Below, piece by piece: positions 1 to 45,321 of a stretch of 45,321 bases of DNA. Origin of the DNA: an uncultured Oscillospiraceae bacterium (lineage in GTDB: Bacteria; Bacillota; Clostridia; Oscillospirales; Oscillospiraceae); contig CALWYB010000016.1 in assembly GCA_944385665.1 (NCBI GenBank), forward strand, positions 1 to 45,321, in the 5' to 3' direction. The notes under the pieces were generated by a model that was not told where the DNA came from, did no database searches, and was given only the letters and a program-made list of their open reading frames with translations. Numbering within the stretch: the first letter of the stretch is position 1; the number at the start of each line of letters is the position of its first letter. A program made the position numbers and the translations under genes.

Positions 1-963
1 GGCGACGGCGTCATCGGCTACGTGCTGGCCATCGGCGACATCGGCCACAACGACTCCATCGCCCGTACCCGCGGCGTGCGTAACGCTCTGGGTACTGCTG
101 TGGAGAAGGACGGTGCCACCGACAGCTCCCCCGTGGGCACCAACGTGGACGGCACTGCCACTGCTGTTAAGGACGGCTCCATTGAGGTGGACGGCAAGAC
201 CTATAAGATCCGCGAGCTGGCCTCTCAGGAGATGAAGAACTCCGCCGGCGCCACCTGGGATGCCTCCACCGCCGGCAACGCCATCAACACCTGGTCCGCC
301 TCCTTCGGCGAGCAGATCGACATCGTGGCCTCCAACAACGACGGCATGGGCATGTCCATGTTCCTGGCCTGGTCTAAGGCCAACAAGGTTCCTACCTTCG
401 GCTATGACGCCAACTCCGACGCGGTTGCTGCCATTGCAGAGGGCTACGGCGGCACCATCAGCCAGCACGCCGACGTGCAGGCCTACCTGACCCTCCGCGT
501 TCTGCGCAACGCGCTGGACGGCGTGGACATTGACACCGGCATCGGCACCGAGGACGACGCGGGCAACAAGCTCAGCCCCGACGTGTTCAAGTACGTGGCT
601 GAGGAGCGCTCCTACTACGCTCTGAACGTGGCAGTCACCAAGGACAACTATCAGGACTTCACCAAGTCCACCAAGACCTACGCTCCCGTTTCCAACCAGC
701 TGGATGCGACCAAGCATCCCGAGAAGTCCGTGTGGCTGAACATCTACAACGCGGCCGACAACTTCCTCAGCTCTACTTATCAGCCTCTGCTGCAGCAGTA
801 TGATAAGCTGCTGAACCTGAAGGTGGAGTATATCGGCGGCGACGGCCAGACCGAGTCCAACATCACCAACCGTCTGGGCAACCCCAGCCAGTATGATGCC
901 TTCGCCATCAACATGGTGAAGACCGACAACGCCTCTTCCTACACCGGCATTCTGAGCCAGTAA
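1..963 (+). CDS. mglB: Galactose/glucose-binding lipoprotein MglB, 3' part
   Basis: This is the C-terminal ~320 residues of a periplasmic-type sugar-binding protein; the reading frame is open through position 1, so the start and signal peptide lie outside the window. The stretch GDIGHNDSIARTRGVRNAL and the later GDGQTESNITNRL resemble MglB, the galactose/glucose receptor of the Mgl ABC importer, and the two following genes are the matching ATPase and permease. In a Gram-positive it would be a lipid-anchored extracellular receptor. Codons are strongly biased to C-ending forms, as in highly expressed genes. It could bind another hexose, but the operon context favours galactosides or glucose. 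Confidence 0.88.
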   Translation, partial: GDGVIGYVLAIGDIGHNDSIARTRGVRNALGTAVEKDGATDSSPVGTNVDGTATAVKDGSIEVDGKTYKIRELASQEMKNSAGATWDASTAGNAINTWSASFGEQIDIVASNNDGMGMSMFLAWSKANKVPTFGYDANSDAVAAIAEGYGGTISQHADVQAYLTLRVLRNALDGVDIDTGIGTEDDAGNKLSPDVFKYVAEERSYYALNVAVTKDNYQDFTKSTKTYAPVSNQLDATKHPEKSVWLNIYNAADNFLSSTYQPLLQQYDKLLNLKVEYIGGDGQTESNITNRLGNPSQYDAFAINMVKTDNASSYTGILSQ

Positions 964-968
964 TCCGG

Positions 969-1085
969 CAGCACAGTACTCCGGCTCAGGCCGGAATGCT
1001 GACAACTAAGAACTGATGCGATTAGGGAGAAGGAATTCTCCGTTCGGGAGGAACACCGTCTCCGTTCGGCAGAAGGCCTTCTCCC
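969..1085 (+). promoter_or_regulatory. Two stem-loops between mglB and mglA
   Basis: The 204-base gap holds no gene. A first hairpin (969-1001) has outer arms CAGCA/TGCTG and an inner stem TCCGGC/GCCGGA. A second, longer one pairs GGGAGAAGG (1025-1033) with CCTTCTCCC (1077-1085). No T-run follows either, so they look like mRNA-stabilising or partial-termination structures that keep the receptor transcript more abundant than the transporter transcript; that role is inferred. Confidence 0.5.
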
Positions 1086-1167
1086 TTCATCGTCCCTTTC
1101 GATACAAACAAACGGCAGAATCAGTTTTTTCGCTGAAACTGCAAATATTGAAACAGGAGTAACGAGA

Positions 1168-2676
1168 ATGGCAGATGCGAAAGACGATATTGTCCTGTCA
1201 ATACGAGGTATGAGCAAGTCTTTCGGTCGGAACCGGGTGCTGGACCACATCAACCTGGACGTAAAACGGGGAACCGTGATGGGATTGATGGGAGAAAACG
1301 GCGCGGGAAAATCGACCATGATGAAGTGCCTGTTCGGCACCTATCAGAAGGACGAGGGAAAAATTTACTTAAACGGCAAGGAAATTAACTTTTCCGGCCC
1401 CAAGGACGCCTTGGAAAACGGAATCGCCATGGTTCACCAGGAGCTGAACCAGTGCCTGGAACGCAACGTCATTGACAATCTGTTCCTGGGCCGCTATCCC
1501 ACCAACTCGGTTGGCGTGGTAGACGAAGGCAGCATGAAAAAGAAAGCTTCCGAGCTGTTCCGGAAACTGGGCATGACGGTCAACCTGACCCAGCCTATGC
1601 GGAACATGTCCGTTTCTCAGCGGCAGATGTGTGAGATCGCCAAGGCGATCTCCTACAACTCCCAGGTGATCGTTTTGGATGAGCCCACCTCTTCCCTGAC
1701 CGTACAGGAGGTGGAAAAGCTCTTTGAGATGATGCGGATGCTCAAGTCCCAGGGGATCGCGCTGATCTATATCTCCCATAAAATGGATGAGATTTTTGAG
1801 ATCTGCGATGAAATTTCCGTTTTGCGGGACGGCAACCTGGTCATGACCAAGCCCTCCAAGGAGACCAACATGAATGAGCTGATCTCCGCCATGGTGGGCC
1901 GCTCCCTGGAGAGCCGCTTCCCTCCGGTGGACAACACGCCGGGCGACACGATTTTGTCCGTCCAGCACCTCTCCACCAAGTATGCCCCTCATTTGCAGGA
2001 TGTGACCTTCGACGTCAAAGAAGGCGAAATTTTCGGCCTGTATGGCCTGGTGGGCGCTGGCCGTACCGAGCTGCTGGAGACCATCTTCGGCGTGCGCACC
2101 CGTGCGGCGGGCCGTGTCTACTTTAAAAACCGCTTGATGAATTTTAGTTCGGCCAAGGAGGCCATTGAACACGGGTTCGCTATGATCACCGAGGAACGCA
2201 AGGCCAACGGTCTGTTCCTCAAGTGCGACCTCACCTTCAATACCACCATCGCCAATCTGAATCAGTACAAAACCGGCATGGCCCTTTCCAATCCCAAGAT
2301 GATCAAGGCCACCAACAAGGAGATCAAGGTCATGCGCACCAAGTGTATGGGCCCGGACGATATGATCTCCAGCCTCTCCGGCGGCAACCAGCAGAAGGTC
2401 ATCTTCGGCAAGTGGCTGGAGCGGGAACCCCAGGTCTTTATGATGGATGAGCCTACCCGCGGCATCGACGTGGGCGCTAAATATGAGATCTACGAGCTGA
2501 TCATCCAAATGGCCAAGCAGGGCAAGACCATCATTGTGGTCTCCTCCGAGATGCCTGAGATCCTGGGCATCACCAACCGCATCGGAGTGATGTCCAACGG
2601 ACATCTCTCCGGCATTGTCAATACCAAGGAGACCGATCAGGAAGAGCTTTTACGGCTCAGTGCAAAATACCTATAA
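1168..2676 (+). CDS. mglA: Galactose/methyl-galactoside ABC importer, ATP-binding protein MglA
   Basis: This is the fused, double-domain ATPase of the sugar importer (502 residues, the usual length for MglA/RbsA). The first domain has Walker A GENGAGKST (residues 42-50), the signature-like MSVSQRQ and Walker B VIVLDEPTSSL. The second has a degenerate P-loop (GLVGAGRTE), signature LSGGNQQK and MMDEPTRGID, the asymmetry typical of carbohydrate-uptake CUT2 ATPases. The ATG at 1168 has AGGAG eight bases upstream. It follows mglB by 204 bases and precedes mglC by 15. It powers uptake from the cytoplasmic face of the membrane. Confidence 0.92.
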   Translation: MADAKDDIVLSIRGMSKSFGRNRVLDHINLDVKRGTVMGLMGENGAGKSTMMKCLFGTYQKDEGKIYLNGKEINFSGPKDALENGIAMVHQELNQCLERNVIDNLFLGRYPTNSVGVVDEGSMKKKASELFRKLGMTVNLTQPMRNMSVSQRQMCEIAKAISYNSQVIVLDEPTSSLTVQEVEKLFEMMRMLKSQGIALIYISHKMDEIFEICDEISVLRDGNLVMTKPSKETNMNELISAMVGRSLESRFPPVDNTPGDTILSVQHLSTKYAPHLQDVTFDVKEGEIFGLYGLVGAGRTELLETIFGVRTRAAGRVYFKNRLMNFSSAKEAIEHGFAMITEERKANGLFLKCDLTFNTTIANLNQYKTGMALSNPKMIKATNKEIKVMRTKCMGPDDMISSLSGGNQQKVIFGKWLEREPQVFMMDEPTRGIDVGAKYEIYELIIQMAKQGKTIIVVSSEMPEILGITNRIGVMSNGHLSGIVNTKETDQEELLRLSAKYL

Positions 2677-2691
2677 CGGGAGATATTGCAT

Positions 2692-4344
2692 ATGGCAACA
2701 GAAAACAAAATCCTTACGGCGGAGCAGGAATTGAAGCTGCGCCAGCCCATCGACGAGTACGTCGGCGGCATCCAAGCAAAAATCGACGCCCTTCGGGTAG
2801 ACGGCACCGACAAGGTCATTGAGATTCAGAGCAGTCTGGATAATCTGAAGCGGGACCGGATCTACACCCCTCAAGAGAAGGAAGCCCGCTCCGCCCAGCT
2901 CAAGAAAGAGCTGGAGGCGGCCAAGGCGGTGGAAGCCAAGCACAAAGAGGAGATCACCAAGCTGATTGCTGACGCCGAAGGGTATTTGAAAACCCACTAC
3001 GACGCGGAATACTATCAGCCTGTACTGGCCAGCTGCCGCAAGGAAAAGGAGGCCGCCCAGGCTAAGTACCAGGCGGCTGTGGCCAAGCTCAACCAGGAAC
3101 ATCAGGCCACGGTGGCCAAGCTCAAGGATGCGGGAGAGCTCAAGGACGAGAAATACGTCCACAAGAATCGGCTCTTTGACGCCAAGATGCAGTTGGCTCA
3201 GGACCTGCAGCAGGTCAAGGACCGGCAGCACGCCGCCTTCGACTACAAGTACCACCTCATTGATATGCTGCGCATGTCCAAGTTCACCTTCGGCGAGAGT
3301 TTGGCACAGCGGTGGGAAAACTACAAATATACCTTCAACCGCCGGGACTTCTTCCTGCGCAATGGCCTGTACCTGGCCATTATCGTCATCTTCATCGCCC
3401 TTTGTATCATCACCCCCATCGTCAAGGACACCCCGCTGCTGACGGTGAACAACGTGCTGAACATCCTCCAGCAGGCCTCCCCCAGAATGTTCCTGGCTCT
3501 GGGCGTGGCGGGCCTGATCCTGCTGGCCGGTACCGACCTGTCCATTGGCCGAATGGTTGGCATGGGTATGACGGCAGCCACCATCATCATGCACCAGGGC
3601 ATCAATACCGGCTCTGTGTTCGGTCATATCTTTGACTTTACCGGCCTGCCCGTGGTGGCCCGCATCCTTCTGGCTCTGGTGGTCTGTATCGTTCTGTGTA
3701 CTGTCTTCACCACCATCGCTGGCTTCTTTACCGCGAAATTCAAAATGCACCCCTTCATCTCCACCATGGCCAACATGCTGGTTATCTTCGGCCTGGTGAC
3801 CTACTCCACCAAGGGCGTCTCCTTCGGTGCCATCGACTCCTCCATCTCCGGCATGATCATCCCCCGTATCAACGGCTTCCCCACCATTATTCTGTGGGCC
3901 GTGGCGGCGGTAGTCATCGTGTGGTTCATCTGGAACAAAACCACCTTTGGTAAGAACCTGTACGCCGTGGGCGGCAACCCGGAGGCCGCTTCTGTGTCCG
4001 GTATCTCCGTGTTCCTGGTCACCGTGGGCGCCTTCGTGCTGGCCGGCATCCTGTATGGCTTCGGTGCCTGGCTGGAGTGCATCCGGATGTTCGGTTCCGG
4101 CTCCGCCGCTTACGGACAGGGCTGGGAGATGGACGCCATCGCGGCCTGCGTGGTAGGCGGCATCTCCTTCACCGGCGGCATCGGTAAGATCTCCGGCGTA
4201 GTGGTGGGCGTGTTCATCTTCACCGCGCTCACCTACTCCCTCACTATCCTGGGTATCGACACCAACCTGCAGTTCGTCTTCTCCGGCATCATCATTCTGG
4301 TAGCCGTGACCCTGGACTGTCTGAAGTACGTACAGAAGAAGTAA
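2692..4344 (+). CDS. mglC: Galactoside ABC importer permease MglC with long N-terminal extension
   Basis: From about residue 210 onward this is a CUT2 permease: hydrophobic segments begin at LYLAIIVIFIALCII, followed by the conserved LGVAGLILLAGTDLSIG and a C-terminal AIAACVVGGISFTGGIG. E. coli MglC is about 336 residues; this protein is 550. The extra ~200 N-terminal residues are highly charged, rich in K, E, A and Q, with heptad-like stretches (for example QLKKELEAAKAVEAKHKEE), so a cytoplasmic coiled coil is likely. The ATG at 2692 is chosen over an in-frame TTG at 2686 because CGGGAG lies nine bases before it. A fusion or lineage-specific extension; its function is unknown. Confidence 0.88.
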   Translation: MATENKILTAEQELKLRQPIDEYVGGIQAKIDALRVDGTDKVIEIQSSLDNLKRDRIYTPQEKEARSAQLKKELEAAKAVEAKHKEEITKLIADAEGYLKTHYDAEYYQPVLASCRKEKEAAQAKYQAAVAKLNQEHQATVAKLKDAGELKDEKYVHKNRLFDAKMQLAQDLQQVKDRQHAAFDYKYHLIDMLRMSKFTFGESLAQRWENYKYTFNRRDFFLRNGLYLAIIVIFIALCIITPIVKDTPLLTVNNVLNILQQASPRMFLALGVAGLILLAGTDLSIGRMVGMGMTAATIIMHQGINTGSVFGHIFDFTGLPVVARILLALVVCIVLCTVFTTIAGFFTAKFKMHPFISTMANMLVIFGLVTYSTKGVSFGAIDSSISGMIIPRINGFPTIILWAVAAVVIVWFIWNKTTFGKNLYAVGGNPEAASVSGISVFLVTVGAFVLAGILYGFGAWLECIRMFGSGSAAYGQGWEMDAIAACVVGGISFTGGIGKISGVVVGVFIFTALTYSLTILGIDTNLQFVFSGIIILVAVTLDCLKYVQKK

Positions 4345-4358
4345 TCTTCCTCCCAAAC

Positions 4359-4399
4359 CGCAGAAAGAGCGGCCTGGTTTTCCAGGCCGCTCTTCTGCG
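4359..4399 (+). terminator. Probable terminator of the mgl operon
   Basis: A GC-rich hairpin of about 18 pairs with one bulged A and a TTTT loop lies 15 bases after the mglC stop. Only a short T-run (TTCGCCCAATTTT) follows, so termination may be partial. Confidence 0.65.
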
Positions 4400-4415
4400 T
4401 TCGCCCAATTTTCCA

Positions 4416-4444
4416 TTCCCACAAGGCGGAAAATCTGTTATACT
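4416..4444 (+). promoter_or_regulatory. Candidate promoter of the EFR1 ferredoxin gene
   Basis: TTCCCA and TATACT are separated by 17 bases, about 30 bases before the start codon and just after the mgl terminator. The -10 is good and the -35 weak. Confidence 0.45.
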
Positions 4445-4473
4445 GAAAGTCCATTTGAATGGAGGTAACCCAT

Positions 4474-5220
4474 ATGGTCTTTTATTTTACCGGCACGGGC
4501 AACAGCCGTTACTGCGCCCAACAGATTGCCGTCCAGCTGGGCGACACCTGTCAGGATGCCTTTCACTTGATCCGGAACGGCATCGCCCCGGAGCTCTCCT
4601 CCCCCACTCCCTGGGTTTTCGTGTCCCCCACGTACAGTTGGCAGCTACCCCGGGTGTTTGCAGACCTCATTCGCTCCGGCCGATTTTCCGGCAGCCAGGA
4701 AGCCTACTTTGTTATGACCTGCGGCAGCGACATTGGAAAGGCCTCTCTTGGCAATCAGAAGCTCTGTCAAGAGAAGGGATTTCACTACCGGGGCACCCTC
4801 CCGGTCATTATGCCGGAAAACTATATCGCCATGTTCAACGCTCCCCAGCCGGAGGAGGCCAAACAGATCATTGCCGATGCCCGTCCCACCCTGGATCAGG
4901 GTATTGCCTGCATCCGGGAGGGCAAGGACTTCCCGCCGGTGAAAACGGGAGCGCTGGACGGCCTCAAGTCCGGGTTGGTCAACCGGTTGTTCTACCGGTT
5001 CAACGTGAAAGCCGACCCGTTTACCGTGTCCAGCGCCTGTATTTCCTGCGGGAAATGCGCCTCTCTCTGCCCTCTGGGCAACATCCGCATGGAGAACGGG
5101 AAACCCGTGTGGGGGAAGAAGTGCACCCACTGCATGGCGTGCATCTGCAGCTGTCCCACCCAGGCCATTGAATATGGAAAAGCCAGCCGGGGCAAACCCC
5201 GCTACCGCTGCCCGGAATAA
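4474..5220 (+). CDS. EFR1-family flavodoxin-ferredoxin fusion
   Basis: A 248-residue protein combining an N-terminal flavodoxin-like FMN domain (phosphate loop TGTGNSRYCA near the N terminus) with two C-terminal 4Fe-4S motifs, CISCGKCASLCP and CTHCMACICSCP. Such proteins are called EFR1-family ferredoxins and carry electrons in anaerobes; the partner is unknown. An upstream in-frame ATG at 4459 is rejected because it overlaps the GGAGGTAA ribosome site (4461-4468), which is correctly spaced for the ATG at 4474. It stands alone between the mgl terminator and the next promoter. Confidence 0.85.
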   Translation: MVFYFTGTGNSRYCAQQIAVQLGDTCQDAFHLIRNGIAPELSSPTPWVFVSPTYSWQLPRVFADLIRSGRFSGSQEAYFVMTCGSDIGKASLGNQKLCQEKGFHYRGTLPVIMPENYIAMFNAPQPEEAKQIIADARPTLDQGIACIREGKDFPPVKTGALDGLKSGLVNRLFYRFNVKADPFTVSSACISCGKCASLCPLGNIRMENGKPVWGKKCTHCMACICSCPTQAIEYGKASRGKPRYRCPE

Positions 5221-5262
5221 GGAATCCTCCCTGCATTTTTTATTTTTTGTTCAAAACCACCT

Positions 5263-5291
5263 TTGAAATCCGAACAATCCCTCGGTATAAT
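5263..5291 (+). promoter_or_regulatory. Strong sigma-A promoter of the small gene-MATE unit
   Basis: TTGAAA (5263-5268), a 17-base spacer and TATAAT (5286-5291). The predicted start of transcription (about 5298) falls right at the base of the leader hairpin, so the RNA begins with that structure. Confidence 0.8.
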
Positions 5292-5299
5292 AAAAATAC

Positions 5300-5354
5300 A
5301 ACGTGTAGCTTTGATCGGCGTAAATCCGGTTGAACGCTGCACGTTTTTCTTTTT
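5300..5354 (+). promoter_or_regulatory. Leader RNA hairpin, copy 1 (candidate riboswitch/attenuator)
   Basis: A 10-pair outer stem (5300-5309 with 5336-5345, one G-U) encloses a smaller stem around CGGCGTAAATCC and is followed at once by TTTTTCTTTTT, so it can act as an intrinsic terminator. The same motif recurs at 5626-5676: GTGTAGC, then CGGCRTAAATCC, then GCTGCAC, while the outer stem base pairs differ yet still pair. Conserved loop plus changing stem indicates a selected RNA. Compact size and position before a MepA-type MATE exporter recall the guanidine-IV (mepA) riboswitch; that identity is an inference. Confidence 0.6.
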
Positions 5355-5374
5355 GATTGAATAGGAGGATCATT

Positions 5375-5614
5375 ATGAAACGGATCAAAGCCGCATGTCT
5401 TTGTCAAACCCTGCTTTTCCTGCAAAAAGACGACGTGGATCCAAAGCAGGCCGCACAGGCCTCGCAGGAAGAGGTAGCTCATTACAAGCAGCAGCTGGAG
5501 CGTAGTCACATCCAGTACAAGATTCTCTCGGAGGACCCTCAGCCGGACGGCTCCATCCTGGTGAAGGTCATCAAGCAGTACAACAGCACTCCGGTAGGGG
5601 ATTATTTCGCATAA
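5375..5614 (+). CDS. Small conserved-looking protein of unknown function
   Basis: A 79-residue soluble protein beginning MKRIKAACLCQTLLFLQKDD and ending in a basic and polar stretch with VKVIKQYNSTPVGDY. The ATG at 5375 has AGGAGG six bases upstream; an upstream in-frame TTG at 5357 overlaps that site and is rejected. No family is recognised with certainty, and there is no signal peptide, membrane segment or metal motif apart from two cysteines. It sits between two copies of the same leader hairpin and shares a promoter with the MATE exporter, so it may serve the same response. Confidence 0.7.
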   Translation: MKRIKAACLCQTLLFLQKDDVDPKQAAQASQEEVAHYKQQLERSHIQYKILSEDPQPDGSILVKVIKQYNSTPVGDYFA

Positions 5615-5625
5615 TAGAAGCAATC

Positions 5626-5676
5626 AAAGCGTGTAGCCCACGGCATAAATCCAGCTTGGCTGCACGCTTTTTCTTT
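5626..5676 (+). promoter_or_regulatory. Leader RNA hairpin, copy 2 (candidate riboswitch/attenuator)
   Basis: A 13-pair stem (5626-5638 with 5658-5670, one G-U) encloses CGGCATAAATCC and is followed by TTTTTCTTTT; the T-run ends just before the MATE ribosome site. It shares GTGTAGC, CGGCRTAAATCC and GCTGCAC with the copy at 5300. No convincing separate promoter is seen here, so transcripts probably pass two gates in series. Confidence 0.6.
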
Positions 5677-5690
5677 TGGAGGGATTCAAA

Positions 5691-7082
5691 ATGGGTCAGA
5701 AATCAAACGCTTTTCTGGAGACGGAGCCGGTGGGAAAGCTCATGGGCAAATACGCCGTTCCCTGCATCATCTCCCTGCTGGTGGCAGCACTGTATAACAT
5801 CGTCGACCAGATCTTCATTGCCAACGCCACCTATCTGGGCTCTTACGGCAATGCGGCCAACACAGTGGTCTTTCCTCTGACGGTAGTGGCTCTCGCCATC
5901 GCCGTACTGATCGGTGACGGCTGCTGTGCCTTTGTAAGCATCTGCCTGGGGGCAAACCAGAAGGAAAACGCCCACCGGAGCATCGGAAACGCCATTGTGC
6001 TTTGCCTGATCGCCAGTCTTCTGCTCACCGCCGTCTACCTGATTTTCCAGGAGCCCATCCTCACTATGTTTGGCGGACGTGTCAATGAGGAAACGTTTCA
6101 GCGCTCAAAGGAATACTTTTTCTATATCACCCTGGGCGTGCCTTTTTATATGTTCGGTCAGGCTATGAACCCCATCATCCGTTCCGACGGAAGCCCCAAA
6201 TTTGCCATGGCCTCCACTCTGGCCGGTGCGGTGGTCAATATCATTCTGGACCCGGTCTTTATCTTCGGCTGTAAATGGGGGATGATGGGCGCGGCGGTGG
6301 CCACCGTGCTGGGGCAGATCCTCACCGCGATTCTCGCCATCTGGTACCTGTGCCACATGCGGGCGGTCTCCCTATCCAGAGACAGCTTCCGCCTGCGCAG
6401 ATCTCTCATGGGAAAATTCATCTCTCTGGGCCTGTGCAGCCTGCTCTCCCAGATTTCTCTGGTGGCCGCTATGGCTGCTATCAACAATATGATTCGGCAG
6501 TATGGCGCACTGGACCCCATCTTCGGTCAGGCTCAATATGCACAGATCCCCATGGCGGTGGTTGGCATTGTGATGAAATTCTTCCAGATCGTCATCTCCA
6601 TCGCCGTGGGCATGGCCGCAGGCTGCATCCCCATCGTGGGCTTTAACATCGGCGCAGGGCGAAAGGACCGGGCCAAGAGTCTGTTTACCCTTCTGCTTCT
6701 TGCCGAGGCCGCCGTAGGCGCAGTAGCTCTGGTCATTGTAGAGTGCTTCCCGGTCCAGCTGATCTCCATCTTCGGTGCAGCCAATGAGAGCGCCTATTAC
6801 ACGTCCTTTGCCATCAAGTCCTTCCGGATCTACCTGTGCATGATGATCCTGGCCTGCGTCGACAAGGGCACCTTCATCTATCTCCAGTCTCTGGGTAAGG
6901 CGCTGGCCTCCACGGTACTGTCTACCGTGCGTGAAGTGGTCTTCGGCGTGGGCTTTGCCCTGCTGCTGCCCGTTTTCTTCGGTCTGGACGGCGTGCTCTA
7001 CTCCATGCCGGTATCCGATGTTTTGACCTTCCTGATCGCTGTGCTGATGATCCGCTCCACTTATCAATCTCTAGCGGCGTGA
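5691..7082 (+). CDS. MATE-family (MepA-type) efflux transporter
   Basis: A 463-residue polytopic protein with about 12 hydrophobic segments and MATE hallmarks: VPCIISLLVAALYNIVDQIF near the N terminus and a matching second half. MATE proteins exchange Na+ or H+ for cationic drugs or metabolites across the cytoplasmic membrane. The ATG at 5691 is preferred to an in-frame TTG at 5676 because GGAGGG lies seven bases upstream of it. It directly follows leader hairpin copy 2, so expression is probably controlled at the RNA level. Its 3' end overlaps the convergent exonuclease gene by 12 bases. The substrate cannot be read from sequence. Confidence 0.9.
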   Translation: MGQKSNAFLETEPVGKLMGKYAVPCIISLLVAALYNIVDQIFIANATYLGSYGNAANTVVFPLTVVALAIAVLIGDGCCAFVSICLGANQKENAHRSIGNAIVLCLIASLLLTAVYLIFQEPILTMFGGRVNEETFQRSKEYFFYITLGVPFYMFGQAMNPIIRSDGSPKFAMASTLAGAVVNIILDPVFIFGCKWGMMGAAVATVLGQILTAILAIWYLCHMRAVSLSRDSFRLRRSLMGKFISLGLCSLLSQISLVAAMAAINNMIRQYGALDPIFGQAQYAQIPMAVVGIVMKFFQIVISIAVGMAAGCIPIVGFNIGAGRKDRAKSLFTLLLLAEAAVGAVALVIVECFPVQLISIFGAANESAYYTSFAIKSFRIYLCMMILACVDKGTFIYLQSLGKALASTVLSTVREVVFGVGFALLLPVFFGLDGVLYSMPVSDVLTFLIAVLMIRSTYQSLAA

Positions 7083-7652
7083 CCCAAAGCGTGCCGGACC
7101 GGCGGCCCGGATCTGAAGCAGGTCGTAGGTACGGATAAAGTGACCTATGTCCGCGCCGGAGCGCAGGTGATGCAGGAGGATCTCCCCGCAGGCCAGGCTG
7201 TCGCTGCCCGCCCGGTGGTGGTCCAGCTCCAGGTCCAGAAAATCGCACAGGGTATTCAGCTTATGGTTGGGCAGCTGGGGCAGCAGGCGGCGGCTCATCT
7301 GACAGGTACAGGCATAGTGGACCTGAGGCCGCCAGATGATCCCGTAGTCCCGCAGGCACTTGGCCAGCACCGACAGGTCAAAGGGGGCGTTGTGGGCCAC
7401 CAGCAAGCCGCTGTCAAACAGGGGCTCCAGCTCCTGCCAGAGCTGAGGAAAGGTGGGCTTGTCCGCCACCATCTCCGGGGTAATCCCGGTGAGGGCCACA
7501 TTGAAAGGGGCAAAGCGAGTCTCGGGATTGACCAGCCAGTCGTGTTGCTCCACCACTTCTCCCCCCTCCACCACGGTAACGCCCATGGCGCTGATGCGGT
7601 CATTGGCATAGTTGGGGGTCTCCACGTCAAAGGCGATGTATCGTCCCGTCAT
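7071..7652 (-). CDS. DnaQ-like DEDDh 3'-5' exonuclease
   Basis: A 193-residue stand-alone exonuclease domain. Exo I is FDVETP with D9 and E11, Exo II is AHNAPFD, and Exo III is HRAGSDSLA, where His and Asp complete the DEDDh set. It resembles the epsilon proofreading subunit and related exonucleases that trim DNA or RNA 3' ends using two metal ions. It carries no UvrC or polymerase domain. AGAAGGA precedes the ATG. It overlaps the end of the convergent MATE gene and lies 38 bases after the YqfO-like gene on the same strand, so the two may be co-transcribed. Confidence 0.87.
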   Translation of the reverse strand: MTGRYIAFDVETPNYANDRISAMGVTVVEGGEVVEQHDWLVNPETRFAPFNVALTGITPEMVADKPTFPQLWQELEPLFDSGLLVAHNAPFDLSVLAKCLRDYGIIWRPQVHYACTCQMSRRLLPQLPNHKLNTLCDFLDLELDHHRAGSDSLACGEILLHHLRSGADIGHFIRTYDLLQIRAAGPARFGSRR

Positions 7653-7690
7653 GGATATTCCTTCTTTCTCTGCCGCCTCCGGGCGGCTTT

Positions 7691-8023
7691 TTATATCCCC
7701 ACCTGGTACAGCGGGATCACGTTGATTACCAGCTCCTCATAGGGATGGACCGCCTTTACCGCCGCCAGAGTCTGCTCCAGCCGCTCCACACGGCAGGTGA
7801 CCTCCACCTTCAGTTCCGGCTCGGTGCTCAGCGCTCCCACCTCTCCCAGGTAGGGCTGGCTGCCGCTCAAAGGCCGCCAGCAGCTGGTGACGGGGCTATA
7901 AGACAAGCAACTGTCATAGCTGCCGATATGGCCCGCGTCCACCTCCCGCAGAGCCTGCTGAAGAACGGACAGATGGCTCTCAGGGATGAAAATCTCCAAT
8001 TTGCAGCAGGAAAACTCGGTCAT
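7691..8023 (-). CDS. YqfO/NIF3-insert-like domain protein
   Basis: A 110-residue protein beginning MTEFSCCKLEIFIPESHL. The pattern FIPESHL...AGHIGSYDSC...GSQPYLG...HPYEE matches the small stand-alone YqfO/NIF3-type domain with a CutA-like fold that is inserted in larger NIF3 proteins. The molecular role is not established. The ATG at 8023 has AAAGGAG just upstream; the longer open frame before it lacks a ribosome site. A minus-strand TACAAT at about 8073 may be its -10 box. It precedes the exonuclease gene. Confidence 0.75.
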   Translation of the reverse strand: MTEFSCCKLEIFIPESHLSVLQQALREVDAGHIGSYDSCLSYSPVTSCWRPLSGSQPYLGEVGALSTEPELKVEVTCRVERLEQTLAAVKAVHPYEELVINVIPLYQVGI

Positions 8024-8095
8024 GAGATGGCTCCTTTCTCGTCGGCGCAGCTTGCCGGATGTGTCCCCTATTGTACCACACTCCCCAGCCCATGA

Positions 8096-8141
8096 AAAGG
8101 CGGCCCGGATACAGAGAATACTCCCTCCGTATCCGGGCCGC
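8096..8141 (-). terminator. Terminator of the marR-yczE unit
   Basis: On the minus strand a perfect 13-pair stem (arms 8129-8141 and 8100-8112) is followed by CTTTTC, ten bases after the yczE-like stop codon. Confidence 0.75.
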
Positions 8142-8150
8142 TGTTCTTCT

Positions 8151-8798
8151 TTACAGATACCGCTTGGCAAAGACGGCCATGGGACGGTTGACCTGTTTGG
8201 CCACCATGCCCACGCAGAGGGCCGCTGCCACGGTGCCCTCCCGCACGCCTTCCAGCTGGTGGAGGAAGAGGAGAGACAGAGTGCTGGCGATGACCACCAA
8301 GGTCACGTCAAATCCGATCTTGGTGTTGGCAAATTTCAGGGGGAATGCCTTGCACAGGGCGAGGACCATTCCTTCGCCTGCCAGGGTCACTACGTTGGCG
8401 GTGACCTCAAAGCTGACCCCCACGCCCACCAGCAGGATTCCTACTACACACAGCACCCACTGCATGGGGTAGGAGGAGGCGGATACTCCCTGGAGCGCCC
8501 ACACGCTGAAATCGGTGAGGGCGCCGAAGATGAGGGCCACCGGCAGCTGCATGAGCTGAATGGGGTCGTACCGGCGGCGCAGAAGCAGAATTTGCAGACA
8601 GATTAGGGCTACGTGCATGGCAATGGTGGCGGTGCCTACGGTGAGGGGCGTCAGCAGGCTGAGCACATAGGGCAGGCTGGAAATGGGTGAGGTGCCCAGT
8701 CCCGCCTTGATGGAGAAGGCCACGCCAAAGGCCATGATGGTCAGCCCTACACACAAAAGCACATACCGCTTGATCTGTCCTAACACACTCGTCTTCAT
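8151..8798 (-). CDS. YczE/YitT-like membrane protein
   Basis: A 215-residue integral membrane protein with about five hydrophobic segments. The pattern FSIKAGLGTSPISSLPYVLS is characteristic of the YczE family. The function is unknown; some members sit near transport or antibiotic genes. Its ATG overlaps the stop of the upstream marR gene by four bases (ATGA), so translation is probably coupled, and it is the likely target or cargo of that regulator. GGGAGAG precedes the start. Confidence 0.8.
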   Translation of the reverse strand: MKTSVLGQIKRYVLLCVGLTIMAFGVAFSIKAGLGTSPISSLPYVLSLLTPLTVGTATIAMHVALICLQILLLRRRYDPIQLMQLPVALIFGALTDFSVWALQGVSASSYPMQWVLCVVGILLVGVGVSFEVTANVVTLAGEGMVLALCKAFPLKFANTKIGFDVTLVVIASTLSLLFLHQLEGVREGTVAAALCVGMVAKQVNRPMAVFAKRYL

Positions 8799-9229
8799 AC
8801 CAACTCTCCCTTTCTCTCCGAGGCCACGCAGGCCAGCACTGTCTCCAGCAGCGTCTCCAACTCGCTCTGCTGCTCCGGCGTCAGCTGGGCACAGGCCATA
8901 TTGTCCACTTGCTGAAACACTGCCTGTACCTTCTCTCCCAACTGCCGCCCCCGGGGAGTCAGGGAGACATAGAGGGAGCGGCGGTTGCCCTCCCGCTGGG
9001 TGCGGCAGACCAGACCATCCCGCTCCATGCGGGAGAGAATGGAGCCCACCGTGGCCTGCTCGATCTCGCAGTCGGCGGCAATGGTCTTCTGGTTGCACTC
9101 CCCCCGTGTCATGAGGCACTCCAAAATTTTAGGCTGTCCCGGAGACAGCCCCAGCTCCGCCGTCTGATTTAAAATCCGGCGATTTACATTGGTATGGGTC
9201 TTCATCAGCAGATAGTGCAGGGATTTCAC
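8795..9229 (-). CDS. MarR-family transcriptional regulator
   Basis: A 144-residue winged-helix regulator: LGLSPGQPKILECL, a recognition region CEIEQATVGSILSRMERDGLV and the wing REGNRRSLYVSLTPRG. MarR proteins bind palindromic DNA as dimers and respond to small molecules. The GTG at 9229 is preferred to the in-frame ATG at 9244 because GGAGGTG, lying inside that longer frame, is spaced eight bases before it. A palindrome overlaps its own promoter, so it probably represses itself and the following yczE-like gene. Confidence 0.85.
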   Translation of the reverse strand: MKSLHYLLMKTHTNVNRRILNQTAELGLSPGQPKILECLMTRGECNQKTIAADCEIEQATVGSILSRMERDGLVCRTQREGNRRSLYVSLTPRGRQLGEKVQAVFQQVDNMACAQLTPEQQSELETLLETVLACVASERKGELV

Positions 9230-9246
9230 GCCGCGCACCTCCATAG

Positions 9247-9300
9247 TAAGTATTCTTATTATAAACATACTTATTATAATCTTTTCCCCATAAGTGTCAA
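9247..9300 (-). promoter_or_regulatory. marR promoter with palindromic operator
   Basis: On the minus strand TTGACA (9300-9295), 16 bases, then TATAAT (9278-9273). A perfect inverted repeat TAAGTAT / ATACTTA (9247-9253 and 9267-9273, 13 bases apart) touches the end of the -10 box and covers the transcription start, a classic MarR repressor site. A 10-base direct repeat CTTATTATAA occurs twice in the same stretch. Confidence 0.75.
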
Positions 9301-9366
9301 GAGCGCTCTCCGGGGACAAATCCTTCCAAACCAGGGAATAACCGCCCTTTTTCGGGGGACGATAAA

Positions 9367-9398
9367 CGTGCCCTCTCCCTGGATTGGGAGAGGGCACG
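9367..9398. promoter_or_regulatory. Perfect 13-pair stem-loop before the tocopherol-cyclase-like gene
   Basis: Arms CGTGCCCTCTCCC and GGGAGAGGGCACG flank a six-base loop, ending 24 bases before the start codon. No T-run follows on the plus strand, so it is more likely an mRNA 5' structure than a terminator. Confidence 0.5.
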
Positions 9399-9421
9399 GA
9401 ATCTGATTGGGAGGTCCACCT

Positions 9422-10270
9422 ATGGGGAACCATTTTCGCGGCTGGTATTTTAAATGTCAATCTTCCACACAGACCCTGGCTCTCATTCCCGCCGTCCACA
9501 CCCACCAGGGCAGATCCACCTGCTCCCTGCAAATCGTGGAGGAGCAGGACCACTGGAACATCCCCCTTCCGGGGGCGGGAGAGGTCCGCTGGGACAGGCC
9601 CTGGGCCAAAATCGGGGCAAACCAATTTACGCCCCAGGGCATTTTACTGGATCTCTCATCGGAGCCGTGCCGGGCTGTGGGGCAGCTTCACTTCGGGCCG
9701 CCCACTCCGCTTCCGGGAGATATCATGGGCCCCTTCCGCTTCCTCCCCTTTCTGGAGTGCCGCCACCGGGTGTTCAGCATGCGGCACCAAGTGACAGGCC
9801 AGCTTCAGATCAACGAGCGCCTCTACCGCTTCGACCACGACCTGGGCTACATGGAGGGGGATCAGGGCCGCTCCTTTCCCCGTCGCTACCTCTGGACCCA
9901 GTGTCTGTTTCCCGAGGGATCTCTGATGCTCTCGGCCGCAGACATCCCCTTGGGGCCGGTTTCTTTCCCAGGCGTCATTGCCGCACTGTCTCTTTTTAGT
10001 AAGGTAATGATCCTTGCCACATACTGCGGAGCAAGGATTTTATCCGTTCAAGGCGGAAAAATTGCTGTAAAGCAAAAGAACTTGCTTCTAACAGCCGAGC
10101 TTTTATCGGACCCTGGGCAGCCTCTGCGGGCCCCTAAGCAGGGAAAGATGTCCCGGACCATCCGGGAAAATCTGTCCTGCCACGCCCGGTACCGCCTCTA
10201 CGACGGCGACCGCCTTCTCTGGGCCGGTGAAAGCCGCCAGGCCTCCTTTGAGTACGAGTTTCCCTCCTAA
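9422..10270 (+). CDS. Tocopherol-cyclase-like (lipocalin-type) protein
   Basis: A 282-residue protein that resembles the tocopherol cyclase-like family. The supporting features are GNHFRGWYFK at the N terminus, then HWNIPLPG, and the hallmark EGDQGRSFPRRYLWTQ (about residues 145-160). In photosynthetic organisms the family cyclises prenylquinols, but many Firmicutes carry uncharacterised relatives, and no tocopherol pathway is expected here; a role with some lipid or quinol is only a guess. The ATG at 9422 has GGGAGGT upstream. It is a lone plus-strand gene between the marR unit and convergent bioB, ending four bases before the bioB stop. Confidence 0.65.
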   Translation: MGNHFRGWYFKCQSSTQTLALIPAVHTHQGRSTCSLQIVEEQDHWNIPLPGAGEVRWDRPWAKIGANQFTPQGILLDLSSEPCRAVGQLHFGPPTPLPGDIMGPFRFLPFLECRHRVFSMRHQVTGQLQINERLYRFDHDLGYMEGDQGRSFPRRYLWTQCLFPEGSLMLSAADIPLGPVSFPGVIAALSLFSKVMILATYCGARILSVQGGKIAVKQKNLLLTAELLSDPGQPLRAPKQGKMSRTIRENLSCHARYRLYDGDRLLWAGESRQASFEYEFPS

Positions 10271-10273
10271 GGG

Positions 10274-11239
10274 TCACAGCCGGACCGTGTAGCCCAGCCC
10301 CTTCAGCATCTCCCGATCCCGCTGCACCGTGATCCCCGCCGTAGTCAGCATATCCCCGGAGATGGCTGCGTTGGAGCCGGAGCGGAAGCAGCGCTGCCCC
10401 TTATCCGCCAGCAGGCCACGGCCGCCGGCCAGGCGGATGTTCCCGTCCGGAATCAGGAAGCGGAAAATAGCCACCACCCGGCGCAGCTCCTCCTCGGTGA
10501 GGACGGGATTGTGCTCATAGGGCGTACCGGGGATGGGGTTGAGGAGATTGACCGGCACCGACTTCACCCCCAGCTCCCGGGCGGTGAGCACCATATCGAT
10601 CCGGTCCTCCATAGTCTCCCCCAGTCCGATGATGCCGCCGGAGCAGACAGACAGTCCCGCCCGCTGGGCTGCCTTTATGGTGGCAATCTTCTCATCATAC
10701 GTATGGGTGGTACACACCTGAGGAAAGTAGCGCCGGGAGGATTCCAGGTTGCAGTGGACCCGGGAGGCCCCCGCCTCCTTCAGCTTTCGGAAGGCCTCCT
10801 CCCCCAGCAGGCCGAAGGAGACACATACCGCAATGCCCACCTGCTCCCGGATGGCCCGGACGCTCTCGCAGACCTGGTCCACCTCCCGGTCGGACAGTTT
10901 GCGGCCCGAGGTAACAATGGAGTAGCGCAGCACTCCCTGACGCTTGTTCTCCGCTGCCCCCTTCACCAGCTCCTCTGTGGAGAGCAGGGGGTAGCTCTCC
11001 TCCAGATTGGTGTGGTAGTGGGCGCTCTGGGCGCAGTACTTACAGTCCTCCGAACACCTGCCGCACTTGCCGTTGATGATGGTACACAGGTCAAACCGGT
11101 CGCCGCAGAAGTGCTCCCGCAGCTGGTCCGCCGCCTGGGCCAACTCCTCCAGAGGGGCTTCTGTCAGCTCCAGCGCCTCCTCTCGGGTCACTTCTCCCCC
11201 GGCCAACACCTTCTTTTTGAGTTCCTCTACGATCGTCAT
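10274..11239 (-). CDS. bioB: Biotin synthase BioB
   Basis: A 321-residue radical SAM enzyme that inserts sulfur into dethiobiotin. The 4Fe-4S/SAM motif CSEDCKYC (C62, C66, C69) sits in GKCGRCSEDCKYCAQSAHYH, and CNLESSRRYFPQVCTTHTYD and IRLAGGRG are biotin-synthase signatures. The length is normal. GGGAGGAA precedes the ATG. A BirA-type operator lies 19 bases upstream, so biotin-dependent repression is likely. No other biotin genes are in the window. Confidence 0.95.
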   Translation of the reverse strand: MTIVEELKKKVLAGGEVTREEALELTEAPLEELAQAADQLREHFCGDRFDLCTIINGKCGRCSEDCKYCAQSAHYHTNLEESYPLLSTEELVKGAAENKRQGVLRYSIVTSGRKLSDREVDQVCESVRAIREQVGIAVCVSFGLLGEEAFRKLKEAGASRVHCNLESSRRYFPQVCTTHTYDEKIATIKAAQRAGLSVCSGGIIGLGETMEDRIDMVLTARELGVKSVPVNLLNPIPGTPYEHNPVLTEEELRRVVAIFRFLIPDGNIRLAGGRGLLADKGQRCFRSGSNAAISGDMLTTAGITVQRDREMLKGLGYTVRL

Positions 11240-11257
11240 AGCTCTGTTCCTCCCATT

Positions 11258-11286
11258 TGTAAACTTTTGATGTAATTCAGTTTACA
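11258..11286 (-). promoter_or_regulatory. BirA operator upstream of bioB
   Basis: TGTAAAC and GTTTACA form a perfect seven-base inverted repeat spaced 15 bases, matching the BirA biotin-operator pattern of Firmicutes. It lies between the promoter and the bioB ribosome site. Confidence 0.85.
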
Positions 11287-11290
11287 TTAG

Positions 11291-11319
11291 AGTGTAAGCC
11301 GTCCCATCCCTATTGTCAA
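11291..11319 (-). promoter_or_regulatory. bioB promoter
   Basis: On the minus strand TTGACA (11319-11314), 17 bases, TACACT (11296-11291). Transcription would start inside the BirA operator. Confidence 0.7.
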
Positions 11320-11428
11320 CCTTTTTCTTTTCCTAGTTGTCATTCCTGCCTTCTGCCGGCCCGACCCTTTTCTTAAGAAGCATCCTGTTTTTTATCGAAT
11401 TTTTAAGGAAAGAACAGCGGATTTGACC

Positions 11429-11457
11429 TTGTTTCTTTCCCCTTCCCGTGTTATACT
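11429..11457 (+). promoter_or_regulatory. uppP promoter
   Basis: TTGTTT and TATACT are separated by 17 bases, about 70 bases before the uppP start codon. Confidence 0.55.
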
Positions 11458-11524
11458 TTGCACTCGGTTAATGTGTTTCAAGCAGACACAGCAAGAACAA
11501 CACACGTTGGAAAGGAATTTTGCC

Positions 11525-12379
11525 ATGTTGATTGTGGAACTGCTGAAGTCCTTCTTCCTGGGCGTGGTGGAGGGCATCACCGAGTGGCTGCCCATCAGCT
11601 CCACCGGCCATCTCATCCTGGTGGACGAATTCGTCAAACTGAATGTCACCACCGAGTTTATGGATATGTACCGCTATGTGATCCAGTTGGGCGCCATTTT
11701 GGCGGTGCTGGTCCTGTTTTTCCATAAGCTCAACCCCTTCTCCCCCCGAAAAAATGCCCATCAGAAGCGGCAGACCTGGAACCTGTGGGCTCTGGTGGTG
11801 CTGGCCTGCATCCCCTCCGCCGCGGTGGGTCTGCCCCTCAACGACTGGATGGATGAGCACCTGATGAACCCCTGGGTGGTGGCTGCCGCCCTCATCGTTT
11901 ACGGCGTTGGCTTCCTCATCATTGAAAACCGCCGCCGCACCCCCGCCATCCGCCGCACCAGCGACCTCACCTGGCAGACCGCCCTGTGCATCGGCCTGTT
12001 CCAGACCCTGTCCATCATCCCCGGCACCTCCCGCTCCGGCGCCACCATTCTGGGCGCCATCATTCTGGGCTGTGCCCGGCCAGTGGCTGCGGAGTTCTCT
12101 TTCTTCCTGGCCATTCCCACCATGGTGGGTGTGAGCATCCTAAAGCTGGGCAAATTCTTTGCCGAAAAGATCTCCGCCGGTCAAGCCCTGTTTACTGGCG
12201 AGGAGGCCGCCATCCTGGCCGTAGGCTTTGTGGTCTCCTTTGTCATTTCTCTGCTGTGCATCCGCTTCCTCATGGACTTTGTAAAGAAGCACGACTTCAA
12301 GCCCTTTGGCTGGTACCGCATCGTCCTGGGCATTCTGGTGCTGCTGTTCTTCGGCGTTCGGGCGCTGATGGGCGCGTAA
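11525..12379 (+). CDS. uppP: Undecaprenyl-diphosphatase UppP/BacA
   Basis: A 284-residue membrane enzyme that dephosphorylates undecaprenyl diphosphate to recycle the peptidoglycan lipid carrier; it confers bacitracin tolerance. The two signature regions are present: [15 protein letters not shown] near the N terminus and [10 protein letters not shown] mid-protein. About seven to eight hydrophobic segments follow the family plan. The ATG at 11525 has AAGGA upstream; the open frame before it reads through the promoter and is rejected. It is monocistronic, ended by a strong bidirectional terminator shared with pyrG. Confidence 0.94.
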
Positions 12380-12400
12380 TTTCTGCCTACATAACTATAT

Positions 12401-12436
12401 AAAAAAATGTCCGCTCCCTGTGGGAGCGGACATTTT

Positions 12437-12439
<3 letters not shown>
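12401..12439. terminator. Bidirectional terminator between uppP and pyrG
   Basis: A perfect 12-pair stem (12407-12418 with 12422-12433) with a TGT loop is flanked by seven A on one side and six T on the other. It serves uppP on the plus strand and the glnN-asnB-purF-pyrG operon on the minus strand, overlapping the pyrG stop codon. Confidence 0.92.
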
Positions 12440-14080
<1,641 letters not shown>

Positions 14081-15520
14081 TTACGGCTTGCAGGGAATTT
14101 TATACTCAAAACGGTCCTTCTCCCCGCTCTGGGGAATGGATGTGGGATAGCCCCCGCCAAAGCAGGCGGTGCAGAAGCCCATCTCCCGGCCTGCCAGGGC
14201 GCGGGTGTGCTCCAGGCTGAGATAGCCCAGGGAGTCCACCCCGATGATCTGGGCGATCTCCTCCACGGTGTGGTGGTTGGCGATCAGATTCTCTCCGCTG
14301 TCGATATCCGTGCCATAATAGCAGGGCGCCACAAAGGGAGGGGCGCTGACCCGCATGTGGATCTCCTTGGCGCCCGCCCGGCGGAGCATGGAAATGGTGC
14401 GCCGGCAGGTGGTGCCACGGACGATGGAGTCATCGATGAGAACCACTCTCTTGCCCTCCACCGCCTCCTTCACCGGGTTGAGCTTCAGGTCTACGCCCTC
14501 TTCCCGCATAGCCTGGGTCGGGGCAATGAAGGTACGGCCCACATACCGATTCTTGGTAAAACCGATGGCATAGGGAATGCCCGAGGCCTTGGCGTAGCCC
14601 AGGGCAGCGTCCAGGCCGGAATCGGGCACGCCGATGACCACGTCCGCCTCCACCGGGTGCTCTTCAGCCAGGAAAGCCCCGGCCCGCTCCCGGGCCATGC
14701 TCACACTGCACCCCTGGATCACCGAGTCGGGACGGGCAAAGTAAATGAGCTCAAACACGCAAAGGTGGGGCGCAGTCCTTCCACAATGACTTGTGTCGGT
14801 CCGCACCCCTTGGGCGTCAGCCACCACGATCTCCCCCGGCAGCAGGTCCCGCTCCAGCTTGGCACCTACCGCGTCCAGCGCGCAGGACTCCGAGGCAAAG
14901 ACCACGCTTCCATCCTCCCGTCTGCCCATGCAAAGCGGCCGGAACCCCATGGGGTCCCGGGCCGCGATGAGCTTGGCCGGGGAGGAAATGACCAGAGAAT
15001 AGGCTCCTTCCAGACGGTCCATGGCGGCGGAGACGGCCGCCTCAATGGAGGGCTGACGCAGCCGCTCCTGGACGATCAGGTAGGCGATGACTTCCGAGTC
15101 GGTGGTGGTATGAAAGATGGAGCCCCGCTCCTCCAGCTCCCGGCGCAGGGGCATGGAGTTGGTCAGGTTTCCGTTGTGAGCCAGGGCCATACGGCCCTTG
15201 AAGTGGTTGATGACAATGGGCTGTACGTTTCGCTTGTGGTCAGATCCAGTAGTGGCGTAGCGCACATGGCCCACGGCGATGTTCCCCTCCCCCAGCGAAT
15301 GCAGCCGCTGGGGAGGAAACACTTCGCTGACCAGTCCCACATCGCAGCAGGACGTAAAGACTCCCTGGTCGTTGACCACGATACCGGCGCTTTCCTGGCC
15401 CCGGTGCTGCAGGGCAAACAGGCCGTAATAGGTCAGGCTGGCCACGTCCTGACGCTTTTGGCTGCATACCCCAAACACGCCGCACTCCTCATGGAGATGC
15501 CGCTCTTCCCTCCACATCAT
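14081..15520 (-). CDS. purF: Amidophosphoribosyltransferase PurF
   Basis: A 479-residue enzyme catalysing the first step of purine synthesis from PRPP and glutamine. Cys13 in HEECGVFGVC is the glutaminase nucleophile after removal of a 12-residue propeptide. The PRPP loop is VVLIDDSIVRGTT (359-371). Cysteines 254, 400, 450 and 453 match the 4Fe-4S ligands of the B. subtilis-type, oxygen-labile enzyme. Of several ATGs, 15520 is chosen because GGAGGGA is eight bases upstream. It lies 28 bases after asnB and far from any other pur gene, which is unusual, as purF is normally in the pur operon. Confidence 0.94.
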   Translation of the reverse strand: MMWREERHLHEECGVFGVCSQKRQDVASLTYYGLFALQHRGQESAGIVVNDQGVFTSCCDVGLVSEVFPPQRLHSLGEGNIAVGHVRYATTGSDHKRNVQPIVINHFKGRMALAHNGNLTNSMPLRRELEERGSIFHTTTDSEVIAYLIVQERLRQPSIEAAVSAAMDRLEGAYSLVISSPAKLIAARDPMGFRPLCMGRREDGSVVFASESCALDAVGAKLERDLLPGEIVVADAQGVRTDTSHCGRTAPHLCVFELIYFARPDSVIQGCSVSMARERAGAFLAEEHPVEADVVIGVPDSGLDAALGYAKASGIPYAIGFTKNRYVGRTFIAPTQAMREEGVDLKLNPVKEAVEGKRVVLIDDSIVRGTTCRRTISMLRRAGAKEIHMRVSAPPFVAPCYYGTDIDSGENLIANHHTVEEIAQIIGVDSLGYLSLEHTRALAGREMGFCTACFGGGYPTSIPQSGEKDRFEYKIPCKP

Positions 15521-15548
15521 GTTCATTCCCTCCATGCTGTATCTTCTC

Positions 15549-17126
15549 TTACAGTCCGCTGGCTCCGTAGTTGGACAGGACCCGGGCAGAGGGGTCATCC
15601 ACGTCGCAGCCCTCCCAGCTCTTGTTGGGCATCCAGAAGCCGGCAATCATCTCCGCCTGACCGGGATAGTACTTCTCAAAGAGCTCCCGGTACAGCAAAG
15701 ACTCCTTGGTGAAGGGCTGGGCATAGATGTACGCCTTGCGCTTCTCCTCAAACTCTTCCTGGGTGTAATAGCTCTCCGCATAATCTTTCAGATCGTTGAC
15801 CAGGGAGTGGCCCACCGCGTCGGAGAAGGCAGCCTTCTCCCGGTAAAGGATGTTGGTGGGCAGATAGTCCCCCTCAAAGGCCCGGCGCAGCAGGTACTTG
15901 CCCTTGCCGTAGTGGTTGCGCTTCTTCTCCGGGTCGATGGACATGACGTAGTGGACAAAGTCCAGATCGCCGAAGGGCACCCGGGCCTCCAGAGAGTTGA
16001 CCGAGATACACCGGTCGGCCCGGAGCACGTCGTACATGTGCAGCTCCCGGATCCGCTTCTCCGCCTCCCGCTGGAACTCCTGAGCGGAGGGAGCGAAGTC
16101 GGTGTACTTATACCCGAACAGCTCGTCGGAGATCTCGCCGGTGAGCAGCACCCGGATGTCGGTCTGCTCATGGATGGCCTTGCACACCAGGTACATGCCG
16201 ATGCTGGCCCGGATGGTGGTGATGTCGTAGGTTCCCAGCAGGGCCACCACCGGCTCCAGCGCCTGGATCACATCGTCCTTGTTGATGATGACCTCGGTGT
16301 GGTCGCTGCCGATGTACTCAGCCACCTCCCGGGCGTACTTCAGGTCGATGGCGTCGGTGTCCATGCCGATGGCAAAGGTACGGATGGGCTTGGAGCTCTT
16401 CTTGGCGGCGATGGCGCACACCAGGGAGGAGTCCAGACCGCCGCTGAGCAGGAAGCCCACCTTGGCGTCGGCCACCAGACGCTTGTCCACGCCGGCAATC
16501 AGTTTCTCCCGGATGTTCTTGCAGATGGTGTCCAGATCGTCATAGACCACCCGGTCCACCCGGGTCATATCCGCATAGCGCACAAACGCTCCGTCCTTGT
16601 AGTAATGTCCCGGAGGGAAGGGGGCAATCTTGTCCACCAGGCCCACCAGGTTCTTGGGCTCGCTGGCAAAGACCATCACGCCTTTCTCATCCCTGCCGTA
16701 GTACAAGGGCCGGATGCCGATGGGGTCACGGGCGGCTACATAACTGCCGCTCTCCGCATCAAAAAGGATACAGGCGAACTCGGCGTCCAGCATACGGAAC
16801 ATGTCGGTGCCGTACTCCCGGTATAGGGGCAACAGCACCTCGCAGTCGGAATCGCTGACGAAGGTGTACTTATCTTCCAGCTTCTTGCGCAGGGCATCAA
16901 AGCCATAAATCTCGCCGTTGCAGACCACATAGCTGCCGTCCAGTTCAAAGGGCTGCATTCCTTCGGGCCGGGGGTCCATAATGGCCAGACGGTGGAAGCC
17001 TATCAGCCCCATGCCGGTATCCACGATCCGGGTATCGTCGGGACCACGGGACAGGGTTCGATCAAAGTACTTTCGGAAGGTCTCATAATCCAGACCAGAT
17101 CCGCAATATCCCATAATAGAACACAT
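15549..17126 (-). CDS. asnB: Asparagine synthase (glutamine-hydrolysing) AsnB
   Basis: A 525-residue enzyme making asparagine from aspartate, ATP and glutamine. Cys2 of MCSIMGYCG is the N-terminal nucleophile of the class II glutaminase domain (RGPDD, CNGEIYG follow), and the synthetase domain has the pyrophosphatase loop SGGLDSS (228-234) and EARVPFGD. GGAGG is eight bases before the ATG at 17126. It begins 17 bases after glnN, so both are read from one transcript. Confidence 0.93.
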   Translation of the reverse strand: MCSIMGYCGSGLDYETFRKYFDRTLSRGPDDTRIVDTGMGLIGFHRLAIMDPRPEGMQPFELDGSYVVCNGEIYGFDALRKKLEDKYTFVSDSDCEVLLPLYREYGTDMFRMLDAEFACILFDAESGSYVAARDPIGIRPLYYGRDEKGVMVFASEPKNLVGLVDKIAPFPPGHYYKDGAFVRYADMTRVDRVVYDDLDTICKNIREKLIAGVDKRLVADAKVGFLLSGGLDSSLVCAIAAKKSSKPIRTFAIGMDTDAIDLKYAREVAEYIGSDHTEVIINKDDVIQALEPVVALLGTYDITTIRASIGMYLVCKAIHEQTDIRVLLTGEISDELFGYKYTDFAPSAQEFQREAEKRIRELHMYDVLRADRCISVNSLEARVPFGDLDFVHYVMSIDPEKKRNHYGKGKYLLRRAFEGDYLPTNILYREKAAFSDAVGHSLVNDLKDYAESYYTQEEFEEKRKAYIYAQPFTKESLLYRELFEKYYPGQAEMIAGFWMPNKSWEGCDVDDPSARVLSNYGASGL

Positions 17127-17143
17127 TGGTAATTCCTCCTTGA

Positions 17144-19243
17144 TTAACGCACGCCGAACAGCAGCTCCCCGTAGCTGGGGAAGGGCCAATATTTCTTTGC
17201 TGTCAGCGTCTCCGCCTCGTCTGCCGCCGCCCGCAGGCTGCACATGCTGGGAAGGATCTCATCCCGCACATAGTTTGCCTGGTCGGCGACCTGTGTTTCA
17301 TCTCCTAAATGCACCATGGCCAGTTCCAGATCATCGGTGCGCTGGGCGATCTGGTCGGTAAGCCGGGACAGCTTACTCACCAACCCCGCCTCATAGCCGC
17401 AACTGAGCCCCACGGCTACTGCCCGCTTGGCCGCTGCCGCCGAGGCCACCGAAGCGGTGTACTCCTCCACAGCGGGCAGGATCTCTTTGCGGGCCATATC
17501 GATCATAGTCAGCGCCTCAATGCTCACCGTCTTGGTATAGCTCTCCAGCATGATCTCACAGCGGGAGCGGAGCTCCGCGGGGGAAAAGACCTTGTGGCCG
17601 GTGAGCAGGGCGGTATTTTTCTCATTGAGCAGGCAGGGCACACAGTCTGGGGTGGTGCGGAGATTCAGCAGTCCCCGCTCCTGGGTGGCCTCCCGGATCC
17701 AGGCCTCGTCATAGCCGTTGCCGTTGAAAATGATCCGCTTATGCTTGTGAACCACTTCCCGAATCAAGTCGTGAAGGACCTGGTTTCGGTCCTCTTCCGT
17801 CTGCTCCAGGCGGTCGGCATACTCCTTCAAGGACTGGGCCACCGCCGTATTGAGCATCATATTGGCACAGGAAATGGAATTGGAAGAACCCAGCATACGG
17901 AACTCAAACTTATTGCCGGTAAAGGCAAAGGGCGAGGTCCGGTTTCGGTCCGTGGCGTCCCGGGGGAACCGGGGCAGGGTGTGGACCCCCAGCTTCATCT
18001 GAGTGGGCTCCACGCCGGCATAGGGGGTGTCCGTCTCAATGGCTTCCAGGATGGCGGTGAGCTCATCCCCCAGGAAGACGGATACTACCGCGGGAGGCGC
18101 CTCATGGGCACCCAACCGGTGATCGTTGCCGGCGGTGGCCACCGACATGCGCAGCAGGTCCTGGTAGTCGTCCACCGCCTGGATCACCGCGCACAAAAAC
18201 ACCAAGAACTGGGCGTTTTCATGGGGAGTATCCCCGGGAGAGAGAAGATTTACTCCTGTATCGGTGGAAATGGACCAGTTGTTGTGCTTGCCGCTGCCGT
18301 TAACCCCGGCGAAGGGTTTTTCGTGGAGCAGACACACCAGGCCGTGGCGGGCGGCCACCTTCTGCATGATCTCCATGGTCAGCTGGTTGTGGTCGGCGGC
18401 AATATTGGTTGTGGTGTAGATGGGAGCCAACTCGTGCTGGGCAGGGGCCACCTCGTTGTGCTTGGTCTTGGCCAGAATGCCCAGCTTCCACAGCTCCTCA
18501 TCCAGCTCCTTCATGTAGGCAGCCACCCGGGGCTTGATGGAGCCGAAGTAATGGTCATCCAGCTCCTGTCCCTTGGGAGGACGGGCACCAAAGAGGGTGC
18601 GCCCGGTGTAGATGAGGTCCGGGCGGCGGTCGTAGAGCGCTTTGTCCACCAAAAAGTATTCCTGCTCCGGCCCTACACAGGTGCGCACATACTTTACCGT
18701 GTCATTGCCCATCAAATGCAGCACCCGCAGGGCCTGCTTATTGAGGGCCTGCATGGAGCGAAGCAAGGGGGTCTTCTTGTCCAGCGCCTCTCCCCCATAG
18801 GAGCAGAAGGCGGTGGGGATACACAGGGTATCGTCCTTAATAAAGGCATAGGAGGTAGGATCCCACGCGGTATACCCTCTGGCCTCAAAGGTGGCTCTCA
18901 GGCCGCCGGAGGGAAAGGAGGAGGCATCGGGTTCACCCCGGATCAGCTCCTTGCCGGAAAACTCCATGATGACCCGCCCGTCAGGGGCAGGGGTAATGAA
19001 GCTGTCGTGCTTCTCCGCCGTGATCCCAGTCATGGGCTGGAACCAGTGAGTAAAATGGGTGGCGCCCTGTTCCACGGCCCAGTCCTTCATGGCCTGGGCC
19101 ACCGCATTGGCCACGGACAAATTCAGCTTGGCCCCCTCGTCCATGGTTTTGCGCAGCGATTCATACACCGGCTGGGACAGTCTGGCCTTCATGACACGGT
19201 CATCAAAGGCCTTGCACCCAAAGTACTCCGGCACGGTCATCAT
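17144..19243 (-). CDS. glnN: Type III glutamine synthetase GlnN
   Basis: A 699-residue glutamine synthetase of the large GSIII class (usual length about 700), condensing ammonia and glutamate with ATP. Recognisable blocks are [30 protein letters not shown] (substrate and metal region), [15 protein letters not shown] and [13 protein letters not shown]. The ATG at 19243 follows GAGGTGA. It is the first gene of glnN-asnB-purF-pyrG and is divergent from a second glutamine synthetase gene. Its leader is almost entirely a terminator hairpin, so read-through must be regulated. Confidence 0.95.
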
Positions 19244-19267
19244 GTTGACTCACCTCTTTCATAAAGT

Positions 19268-19316
19268 AAAAAAAGGCGATGGTGCCCTAGAACATCACGT
19301 CCAAGACACCATCGTC
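19268..19316 (-). terminator. Leader terminator (attenuator) of the glnN operon
   Basis: Reading on the minus strand, the transcript starting near 19322 folds at once into a stem of about 17 pairs (arms near 19316-19299 and 19293-19276) followed by seven T (plus-strand A 19268-19274), before the glnN ribosome site. The 5' arm can instead form AAGAC-GATGGT-GTCTT, a five-pair stem with a six-base loop that excludes the terminator. This is attenuator geometry; the trigger is not visible. Confidence 0.7.
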
Positions 19317-19328
19317 TTTGATGGGCAT

Positions 19329-19357
19329 ACTATACGCTGATTCCACTTTTCTGTCAA
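19329..19357 (-). promoter_or_regulatory. Promoter of the glnN-asnB-purF-pyrG operon
   Basis: On the minus strand TTGACA (19357-19352), 17 bases, TATAGT (19334-19329): near consensus. Confidence 0.82.
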
Positions 19358-19415
19358 GGGCAGAACCACAAAAAATTTCCCATTTTTGGTTCGTTTGTTT
19401 CTCTAAATGAACCGA

Positions 19416-19444
19416 TTGACAATTTTTCGCCGATGTAGTATGTT
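19416..19444 (+). promoter_or_regulatory. Promoter of the glnA-like / ANTAR operon
   Basis: TTGACA (19416-19421), 17 bases, TATGTT (19439-19444); transcription would start near 19451. Confidence 0.75.
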
Positions 19445-19454
19445 AAATTGTGAA

Positions 19455-19510
19455 CAAGGATGTTCCCTTGGGAGAAGTGCCCCCTTTTATCCCCGGAACA
19501 TCCATTTTTT
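19455..19510 (+). terminator. Leader terminator (attenuator) of the glnA-like gene
   Basis: GGATGTTCC (19458-19466) pairs with GGAACATCC (19495-19503), followed by six T, about 50 bases before the start codon and a few bases after the transcription start. An alternative stem CAAGG-ATGTTC-CCTTG (19455-19470, six-base loop) uses the same 5' arm and would prevent the terminator. Layout mirrors the divergent glnN leader. Confidence 0.7.
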
Positions 19511-19558
19511 ATTTCATTCCGGGATTCATTTCCCGCCCATAAGGGAGGTAAATGCACC

Positions 19559-20776
19559 ATGAAATATTCAGCGGAAGAGGTCATCCAGTTTGTGCAGGAG
19601 GAGGACGTGAAGTTCATCCGTCTGGCCTTCTGCGACGTGTATGGAAAGCAGAAAAACATCACCATTATGCCCAGCCAACTTCAGCGGGCCTTCACTTATG
19701 GCATCGCATTTGATGCCTCGGCCATTACCGGTTTCGGCGGCGAGGTGCGCTCCGACTTGTTCCTTCACCCCGACCCGGCCACCCTCACCAGCCTGCCCTG
19801 GCGGCCGGAGAACGGCCGGGTGGTGCGCATGTTCTGCGACGTCACGCATCCCGACGGCACCCCCCTGGACTCGGATACCCGGGCCATTCTGAAAACCGCG
19901 GTGGCCCACGCCGCGCAGGAGGGATACTCCTTCGCCTTCGGCGCTGAGATGGAGTTCTACCTCTTTAAAACGGACGAGGCAGGCAACCCCACCCCGGAGC
20001 CCTATGACCAGGCAGGCTACATGGATGTGGCCCCTGAGGACAAGGGCGAGAACATCCGCCGGGAGATCTGCATGATCCTGGAGCAGATGGGTATTCAGCC
20101 CGAGGGCTCCCACCACGAGGAAGGTCCAGGGCAGAACGAAATCGACTTCCGCTACTCCGATCCTCTCACCGCCGCCGACAACGCGGTCACCTTCTGCGCC
20201 ATTGTGAAAACGGTGGCCGCCCGCAACGGCCTGTGGGCTGACTTCTCCCCCAAGCCTCTGAGCAACCGGGCAGGCAGCGGTCTGCACATCAACTTCTCCG
20301 TCAAGGGCCCGGAGGGCACCGATCCTCTGCCCCATGCCATCGCCGGACTGCTGGATCAGGCCTATCCCCTGACCGCCTTCTTTAACCCCACCGCCAACTC
20401 CTATCTGCGCCTGGGCAGCAGCAAGGCGCCGGGCTACATCACCTGGTCCTCGGAGAACCGCTCCCAGCTGGTCCGCATTCCTGCCGCCGTGGGCGAGTTC
20501 CGACGGGCGGAGCTGCGCTCGGCGGACCCCTCAGCCAACCCCTACCTGGCCTTTGCCATGCTCATTTATGCGGGGCTGTACGGCATCCAGCAGGGACTCA
20601 CCCTCCCCGAGCCCGCCGATTTTAATCTCTATACCGCTCCCGCCGGTGTTCTGGCCCGCTACCACCGCCTGCCCACCTGTCTGGAGGAGGCCATGAGCGC
20701 CGCTTGGGAGAGTAAATTTGTCACCCAGCATCTGCCCCCCTCGGTGGTGGCCGCCTACTGCCGCCGAAGAGGCTGA
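19559..20776 (+). CDS. Type I glutamine synthetase (GlnA-like)
   Basis: A 405-residue glutamine synthetase with beta-grasp and catalytic domains: VKFIRLAFCDVYGKQKNITI at the N terminus, FGAEMEFYLF (metal ligands), GPGQNEIDFRY, NRAGSGLHINFSV and FRRAELRSADPSANPYLA. It is shorter than a typical GlnA (about 440), mostly at the C terminus, but all core blocks are present. The ATG at 19559 has AAGGGAGGTAA upstream. A gene 26 bases downstream encodes an ANTAR regulator. Why the cell carries both type I and type III enzymes side by side is unclear; different ammonium affinity or regulation is a reasonable inference. Confidence 0.9.
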   Translation: MKYSAEEVIQFVQEEDVKFIRLAFCDVYGKQKNITIMPSQLQRAFTYGIAFDASAITGFGGEVRSDLFLHPDPATLTSLPWRPENGRVVRMFCDVTHPDGTPLDSDTRAILKTAVAHAAQEGYSFAFGAEMEFYLFKTDEAGNPTPEPYDQAGYMDVAPEDKGENIRREICMILEQMGIQPEGSHHEEGPGQNEIDFRYSDPLTAADNAVTFCAIVKTVAARNGLWADFSPKPLSNRAGSGLHINFSVKGPEGTDPLPHAIAGLLDQAYPLTAFFNPTANSYLRLGSSKAPGYITWSSENRSQLVRIPAAVGEFRRAELRSADPSANPYLAFAMLIYAGLYGIQQGLTLPEPADFNLYTAPAGVLARYHRLPTCLEEAMSAAWESKFVTQHLPPSVVAAYCRRRG

Positions 20777-20802
20777 GATTTTTTGGAGAAGGAGGAGATG
20801 TT

Positions 20803-21420
20803 ATGGTATTCCAGGATCGCACGTACAGCGTGCTGGTGGTCTCGGCCTCTGCCGCCTTTGACCGCACCGTCTCCGACCTACTCCCCAGAAATGACTTCTG
20901 GCCGGTAAATATGGTAAAAAGTTGCGGAGAGGCCCGCCGGGCACTGTTTGATAAGGAATATGACATCGTCCTCATCAACGCCCCTCTCCACGATGACTTC
21001 GGGATGCGTCTGGCCATTGATGTGTGCAACACCAGCCACGCCGGGGTGCTTCTGTGCGTGAAGAGCGACCTATACAACGACGTCTACTCCAAGGTCACCC
21101 CTCACGGGGTGCTCACCCTGTCCAAGCCCACCTCCCTACCCATGGTCACCCACTCTCTTCGGGTCCTGTGTGCCATCCGGGAGCGGCTGCGGAAGCTAGA
21201 GGCTAAGCAGCAGTCGGTGGAGGAGCGCATCGAAGAGATTCGTCTGACCAACCGGGCCAAATGGCTGCTCATCCAGTGTCTCAACATGACGGAGGCCCAG
21301 GCCCACCGGTACATCGAAAAGCAGTCCATGGACACCCGCACCTCCAAGCGGGAGGTGGCCCAGGACATCATCAAGACCTACGGCGGACAGACCCCGCCGG
21401 GGGACAGCCCCTTCTCGTAA
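20803..21420 (+). CDS. ANTAR-domain RNA-binding regulator with degenerate receiver
   Basis: A 205-residue protein. Residues ~8-125 look like a response-regulator receiver (YSVLVVSASAAFD...YDIVLINAPL), but the phosphoacceptor Asp is Asn59 and the acidic pair is missing, so phosphorylation is unlikely. A short helical linker leads to an ANTAR domain (about 145-195: RAKWLLIQCLNMTEAQAHRY). ANTAR proteins bind tandem RNA hairpins and prevent termination. Its position after the synthetase gene, and the terminators in both glutamine synthetase leaders, suggest it controls them; this is inference. Confidence 0.85.
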   Translation: MVFQDRTYSVLVVSASAAFDRTVSDLLPRNDFWPVNMVKSCGEARRALFDKEYDIVLINAPLHDDFGMRLAIDVCNTSHAGVLLCVKSDLYNDVYSKVTPHGVLTLSKPTSLPMVTHSLRVLCAIRERLRKLEAKQQSVEERIEEIRLTNRAKWLLIQCLNMTEAQAHRYIEKQSMDTRTSKREVAQDIIKTYGGQTPPGDSPFS

Positions 21421-21430
21421 GACAAAGAAG

Positions 21431-21484
21431 AAAACCCGCGCTGAGTTCCAGATGTTGCTCTGGTTCTCAGCGCGGGTTTTTTTA
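21431..21484. terminator. Bidirectional terminator after the ANTAR gene
   Basis: AAAACCCGCGCTGAG pairs with CTCAGCGCGGG followed by seven T; it also reads as a terminator for the convergent HAD gene, whose stop codon lies in the T-run. Confidence 0.88.
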
Positions 21485-22276
21485 CAGCGCTTCGCCGGCC
21501 AAAAAGGCCCGCAATGTTTTCTCCACATCACCGCAGCGCAGAGAAAACTGCCTGCCCAGCTCCGGGTCGGCCTGCTCCATCAGGTAGCCTCGGCCCGCCT
21601 TTCGGAGCATGGCGGCGTCATTCCAGTTGTCCCCAAAGGCCACCGTCTCTTCCAGCGAGACCCCCAGCGCCCGGCACAGCTGCTCCAGGCCGGTCCCCTT
21701 ATCCGCCAGGGTGAAGTCCAGCCAGTCGGGACCGGCCACCGCCATGTGCAGCGCCTCCCCCCATCGGGGCCCCAGAGCCTTGGCCGGTTCCTCCGTCCCC
21801 CCGGGACAGTAGGCTGACACCTTTAAGATGTCCTCCCCGACCTGACGGGGATGCTCCACAATCCGGACCCGGTTGCCCTTTTCATCCCGCAGCAGGGAGA
21901 GATAGCTCTGGGGACACCGGCACACATAGCTGGCATTGGCCCCCGACACCAGCAGCTGGCAGCCCGGCAGCTGTAAGATGTCCTCTGCCAGGGCCAGGGA
22001 CTCCTCCCGGGGCATGGCGGTCTTGCCCAGCACCGGAGCGACATCCTCCTGGCCTGCGCCATAGAGAATGGCTCCATTTTCACACAGATAGGCCAGCTCA
22101 TCCTGCACCGGGGCGAACAGCCCCCGCAGGGAGTGATACTGCCGCCCGGAGGCGGGGCAGAAGATCACGCCCCGCTCCTTCAGCGCCCGGATCACTGGGA
22201 ACAGCGTGGGCGACAGGGCGGTCTGTCCGTAGGGCAGCAGGGTCCCGTCAATATCGCTGACAATTAATTTCACCAT
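21482..22276 (-). CDS. Cof-type HAD phosphatase
   Basis: A 264-residue haloacid-dehalogenase hydrolase of the Cof/YbiV subfamily. Motif I is VSDIDGTLL with nucleophile Asp and acid Asp, motif II CPASGR, and motif IV FGDNWNDAAML. These cytosolic enzymes dephosphorylate sugar phosphates, nucleotides or cofactors; the substrate cannot be predicted. The ATG at 22276 has GGAGAT upstream. It is last of three tightly packed minus-strand genes, two bases after the next HAD gene. Confidence 0.87.
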   Translation of the reverse strand: MVKLIVSDIDGTLLPYGQTALSPTLFPVIRALKERGVIFCPASGRQYHSLRGLFAPVQDELAYLCENGAILYGAGQEDVAPVLGKTAMPREESLALAEDILQLPGCQLLVSGANASYVCRCPQSYLSLLRDEKGNRVRIVEHPRQVGEDILKVSAYCPGGTEEPAKALGPRWGEALHMAVAGPDWLDFTLADKGTGLEQLCRALGVSLEETVAFGDNWNDAAMLRKAGRGYLMEQADPELGRQFSLRCGDVEKTLRAFLAGEAL

Positions 22277-22278
22277 GG

Positions 22279-22944
22279 TCACATATCTCCTTGAAACAGC
22301 CGCTTTTCCAGCTTTGGCGGCAGAATCTGAAAGGTATCCACCCAGTGATGGCACACCGTCCTCAGCTCTTCTTCCCGCTCCTGAAACAGAGGGTCTCTCA
22401 CCCCCGCCACCGTCCAGCCCGCCTGACGGGCTGCGGCACAGTAGTCGGGAGCGTCCTCAAAGAGCAGGCAGTCCGCCGCCGCCACCCCGAAACGCTCTGC
22501 CGCCGCGCGGTAGAGGGCAGGGTCCCGTTTTTCCAGCCCCAGCTCCTTGGTGGTGAGGACGCCCTCCAGCAGGGGCAGCAGGCCGTGGCGCTCCAAAGCA
22601 GCCCAGCAAAGGGGCGGCATACAGGAGGTAAGCACCGCCATCCGCTCCCCCGCCTCATGGCAGCGGAGCAGAAACTCTTTGGCCCCCGGCTTGAGAGGCA
22701 GGCTGTGGGCATAGGCCTCCCGGGCCAGCTCCAGCCAGGCGTCCAGGATGTCCTGGGGACTGTGGGGCAGACCGAAGCGCTCCTTGGTATAGCGGGCGGC
22801 ATCGGGGGCGCTGTGGTGTGCCACATAGTCGGTATAGTCGGCAGGCACTGGGGAGATCCCCTGCCGCCCTAAAAATTCCACGTCGATGTCCAGCCACACC
22901 CCGTTGGAGTCCAGCAGGGTACCGTCCAGATCAAAAAACAGCAT
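22279..22944 (-). CDS. HAD-superfamily phosphatase (subfamily IA)
   Basis: A 221-residue hydrolase with motif I FFDLDGTLLDS, motif II VLTSC, the lysine near KRDPALY and motif III FEDAPDYCAAA, as in phosphoglycolate or beta-phosphoglucomutase-like HADs. An ATG at 22950 is rejected because it directly abuts the GGAGGAGG site; the ATG at 22944 is six to nine bases from it. The start overlaps the upstream glycosylase gene by 14 bases, so translation is likely coupled. The substrate is unknown. Confidence 0.85.
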   Translation of the reverse strand: MLFFDLDGTLLDSNGVWLDIDVEFLGRQGISPVPADYTDYVAHHSAPDAARYTKERFGLPHSPQDILDAWLELAREAYAHSLPLKPGAKEFLLRCHEAGERMAVLTSCMPPLCWAALERHGLLPLLEGVLTTKELGLEKRDPALYRAAAERFGVAAADCLLFEDAPDYCAAARQAGWTVAGVRDPLFQEREEELRTVCHHWVDTFQILPPKLEKRLFQGDM

Positions 22945-23542
22945 ATCCATCCTCCTCCGCCCAGAACCGCCAAGGAAAGTCCACCGCCTCCTGCGCGTAG
23001 TCGATGCCCACCCGGGGGCCTACGTGGATGGTGCTGGGGTCAGGAGCGGGACCGTCGCACACATAGAGGGGCGGCACGGTCAGGTCCAGACCGTTCTCCG
23101 CCCGGGTAAGGGCCAGGCCCCTGCACAGCTTGCCGGGACCGTCCAAAAAATGGCGTTTCTGATACCGGGTGAGCTCATTTTCCTTGCGGCCAAAGCGATT
23201 GTCTGCTATAATAGCTCTGTTTTGAACCGGGACCGCCCCCCGCAGAAGCACCGCGCAGGGCTCCCCCTCCGGCTCGGTCACCAGATTGAGACAGTGGTAC
23301 ATCCCATAGATGAGATAGATGTACGCGGTGCCCGGCGGGGCGAAGAGGGTCTGGGTACGGGGCGTGCGCTTATAGCCGTAGGCGTGACAGGCCTTGTCCA
23401 TCCGGCCCACATAGGCCTCGGTCTCCATGATGCGGCACACCAGAGTTTCTCCCTGAAACTCCCGCACCAAGAACTTGCCCAACAGATCCCGAGCCACCTC
23501 CACGGTGTCCCGGTCATAAAAGGACTTTGGCAGGATCTCCAC
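22931..23542 (-). CDS. DNA-3-methyladenine (alkyladenine) glycosylase
   Basis: A 203-residue base-excision repair enzyme of the Aag/MPG family that removes alkylated purines. Family blocks are FYDRDTVEVARDLLGKFLVRE, the catalytic and lesion-pocket region METEAYVGRMDKACHAYG, and IYLIYGMYHCLN. The GTG at 23542 is preferred because it aligns with the usual N terminus and follows GGGGGTGA at proper spacing; the longer frame to 23590 lacks a site. It is divergent from the EamA transporter gene and heads the glycosylase-HAD-HAD unit. Confidence 0.9.
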   Translation of the reverse strand: MEILPKSFYDRDTVEVARDLLGKFLVREFQGETLVCRIMETEAYVGRMDKACHAYGYKRTPRTQTLFAPPGTAYIYLIYGMYHCLNLVTEPEGEPCAVLLRGAVPVQNRAIIADNRFGRKENELTRYQKRHFLDGPGKLCRGLALTRAENGLDLTVPPLYVCDGPAPDPSTIHVGPRVGIDYAQEAVDFPWRFWAEEDGYAVF

Positions 23543-23631
23543 CTGGCTCACCCCCGCAAATAAGAACTGAAAGCAACGGTATCCTACCATGTTTCCTGGG
23601 AAATTGCAATGTCATACAGGAGTGGAACATC

Positions 23632-24552
23632 ATGAAATCCAATCTCTCCCACAAGCTGGCCAAGCTCATGCTCTTTCTGGCCGCCTTCATCTGGGGCACC
23701 TCCTTCTTTATTATGAAAAATGCCCTGGACTCCATCCCCGTGTTCTGGCTGCTCACCTTCCGGTTCAGCACAGGAGCCATTCTGCTGGGTCTGTTCTGCT
23801 GGAAGAAGTGGCGCACTGTCTTCCGCAAGGACTATGTGTGGCGGGGCGCCATTCTAGGTGCCTTCCTCTACCTGGCCTACACCTCCCAGACCTTCGGGCT
23901 GGTGTATACAACCCCGTCTAAGAATGCGTTTTTGACCTCCACCTACTGTGTGCTGGTCCCCTTTCTCTACTGGTGGCTGGCCAAGCAGCGCCCCGACCGG
24001 TACAACATTCTGGCCGCTGTGCTTTGTGTGGCCGGCGTGGGCCTGGTCTCCCTCACCGGAGAATTTACCATCACCATCGGCGACCTGCTCACCCTGGTGA
24101 GCGCCCTGTTCTATGCCCTGCACATCGTGGCGGTGAACAAGCTCTCCCCGGGCAAAGACGTGTACCTCATCACCGTGTTTCAGTTTGCGGGCACGGCGGT
24201 TTTGTCCCTGGTGAGCGCCGCCCTGTTCCAGCCCTTCCCCGCCCCCATCTTCTCTCAGCCCCAGGTACTGCTGCCTCTGGTATACCTGTGTGTGCTGTGT
24301 ACTACGGTGGCCCTGCTGTTTCAGAACGTGGGACAGGTGGGTTCCGATCCCTCCTCTGCCTCCGTTCTCTTGTCTCTGGAGTCGGTATTCGGGGTGCTCT
24401 TCTCCGTGCTGTTCTACGGTGACCCGGTGACTCCCCGTCTGCTGGCGGGCTTTGCCCTGATCTTTGTGGCGGTCCTCTGCTCGGAGACCAAGTTCTCCTT
24501 CCTGCGCCCCAAGCATCCCGCCGCCAAGGAGCAGACCGCTGACAGCTTTTAG
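23632..24552 (+). CDS. EamA/DMT-superfamily transporter
   Basis: A 306-residue protein with about ten hydrophobic segments arranged as two EamA repeats; AAFIWGTSFFIMKNAL at the start of the first and YLCVLCTTVALLFQNVGQ in the second are typical. Members export amino acids or other metabolites; the substrate is not deducible. AGGAG precedes the ATG at 23632. A DtxR-like regulator follows behind its own promoter. Confidence 0.86.
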   Translation: MKSNLSHKLAKLMLFLAAFIWGTSFFIMKNALDSIPVFWLLTFRFSTGAILLGLFCWKKWRTVFRKDYVWRGAILGAFLYLAYTSQTFGLVYTTPSKNAFLTSTYCVLVPFLYWWLAKQRPDRYNILAAVLCVAGVGLVSLTGEFTITIGDLLTLVSALFYALHIVAVNKLSPGKDVYLITVFQFAGTAVLSLVSAALFQPFPAPIFSQPQVLLPLVYLCVLCTTVALLFQNVGQVGSDPSSASVLLSLESVFGVLFSVLFYGDPVTPRLLAGFALIFVAVLCSETKFSFLRPKHPAAKEQTADSF

Positions 24553-24581
24553 TTGAATCACTCCCCGGCCTATGATATAAT
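24553..24581 (+). promoter_or_regulatory. Promoter of the DtxR/MntR-like gene
   Basis: TTGAAT, 17 bases, TATAAT; the start codon is about 40 bases downstream. No clear palindromic metal box is seen. Confidence 0.78.
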
Positions 24582-24619
24582 ATAGTCTACTTTATCTTGA
24601 ACGGAAAGGAGGCCCGGCC

Positions 24620-24994
24620 ATGGTACTGCACGAGTCCGGTGAGGACTATCTGGAGGCCATCTTGGTGTTGCGCCAGGAAAAGGGCACTGTCCGCTCCATC
24701 GACGTGGCGCAATATCTGGGCTACTCCAAGCCCTCGGTCAGCCGCGCCGTCTCCATTTTAAAAACCAATGGCTACATCACCATGGAGAAGGACGGCCATC
24801 TGGAACTGACCGAGGAGGGGGAGGCCAACGCCCAGCGGGTGTATGAGCGCCACCGCTTTCTCACCCAGTGGCTGGTCTATCTTGGCGTCTCCCCGGAGAC
24901 CGCTGCCGCCGATGCCTGCCGCATTGAGCACGACATCAGCCCTGAGACCTTCGAGTGCCTCAAGCGGCATGTCCAACAGTATAATCCGGAATAA
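24620..24994 (+). CDS. DtxR/MntR-family metal-dependent regulator
   Basis: A 124-residue repressor with an N-terminal winged helix (YLGYSKPSVSRAVSILKTNG) and a short dimerisation and metal domain; it lacks the SH3-like third domain, as MntR does. Probable metal ligands are D9, E12, H78, C100, E103 and H104. Asp at the first position is MntR-like (manganese), while Cys at position 100 is DtxR/IdeR-like (iron), so metal preference is uncertain. AAAGGAGG precedes the ATG. No metal transporter is adjacent; targets are elsewhere or include its own promoter. Confidence 0.85.
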   Translation: MVLHESGEDYLEAILVLRQEKGTVRSIDVAQYLGYSKPSVSRAVSILKTNGYITMEKDGHLELTEEGEANAQRVYERHRFLTQWLVYLGVSPETAAADACRIEHDISPETFECLKRHVQQYNPE

Positions 24995-25007
24995 CCATAA
25001 TCCACAG

Positions 25008-25042
25008 GCGCGCGTCCGGGCTTGTCCCGCCGCGCGCTTTTT
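25008..25042 (+). terminator. Terminator after the DtxR-like gene
   Basis: GCGCGCG pairs with CGCGCGC, with an inner CGGG/CCCG stem, followed by TTTTT. Confidence 0.85.
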
Positions 25043-25073
25043 GTAACATGATCCATGCAAAGGAGGATTCTCC

Positions 25074-25895
25074 ATGTCCCTTGATTCCATTCTCTCTCAG
25101 GTGACCGGCGGTGTCTCCTGGCAGGCCCTCACCCTCTCCACCATCCTCCGCGGCGCGCTGACTCTGATCGTCGGCATTATTGTGGTAAAAATCGTCATGA
25201 GGCTGGTGGACCGGGCGCTGAACCGCAGCAAGGCGGTGAGCGCCGTGCGGGGCTATATCCGCTCTGCCGTGCGCATTCTGCTGTGGGCGCTGCTGACTGT
25301 CATCGTCCTCAGTTCCATCAACGTCCCGGTGACCTCCATCATCGCGGTGTTCAGTGTGGCCGGCCTGGCTGTGTCCCTGGCCCTGCAGAACACCCTTTCC
25401 AATCTGGCCAGCGGCATCGTCATCATGGTCTCCAAGCCCTTTGTCTTGGAGGATTATGTGGAGATCGACAATGTGGGCGGCACCGTATCCATGGTGGGCC
25501 TGGTCTACTCCATGCTGGTCACCCCGGAAAACAAGGAGATCTACATTCCCAACAGCCAGGTCTCTGCTGCCAAGGTCATCAACTACACCCGCCTGGGCCG
25601 GCGGCGGATGGAACTGCTCTTCTCCGCCTCCTACGACGCCCCCACCGAGACGGTCAAAACCGCCCTGCGGGAGGCGGTAGACCAGTTCCCCCAGATCCTC
25701 TCCGATCCCGCCCCAGCCATCTGGCTCAACGCCTACAAGGACAGCTGCATTGAGTATGTGGTGCGGGTATGGACCACCGCTGAGGACTACTGGAACGTCT
25801 ATTACCCCCTATTGGAGGCGGTGCGTCCCGCCTTTGAGCGCCACGGCATTGAGATGACCTACAACCACCTGAATGTCCACTTGATGAACCCGTAA
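25074..25895 (+). CDS. Small-conductance mechanosensitive channel (MscS family)
   Basis: A 273-residue channel with three N-terminal hydrophobic segments. The pore-lining helix is SVAGLAVSLALQNTLSNLAS, followed by the beta domain start KPFVLEDYVEID and the GLVYSMLVTPENKEIYIPNS strand that defines MscS. It opens under membrane tension and releases solutes during osmotic downshock. AGGAGG is upstream of the ATG. It is a single gene between two terminators. Confidence 0.92.
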   Translation: MSLDSILSQVTGGVSWQALTLSTILRGALTLIVGIIVVKIVMRLVDRALNRSKAVSAVRGYIRSAVRILLWALLTVIVLSSINVPVTSIIAVFSVAGLAVSLALQNTLSNLASGIVIMVSKPFVLEDYVEIDNVGGTVSMVGLVYSMLVTPENKEIYIPNSQVSAAKVINYTRLGRRRMELLFSASYDAPTETVKTALREAVDQFPQILSDPAPAIWLNAYKDSCIEYVVRVWTTAEDYWNVYYPLLEAVRPAFERHGIEMTYNHLNVHLMNP

Positions 25896-25906
25896 ATCCG
25901 GTTTCC

Positions 25907-25942
25907 AGCCCTGACTGCCGCCCCGGCAGCCAGGGCTTTTTT
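25907..25942 (+). terminator. Terminator after the MscS gene
   Basis: AGCCCTG and CTGCCG pair with CGGCAG and CAGGGCT in a two-part stem followed by six T. Confidence 0.88.
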
Positions 25943-25959
25943 CATCCAAAAAGTCCCGC

Positions 25960-25987
25960 TTGACTTTTTCGGTCCCTACGCTATAAT
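25960..25987 (+). promoter_or_regulatory. Promoter of the radical SAM pair
   Basis: TTGACT, 16 bases, TATAAT, about 35 bases before the start codon. Confidence 0.75.
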
Positions 25988-26021
25988 AATAGTACAAATG
26001 TTCTATTTTGAGGTGAGGGGC

Positions 26022-27293
26022 ATGGAACTGCTGCAAAAACTGGAGATCTTGGCCGACGCGGCCAAATATGACGCCGCCTGCACCTCCAGCGGGCTCAGCC
26101 GGTCCGGACGGCCGGGCACCATCGGCAGCACCACTGCGGGGGGCTGCTGCCACTCCTTCTCTGCCGACGGGCGGTGCATCTCGCTTTTGAAAGTGCTGAT
26201 GACCAACGTGTGCGTCTATGACTGTCAATACTGTGTCAACCGCCGCTCCAACGACCTGCCCCGGGCCGCCTTTACCCCCCGGGAGCTGTGCGAGCTCACC
26301 ATGGGCTTTTACCGCCGCAACTACATTGAGGGTCTCTTCCTCTCCTCCGCCGTCCTCCGGGACCCGGACTACACCACCGAGCGGATGATCCAGTGCCTGC
26401 GCCTGCTGCGGGAGGAGTACCGCTTTGGGGGCTACATTCACGCCAAGGCCATTCCGGGGGCCGACCCCATCCTCACCCGGCAGCTGGGGCTGCTGGCCGA
26501 CCGGCTGAGTGTCAACATTGAACTGCCCAGTGCACAGAGTCTGGCCCTGCTGGCCCCAGACAAGAAAAAGCAGGCTATCCTGGCCCCCATGAAGCAGATC
26601 CGGGACGGGATCACCGTCTCCAAACAGGAACTGAAGGTCTACCGCCACGCCCCCCGCTTCGCCCCGGCGGGACAGTCCACCCAGATGATCGTAGGGGCCA
26701 CCGGGGAGAGCGACCGGCAGATCCTGGCCCTCACCCAGGGGCTCTACCGCACCTACCGCCTCAAGCGGGTCTTTTACTCCGCCTACATGCCCGTCTCCAA
26801 CAGTCCCCTGCTCCCCGCCCCTCAGGGGTTCCAGCCGCCCCTTCTCCGGGAGCACCGGCTCTACCAGGCCGACTGGCTGCTGCGGTTTTACCACTTCCAG
26901 GCGGAGGAGATTTTGGACGAAAACCAGCCCAACCTGGACCCCCGCCTGGACCCCAAATGCGGCTGGGCCCTGCGCCACCTGGAGCACTTCCCGGTGGAGG
27001 TAAACCGGGCGGACTATGAAACTTTGCTGCGGGTGCCGGGGATCGGGGTCAAGAGCGCCCGGCGGATTCTGGCCGCCCGGCGCTTTGGTCCTTTGAACTT
27101 CCAGGGCCTCAAACAGCTTGGGGTGGTGCTCAAGCGGGCCCAGTACTTTATCACCTGCTCGGGACGGATGGAGCGGGGCCTGCGGGTAAACCCGGACGGG
27201 CTGCTGCGCCACCTGGTGGCCCTGGAGGCTCCTAATCTGGCCCAGCCCGAGCCGGAGCAGCTGTCCCTCTTTTCTACGGGAGGTGCATCATGA
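26022..27293 (+). CDS. Putative DNA modification/repair radical SAM protein
   Basis: A 423-residue protein with the radical SAM cluster motif CVYDCQYC (C64, C68, C71) after a distinctive N terminus (LADAAKYDAACTSSG). A helix-hairpin-helix DNA-binding motif LLRVPGIGVKSARRIL occupies about residues 335-350. This arrangement matches the family described as putative DNA modification/repair radical SAM proteins. The ATG at 26022 follows GAGGTGAGG; an upstream ATG at 25998 has no site. It overlaps its partner gene by four bases (ATGA). The reaction is unknown. Confidence 0.85.
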   Translation: MELLQKLEILADAAKYDAACTSSGLSRSGRPGTIGSTTAGGCCHSFSADGRCISLLKVLMTNVCVYDCQYCVNRRSNDLPRAAFTPRELCELTMGFYRRNYIEGLFLSSAVLRDPDYTTERMIQCLRLLREEYRFGGYIHAKAIPGADPILTRQLGLLADRLSVNIELPSAQSLALLAPDKKKQAILAPMKQIRDGITVSKQELKVYRHAPRFAPAGQSTQMIVGATGESDRQILALTQGLYRTYRLKRVFYSAYMPVSNSPLLPAPQGFQPPLLREHRLYQADWLLRFYHFQAEEILDENQPNLDPRLDPKCGWALRHLEHFPVEVNRADYETLLRVPGIGVKSARRILAARRFGPLNFQGLKQLGVVLKRAQYFITCSGRMERGLRVNPDGLLRHLVALEAPNLAQPEPEQLSLFSTGGAS

Positions 27294-28060
27294 GCTGGAC
27301 CCAGGTCTCCTATCTCTATGACGGCTCCCTGGCCGGCTTTCTCACCTGCGTGTTTGAGGCCTACACCCACCGGGAGGAACCCGCAGACTTCACCCCCTTC
27401 CATCAGGCCTGCGCCTCCTTCTACGCCCAGCGCTCCATTGAGACCGACCAGGCCAAGGCACAGCGGGTATACCGCTCCCTGGAGGGCAAGCTGGGAAAGA
27501 CCGGAAAAGACTGGCTGCTGCGGGGGTTTCTCACCTGTCTGCCCGACCGGGAGCTTTGGCTGTGGCGGTTTCTCCGCCTGGGATACCAGCGGGGTCCCGG
27601 CTTTACCCGGGACCTGACCAACCCGGCGGTGTGTCAGATTCACAAGGCGGTGCTGGCCCTCAACAGCGAGGCCCACCAGTTTACCGGCTTCGTCCGCTTC
27701 TCCCAGCTGGAGGGGGTGCTGGTGGGGACCATCACCCCCAAAAACCGGGTGCTGCCCCTGCTGCGCCTCCACTTCTGCTCCCGCCTGCCCCAGGAGCAGT
27801 TTCTCCTCTACGACAAGGCCCACCGGGAGGCGTTGGTCCATACCCCAGGAAAGTGGGCCATCCTGCCTATGGAGGATTTCCAAATGGGGCAGGCAGATCA
27901 GGAGGAGCTGGCCTACCGGAAGATGTGGCGCAGCTTTTATCACACCATCTCCATCGAGGGGCGCTATAACCCCAGGTGCCGCATGACCCATATGCCCAAG
28001 CGGTACTGGGGGGATATGACGGAGTTTGCCCCACCGGAGCAGGAGGCGCTGGAGGAATAA
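27290..28060 (+). CDS. Partner protein of the radical SAM DNA-metabolism pair (DUF4130-like)
   Basis: A 256-residue soluble protein starting MSWTQVSYLYDGSLAGFLTC. The features YDGSLAGFL..., HQFTGFVRF and the C-terminal RMTHMPKRYWGDMTEF fit the uncharacterised protein family (DUF4130) that is almost always encoded beside the radical SAM protein above; a role in DNA metabolism is inferred only from that pairing. Translation is coupled to the upstream gene through the ATGA overlap. No known catalytic motif is recognised. Confidence 0.8.
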   Translation: MSWTQVSYLYDGSLAGFLTCVFEAYTHREEPADFTPFHQACASFYAQRSIETDQAKAQRVYRSLEGKLGKTGKDWLLRGFLTCLPDRELWLWRFLRLGYQRGPGFTRDLTNPAVCQIHKAVLALNSEAHQFTGFVRFSQLEGVLVGTITPKNRVLPLLRLHFCSRLPQEQFLLYDKAHREALVHTPGKWAILPMEDFQMGQADQEELAYRKMWRSFYHTISIEGRYNPRCRMTHMPKRYWGDMTEFAPPEQEALEE

Positions 28061-28064
28061 GAAA

Positions 28065-28103
28065 ACAGCGGACCGATCAGAGCCCATCTGGTCGGTCCGC
28101 TGT
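28065..28103. terminator. Shared stem-loop terminator between converging operons
   Basis: A 12-pair perfect outer stem (28065-28076 with 28092-28103) continues with CAGA/TCTG. On the minus strand it is followed by TTTTC, serving the GtrA operon; on the plus strand the T-run is weak. Confidence 0.75.
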
Positions 28104-28117
28104 GCGTTTCTGTTCCG

Positions 28118-28558
28118 TCAGCGCTGCTTGAAGGCGAAAAAGCGCTGGCCAAAGTAGTTGAGAATGACGAAAAGTCCCGAGCCGGCCAGCATGGTCAGGT
28201 TGCCCTGGAGCTGCTCGCTCAGCCCCCAGCCGGAGAGAACCCAGGCCACGGCGGGCTTGGCCAGGCCGTAGGCCACCAGCCAGCACACCGAGATGTTCAC
28301 CACAAAGCGCAGCACCACACCCGCGCCCTTCTCATGATTGCGGAAGGTAAAGTGCTTGTTGAGGAAGAAGCTGACGATGCTGCCGATGATGTAGTTGGCC
28401 GCTGAGGAGATCCAATAGCCCGCATCGCCCCAGGTGTGCAGCCCGGCCAGATTGTACAGGCCGAACATCACTCCGTAGCCTACCAGGGTGTTGATGACGC
28501 CCACCACAATAAAGCGGAAGAAGGTGGGGTCGAAGATCTTTTTCAGCTTATCGGTCAT
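28118..28558 (-). CDS. GtrA-family membrane protein
   Basis: A 146-residue protein with four hydrophobic segments. The opening FFRFIVVGVINTLVGYGVMF and the C-terminal GNLTMLAGSGLFVILNYFGQRFFAF are typical of GtrA/DPMS proteins, proposed to flip undecaprenyl-phosphate-linked sugars or to anchor glycosyltransferases. GGAGG lies eight bases before the ATG at 28558. It overlaps the GT2 gene by 11 bases and is last in the operon, suggesting it moves the lipid-linked sugar made by that enzyme. Confidence 0.87.
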   Translation of the reverse strand: MTDKLKKIFDPTFFRFIVVGVINTLVGYGVMFGLYNLAGLHTWGDAGYWISSAANYIIGSIVSFFLNKHFTFRNHEKGAGVVLRFVVNISVCWLVAYGLAKPAVAWVLSGWGLSEQLQGNLTMLAGSGLFVILNYFGQRFFAFKQR

Positions 28559-29507
28559 CCTGCTTGCCTCCGCACTCCTGAGAGATAATGAACCGGGGCC
28601 GGTCCTTGATCTCCTCGTAGATTTTGGCGATGTAGTAGCCGATGATACCCAGGCAGATCATCAGAATACTGCCGATGAGCAACAGAAGCAAAATGACCGT
28701 GGTAAAGCCTTCCAGGGCCTGTCCGCTGATCTTCTGCCACAGGGACCAGCCGCCCAGCACCAGAGAACATAAAAACACCAGCACACCCAGGAAGGTGACG
28801 ATCTGCAATGGTGCGGTGGAGAAGGCGGCCAGGTTGGTGATGGCGTAGCGCACCAGGGAGCGGATGGACCACTTGGACTCTCCCGCCGCCCGGGGCTGCA
28901 CCTCAAACTCCACCTGGGTGGTCTCAAAGCCGATCCAGGAGGACAGAGCCCGGAAGAAGGCGTTCTTCTCCCGCATGGCCACCAGCACATCCACCGCCCG
29001 GCGGTCCAGGAGCTTGAAGTCGGAGGCCCGGGACATGTCGATCTTGGTGGCGCTGCTGATAAAGTGGTAGAAGGTCTTGGCCGCCAGGGTGTGCAGGGGG
29101 CTCTCCTTGCCCCGGGTCACCTTCACTCCCTCCACCACCTGGTAGCCCTGCTGCCACAGGCGGTACATCTCCACGATCTTCTCCGGCGGGTGCTGCAAAT
29201 CACAGTCCAGCACCACGCAACAGTCCCCCTTGGCCTGGGCCAGACCGGCGAAGATGGCGGCCTCCTTGCCAAAGTTCCGGGAGAAGCACACCCCCCGCAC
29301 CTGCGGGTGCCGGGCAACCTGTGCCTCAATGGCCTTCCAGGTCCCATCCCGGGAGCCGTCATTGACAAAGAGGATTTCGTGGCGGATCCCTGCCTTCTCC
29401 AACAGCGGACCGATGGTGTCCGCTGCCAGAGGCACGGAGTCCTGCTCGTTATAGGCAGGCAGCACCACTGTCAGCAGGCCATCCCGCACAGTCTTCTGTG
29501 TATCCAT
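28548..29507 (-). CDS. GT2 glycosyltransferase, GtrB/DPM1-type
   Basis: A 319-residue enzyme: an N-terminal GT-A domain (VVLPAYNEQDSV, FVNDGSRDGTW, the metal-binding DCDLQHPPE) followed by two C-terminal membrane helices (LQIVTFLGVLVFLCSLVLGG and a second near residue 275). Such proteins transfer a sugar from a nucleotide donor to undecaprenyl phosphate at the inner face of the membrane. The ATG at 29507 has AGGAGA upstream; longer in-frame starts lack a site. Four bases separate it from the GtrII gene. Confidence 0.9.
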   Translation of the reverse strand: MDTQKTVRDGLLTVVLPAYNEQDSVPLAADTIGPLLEKAGIRHEILFVNDGSRDGTWKAIEAQVARHPQVRGVCFSRNFGKEAAIFAGLAQAKGDCCVVLDCDLQHPPEKIVEMYRLWQQGYQVVEGVKVTRGKESPLHTLAAKTFYHFISSATKIDMSRASDFKLLDRRAVDVLVAMREKNAFFRALSSWIGFETTQVEFEVQPRAAGESKWSIRSLVRYAITNLAAFSTAPLQIVTFLGVLVFLCSLVLGGWSLWQKISGQALEGFTTVILLLLLIGSILMICLGIIGYYIAKIYEEIKDRPRFIISQECGGKQDDR

Positions 29508-29511
29508 GGAT

Positions 29512-31113
29512 TCATCTCCTGTTTTCATAGGCGATCTCATAGTCGCTCTTGGGGGTGTACTCCTCCTGGATCTTCACCACGATCCGGCCGTCTACCTTCT
29601 GGACGCTGCCGTCGGCGGGGTACAGGGGCATGTTCCGGAACTCCTGGGATTGGGACACCTCCAGCATGACCTCCTCCTCCGGCTCCTCTACGGGGAGATT
29701 GAGCCAGTCCTGGAGATAATAGTAGATGTGCTTGTTGAGGGGGATCACCGTATTCAGAGGGACGCTGTAATGGTCCACCAGGGCGTAGCTCTCAATCTGG
29801 GAGTAGATCCGGTCCACCGGGAAGGAGCCGATGATAACGATCTCCTCCTCCCCTGTGTAGCCCGGACAGCTTTCGATCCGCTCCATGAGTCGGGTGGCGT
29901 AGCTTAGGGTGGCACGGTGGGCCTGCTCCGAGGCGGTATAGAGGATGTTATTGATGTTGGCGCCGTAGAGGGTCAGGCAGACCATGCAGGCCGCCAGTGC
30001 CCAGGACACGCTGACCCCCGCCTTCGGCCGGGGCAGCAGGCTCAGGCCCAGGTCGGCACACAGCAGCACCGCGGCGTACACCAGCACATAGGGGTACTTC
30101 ATAATGGGAGTGGCGTCGGAGTAGGGAGCGATGATCTGGGCAAAGCCCACCGCCGCGGGCAGCAGCAGGAGCATGACCACAGCGCCCGCTACCCGCCAGA
30201 TCTCCTTCCACAGGGAGCGGCGCACCAGAATGGCAAAGAAGCACACCGCCGCCAGCACAGCGGCCAGCATGTTGAGTCCCACAAACAGCGGGGTGGTAAA
30301 GGCGCTGGACGAGCCGGGGATCAGGAAAAATACCACCACCTGCTTATAGGTGGACAGCAGCAGGGAGGGCAGCTGGGCGATGGGGTAGCCGCCGCCGGCC
30401 TGGCTCATGCCCAGATAGTCCAGCAGCTCCAGGCCCTTTACCTTCAGGAAGATCTGGAGGATGACATAGTAGAGCACAGCCCCCACCGCCAGGAAGGCCA
30501 GCAGGCGCACGCCCAGCAGAGCCGTGGCCTTACACTGGGTGCGGTGGCTGAGGCACTGCTTCAGAATCAGCAGCACCGACAGGGCCACCGCCACGGCGGC
30601 GTAGGCCTGATAAATGCCCATGGCCAGGGCAAGCAGCACGCTGCCGCCCACCGCCCACGGCCAGCTCCGCTTGGCCAGCGCCACCGACAAGACCGCCAGG
30701 AAAATGGCCAGGCAGTAGGCCGAGGCTGTAAACATATAGAGGAAGGTATAGCCCATGCAGGGGAAAGCGGCCATGCTCACCCCCAGCAGGGCGGACAGAG
30801 CCCGGCTGCGCAGGCCCAGCACTCCCACGATCCCCGCCGCCGCCAGGGCCAGGAACACCATAGCGAAAAAGCCGATGAGGGCGGGCATCTGGGTAAAGGT
30901 ATTCAGCGCCGAGGCATAGTGGAGAAACCACCGCCCCGATACCGTCATCTGCTGGGGGTCAAAGACCCGGCTGATGCCGTCGAAGTTGGGGATGATATTG
31001 GTAAACGCAAACAGGTGCACCAAATAACCCGAAACAAAGCAGGCCAGGAAAGCGGCCCGCTGGGGGGACGAGGTGCGCTGAAACAGATTTCCGACAATGC
31101 GGTCAAGGGGCAT
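29512..31113 (-). CDS. GtrII-type integral membrane glucosyltransferase-like protein
   Basis: A 533-residue protein with about ten membrane segments and a C-terminal soluble tail. The N-terminal VSGYLVHLFAFTNIIPNFDGISRVFD and FPCMGYTFLYMFTASAYCLAIFLA resemble GtrII-type (glucosyl_transferase II) proteins, which take sugar from undecaprenyl-phosphate on the outer face and add it to a surface polymer. GGAGGT precedes the ATG at 31113. With GtrA and the GT2 enzyme downstream it completes a gtrABC-like set, known for modifying teichoic acids or O-antigens. The acceptor is unknown. Confidence 0.78.
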   Translation of the reverse strand: MPLDRIVGNLFQRTSSPQRAAFLACFVSGYLVHLFAFTNIIPNFDGISRVFDPQQMTVSGRWFLHYASALNTFTQMPALIGFFAMVFLALAAAGIVGVLGLRSRALSALLGVSMAAFPCMGYTFLYMFTASAYCLAIFLAVLSVALAKRSWPWAVGGSVLLALAMGIYQAYAAVAVALSVLLILKQCLSHRTQCKATALLGVRLLAFLAVGAVLYYVILQIFLKVKGLELLDYLGMSQAGGGYPIAQLPSLLLSTYKQVVVFFLIPGSSSAFTTPLFVGLNMLAAVLAAVCFFAILVRRSLWKEIWRVAGAVVMLLLLPAAVGFAQIIAPYSDATPIMKYPYVLVYAAVLLCADLGLSLLPRPKAGVSVSWALAACMVCLTLYGANINNILYTASEQAHRATLSYATRLMERIESCPGYTGEEEIVIIGSFPVDRIYSQIESYALVDHYSVPLNTVIPLNKHIYYYLQDWLNLPVEEPEEEVMLEVSQSQEFRNMPLYPADGSVQKVDGRIVVKIQEEYTPKSDYEIAYENRR

Positions 31114-31216
31114 GAAAGGACCTCCTTCGAATCCTGACTGCTCCGGTCTGCCCGGCCGTTCTCTGCCAGGTACGCCCGGGAGCATTTCTGTGTTTCTTTT
31201 ATGGATTGCCGTGGAT

Positions 31217-31245
31217 ATTGTAGGATACTTTGCAGAAAATTGCAA
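31217..31245 (-). promoter_or_regulatory. Promoter of the gtr-like operon
   Basis: On the minus strand TTGCAA (31245-31240), 17 bases, TACAAT (31222-31217), about 100 bases before the GtrII-like start. Confidence 0.65.
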
Positions 31246-31257
31246 GGGGAACCGCTT

Positions 31258-32895
31258 TTACGTCTCGGGCTGGAAGTAGCCGGTTCCATTTTCCTCCCAG
31301 ATTTGGCCCAGGGTCTGTCCCTGTCCGTCTGTCACCAGAAAGCTCCCCTCGCCGGTAGGTTCCAGCTGAGCCTGAATGAGCTGCTGTCCGTCATAGTAGT
31401 AGAGAAGGTCAAAGCAGTCCGGGCCATTGGTCGTCCGGTTCCACTGCTGATACATGGGAGTGGTGGGCAGCGGAGTCACACTGGGCAGCCCTTGGCCCCC
31501 TACCGCGGTCAAAAGTCCCGCAAAGGCCCAGCTGCTCTCGGTGCAGCCGTGGATATGCTCATGGTAGTAGAAGTTCTGGTCGGAGAGGTAGGTGGGCTCC
31601 AGATTCAACACTCCCACCTTGGTTCCCTCCTTCACCTCGTCCCGCTCCAGGGCGGAGAGCACCGCCTGGGCGATCTTCTGGTCCGTCTGATAGGTGTCCC
31701 GGTAGTCCTGCACCTCAGACAGGCAGGCCACCAGACACACCAGAGCAAAGGCTGCTGAGAGCCAGGGCAGAATCTTCTTCCAGCGGCAGAACACCAGTCC
31801 GGCTGCTGCATCCGCCGCCAGGGCAATTCCGGGGAACGAGGTCACTGTGCCCCGCAGGGAAAACCAGGTATTGCCCAGGATGAAAAAGGGGGTCACCGGG
31901 GCCAGCGCCAGAATCAGTCCCGCCGCCAGCGCCAGCAGACGGATGGGCACGGCACCACCGCTTTCCTCTCCATTCTGCTCCCGGCCCAGCACCAGTCCCA
32001 ACAGGGCGCAGCCCCCTGCGGCCAGCATCAGCCACAGCCACAGCCCGTTGGAGGCCAGAGCTTCGACACCGCGGACAAAGCCCTTGCCCAGCGTCAGCAC
32101 ACCGCCCTTCAGGAAGGCGTCCCGAATTTGCTCCAGCACCTGGGGCAAAAAACTGCTCCAGTAATAGGGGTCGCTGGGCAGCACGATCTCACTGCGGGCT
32201 CCGTAGGGGTTCTGGGAGGCCATTAGGGACAAAAACCAGAAGTAGAGCACCAGGGCCGCCGGCGCCCACACCGCGGCCAGACAGCGCGCCCTTCTCTTTC
32301 TCACCTCCAGCAGGGCCAGGCCCAGCACCACGGTCATGGACAGCACCGCGCTCTGTTCATAAAATCCAAAGGGCAGCAGCTGGAGGGGCAGATAGGCCGC
32401 CAGCCAGTACCACCGCCCGGTGTCCAGCCACCGGGCAAAGGCTATAGCGGCCAACCAGCCAAAAAACGACCCTACCACCACGCGGGTGGAGGCAGACATC
32501 CAGTACAGCCCCTCCATTCCCAGGGGCAGCAGGGTCATCACCACCGGAAACACCACGCCCACCGGGAAATAGCGCCGCAGCAGGCTCCAGGCCATCCCCA
32601 CGCAGGCCACGTACAACACGGAGATCAGTGCCACGCCCACCAGCATATGGTCAAAAAAGGCGCCCCAGACAAAGTAGTCGGCCATGCCGGCCAGAGGTCT
32701 GGACACCAGCAGCCCGGCGGTTTGGGCCAGGGCCAGAAAGGAAGTGGCATTCTGGAAATTGTGGTATTGGATATAGTCATCCAGCTGAGGATAGTAGCTC
32801 AGACCAAACCCGCAGTACCGCAGCACCAGCAAAACCGCCAGCACCAGCAGCACCGCGTAGAATCCCTTTCGCCTGGAAACACCGGGACGCAGCAT
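31258..32895 (-). CDS. Large polytopic membrane protein, probably GT-C-like (DUF6056-type)
   Basis: A 545-residue protein with about ten to twelve hydrophobic segments and a C-terminal soluble part of roughly 130 residues. An acidic motif in the first external loop (YYPQLDDYIQYHNF) resembles the catalytic-loop Asp pair of GT-C glycosyltransferases, and the overall look fits DUF6056-type proteins found in surface-polysaccharide loci. No specific function can be claimed. AGGAGG is upstream of the ATG at 32895. It precedes the gtr-like genes on the same strand. Confidence 0.7.
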   Translation of the reverse strand: MLRPGVSRRKGFYAVLLVLAVLLVLRYCGFGLSYYPQLDDYIQYHNFQNATSFLALAQTAGLLVSRPLAGMADYFVWGAFFDHMLVGVALISVLYVACVGMAWSLLRRYFPVGVVFPVVMTLLPLGMEGLYWMSASTRVVVGSFFGWLAAIAFARWLDTGRWYWLAAYLPLQLLPFGFYEQSAVLSMTVVLGLALLEVRKRRARCLAAVWAPAALVLYFWFLSLMASQNPYGARSEIVLPSDPYYWSSFLPQVLEQIRDAFLKGGVLTLGKGFVRGVEALASNGLWLWLMLAAGGCALLGLVLGREQNGEESGGAVPIRLLALAAGLILALAPVTPFFILGNTWFSLRGTVTSFPGIALAADAAAGLVFCRWKKILPWLSAAFALVCLVACLSEVQDYRDTYQTDQKIAQAVLSALERDEVKEGTKVGVLNLEPTYLSDQNFYYHEHIHGCTESSWAFAGLLTAVGGQGLPSVTPLPTTPMYQQWNRTTNGPDCFDLLYYYDGQQLIQAQLEPTGEGSFLVTDGQGQTLGQIWEENGTGYFQPET

Positions 32896-32973
32896 AAAGC
32901 TCCTCCTTTTATGAGAAAATCAGATCGAGCCCGGGATATTCGGACAAAATTCCCCCGCAAAGGCTTGACTTAC

Positions 32974-33002
32974 AGTTTAACATTCCCTCTCTCTGTGCGC
33001 AA
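32974..33002 (-). promoter_or_regulatory. Candidate promoter of the DUF6056-like gene
   Basis: On the minus strand TTGCGC (33002-32997), 17 bases, TAAACT (32979-32974). Box match is moderate. Confidence 0.45.
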
Positions 33003-33106
33003 TCATAAGTTTCCATAAAATCTGACCGGCTTTTCTGGGAAAATCGTACACAATCGGCCTTGTTTTTCCGTCCATCGCGGCGTTTTGTTGAATTTTCTGG
33101 ATTGCC

Positions 33107-33135
33107 TTGAAATGCTGCGGATTCTATTGTAAAAT
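33107..33135 (+). promoter_or_regulatory. Promoter of the DUF512-der-plsY operon
   Basis: TTGAAA, 17 bases, TAAAAT; transcription would start near 33142, leaving a ~150-base leader. Confidence 0.68.
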
Positions 33136-33139
33136 AAAC

Positions 33140-33290
33140 AATACCATAAAATATGTGGATGCAGGCGCAGCTGCCGCGCTTGCCTCTCTTCGGTTCTGTT
33201 CTGCCCCAACAAACGTTTTGGTTGTTGGGGCAGTGCTGAGACCGTACCAAACAACGCGCGGGTCTGTCCAAAACCCGCTGGAAAGGAGTC
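33140..33290 (+). promoter_or_regulatory. Structured 5' leader of the DUF512 gene
   Basis: The leader folds readily into successive hairpins: GGCGC/GCGC arms around 33165-33185, a perfect 12-pair stem (33201-33212 with 33222-33233, nine-base loop), and GCGGGT/ACCCGC (33258-33263 with 33273-33278) ending at the ribosome site. No T-run follows the stems, so any control would act on translation or RNA stability. It matches no riboswitch class that I recognise. The rest of the 399-base gap holds two divergent promoters and no gene. Confidence 0.45.
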
Positions 33291-33294
33291 CCCT

Positions 33295-34668
33295 ATGAGC
33301 ATGACCGTCGTGCGGCACGTGGACCCCGGCAGTCCCGCCCACCGCTCCGGCGTCCGGGCAGGGGACACCCTGCTGGAGATCAACGGCACCCCCATTGTGG
33401 ACGTGCTGGACTATAAATTTTACAGCTATGATCCCCGGCTGGAGCTGACCCTGCTCTCCCCCGACGGCACCCGGCGCACCGTCCATGTGCGTAAGGAAGA
33501 GGGGCAGGATCTGGGTCTGGACTTTGAGACCTACCTCATGGACCGGGCCCGCTCCTGCGCCAACAACTGCATCTTCTGCTTCGTGGATCAGATGCCCCCC
33601 GGCATGCGGGATACCCTATATTTTAAGGATGACGACGCCCGGCTCTCCTTCCTCATGGGCAACTACCTCACCCTGACCAACCTCTCCCAGCGGGAGGTGC
33701 AGCGCATCATCGACCTGCACATCAGCCCCATCAACGTCTCGGTGCATACCACCGACCCTCAGCTGCGGGTTGAGATGCTGAAAAACAAGCGGGCGGGGGA
33801 AAGCATTGAGATCATGCGCCGCTTTGCCGACGCCCATATCACCATGAACTGCCAGATCGTCTCCTGTCCCGGGGTCAACGACGGTCCGTCACTGGACCGC
33901 ACCTTGAAGGATCTCTCGGAAATGTACCCCGGGGTAGCCAGCGTGGCCATCGTGCCGGTTGGAGTGACCAAGTTCCGGGAGAGCCTGTGTCCCATTGCCC
34001 CCTACACCAAGGATCAGGCCGCGGCGGTCATTGCTCAGGTAGAGGCGTTTGGGAACGCTTTTCTGGAGGAACATGGCACCCGGCTGGCCTGGTGCTCCGA
34101 CGAGTTCTACCTTCTGGCCGGACAGCCCCTGCCGGAGAAATCCTTCTATGAGGACATGGCTCAGCTGGAAAACGGCGTGGGCATGCTCCGTCTGCTCCTC
34201 AGCCAGGCCGAGATGGCCTTGGATGAGCCGGAACTGGGAGAACTTGTCCCCTTCTCCGTGGCCACCGGCGTCTCCGCCGCCCCCTTTATCGATCAGATCC
34301 TGCAGAAGGCCAGGGAGCAGGTCCCCCAGCTCCAGGGCCATGTCTACCCCATCCGCAACCGCTTCTTTGGGGAGACCATCACCGTCTCCGGTCTGGTCAC
34401 CGGCCAGGACCTCATCGCCCAGCTGAAGGGGCAGGAGTTAGGGCAGCGGCTGCTCATCCCCTCCAACATGCTCCGCACCGGCGAGTCCGTCTTTTTGGAC
34501 GATGTGACGGTGGCCGATGTAGAGCGGGAACTGGGCGTCACCGTCTGCCCGGTGGACGCGGAAAGCGGCTTTGATCTGGTGGACGCCATGCTGGGACTGC
34601 CGGTGGACAGCCAGCAGCAGATTCCCCCGGGAAGCGATGGGGAATACTACCGATATAATCCCAGCTGA
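33295..34668 (+). CDS. DUF512 radical SAM protein with PDZ domain
   Basis: A 457-residue protein with a PDZ-like domain (about 1-75: DPGSPAHRSGVRAGDTLLEIN), a radical SAM-type cluster motif CANNCIFC (C88, C92, C95) and a C-terminal DUF512 region (GHVYPIRNRFFGETITVSGL). This three-part architecture is conserved in Firmicutes and cyanobacteria, but the reaction is unknown. AAAGGAG precedes the ATG at 33295. It is the first gene before der, plsY and gpsA, a conserved neighbourhood that hints at ribosome- or envelope-linked function. Confidence 0.88.
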   Translation: MSMTVVRHVDPGSPAHRSGVRAGDTLLEINGTPIVDVLDYKFYSYDPRLELTLLSPDGTRRTVHVRKEEGQDLGLDFETYLMDRARSCANNCIFCFVDQMPPGMRDTLYFKDDDARLSFLMGNYLTLTNLSQREVQRIIDLHISPINVSVHTTDPQLRVEMLKNKRAGESIEIMRRFADAHITMNCQIVSCPGVNDGPSLDRTLKDLSEMYPGVASVAIVPVGVTKFRESLCPIAPYTKDQAAAVIAQVEAFGNAFLEEHGTRLAWCSDEFYLLAGQPLPEKSFYEDMAQLENGVGMLRLLLSQAEMALDEPELGELVPFSVATGVSAAPFIDQILQKAREQVPQLQGHVYPIRNRFFGETITVSGLVTGQDLIAQLKGQELGQRLLIPSNMLRTGESVFLDDVTVADVERELGVTVCPVDAESGFDLVDAMLGLPVDSQQQIPPGSDGEYYRYNPS

Positions 34669-34710
34669 GGCCTCGCCCCGGCTGAGTCAAGAAAAGAGAG
34701 TGAGACGATC

Positions 34711-36036
34711 ATGAGACCTTTAGTTGCCATTGTGGGCCGCCCCAACGTGGGCAAGTCCATGCTGTTCAATAAGCTGTGCGGCCAGCGCCTGTCCATCGTG
34801 GAGGACACCCCCGGTGTCACCCGGGACCGGCTGTACGCCCAGTGCGAGTGGAGAAACCGCACCTTTGATATTGTGGACACCGGCGGCATCGAGCCGGGTA
34901 CCGACGACCAGATTCTCTCCTTCATGCGGGAGCAGGCGGAGATCGCCATCTCCACCGCCACTGTCATCGTCTTTGTGTGCGATGTGAAGACGGGGATGAC
35001 TGCCTCCGACCAGGAGGTGGCCAACATGCTCCTGCGCTCCGGCAAGCCGGTGGTGCTGGCGGTCAACAAGGCCGACCAGGTTGGCCGGGAGAATCCGGAT
35101 ATTTATGAGTTTTATAACCTGGGCCTGGGCGACCCCATCGCCGTCTCCGCCATCCATGGCCACGGCACCGGCGACCTGCTGGACGCCTGCTTTGAGTACT
35201 TCCCCCCTGACGACGAGGAGGAAGAGGATGACGACACCATTAAAGTGGCTATCATCGGCAAGCCCAACGTGGGCAAGTCCTCTCTGGTCAACCGGATTCT
35301 GGGCCAGGAGCGGGTCATCGTCTCCAACGTGGCCGGCACCACTCGGGACGCGGTGGACAGCGAGTTTGAAAATGAGAAGGGCAAGTTCCTCTTCATCGAT
35401 ACCGCCGGCATGCGCAAGAAGTCCAAGGTGGACGACCGCATCGAGAAATTTTCTGTCCTTCGGGCCACCATGGCCATCGAGCGCAGCGACGTGTGCCTCA
35501 TCCTCATCGACGCCCAGGAGGGCGTCACCGAGCAGGACACCAAGGTGGCCGGTCTGGCCCACGAGGCGGGCAAGGCCTGCATCATCGTGGTCAACAAGTG
35601 GGACGCCATCGAGAAAGACGGCAAGACCATGGACAAGATGCGCAAAGAGGTCATGCGGGATCTCTCCTACATGACCTATGCTCCCATCATCTTCATCTCC
35701 GCCCTGACAGGCCAGCGGGTGGACCGGCTCTTTGATCTCATCACCTACGTGAACAACCAGGCCGCCATGCGCATCACCACCGGCATGCTCAACTCCGTCC
35801 TGGCCGACGCCACCACCCGGGTACAGCCCCCCACGGACAAGGGCCGCCGTCTGAAGATCTACTACATGACCCAGATTGGCATCAAGCCCCCTCACTTCGT
35901 TTGCTTCTGCAACGACGCCCGGCTGTTCCATTTCTCCTATCAGCGTTACCTGGAAAATCAGATCCGCGCCACCTTCGGCCTGGAGGGCACTCCCATTCGG
36001 CTGACCATCCGGCAGAAGACGGATAAGGAGGGGTAA
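34711..36036 (+). CDS. der: Ribosome-assembly GTPase Der/EngA
   Basis: A 441-residue double-GTPase required for 50S subunit maturation. The first G domain has GRPNVGKSM, DTPGVTRD and NKAD; the second has GKPNVGKSS, DTAGMRKKS and NKWD, followed by the KH-like C-terminal domain (QIGIKPPHFVCFCND). An acidic linker DDEEEEDDD separates the two. Length is standard. It starts 42 bases after the DUF512 gene and ends three bases before plsY. Confidence 0.97.
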   Translation: MRPLVAIVGRPNVGKSMLFNKLCGQRLSIVEDTPGVTRDRLYAQCEWRNRTFDIVDTGGIEPGTDDQILSFMREQAEIAISTATVIVFVCDVKTGMTASDQEVANMLLRSGKPVVLAVNKADQVGRENPDIYEFYNLGLGDPIAVSAIHGHGTGDLLDACFEYFPPDDEEEEDDDTIKVAIIGKPNVGKSSLVNRILGQERVIVSNVAGTTRDAVDSEFENEKGKFLFIDTAGMRKKSKVDDRIEKFSVLRATMAIERSDVCLILIDAQEGVTEQDTKVAGLAHEAGKACIIVVNKWDAIEKDGKTMDKMRKEVMRDLSYMTYAPIIFISALTGQRVDRLFDLITYVNNQAAMRITTGMLNSVLADATTRVQPPTDKGRRLKIYYMTQIGIKPPHFVCFCNDARLFHFSYQRYLENQIRATFGLEGTPIRLTIRQKTDKEG

Positions 36037-36039
36037 CAC

Positions 36040-36696
36040 ATGGATTTCACCGATTTAGGCTCTGCCGCTGTACTTCCTGCTCTGCTCACCGCGGTCATCG
36101 CCTACTTCTGCGGCTGCTTCAATGGGGCGGTCATTGTCTCCAAGTATATTCTGAGAGACGATGTACGCACCCACGGCAGCGGCAATGCAGGTTTGACCAA
36201 TTTCTACCGCACCTTCGGCGGTCCCCTCACTCTGGTGGTCATTCTCACCGATGTGTTTAAGGCGATTGTTGCCATCTTAGTCGGTATGGCCCTGTTCCGC
36301 CACATGATTGCCAACGAGTATCTCGTGGTCGCGCTGGCCAAGTACTGGGCAGGTCTCTTCTGCCTCTTGGGCCACATGTTCCCCTGCATGTTTCACTTTA
36401 AGGGCGGCAAGGGGATCCTCTCCGGCGGCACCATTGCTATCATGATCGACTGGCGTATTGCCCTGGTGGTGTGGGGCGGTTTCCTCATTCTGGCTGTTTT
36501 GACCCGGTATGTGTCTCTGGGTTCCTGCTGGGCCGGCGCCTCCTTCCCCTTTGTCACTTGGTTTGTGTACCAAAACGTACTCATTACGGTGCTGGGCGCC
36601 GTCATTGGCTGCCTGATCCTCTACATGCACCGCGGCAACATCAAGCGCCTGCTCACCGGCACGGAAAACAAATTTTCTCTGCACAAGAAGAAATAA
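36040..36696 (+). CDS. plsY: Glycerol-3-phosphate acyltransferase PlsY
   Basis: A 218-residue membrane enzyme that acylates glycerol 3-phosphate from acyl phosphate, the first step of phospholipid synthesis. The loops GSGNAGLTNFYRTFG and FHFKGGKG are the PlsY signatures, with about five hydrophobic segments. AAGGAGGGG before the ATG lies inside the end of der, so the genes are translationally close. Its product pathway pairs with GpsA, encoded next. Confidence 0.93.
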   Translation: MDFTDLGSAAVLPALLTAVIAYFCGCFNGAVIVSKYILRDDVRTHGSGNAGLTNFYRTFGGPLTLVVILTDVFKAIVAILVGMALFRHMIANEYLVVALAKYWAGLFCLLGHMFPCMFHFKGGKGILSGGTIAIMIDWRIALVVWGGFLILAVLTRYVSLGSCWAGASFPFVTWFVYQNVLITVLGAVIGCLILYMHRGNIKRLLTGTENKFSLHKKK

Positions 36697-36777
36697 ACCC
36701 CTCGCAGAAGGGCGCGGCACGCCCCTGGAAATTTTGTATACCTTTTTCCTGTAGTATGGAAAGGAGAGGGAGGAAAC

Positions 36778-37800
36778 ATGAAGATTACCGTGGTAGGCAG
36801 CGGCGGCTGGGGGACGGCTCTGGCTCTGCTGTTGGTGGAAAACGGACACGACGTCACCCTCTGGTCTCATACCCCGGCCAAGGCGGTGGCTTTGGAACAG
36901 ACCCGGGAAAACCCCATGCTCAAGGGGGTATCTCTCCCGACGGAGATGAAGTTTACCGGGGATCTGGCTGCGGTCAAAGGCTGCGGCGCGGTAGTGATGG
37001 CCACCCCCTCCTACGCTGTCCGGGAGACCGCCCACAAGCTGCGCGGCCTCATTGACCCGGGCACGGTGGTGATTTCGGTCTCCAAGGGCATTGAGAAGGA
37101 GAGCTCTCTCCGTCTCTCCCAGGTCATTGAGCAGGAGCTGGAGGGCAAATGCCCGGTGGTGGTTCTCTCCGGCCCCTCCCACGCGGAGGAAGTGGGACGG
37201 CATATTCCCACTGGCGTGGTGGCAGCGGCAGACGATGTGAAGCACGCGGAACTGGTCCAGGACCTGTTTATGAATCCTCGCTTCCGGGTCTACACCAGCG
37301 ACGACCGCATTGGCACCGAGATTTGTGCGGCGCTGAAAAATGTTATTGCTCTGTGCGCCGGCTGCACCGACGGCATGGGCTGCGGCGACAACACCAAAGC
37401 GCTGCTTATGACCCGTGGACTGGCTGAGATGGCCCGTTTGGGCGTGGCCCTGGGAGGACGCAAGGAGACCTTCATTGGTTTGGCCGGCGTGGGCGACCTG
37501 ATCGTCACCTGCACCTCCATGCACTCCCGCAACCGCCGCTGCGGCATTCTCATTGGCGAGGGTAAGAGCGTACCGGAGGCGTTGGAGGAGATCGGCGCGG
37601 TGGTAGAGGGCTACTACGCCGCCGCTACGGCCCGTTCCTTGGCTCAGAAGGTGGGGGTGGAGATGCCCATCTCCCAGGCTGCCTACGAGGTTCTCTACCA
37701 CGGCCGGGACGTTCACACCGTTGTCTCTGACCTGATGGGCCGGGCCAAGCGCTCGGAACTCGACGAATCCCCCGCCCTACTTTTCTTGCAAGAAAAGTAG
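36778..37800 (+). CDS. gpsA: NAD(P)-dependent glycerol-3-phosphate dehydrogenase GpsA
   Basis: A 340-residue enzyme reducing dihydroxyacetone phosphate to glycerol 3-phosphate for PlsY. The Rossmann motif GSGGWGTA is at residues 7-14; SKGIEKES, SGPSHAEEV and the catalytic-lysine region ICAALKNVIAL follow. The ATG has GGAGAGGGAGG upstream. The last eight residues (ALLFLQEK) and the stop codon lie in a perfect palindrome that begins a repeat region, so the original C terminus was probably replaced or lengthened by the repeat. Confidence 0.95.
   Translation: MKITVVGSGGWGTALALLLVENGHDVTLWSHTPAKAVALEQTRENPMLKGVSLPTEMKFTGDLAAVKGCGAVVMATPSYAVRETAHKLRGLIDPGTVVISVSKGIEKESSLRLSQVIEQELEGKCPVVVLSGPSHAEEVGRHIPTGVVAAADDVKHAELVQDLFMNPRFRVYTSDDRIGTEICAALKNVIALCAGCTDGMGCGDNTKALLMTRGLAEMARLGVALGGRKETFIGLAGVGDLIVTCTSMHSRNRRCGILIGEGKSVPEALEEIGAVVEGYYAAATARSLAQKVGVEMPISQAAYEVLYHGRDVHTVVSDLMGRAKRSELDESPALLFLQEK
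37777..37800. repeat. Perfect 24-base palindrome at the gpsA 3' end
   Basis: CTACTTTTCTTG is followed at once by its exact inverse complement, spanning the last codons and the TAG stop of gpsA. It leads directly into the 115-bp repeat array. Confidence 0.85.
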
Positions 37801-37807
37801 GCAAAAG

Positions 37808-38123
37808 AACTTTCTGCGAAGCTTCGCTTCGCCTCGTTGATACTGCACAGCACCTCCGGGTCCTCCTCTGAAACCTGGAGGTGCTGTTTTTCCATCGAAC
37901 CGCTTTCTAAGAAGTTTACAAAAACATTCCGCGAGGCTTCGCTTCGCCGCGTTGATACTACACAGCGCCTCTGGGTTCTCCTCAGGAACCTGGAGGTGCT
38001 ATTTCTCCATTGAGCCGTTTTCTAAAAAGTTTTCCAAAACCTTCCGTGAAGCTTCGCTTCGCCGCGTTGATATCGCACAGCACCCCGGGTTCTCCTCTGA
38101 AACCTGGAGGTGCTGTTTTCACC
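37808..38123. repeat. Three tandem copies of a 115-bp hairpin-bearing repeat
   Basis: The core GCTTCGCTTCGCC occurs at 37821, 37936 and 38051, an exact 115-base period. Each unit has the palindromic core, GTTGATAYYRCACAGC, and a hairpin with arms such as CAGCACCTCC/GGAGGTGCTG followed by a T-run. Copies are diverged but keep pairing, and unit 3 ends at its hairpin. No gene is credible in this 394-base gap; the layout resembles an intergenic repeat family (BIME/REP-like) or stacked terminators for gpsA. Confidence 0.85.
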
Positions 38124-38156
38124 TCTCCCCCACTCCACGCATAGCATGGGGAAAAG

Positions 38157-38179
38157 CGGGGCAGGCTCGCTCCTGCCCA
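38157..38179 (+). promoter_or_regulatory. Short stem-loop before the 38195 gene
   Basis: GGGCAGG pairs with CCTGCCC around a six-base loop, immediately before the AAGGAGG ribosome site. Confidence 0.4.
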
Positions 38180-38194
38180 AAAGGAGGAAACAGC

Positions 38195-38593
38195 ATGGAA
38201 ACGAAAGGCAAAGGAAAACTGGTGGTCCGGGTCTACACCTCCCAGGCGGAGCTCCCGGTAGAGGACGCCACCGTCGTGGTAACACAAAAGAGCTCAGACG
38301 GGAAATACAAGCTGCTCTCCGTCCAGGCCACCGACTCCAGCGGCACCACCCAGCCTATTGTGATTCCTACGCCCCTCTTAGGAGAGAGCACCCATCCCGG
38401 CGCCCAGATCCCCCCCTTTGCGGTATGCGATGTCTGGGCGGAGCATCCCGGCTACGCCATGATGCTGGTGGAGGGAGTCCAGATTTTTGACGGTGTGGAG
38501 ACCCTTCAGGACATTGAGCTGGAGCCTCTCACTGAAGGCCAGTCCAGCCTGCTGCAAAACAGCATCCGGGACATCCCCGGTCAGGATCTGTGA
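38195..38593 (+). CDS. Small beta-sandwich (carboxypeptidase-regulatory-like) protein
   Basis: A 132-residue soluble protein with no signal peptide. The pattern KLVVRVYTSQAELPVEDATVVV, then ATDSSGTTQPIVIP, and a later VWAEHPGYAMMLVEGVQIFDG looks like a transthyretin-like carboxypeptidase regulatory domain. It is the first of three tightly packed genes whose other products bind peptidoglycan. AAGGAGG precedes the ATG. A spore or cell-wall role is suggested only by the neighbours. Confidence 0.7.
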   Translation: METKGKGKLVVRVYTSQAELPVEDATVVVTQKSSDGKYKLLSVQATDSSGTTQPIVIPTPLLGESTHPGAQIPPFAVCDVWAEHPGYAMMLVEGVQIFDGVETLQDIELEPLTEGQSSLLQNSIRDIPGQDL

Positions 38594-38602
38594 GGTGACG
38601 CT

Positions 38603-39829
38603 ATGGCAGTATCGGTTGTTCCTTATGTCCCCAGGACGATCACGGTACATCTTGGCGCCCCCAGCCAGTGGGCGGAAAATGTTACCGTCTCCTTTCCGGA
38701 CTATGTGAAGAATGTGGCCTCCAGCGAGATCTACCCCACATGGGAGCCTGCCGCCATCAAGGCCAATATCCTGGCCATCATCTCCTTTGCCCTCAATCGG
38801 GTATATACGGAGTTTTATCCCAGTCGGGGGTACGATTTTCAAATCACATCCTCCACCGCCTACGATCAGAAGTTTATCCGCGGGCGGAATATCTTCGAAA
38901 ATATCAGTCAGGTGGTGGACGAGATTTTTAATGACTACATTCGAAGGAAAGGCTTTGTAGAGCCCTTGGCGGCTAAATTCTGCAACGGCACCACCACCAC
39001 CTGTGCCGGGCTGTCCCAGTGGGGCAGCCAGTACCTGGCCGAGCAGGGCTATTCCGCTATGGATATCCTGCGCTACTACTATGGAAACGACATTGAGCTG
39101 GTTCAGGATGCCCCTGTTCGCAGTCTGGGGCAGTCCTATCCCGGCACGCCTCTTCGCCTGGGTTCCAAGGGCGACGATGTATTGGTACTGAAGACGATGA
39201 TTAACCGCGTCTCCCAGAGCTACCCCGCCATCCCCAAGCTCTTTCCGGTGACCAATGTCTTTGATGAGAGCACCCAGCAGGCCGTGAAAACCTTCCAGAA
39301 GATCTTTAATCTGACCCAGGACGGCATTGTAGGCAAGGCTACCTGGTATAAGCTGGTCTATCTGTACGTGGGCACCAATCAGCTCTCCGAGCTGGTCAGC
39401 TTGGGGCAGCAGTTCCAGAGCTTCTCCTTCCAGTATCCCGGCCTTCTCCGGCCCGGCGACCGCGGCTCTGACGTGCGGATCTTGCAGTATATGCTGGCTC
39501 TCACCGCCGAATTTGATGACGCGCTCACCCCCATCCGGGTGGACGGCATCTACGGCTCTGCCACTACCCAGGCGGTGCGGGAATACCAGACCCGGGCCGG
39601 ATTGCAGGTAGACGGCATCGTAGGGCCAGCTACCTGGTATTCCCTCTACAACTACTATACTGGCATTGAGCGGGATCTGCGCAATGACAACATCCGTTTC
39701 CCCCTCAGCCAAACCGCCTCGGCCCAGGCAGGGGGCCAGACCTATGGCACCACCAGCCGGCAGGGCCAGTTCCCCGGCGGCGGCCTGCAGCTTGGGGACA
39801 CAGACTTTAAGGGGGTCACATTGGTATGA
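38603..39829 (+). CDS. SpoIID-like domain protein with two peptidoglycan-binding domains
   Basis: A 408-residue protein. Residues ~35-165 resemble a SpoIID/LytB domain: SEIYPTWEPAAIKANILAI with a candidate catalytic Glu, and GLSQWGSQYLAEQGYSAMDIL with the following RYYYGNDIEL. Two PG_binding_1 repeats follow (LGSKGDDVLVLKTMINRV...GIVGKATWYKL and PGDRGSDVRILQYML...GIVGPATWYSL). SpoIID enzymes trim peptidoglycan stem-less strands during engulfment. There is no signal peptide, which suggests action in the forespore or mother cell, or non-classical export. GAGGTGA precedes the ATG; it ends in an ATGA overlap with the next gene. Confidence 0.82.
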   Translation: MAVSVVPYVPRTITVHLGAPSQWAENVTVSFPDYVKNVASSEIYPTWEPAAIKANILAIISFALNRVYTEFYPSRGYDFQITSSTAYDQKFIRGRNIFENISQVVDEIFNDYIRRKGFVEPLAAKFCNGTTTTCAGLSQWGSQYLAEQGYSAMDILRYYYGNDIELVQDAPVRSLGQSYPGTPLRLGSKGDDVLVLKTMINRVSQSYPAIPKLFPVTNVFDESTQQAVKTFQKIFNLTQDGIVGKATWYKLVYLYVGTNQLSELVSLGQQFQSFSFQYPGLLRPGDRGSDVRILQYMLALTAEFDDALTPIRVDGIYGSATTQAVREYQTRAGLQVDGIVGPATWYSLYNYYTGIERDLRNDNIRFPLSQTASAQAGGQTYGTTSRQGQFPGGGLQLGDTDFKGVTLV

Positions 39830-40356
39830 CAAGAATGGAATTGGAGCAGGAGATGCTGTCCAATCCGGTACGCAACCTGCAATATATGCTCCGGCGGCTG
39901 TCCACCCGCTATTCTTTCCTGCCCCAGCTGGCCTTGGACGGCCTGTTTGGGGAGGAAACCCTGGAGGCCGTCATGCTCTTTCAGCGGGAGCTGGCTCCGC
40001 CGGTTACCGGCGTGGTGGATCAACGCACCTGGGACGCCATCCACTCCGCCTGGGTGGATCTGGAGCGGGACGTCGCCCCGCCCCGGTCCCTGCGCATCTT
40101 CCCCGGGGAAGGCTTTCAGGTCTCCCCGGGTATGTCCGGCAGCTACATGGTCCTGCCGCAGACCATGTTCCAGATGCTCAGTCAAAAGCTCAATGGCATT
40201 GTAGACGCCGCGCCGGACGGTTATCACGGCGACGCATCAGTAGAGAATACCCGCTGGCTCCAGGGCCTGGCTCAGCTGGAGCAGACCGGCATCATGGATC
40301 GGAAGACCTGGGATATGCTCTCCCGGCTCTATGAGCTTTTCATTACCGCAAAATAA
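39826..40356 (+). CDS. Peptidoglycan-binding domain protein
   Basis: A 176-residue protein with one clear PG_binding_1 domain (NLQYMLRRLSTRY...DGLFGEETLEAVMLFQREL...GVVDQRTWDAIH) and a degenerate second at the C terminus (QTGIMDRKTWDMLSRLY). No catalytic domain or signal peptide is seen. Its ATG overlaps the stop of the SpoIID-like gene, so the products are probably made together, perhaps as a wall-bound complex during sporulation. Confidence 0.8.
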   Translation: MTRMELEQEMLSNPVRNLQYMLRRLSTRYSFLPQLALDGLFGEETLEAVMLFQRELAPPVTGVVDQRTWDAIHSAWVDLERDVAPPRSLRIFPGEGFQVSPGMSGSYMVLPQTMFQMLSQKLNGIVDAAPDGYHGDASVENTRWLQGLAQLEQTGIMDRKTWDMLSRLYELFITAK

Positions 40357-40361
40357 ACCGC

Positions 40362-40400
40362 TCTCCTCCGAAAAATTTTTTCGGAGGAGACTCTATTTTT
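40362..40400 (+). terminator. Terminator after the peptidoglycan-binding genes
   Basis: TCTCCTCCG-AAAAA pairs with TTTTT-CGGAGGAGA, followed by CTCTATTTTTT. The following 90 bases are a very A/T-rich spacer with no gene. Confidence 0.82.
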
Positions 40401-40492
40401 TAAGAAAAGTTGCAAAAAATGACATATTTTTTCTTTTTTTAAAACGTTTCCTTTTTCCCCGAAAAAAATCGAAAATTTTTCAAAAAAAAAGC

Positions 40493-40521
40493 TTGCATTA
40501 TCCCCCGGGTTGTGCTAATAT
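40493..40521 (+). promoter_or_regulatory. tRNA-Pro promoter
   Basis: TTGCAT, 17 bases, TAATAT, about 38 bases before the mature tRNA. Confidence 0.72.
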
Positions 40522-41064
40522 AAACGAGTCGCCGGGACAACGAGTCCTGAGCCGACAACCGGGTGTGGCGAAGTTTGGTATCGCGCTTGAATGGGGTTCA
40601 AGAGGCCCCGAGTTCGAATCTCGGCACTCGGACCAATCCGCAAACCATTGAGACTCAATGGTTTGCGGATTTTTTATTTTTTCTTGCCAATCGTTCCAGG
40701 CCGCCAGTGCTCCTACGTAAAGCACCCTGCCCCAGCGGCCCAGCCTGGCATAATCCAAAAAATAGCCCAGCAGGAGCGCCCCACATCCCAGCACAACGGC
40801 AAGCGCGGTCTTTTTCGGATCAATATCCTTCGCATACGCTCCCCAGCCGGCAGTCAGGGCAACCCGGGGCACCGCGCCGGTCAGCGCCAGCAGCATAGTG
40901 AGAGCAAGCAGCCCCAGCTGAGGTTTGGGGCGGTGGATCCGGTCCAGCTCTGTGCCCACAGACACGGGATCTCCCATTTCCTCTACCGCTCGCACTTCCA
41001 GCAGCTTCATCCCCAACAGCGCCATGCTGTCGCTGACGAGACCTTTATCCAGTTCCACAAGCAT
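40498..41064 (-). CDS. Doubtful membrane ORF running antisense through tRNA-Pro
   Basis: The minus-strand frame encodes 188 residues. The first ~130 look like a real protein with two or three hydrophobic segments (LGLLALTMLLALTGAV, TALAVVLGCGALLLGYFLDYA, VLYVGALAAW). The remaining ~58 are translated from the complement of the tRNA-Pro terminator, the tRNA and its promoter, and are not credible as evolved protein. No good ribosome site precedes the ATG at 41064. It may be a truncated gene whose 3' end was lost against the tRNA locus. No family is recognised. Confidence 0.35.
   Translation of the reverse strand: MLVELDKGLVSDSMALLGMKLLEVRAVEEMGDPVSVGTELDRIHRPKPQLGLLALTMLLALTGAVPRVALTAGWGAYAKDIDPKKTALAVVLGCGALLLGYFLDYARLGRWGRVLYVGALAAWNDWQEKIKNPQTIESQWFADWSECRDSNSGPLEPHSSAIPNFATPGCRLRTRCPGDSFILAQPGG
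40559..40635 (+). tRNA. tRNA-Pro (anticodon GGG), CCA encoded
   Basis: A 77-base cloverleaf: acceptor CCGGGTG/CACTCGG (one G-U), anticodon stem CTTGA/TCAAG with loop ATGGGGT giving anticodon GGG, T-arm with GTTCGAATC, and a 3' ACCA. It reads proline codons CCC and CCT. It is transcribed alone, with its own promoter and terminator. Confidence 0.95.
40636..40676 (+). terminator. tRNA-Pro terminator
   Basis: A perfect 17-pair stem (40636-40652 with 40654-40670) starts directly after CCA and ends in five or more T. Confidence 0.9.
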
Positions 41065-41126
41065 CCCACTTTATATAATTTATCTATCTATACCAAGAGA
41101 TAGGTTTCTCTTTCTTTCCTTATTAC

Positions 41127-41155
41127 TTGCTCTTTCACAGGTTTCCATATATAAT
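41127..41155 (+). promoter_or_regulatory. Promoter of the 41214 membrane protein gene
   Basis: TTGCTC, 17 bases, TATAAT, in an A/T-rich divergent gap (41065-41213). Confidence 0.6.
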
Positions 41156-41213
41156 AAGAGCAGAAAACTCCTGCCATCCAATAAGTCAAATTCTTGAACA
41201 GGAGGGACATAAA

Positions 41214-41642
41214 ATGAATACTAGGATCGGCAAAGCACTAGGGTCGACTGTTGTATCCGTCTTGGCTGTTTTTGTTGTCACAAATTTCGCTGTCATTGTC
41301 ATGCGTAGTATTTCCGCACACGTTCCCATTCAGCCTCTTGTTTTCATGTTCTTTTTGTTCCTTGTTCCCCTCATCTGCGGGATCTGTATAGCGTCTGTGT
41401 TTCATAAGCGGGACTGCCCTATGGGAAACTGTCTAGTCATATTGGCGGTTCTGGATATTCTGCACGTTATTTTTCTCCAACATCATGCGGCAACGACGAA
41501 AATTCTTTCCGTCTTGACCAACCACTACAATTTAGAAGCAACCGCATTTTATTTGCTCTACGCAATTCTTTTCTATACTGGGTTGCTGTTCGGTATGGGA
41601 ATCGGATATCTCAGTTGGCGTAATCAGGAAAAGAAAACTTAG
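41214..41642 (+). CDS. Uncharacterised four-helix membrane protein
   Basis: A 142-residue protein with four hydrophobic segments (for example VVSVLAVFVVTNFAVIVM and VFMFFLFLVPLICGICIASVF) and short basic ends. No family is recognised. CAGGAGGGA is upstream of the ATG at 41214. Its codon use and base composition are clearly more A/T-rich than its neighbours, which suggests recent acquisition; it sits close to a tRNA gene and has its own promoter and terminator. Confidence 0.75.
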   Translation: MNTRIGKALGSTVVSVLAVFVVTNFAVIVMRSISAHVPIQPLVFMFFLFLVPLICGICIASVFHKRDCPMGNCLVILAVLDILHVIFLQHHAATTKILSVLTNHYNLEATAFYLLYAILFYTGLLFGMGIGYLSWRNQEKKT

Positions 41643-41653
41643 ATAAGATTGAG

Positions 41654-41689
41654 GCGGGAACAGAATCCGAATGTTCCCGCTTCCTTTTT
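41654..41689 (+). terminator. Terminator of the 41214 gene
   Basis: GCGGGAACA pairs with TGTTCCCGC around a nine-base loop and is followed by TTCCTTTTT. Confidence 0.82.
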
Positions 41690-41756
41690 CTCCCTCTCAT
41701 TTTTGCAGATAGAGCGGCAGACAGGCGCCGCGGCTAACCGGTTTTTTGTTCTTCTT

Positions 41757-41801
41757 CTCCCCCTTTCCGCATACACTCTCCTGTGTGGCGGAAAGGGGGA
41801 G
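41757..41801 (+). promoter_or_regulatory. Long hairpin masking the ylbJ ribosome site
   Basis: A perfect 14-pair stem (41757-41770 with 41788-41801) plus an inner ACAC/GTGT stem. Its 3' arm contains AAAGGGGGAG, the ribosome site for the TTG start at 41808, and TTTTGTTT follows. It could either hide the site or act as a terminator. Confidence 0.6.
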
Positions 41802-41807
41802 TTTTGT

Positions 41808-42989
41808 TTGGGCCGTCTGCTGGGAAAAGAGATCTACCGGGAGCTGTTGTTAGGCCTGGCCATTGTCTGCGCGGCTCTGGCCCTGGTGCTGTGGCCCAGG
41901 GAGGCCATGGCCGCCATGAAGGACGGCCTGCGCCTGTGCAGCAATGTGATCGTCCCCTCTCTGTTCCCCTTTTTTGTGTTGTCCTCCCTGGTGGTGGAAC
42001 TGGGGCTGTCCCGATACCTGGGCAAGCTGTTTCAGCCGGTGATGGCCCCTCTCTTTCGGGTCAACGGGGCCTGTGCCAGCGCGGTGGCCCTGGGCTTTGT
42101 AGGGGGCTATCCGGTAGGAGCCCGCACCGCCATCGCTCTGTACCAGAGCGGCCAGTGCTCCAAGACCGAAGCGGAGCGCCTGCTGGCCTTCTGCAACAAT
42201 GCCGGCCCGGCCTTTATCCTGGGCGTGGTGGGCGCCGGCGTGTTTGGCAGCGGAACGGTGGGCGTACTCCTCTATCTGGCCCACATCGCCGCCTCCCTGT
42301 GTGTGGGACTGCTGTTTCGCTTCTACCGTCCTGAAGAAGGACCCCGCCGAGGCAGTCTGGCCACCCCACAGTTTCAGGCGGTGCGCTTCCCCGTGGCCTT
42401 TACCCGCTCCGTCACTGGCGCCCTCTCCTCTACCCTGAACATCTGTGCCTTTGTGCTGCTGTTTTGTGTGATCATCCGGATGCTCAGCTTCACCGGGGTT
42501 CTGGAGGCTCTGGCTCAGGTTCTCTCCCTTCTGTTTGGTCCCCTGGGGTTCTCCCATTCCTGGGCGAAACGGCTGCTCACCGGCGCGCTGGAGATCTCCT
42601 CCGGCGTCTCCTCTCTCACCGACGGCTCCCTGTCCGGGCGGCTGTCCATGGCGGCCTTTATGCTGGGCTGGGCCGGCCTTTCTGTCCACTGCCAGGTCCT
42701 GGCCTTTCTGGGAGACAGCGGCCTTTCTATGGGCACTTATTTCGCGGGAAAGCTGCTTCACGGAACCCTGTCCGCCGCCCTGCTGGGGCTGCTCACCCGG
42801 TTGGTCCCCCTCAGCGCCCCGGTGAGCGTCTATCTGGCAGAGCAGACCGAGGCCATGGCGGTACTGGACTTCCAGCAGGCCCTCACCATCTCCACTGTCT
42901 CTGCCTGGTGCCTGTGGCTGATCTTTCTGGCCATAGCCCTCCGGGTGGTGAAAAAAAGCGGTGGAAAATCCCGTCTGTCCGGGGTATAA
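41808..42989 (+). CDS. ylbJ: Sporulation integral membrane protein YlbJ
   Basis: A 393-residue polytopic protein. The run WPREAMAAMKDGLRLCSNVIVPSL, with SLFPFFVLSSLVVELG and GGYPVGARTA after it, is the YlbJ/SpmA-like (nucleoside-recognition domain) pattern; YlbJ is needed for spore cortex formation in B. subtilis. The start is uncertain: the TTG at 41808 fits both the family N terminus and GGGGGAG six bases upstream, while the frame stays open to 41649 without a better site. The hairpin over the ribosome site suggests translational control. About ten hydrophobic segments. Confidence 0.85.
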   Translation: MGRLLGKEIYRELLLGLAIVCAALALVLWPREAMAAMKDGLRLCSNVIVPSLFPFFVLSSLVVELGLSRYLGKLFQPVMAPLFRVNGACASAVALGFVGGYPVGARTAIALYQSGQCSKTEAERLLAFCNNAGPAFILGVVGAGVFGSGTVGVLLYLAHIAASLCVGLLFRFYRPEEGPRRGSLATPQFQAVRFPVAFTRSVTGALSSTLNICAFVLLFCVIIRMLSFTGVLEALAQVLSLLFGPLGFSHSWAKRLLTGALEISSGVSSLTDGSLSGRLSMAAFMLGWAGLSVHCQVLAFLGDSGLSMGTYFAGKLLHGTLSAALLGLLTRLVPLSAPVSVYLAEQTEAMAVLDFQQALTISTVSAWCLWLIFLAIALRVVKKSGGKSRLSGV

Positions 42990-42990
42990 T
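42962..42990 (+). promoter_or_regulatory. Candidate promoter of the 43023 gene
   Basis: TGGAAA, 17 bases, TATAAT, overlapping the end of ylbJ. Confidence 0.5.
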
Positions 42991-43022
42991 GGAGGGGATC
43001 ATACAAGGGAGGTAACCTGTTC

Positions 43023-43235
43023 ATGGGCCTGTTTCAAAAGAAGATGGATCCCCGCTGCTCTTACTGCACCCACAGCCGTCCCCTGGAGGGAGACCAGGTG
43101 ATCTGTGAGAAGAAGGGGGTCATGTCCGCCGGCTCCAGCTGCCGTGCGTTTCGATACGACCCCCTCAAGCGGGTCCCGCCCCGTCCGGTAAAGGCTGATT
43201 TCAGCACGCTGAAGGACGAGGACTTCCAGCTATAA
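43023..43235 (+). CDS. Small Cys4 protein of unknown function
   Basis: A 70-residue soluble protein with four cysteines in CSYCTHSRPLEGDQVICEKKG and SSCRAF, arranged as a likely zinc knuckle, followed by a proline-rich segment (KRVPPRPVK). AGGGAGGTAA precedes the ATG. It looks like a short conserved protein of this bacterial group, but no function is known to me. It ends inside a strong bidirectional terminator. Confidence 0.72.
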   Translation: MGLFQKKMDPRCSYCTHSRPLEGDQVICEKKGVMSAGSSCRAFRYDPLKRVPPRPVKADFSTLKDEDFQL

Positions 43236-43275
43236 AATAAGGTCCGGTATCCTAAGATACCGGACCTTATTTTAT
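43232..43275. terminator. Bidirectional terminator between the Cys4 gene and the ornithine-cyclodeaminase-type gene
   Basis: A perfect 20-pair stem (43232-43251 with 43256-43275) with a CTAA loop and A/T ends. It includes the stop codons of both converging genes. Confidence 0.92.
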
Positions 43276-44360
43276 TCTCCCAACAGGTTCTGCTTGACGT
43301 GGACGATAAAGTCCTGCACATTGGTGACGATGGTCTTCACCGACAGGCTTCCCCGGTCCCGCAGCTTGTTCACCGCAAATTCGGAGATGTCCACCGAGTA
43401 GAAAAACAGGGGACGCACCTGGCCGTCCACCACGCGATAGCAGGGGGTCATGTTCCCCGTGGCCACCGTATGCAGGGTGGTGGCCATACAGATGATGGTG
43501 GTGGCATTGCGTACCAGCTCCCGCATGGCGTCCTGGCCTTCATATACGTTGCCGTATACCTCAGGCAGGGGACCGTCATCCCGCACGGAGCCTACCAGCA
43601 CATAGGGAACGTTGTGGTGGACGCATTGGTACATCACCCCGTCCTTCACCTTACCCGACTCCACAAAGGCCTGGATGGACCCCATGCGCCGCACCTGGTT
43701 GATGGTGTCGATGTGGTTATAGTGGCCGTTTGGCTGGGACTGCTGGGTGTAGATATCCTGCCCCAGGGCGGTACCCAGATAACCTGCCTCCAGATCGTGG
43801 GTGGCCAGGGCGTTGCCCGCCATCAGGCCGTTCACATAGCCCTGGCGCACCAGCGCGGCAAAGGCCGCCCGGGAACGGTAGTCAAAGACACAGGCCGGCC
43901 CCATGACCCACAGAATATTGCCGTGCTGCCGCTCATAGCGCAGCAGCTGGTAGAGATTATCGTAGTCCACGGAGAAGGCGGTCTCCCGGCTGCGCCCCTG
44001 GCGGAAGGTAAAGGCCTGCTGCTCCTTTTGCTGGTCCACAAAGCAGTCGGGATGGACATAGATCCCCTGGGAGCCGTCCTCCGCCCGGCCCATCGCCACC
44101 AGGTCTCCCTGCTTGACGTTGCGGAACTCCACCACCGACACCTTGCCTTCCCGAACTATTGCCACGCAGTCCATCCGGCTCTCCTCCGCCAGCACCCACT
44201 GGCCGCCGATGCGGAAGTATTCGGGGAACATGGTGGTGGCATGGTAGTTATCCGGCATAACGCCGTCCTTTTCCGCCGGGACCAGCCGCACATCCGGTGC
44301 GTGATCCAGACCCAAAGCGGCAAAATCTGGCGCTTGGTACTTGGGAAGCGAGAAACTCAT
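43272..44360 (-). CDS. Ornithine cyclodeaminase-type protein (LOR/SDH-like, TIGR00300 family)
   Basis: A 362-residue protein. Strongly conserved-looking blocks are DNYHATTMFPEYFR, FRQGRSRETAFSVDYDNLY, GNALATHDLEAGYLGTALGQ and GSVRDDGPLPEV, matching the LOR/SDH-type family that includes archaeal ornithine cyclodeaminase and the C-terminal part of cyanobacterial arginine dihydrolase fusion proteins. It would convert ornithine to proline and ammonia with bound NAD. The ATG at 44360 has GGAGG nine bases upstream; the longer frame runs through a tRNA and is rejected. argF lies just upstream on the same strand. Confidence 0.8.
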   Translation of the reverse strand: MSFSLPKYQAPDFAALGLDHAPDVRLVPAEKDGVMPDNYHATTMFPEYFRIGGQWVLAEESRMDCVAIVREGKVSVVEFRNVKQGDLVAMGRAEDGSQGIYVHPDCFVDQQKEQQAFTFRQGRSRETAFSVDYDNLYQLLRYERQHGNILWVMGPACVFDYRSRAAFAALVRQGYVNGLMAGNALATHDLEAGYLGTALGQDIYTQQSQPNGHYNHIDTINQVRRMGSIQAFVESGKVKDGVMYQCVHHNVPYVLVGSVRDDGPLPEVYGNVYEGQDAMRELVRNATTIICMATTLHTVATGNMTPCYRVVDGQVRPLFFYSVDISEFAVNKLRDRGSLSVKTIVTNVQDFIVHVKQNLLGE

Positions 44361-44391
44361 GGTGAGGAACCTCCAGAAAGCGGGAATCAAA

Positions 44392-44420
44392 TGCATACCG
44401 GCAAACTTGTCCGGTCTCAA
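44392..44420 (-). promoter_or_regulatory. Candidate promoter of the ornithine-cyclodeaminase-type gene
   Basis: On the minus strand TTGAGA (44420-44415), 17 bases, TATGCA (44397-44392). Its -35 abuts the T-run of the tRNA-Ala terminator. Confidence 0.5.
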
Positions 44421-44451
44421 AAAAATAACCACACCGGACGGTGTGGTTATT
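44419..44451 (-). terminator. tRNA-Ala terminator
   Basis: On the minus strand AATAACCACACC pairs with GGTGTGGTTATT around a four-base loop and is followed by T residues (A 44419-44423 on the plus strand). Confidence 0.9.
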
Positions 44452-44454
44452 CGT

Positions 44455-44530
<76 letters not shown>

Positions 44531-44562
44531 AACTCGTTTGTCCTGTAACGGACAACAACGAT

Positions 44563-44591
44563 ATATTACCAGAAGTTCTCCCTTCTGTCAA
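44563..44591 (-). promoter_or_regulatory. tRNA-Ala promoter
   Basis: On the minus strand TTGACA (44591-44586), 17 bases, TAATAT (44568-44563); a small TTGTCC/GGACAA hairpin precedes the tRNA. Confidence 0.82.
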
Positions 44592-44620
44592 CATCTTTTT
44601 TCAGATTTTTTCATTTTTCT

Positions 44621-44664
44621 TTTTTAGGGAACCGGCACCTGGCTTGGCGCCGGTTCCCTAAAAA
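44621..44664 (-). terminator. Stem-loop after argF
   Basis: A perfect 16-pair stem (44621-44636 with 44649-44664) directly after the argF stop. Its T residues are inside the stem and no T-run follows on the minus strand, so termination is likely but unproven. Confidence 0.6.
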
Positions 44665-44671
44665 CAAAGGA

Positions 44672-45321
44672 TTAGTCCTCGCCGCCCATCAGCAGGTACA
44701 TGACCGCCTTCTGAGCGTGGAGCCGGTTCTCGGCCTCGTCAAAGATCTCCCCGGCGTGCTCCTCGAACACATCGGCGGTGATCTCTTCGCCCCGGTGAGC
44801 GGGCAGACAGTGCTGCACCATGCAGCCGGGGTTGGTGAGGGCCATCAGCTCCTTGTTGACCTGGTAGCCCACGAAGGCCTTCTCCCGGATGGCCTTCTCC
44901 TCCTCCTGGCCCATGGAGGCCCACACATCGGTGAACACCACGTCGGCGCTCACGGCGGCCTCCTTGGGGTCCCGGCAGAGGGTAAACTTGAAATTGGGAT
45001 TGCTCTTGGTGAAGGCCAGCACATCGGGGTGGGGCTCATAGCCCTCAGGGCAGGCCACCGCAACCTCCATACCGGTCTTCAGACCGCCTACGATGAGGGA
45101 GTTGGCCATATTGTTGCCGTCGCCGATGTAGCACATCTTCAGCCCTTCCAGCACGGTCTTGTGCTCCCGGACGGTCATCAGGTCGGCCAGCACCTGGCAG
45201 GGGTGGCAGAAGTCGGTCAAGCCGTTGATGACGGGGATGTTGGCGTGCTTGGCCAGCGTCTCCACTTCCTCCTGGGCGAAGGTGCGGATCATGATGCCGT
45301 CGCAGTAGCGCACCAACACCC
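44672..45321 (-). CDS. argF: Ornithine carbamoyltransferase ArgF, 3' part
   Basis: The C-terminal ~216 residues of ornithine carbamoyltransferase, which makes citrulline from ornithine and carbamoyl phosphate in arginine synthesis or runs backwards in the deiminase pathway. The frame is open at the right edge, so the start is outside the window. The conserved carbamoyl-phosphate motif HPCQVLADL and the ornithine motif HCLPAHRGEEI are present, with MVQHCLPAH near residue 170 of the fragment. It shares the strand and the substrate ornithine with the cyclodeaminase-type gene downstream of tRNA-Ala. Confidence 0.93.
   Translation of the reverse strand, partial: VLVRYCDGIMIRTFAQEEVETLAKHANIPVINGLTDFCHPCQVLADLMTVREHKTVLEGLKMCYIGDGNNMANSLIVGGLKTGMEVAVACPEGYEPHPDVLAFTKSNPNFKFTLCRDPKEAAVSADVVFTDVWASMGQEEEKAIREKAFVGYQVNKELMALTNPGCMVQHCLPAHRGEEITADVFEEHAGEIFDEAENRLHAQKAVMYLLMGGED

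Follow-up and report, generated by a model that had tools for sequence, protein, structure and literature searches.

The described RNA that comes closest in logic to the element studied here is the HMP-PP riboswitch (thiS motif). In the accessible portions of its report (PMC6478431), the aptamer is likewise embedded in a terminator with which its P1 competes, the terminator tip is conserved, and the RNA is OFF when ligand free and ON when ligand bound; its targets are thiamin genes and it has a predicted pseudoknot, whereas our element precedes efflux and CarD-like genes and its model needs no pseudoknot. Two further RNAs, guanidine-IV (GGAM-1, mepA motif) and the Gd4v motif, have MATE genes as targets (PMC9788692 and PMC8632094, accessible portions) and consist, as far as the corresponding portions of PMC9788692 and PMC7736828 describe them, of two hairpins joined by a pseudoknot. 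Guanidine-IV shares with our element a terminator expression platform, a predicted ON direction and the MATE target, but its commonest target is sugE and it has two pseudoknotted hairpins where we find one element that begins at the promoter (PMC7736828, in part). Gd4v is likewise an orphan, enriched in gut bacteria, terminator based and found before MATE genes, and is set apart, by its description, through the two-hairpin pseudoknot and its transaminase and GNAT targets (PMC9788692, in part). The HRC-8-4 motif, which the accessible text of PMC8632094 groups with guanidine-IV, resembles our element in its description: it is a proposed ON switch built on a terminator with conserved tip nucleotides, and a regulator protein gene is sometimes inserted alongside, but it belongs to cytochrome oxidase operons of Rhodobacterales. 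Finally, the yjdF (azaaromatic) riboswitch is an earlier example of an RNA responding to a wide range of aromatic compounds, likened here by its description, and it occurs almost only with yjdF genes (PMC4793209, in part).

We analyzed two elements in a window of 45,321 nt, the whole stretch of DNA under study, from an uncultured Oscillospiraceae bacterium. They belong to an RNA class that is real, widespread and unclassified in the sources searched. The computed features of the class are its recurrence, a covarying stem P1, nucleotides common to aptamer and terminator, an abutting promoter and a linkage to efflux genes. That the class is real and also adopts the P1/P2 fold, ligand sensing apart, we hold to be highly likely. 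It is probable that both elements are copies of a terminator-embedded ON riboswitch candidate of about 36 nt that senses a ligand and has no match in Rfam 15.

Two Copies of One Element in a Predicted Transcript

Both elements lie on the forward strand, copy 1 at 5297–5354 and copy 2 at 5625–5677, and each contains one copy of GTGTAGC (5303–5309 and 5631–5637), CGGCRTAAATCC (5316–5327 and 5641–5652) and GCTGCAC (5336–5342 and 5659–5665). The common layout is GTGTAGC, a variable loop, GCRTAAATCC, a strand pairing back to GTGTAGC, and a U-run. The original prediction had rightly listed the shared blocks but set the hairpins 326 bases apart; the copy starts are separated by 328 nt. Its other observations hold: the outer stems of the copies differ in sequence and length while both fold as strong hairpins (–23.5 and –24.0 kcal/mol, with z of –5.4 and –5.9 against dinucleotide shuffles), and a T-run ends each of them (U-runs 5344–5354 and 5668–5677). 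The pattern GTGTRGC-N3..10-GCRTAANTCCRG was present at two places in the window and absent from all 100 shuffles. The middle block alone, allowing up to two mismatches, was found four times in the window against an expectation of 5.8, which is not significant.

A promoter is predicted at 5263–5291 (forward strand), with –35 TTGAAA at 5263–5268, a 17-nt spacer and –10 TATAAT at 5286–5291. From this position the +1 is expected at about 5297–5299, at the foot of the first element, as had been proposed. Among relatives, 184 of 260 elements had a –10/–35-like pair upstream; 20 mononucleotide shuffles gave a mean of 73.5 and a maximum of 81. The commonest –10 spacing (94 of the 184) was 5 nt before the element, the same as in the window. 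With a promoter pair at such a fixed short distance, many transcripts should begin at the aptamer. The two copies lie in one predicted transcript and, again as proposed, are positioned to gate a 79-amino-acid (79-aa) protein gene between them (ORF call, 5375–5614, forward) and, as the most distal gated gene, a MATE-family efflux transporter gene (5691–7082, forward; Pfam MatE E 2.1e-31, TIGR00797 above cut-off). The 3′ end of the MATE gene overlaps a convergent exonuclease-like gene (7071–7652, reverse strand) by 12 bases, 7071–7082.

Recurrence and Covariation of the Core

Searches of other genomes used two models, both with rough E-values. R1, built from 18 sequences and structured as the terminator hairpin with an octaloop, retrieved members well, but its inner pair 20–33 failed in 6 of the 18 rows and the structure was therefore replaced by P1 and P2, giving the aptamer model R2 of about 36 nt. 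R1 matched in 117 of 300 family genomes at E ≤ 0.01, 56 of these at E ≤ 1e-6; its weak tail includes ordinary terminators, such as L102 (E 1.7e-5), which lacks the core, and matches above about E 1e-5 are not trusted. R2 matched in 59 of 391 genomes of the window's class (E ≤ 1e-3), spanning 25 family labels, and in 12 of 299 phylum genomes. Ten loci from the phylum search were read, nine of them outside the class; two look false (L294, L295) and one has no clear gene (L290). An exact-pattern scan of named genomes returned at least 118 stretches, and carriers among the matches listed are Ruminococcus bromii, R. flavefaciens, Faecalicatena contorta, Blautia metagenome-assembled genomes (MAGs), Oscillibacter valericigenes, Pseudoflavonifractor phocaeensis and two Spirochaetales MAGs.

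The conserved parts of the motif fit a stem P1 around GNGYNG-Y-loop-R-CRUAANUCCR, with a P2 of 2 bp, a structure that accounts for the conservation better than the terminator hairpin does. Its parts are, in order, positions a1–a6, GNGYNGY, a loop whose length in the family set is 4 to 9 bases, RCRUAANUCCR, and e1–e6; P1 pairs a3–a6 with e4–e1, and P2 pairs the GY with the RC dinucleotide. In copy 1 the aptamer (5297–5334, forward; R2 match of 42.7 bits, and covariation) forms P1 between 5299–5302 and 5329–5332, for which covariation is the evidence, and P2 between 5308–5309 and 5318–5319, with GUGUAGC (5303–5309) and GCGUAAAUCCG (5318–5328) as its conserved segments. In copy 2 the aptamer (5625–5659, forward; R2 match of 38.6 bits, covariation and the nascent fold) has its likewise covarying P1 at 5627–5630 with 5654–5657, P2 at 5636–5637 with 5643–5644, and the conserved segments GUGUAGC (5631–5637) and GCAUAAAUCCA (5643–5653).

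Pairing in P1 was evaluated on two sets with shuffle tests that ignore relatedness among the aptamers. In the named-genome pattern set, the 118 aptamers among the matches listed, only a6 and e1 were fixed by the pattern, which makes it the cleaner of the two tests. There a5–e2 paired in all 118 with five pair types (shuffle mean 87.9, maximum 98) and a3–e4 in 76 (mean 57.0, maximum 74); a4–e3 paired in 102, which is not significant (mean 98.5, maximum 104), and neither a2–e5 nor a1–e6 stood out from the shuffles. The second set, A2, comprises 86 distinct family aptamers collected with a regular expression that places no condition on P1, although R1, with a weak pair 20–33 that touches e1, had supplied the majority of the loci. 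In A2, a5–e2 paired in 83 of 86 (AU 34, GC 31, GU 12, UA 6; shuffle mean 60.3), a6–e1 in all 86 (CG 74, UG 10, UA 2; mean 84.3) and a3–e4 in 64 (mean 38.6); a4–e3 was not above shuffles (73 vs. 70.5 of 86), and a1 and a2 were unpaired. When the partners were slid by one to three columns, the paired cells in A2 fell from 92.6% to at most 47.1%.

Eleven core positions were invariant in all 86 aptamers of A2. One P2 position was C–G in 83 and U–A in 3, and the other was G–C throughout, never varying. Single-letter counts would permit an extension of P2 past a bulge (R–U in 81 of 86, U–A in 66 of 86), where the 3′ letters are invariant. A GAAA loop closes P2 in two members (L031, L079), and P1 pairs such as UGUU/AACA are seen in members outside the class (L296, L297). 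Together, the conserved 5′ strand and loop make up an internal loop of aptamer type, which the covarying stem P1 closes. In isolation the aptamer fold is weak, –1.4 to –4.0 kcal/mol, and four isolated aptamers folded no better than their shuffles (z 0.19 to 1.33).

The original prediction had described a conserved loop with compensating stems and staked itself on covariation and on recurrence of the motif upstream of homologous genes. Both were found: P1 covaries, and the motif recurs before homologous genes in other genomes. The RNA is thus selected and covarying as claimed, but the description fits the terminator state and overlooked the second structure formed by the conserved pieces, which excludes the hairpin.

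Predicted Aptamer and Terminator Folds Share a Strand

The terminators of the window, for which the fold energies above and the folds of nascent RNA are the evidence, lie at 5300–5354 (copy 1) and 5626–5677 (copy 2) on the forward strand. In copy 1 the stem pairs 5300–5309 with 5336–5345 and is continued by an inner stem, and the P1 5′ strand and GUGUAGC are common to terminator and aptamer; in copy 2 the stem pairs 5626–5638 with 5658–5670. More generally, the usual terminator also uses the P1 5′ strand and GUGURGC as its own 5′ strand, which makes the two folds mutually exclusive. Among 262 distinct elements, the predicted terminator pairs with one half of the motif, to the exclusion of the aptamer, in 244 according to the predicted folds; in 224 of these it takes up the 5′ half, and in the other 20 the 3′ half (e.g., L056, L066). 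Eleven elements have no U-run and seven no assigned design, the latter including folds truncated at an internal U-run (e.g., the second copy of L058). That a single unchanged core goes with two terminator designs would be difficult to account for if the core were not a functional unit of its own.

We also followed the predicted folds of the nascent RNA. For copy 2, the minimum-energy fold at 33–36 nt is P1 with the P2 hairpin, and the terminator overtakes the aptamer from 37 nt; for copy 1, the prediction favors a competing inner stem. The exclusion of the aptamer by the terminator, together with the fold order of copy 2, predicts an ON switch. From these features we infer a small-molecule ligand, the ON direction and serial gating. 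Transcription would begin at the aptamer, and in the absence of ligand the growing RNA would zip into an intrinsic terminator made from the aptamer's own strands, so that RNA polymerase would halt at the U-run, about 50 nt from the +1. A small molecule held in the conserved P1–P2 internal loop would make the P1 strand unavailable to the terminator and allow read-through. Both the 79-aa protein and the MATE exporter would be under the first switch, and the exporter would be gated again by the second; as the MATE gene would need two read-throughs, leak should fall and the response steepen.

Genes Downstream of the Element

Downstream genes were studied on a set of 264 elements, which required a P2 pair and at least two of three inner P1 pairs and on which P1 covariation was not counted. 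A downstream ORF was called for 251 elements and not for 13. The 251 ORFs, some of them called in a wrong frame, formed clusters whose sizes count aptamers and not species: 187 MATE, 17 CarD-like, 13 of the 79-aa protein and a remainder of small clusters. One of the other clusters holds eight putatively DUF2798-like membrane proteins; its tested member (L072) had no match in Pfam. For the representatives tested, Pfam backs the CarD-like, MFS, ABC and rubrerythrin assignments, one of the two CarD-like representatives lying just below the cut-off. The element is thus found in cis before the unrelated MATE, CarD-like, MFS, ABC and rubrerythrin families.

Starting from the transporter, 25 close MATE matches were found in 20 of 61 family genomes, and 17 of them had an R2 match upstream (E ≤ 0.05), 13 at E < 1e-4; one of the 17 (L318) precedes a truncated MATE gene. 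For full-length matches of at least 70% identity, 14 of 15 carried an R2 element upstream. The eight close matches without an upstream R2 match include the window genome's own second MATE gene (45% identity).

We found 56 same-strand pairs of elements within 900 nt, 29 of them spaced at 61–133 nt and 16 at 318–352 nt. The longer spacing contains the 79-aa gene in seven family loci read by eye, and at several 79-aa loci an element stands on both sides of the gene, with stems that differ. The recurrent 318–352 nt spacing with the 79-aa gene inside argues that the arrangement in the window, an exporter behind two predicted switches, is a recurrent design.

Single loci show further arrangements. 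One (L268, G544:C65) has three copies in about 5 kb, before genes that look CarD-like, ABC-transporter-like and MATE by eye. In L035 and L036, a rubrerythrin gene follows the promoter-proximal aptamer and is itself followed by a MATE gene in L035 and by a second aptamer and a MATE gene in L036. Elsewhere aptamers precede genes for predicted secreted proteins (L119, L281, L283), presumably resembling copper-amine-oxidase-N stalk proteins.

Alternative Explanations

The element shows three general features of riboswitches: a conserved covarying structure, a cis position before unrelated gene families and, in the predicted folds, an exclusive expression platform. The reading that best fits the RNA class is that of an orphan ON riboswitch answering to a compound exported by these bacteria. 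The chief alternative, which we consider unlikely though deserving of attention, is that no small molecule is involved and the internal loop is bound by an RNA-binding protein acting in trans, which would block or permit termination like known protein antiterminators. A small hairpin with a conserved loop is typical of a protein site, and the presence of the 79-aa gene between the copies at several loci provides a candidate. The accessible portions of PMC11109978 and PMC8632094 raise the same caveat for their own candidates.

The distribution of the 79-aa protein argues against such a role. Homologues occur in 38 of 300 family genomes, and in the same genomes, of which drafts may hide some copies, 36 of the 56 with a strong RNA match (R1 E ≤ 1e-6) have no homologue and 18 of the 38 with the protein have no strong RNA match. 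This co-occurrence rules out the 79-aa protein as a general regulator of the RNA, and we regard it as an optional operon member. No other linked regulator recurs, and the CarD-like genes are themselves targets. The protein had no match at a useful E-value in Pfam, NCBIfam or PHROGs, and a sequence search of the PDB gave nothing credible. Its predicted model (5375–5611) is a strand–helix–strand–strand fold with a mean pLDDT of 85.5, and a fold search with it returned nothing at E ≤ 0.001. Weak resemblances below significance involved an archaeal RNA ligase (E 0.013) and, lower in the ranking, release factor 2 and PrfH, both with E of about 0.5. The leaders of some homologues bear other hairpins without the conserved core (L005, L006, L010, L015), and other homologues adjoin genes that look CarD-like by eye, with no recognized aptamer nearby (L019, L020, L022, L025).

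Returning to a riboswitch reading, the class raised in the original prediction, guanidine-IV, was not supported. It is very improbable that the element is a divergent guanidine-IV or Gd4v riboswitch missed by Rfam, although both of these also have a terminator with conserved tip nucleotides and MATE targets (PMC9788692 and PMC8632094, accessible portions). Those classes need a two-hairpin pseudoknot, whereas each element here is single, and with the –10 box 5 nt before copy 1 and a stop codon (5612–5614) about 10 nt before copy 2, a 5′ hairpin could fit only within promoter or coding DNA. Their main other targets were not recognized among the downstream clusters, neither transaminase and GNAT genes nor, among the 251 ORFs with clusters read by eye, sugE; when sugE loci were scanned, four of five carried guanidine-I. 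The elements of the window had no Rfam 15 match at the gathering score, in a set that may lack a guanidine-IV model, and nothing credible up to E 10, the matches in that range being implausible (SR6 antitoxin, bantam and mir-5856 microRNAs, HIV RRE). At 12 and then 20 further loci, three of the 12 without a recognized core, Rfam 15 likewise returned nothing at the gathering score for the element; among the 20, the only matches were a SAM riboswitch and a tRNA, away from the element (L186, L207). As for the HMP-PP class, no thiamin gene was recognized among the downstream clusters and there was no Rfam match to the thiS motif, a model that the set may lack. We found no account of the motif in open-licence full text, with supplementary files and subscription papers outside this scope, including the accessible portions of PMC11109978, PMC8632094 and PMC6429828.

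An equally improbable reading takes the elements for sensorless repeats or for conserved intrinsic terminators of the ordinary kind: most copies are good intrinsic terminators, but the loop sequence of an ordinary terminator is not expected to be conserved across families, the P1 covariation and the two terminator designs around one core would be left unexplained, and in a specificity control the strict pattern occurred in 9 of 196 class genomes and its reversed form in none.

If the orphan riboswitch reading is right, a riboswitch class extends across 25 family labels of one bacterial class and yet has no match in Rfam 15. Our guess at the kind of putative ligand is a toxic compound handled by MATE, MFS and ABC pumps. 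With exporters of gut bacteria as its targets, such a class has a ligand that would reveal which substances these commensals handle as toxic and would suggest a substrate for this MATE clade. For fluoride and guanidine, the discovery of riboswitch ligands revealed unknown resistance genes (PMC6429828, in part). A fuller reading, which we put forward tentatively and consider somewhat more likely to fail than to hold, is that an unusually small, unclassified riboswitch class directly senses a toxic compound and, with one core and two interchangeable terminator designs across gut Clostridia, controls MATE, MFS and ABC exporters, CarD-like regulators and stress genes, forming in the window a serial double gate around an optional small protein.

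One sub-type of the element has G–U/A–C in P2 (ACGUAAGUCC or similar; L028, L088, L100, L113, L115, L127, L128, L279, L287). The gene that follows it is CarD-like in most cases and UvrA-like in one (L113), and the sub-type is possibly a variant with its own ligand. The window's own genome carries a third copy of the element with this P2 variant (L267, G000:C62:1378–1414, reverse strand), directly before a gene that looks CarD-like by eye.
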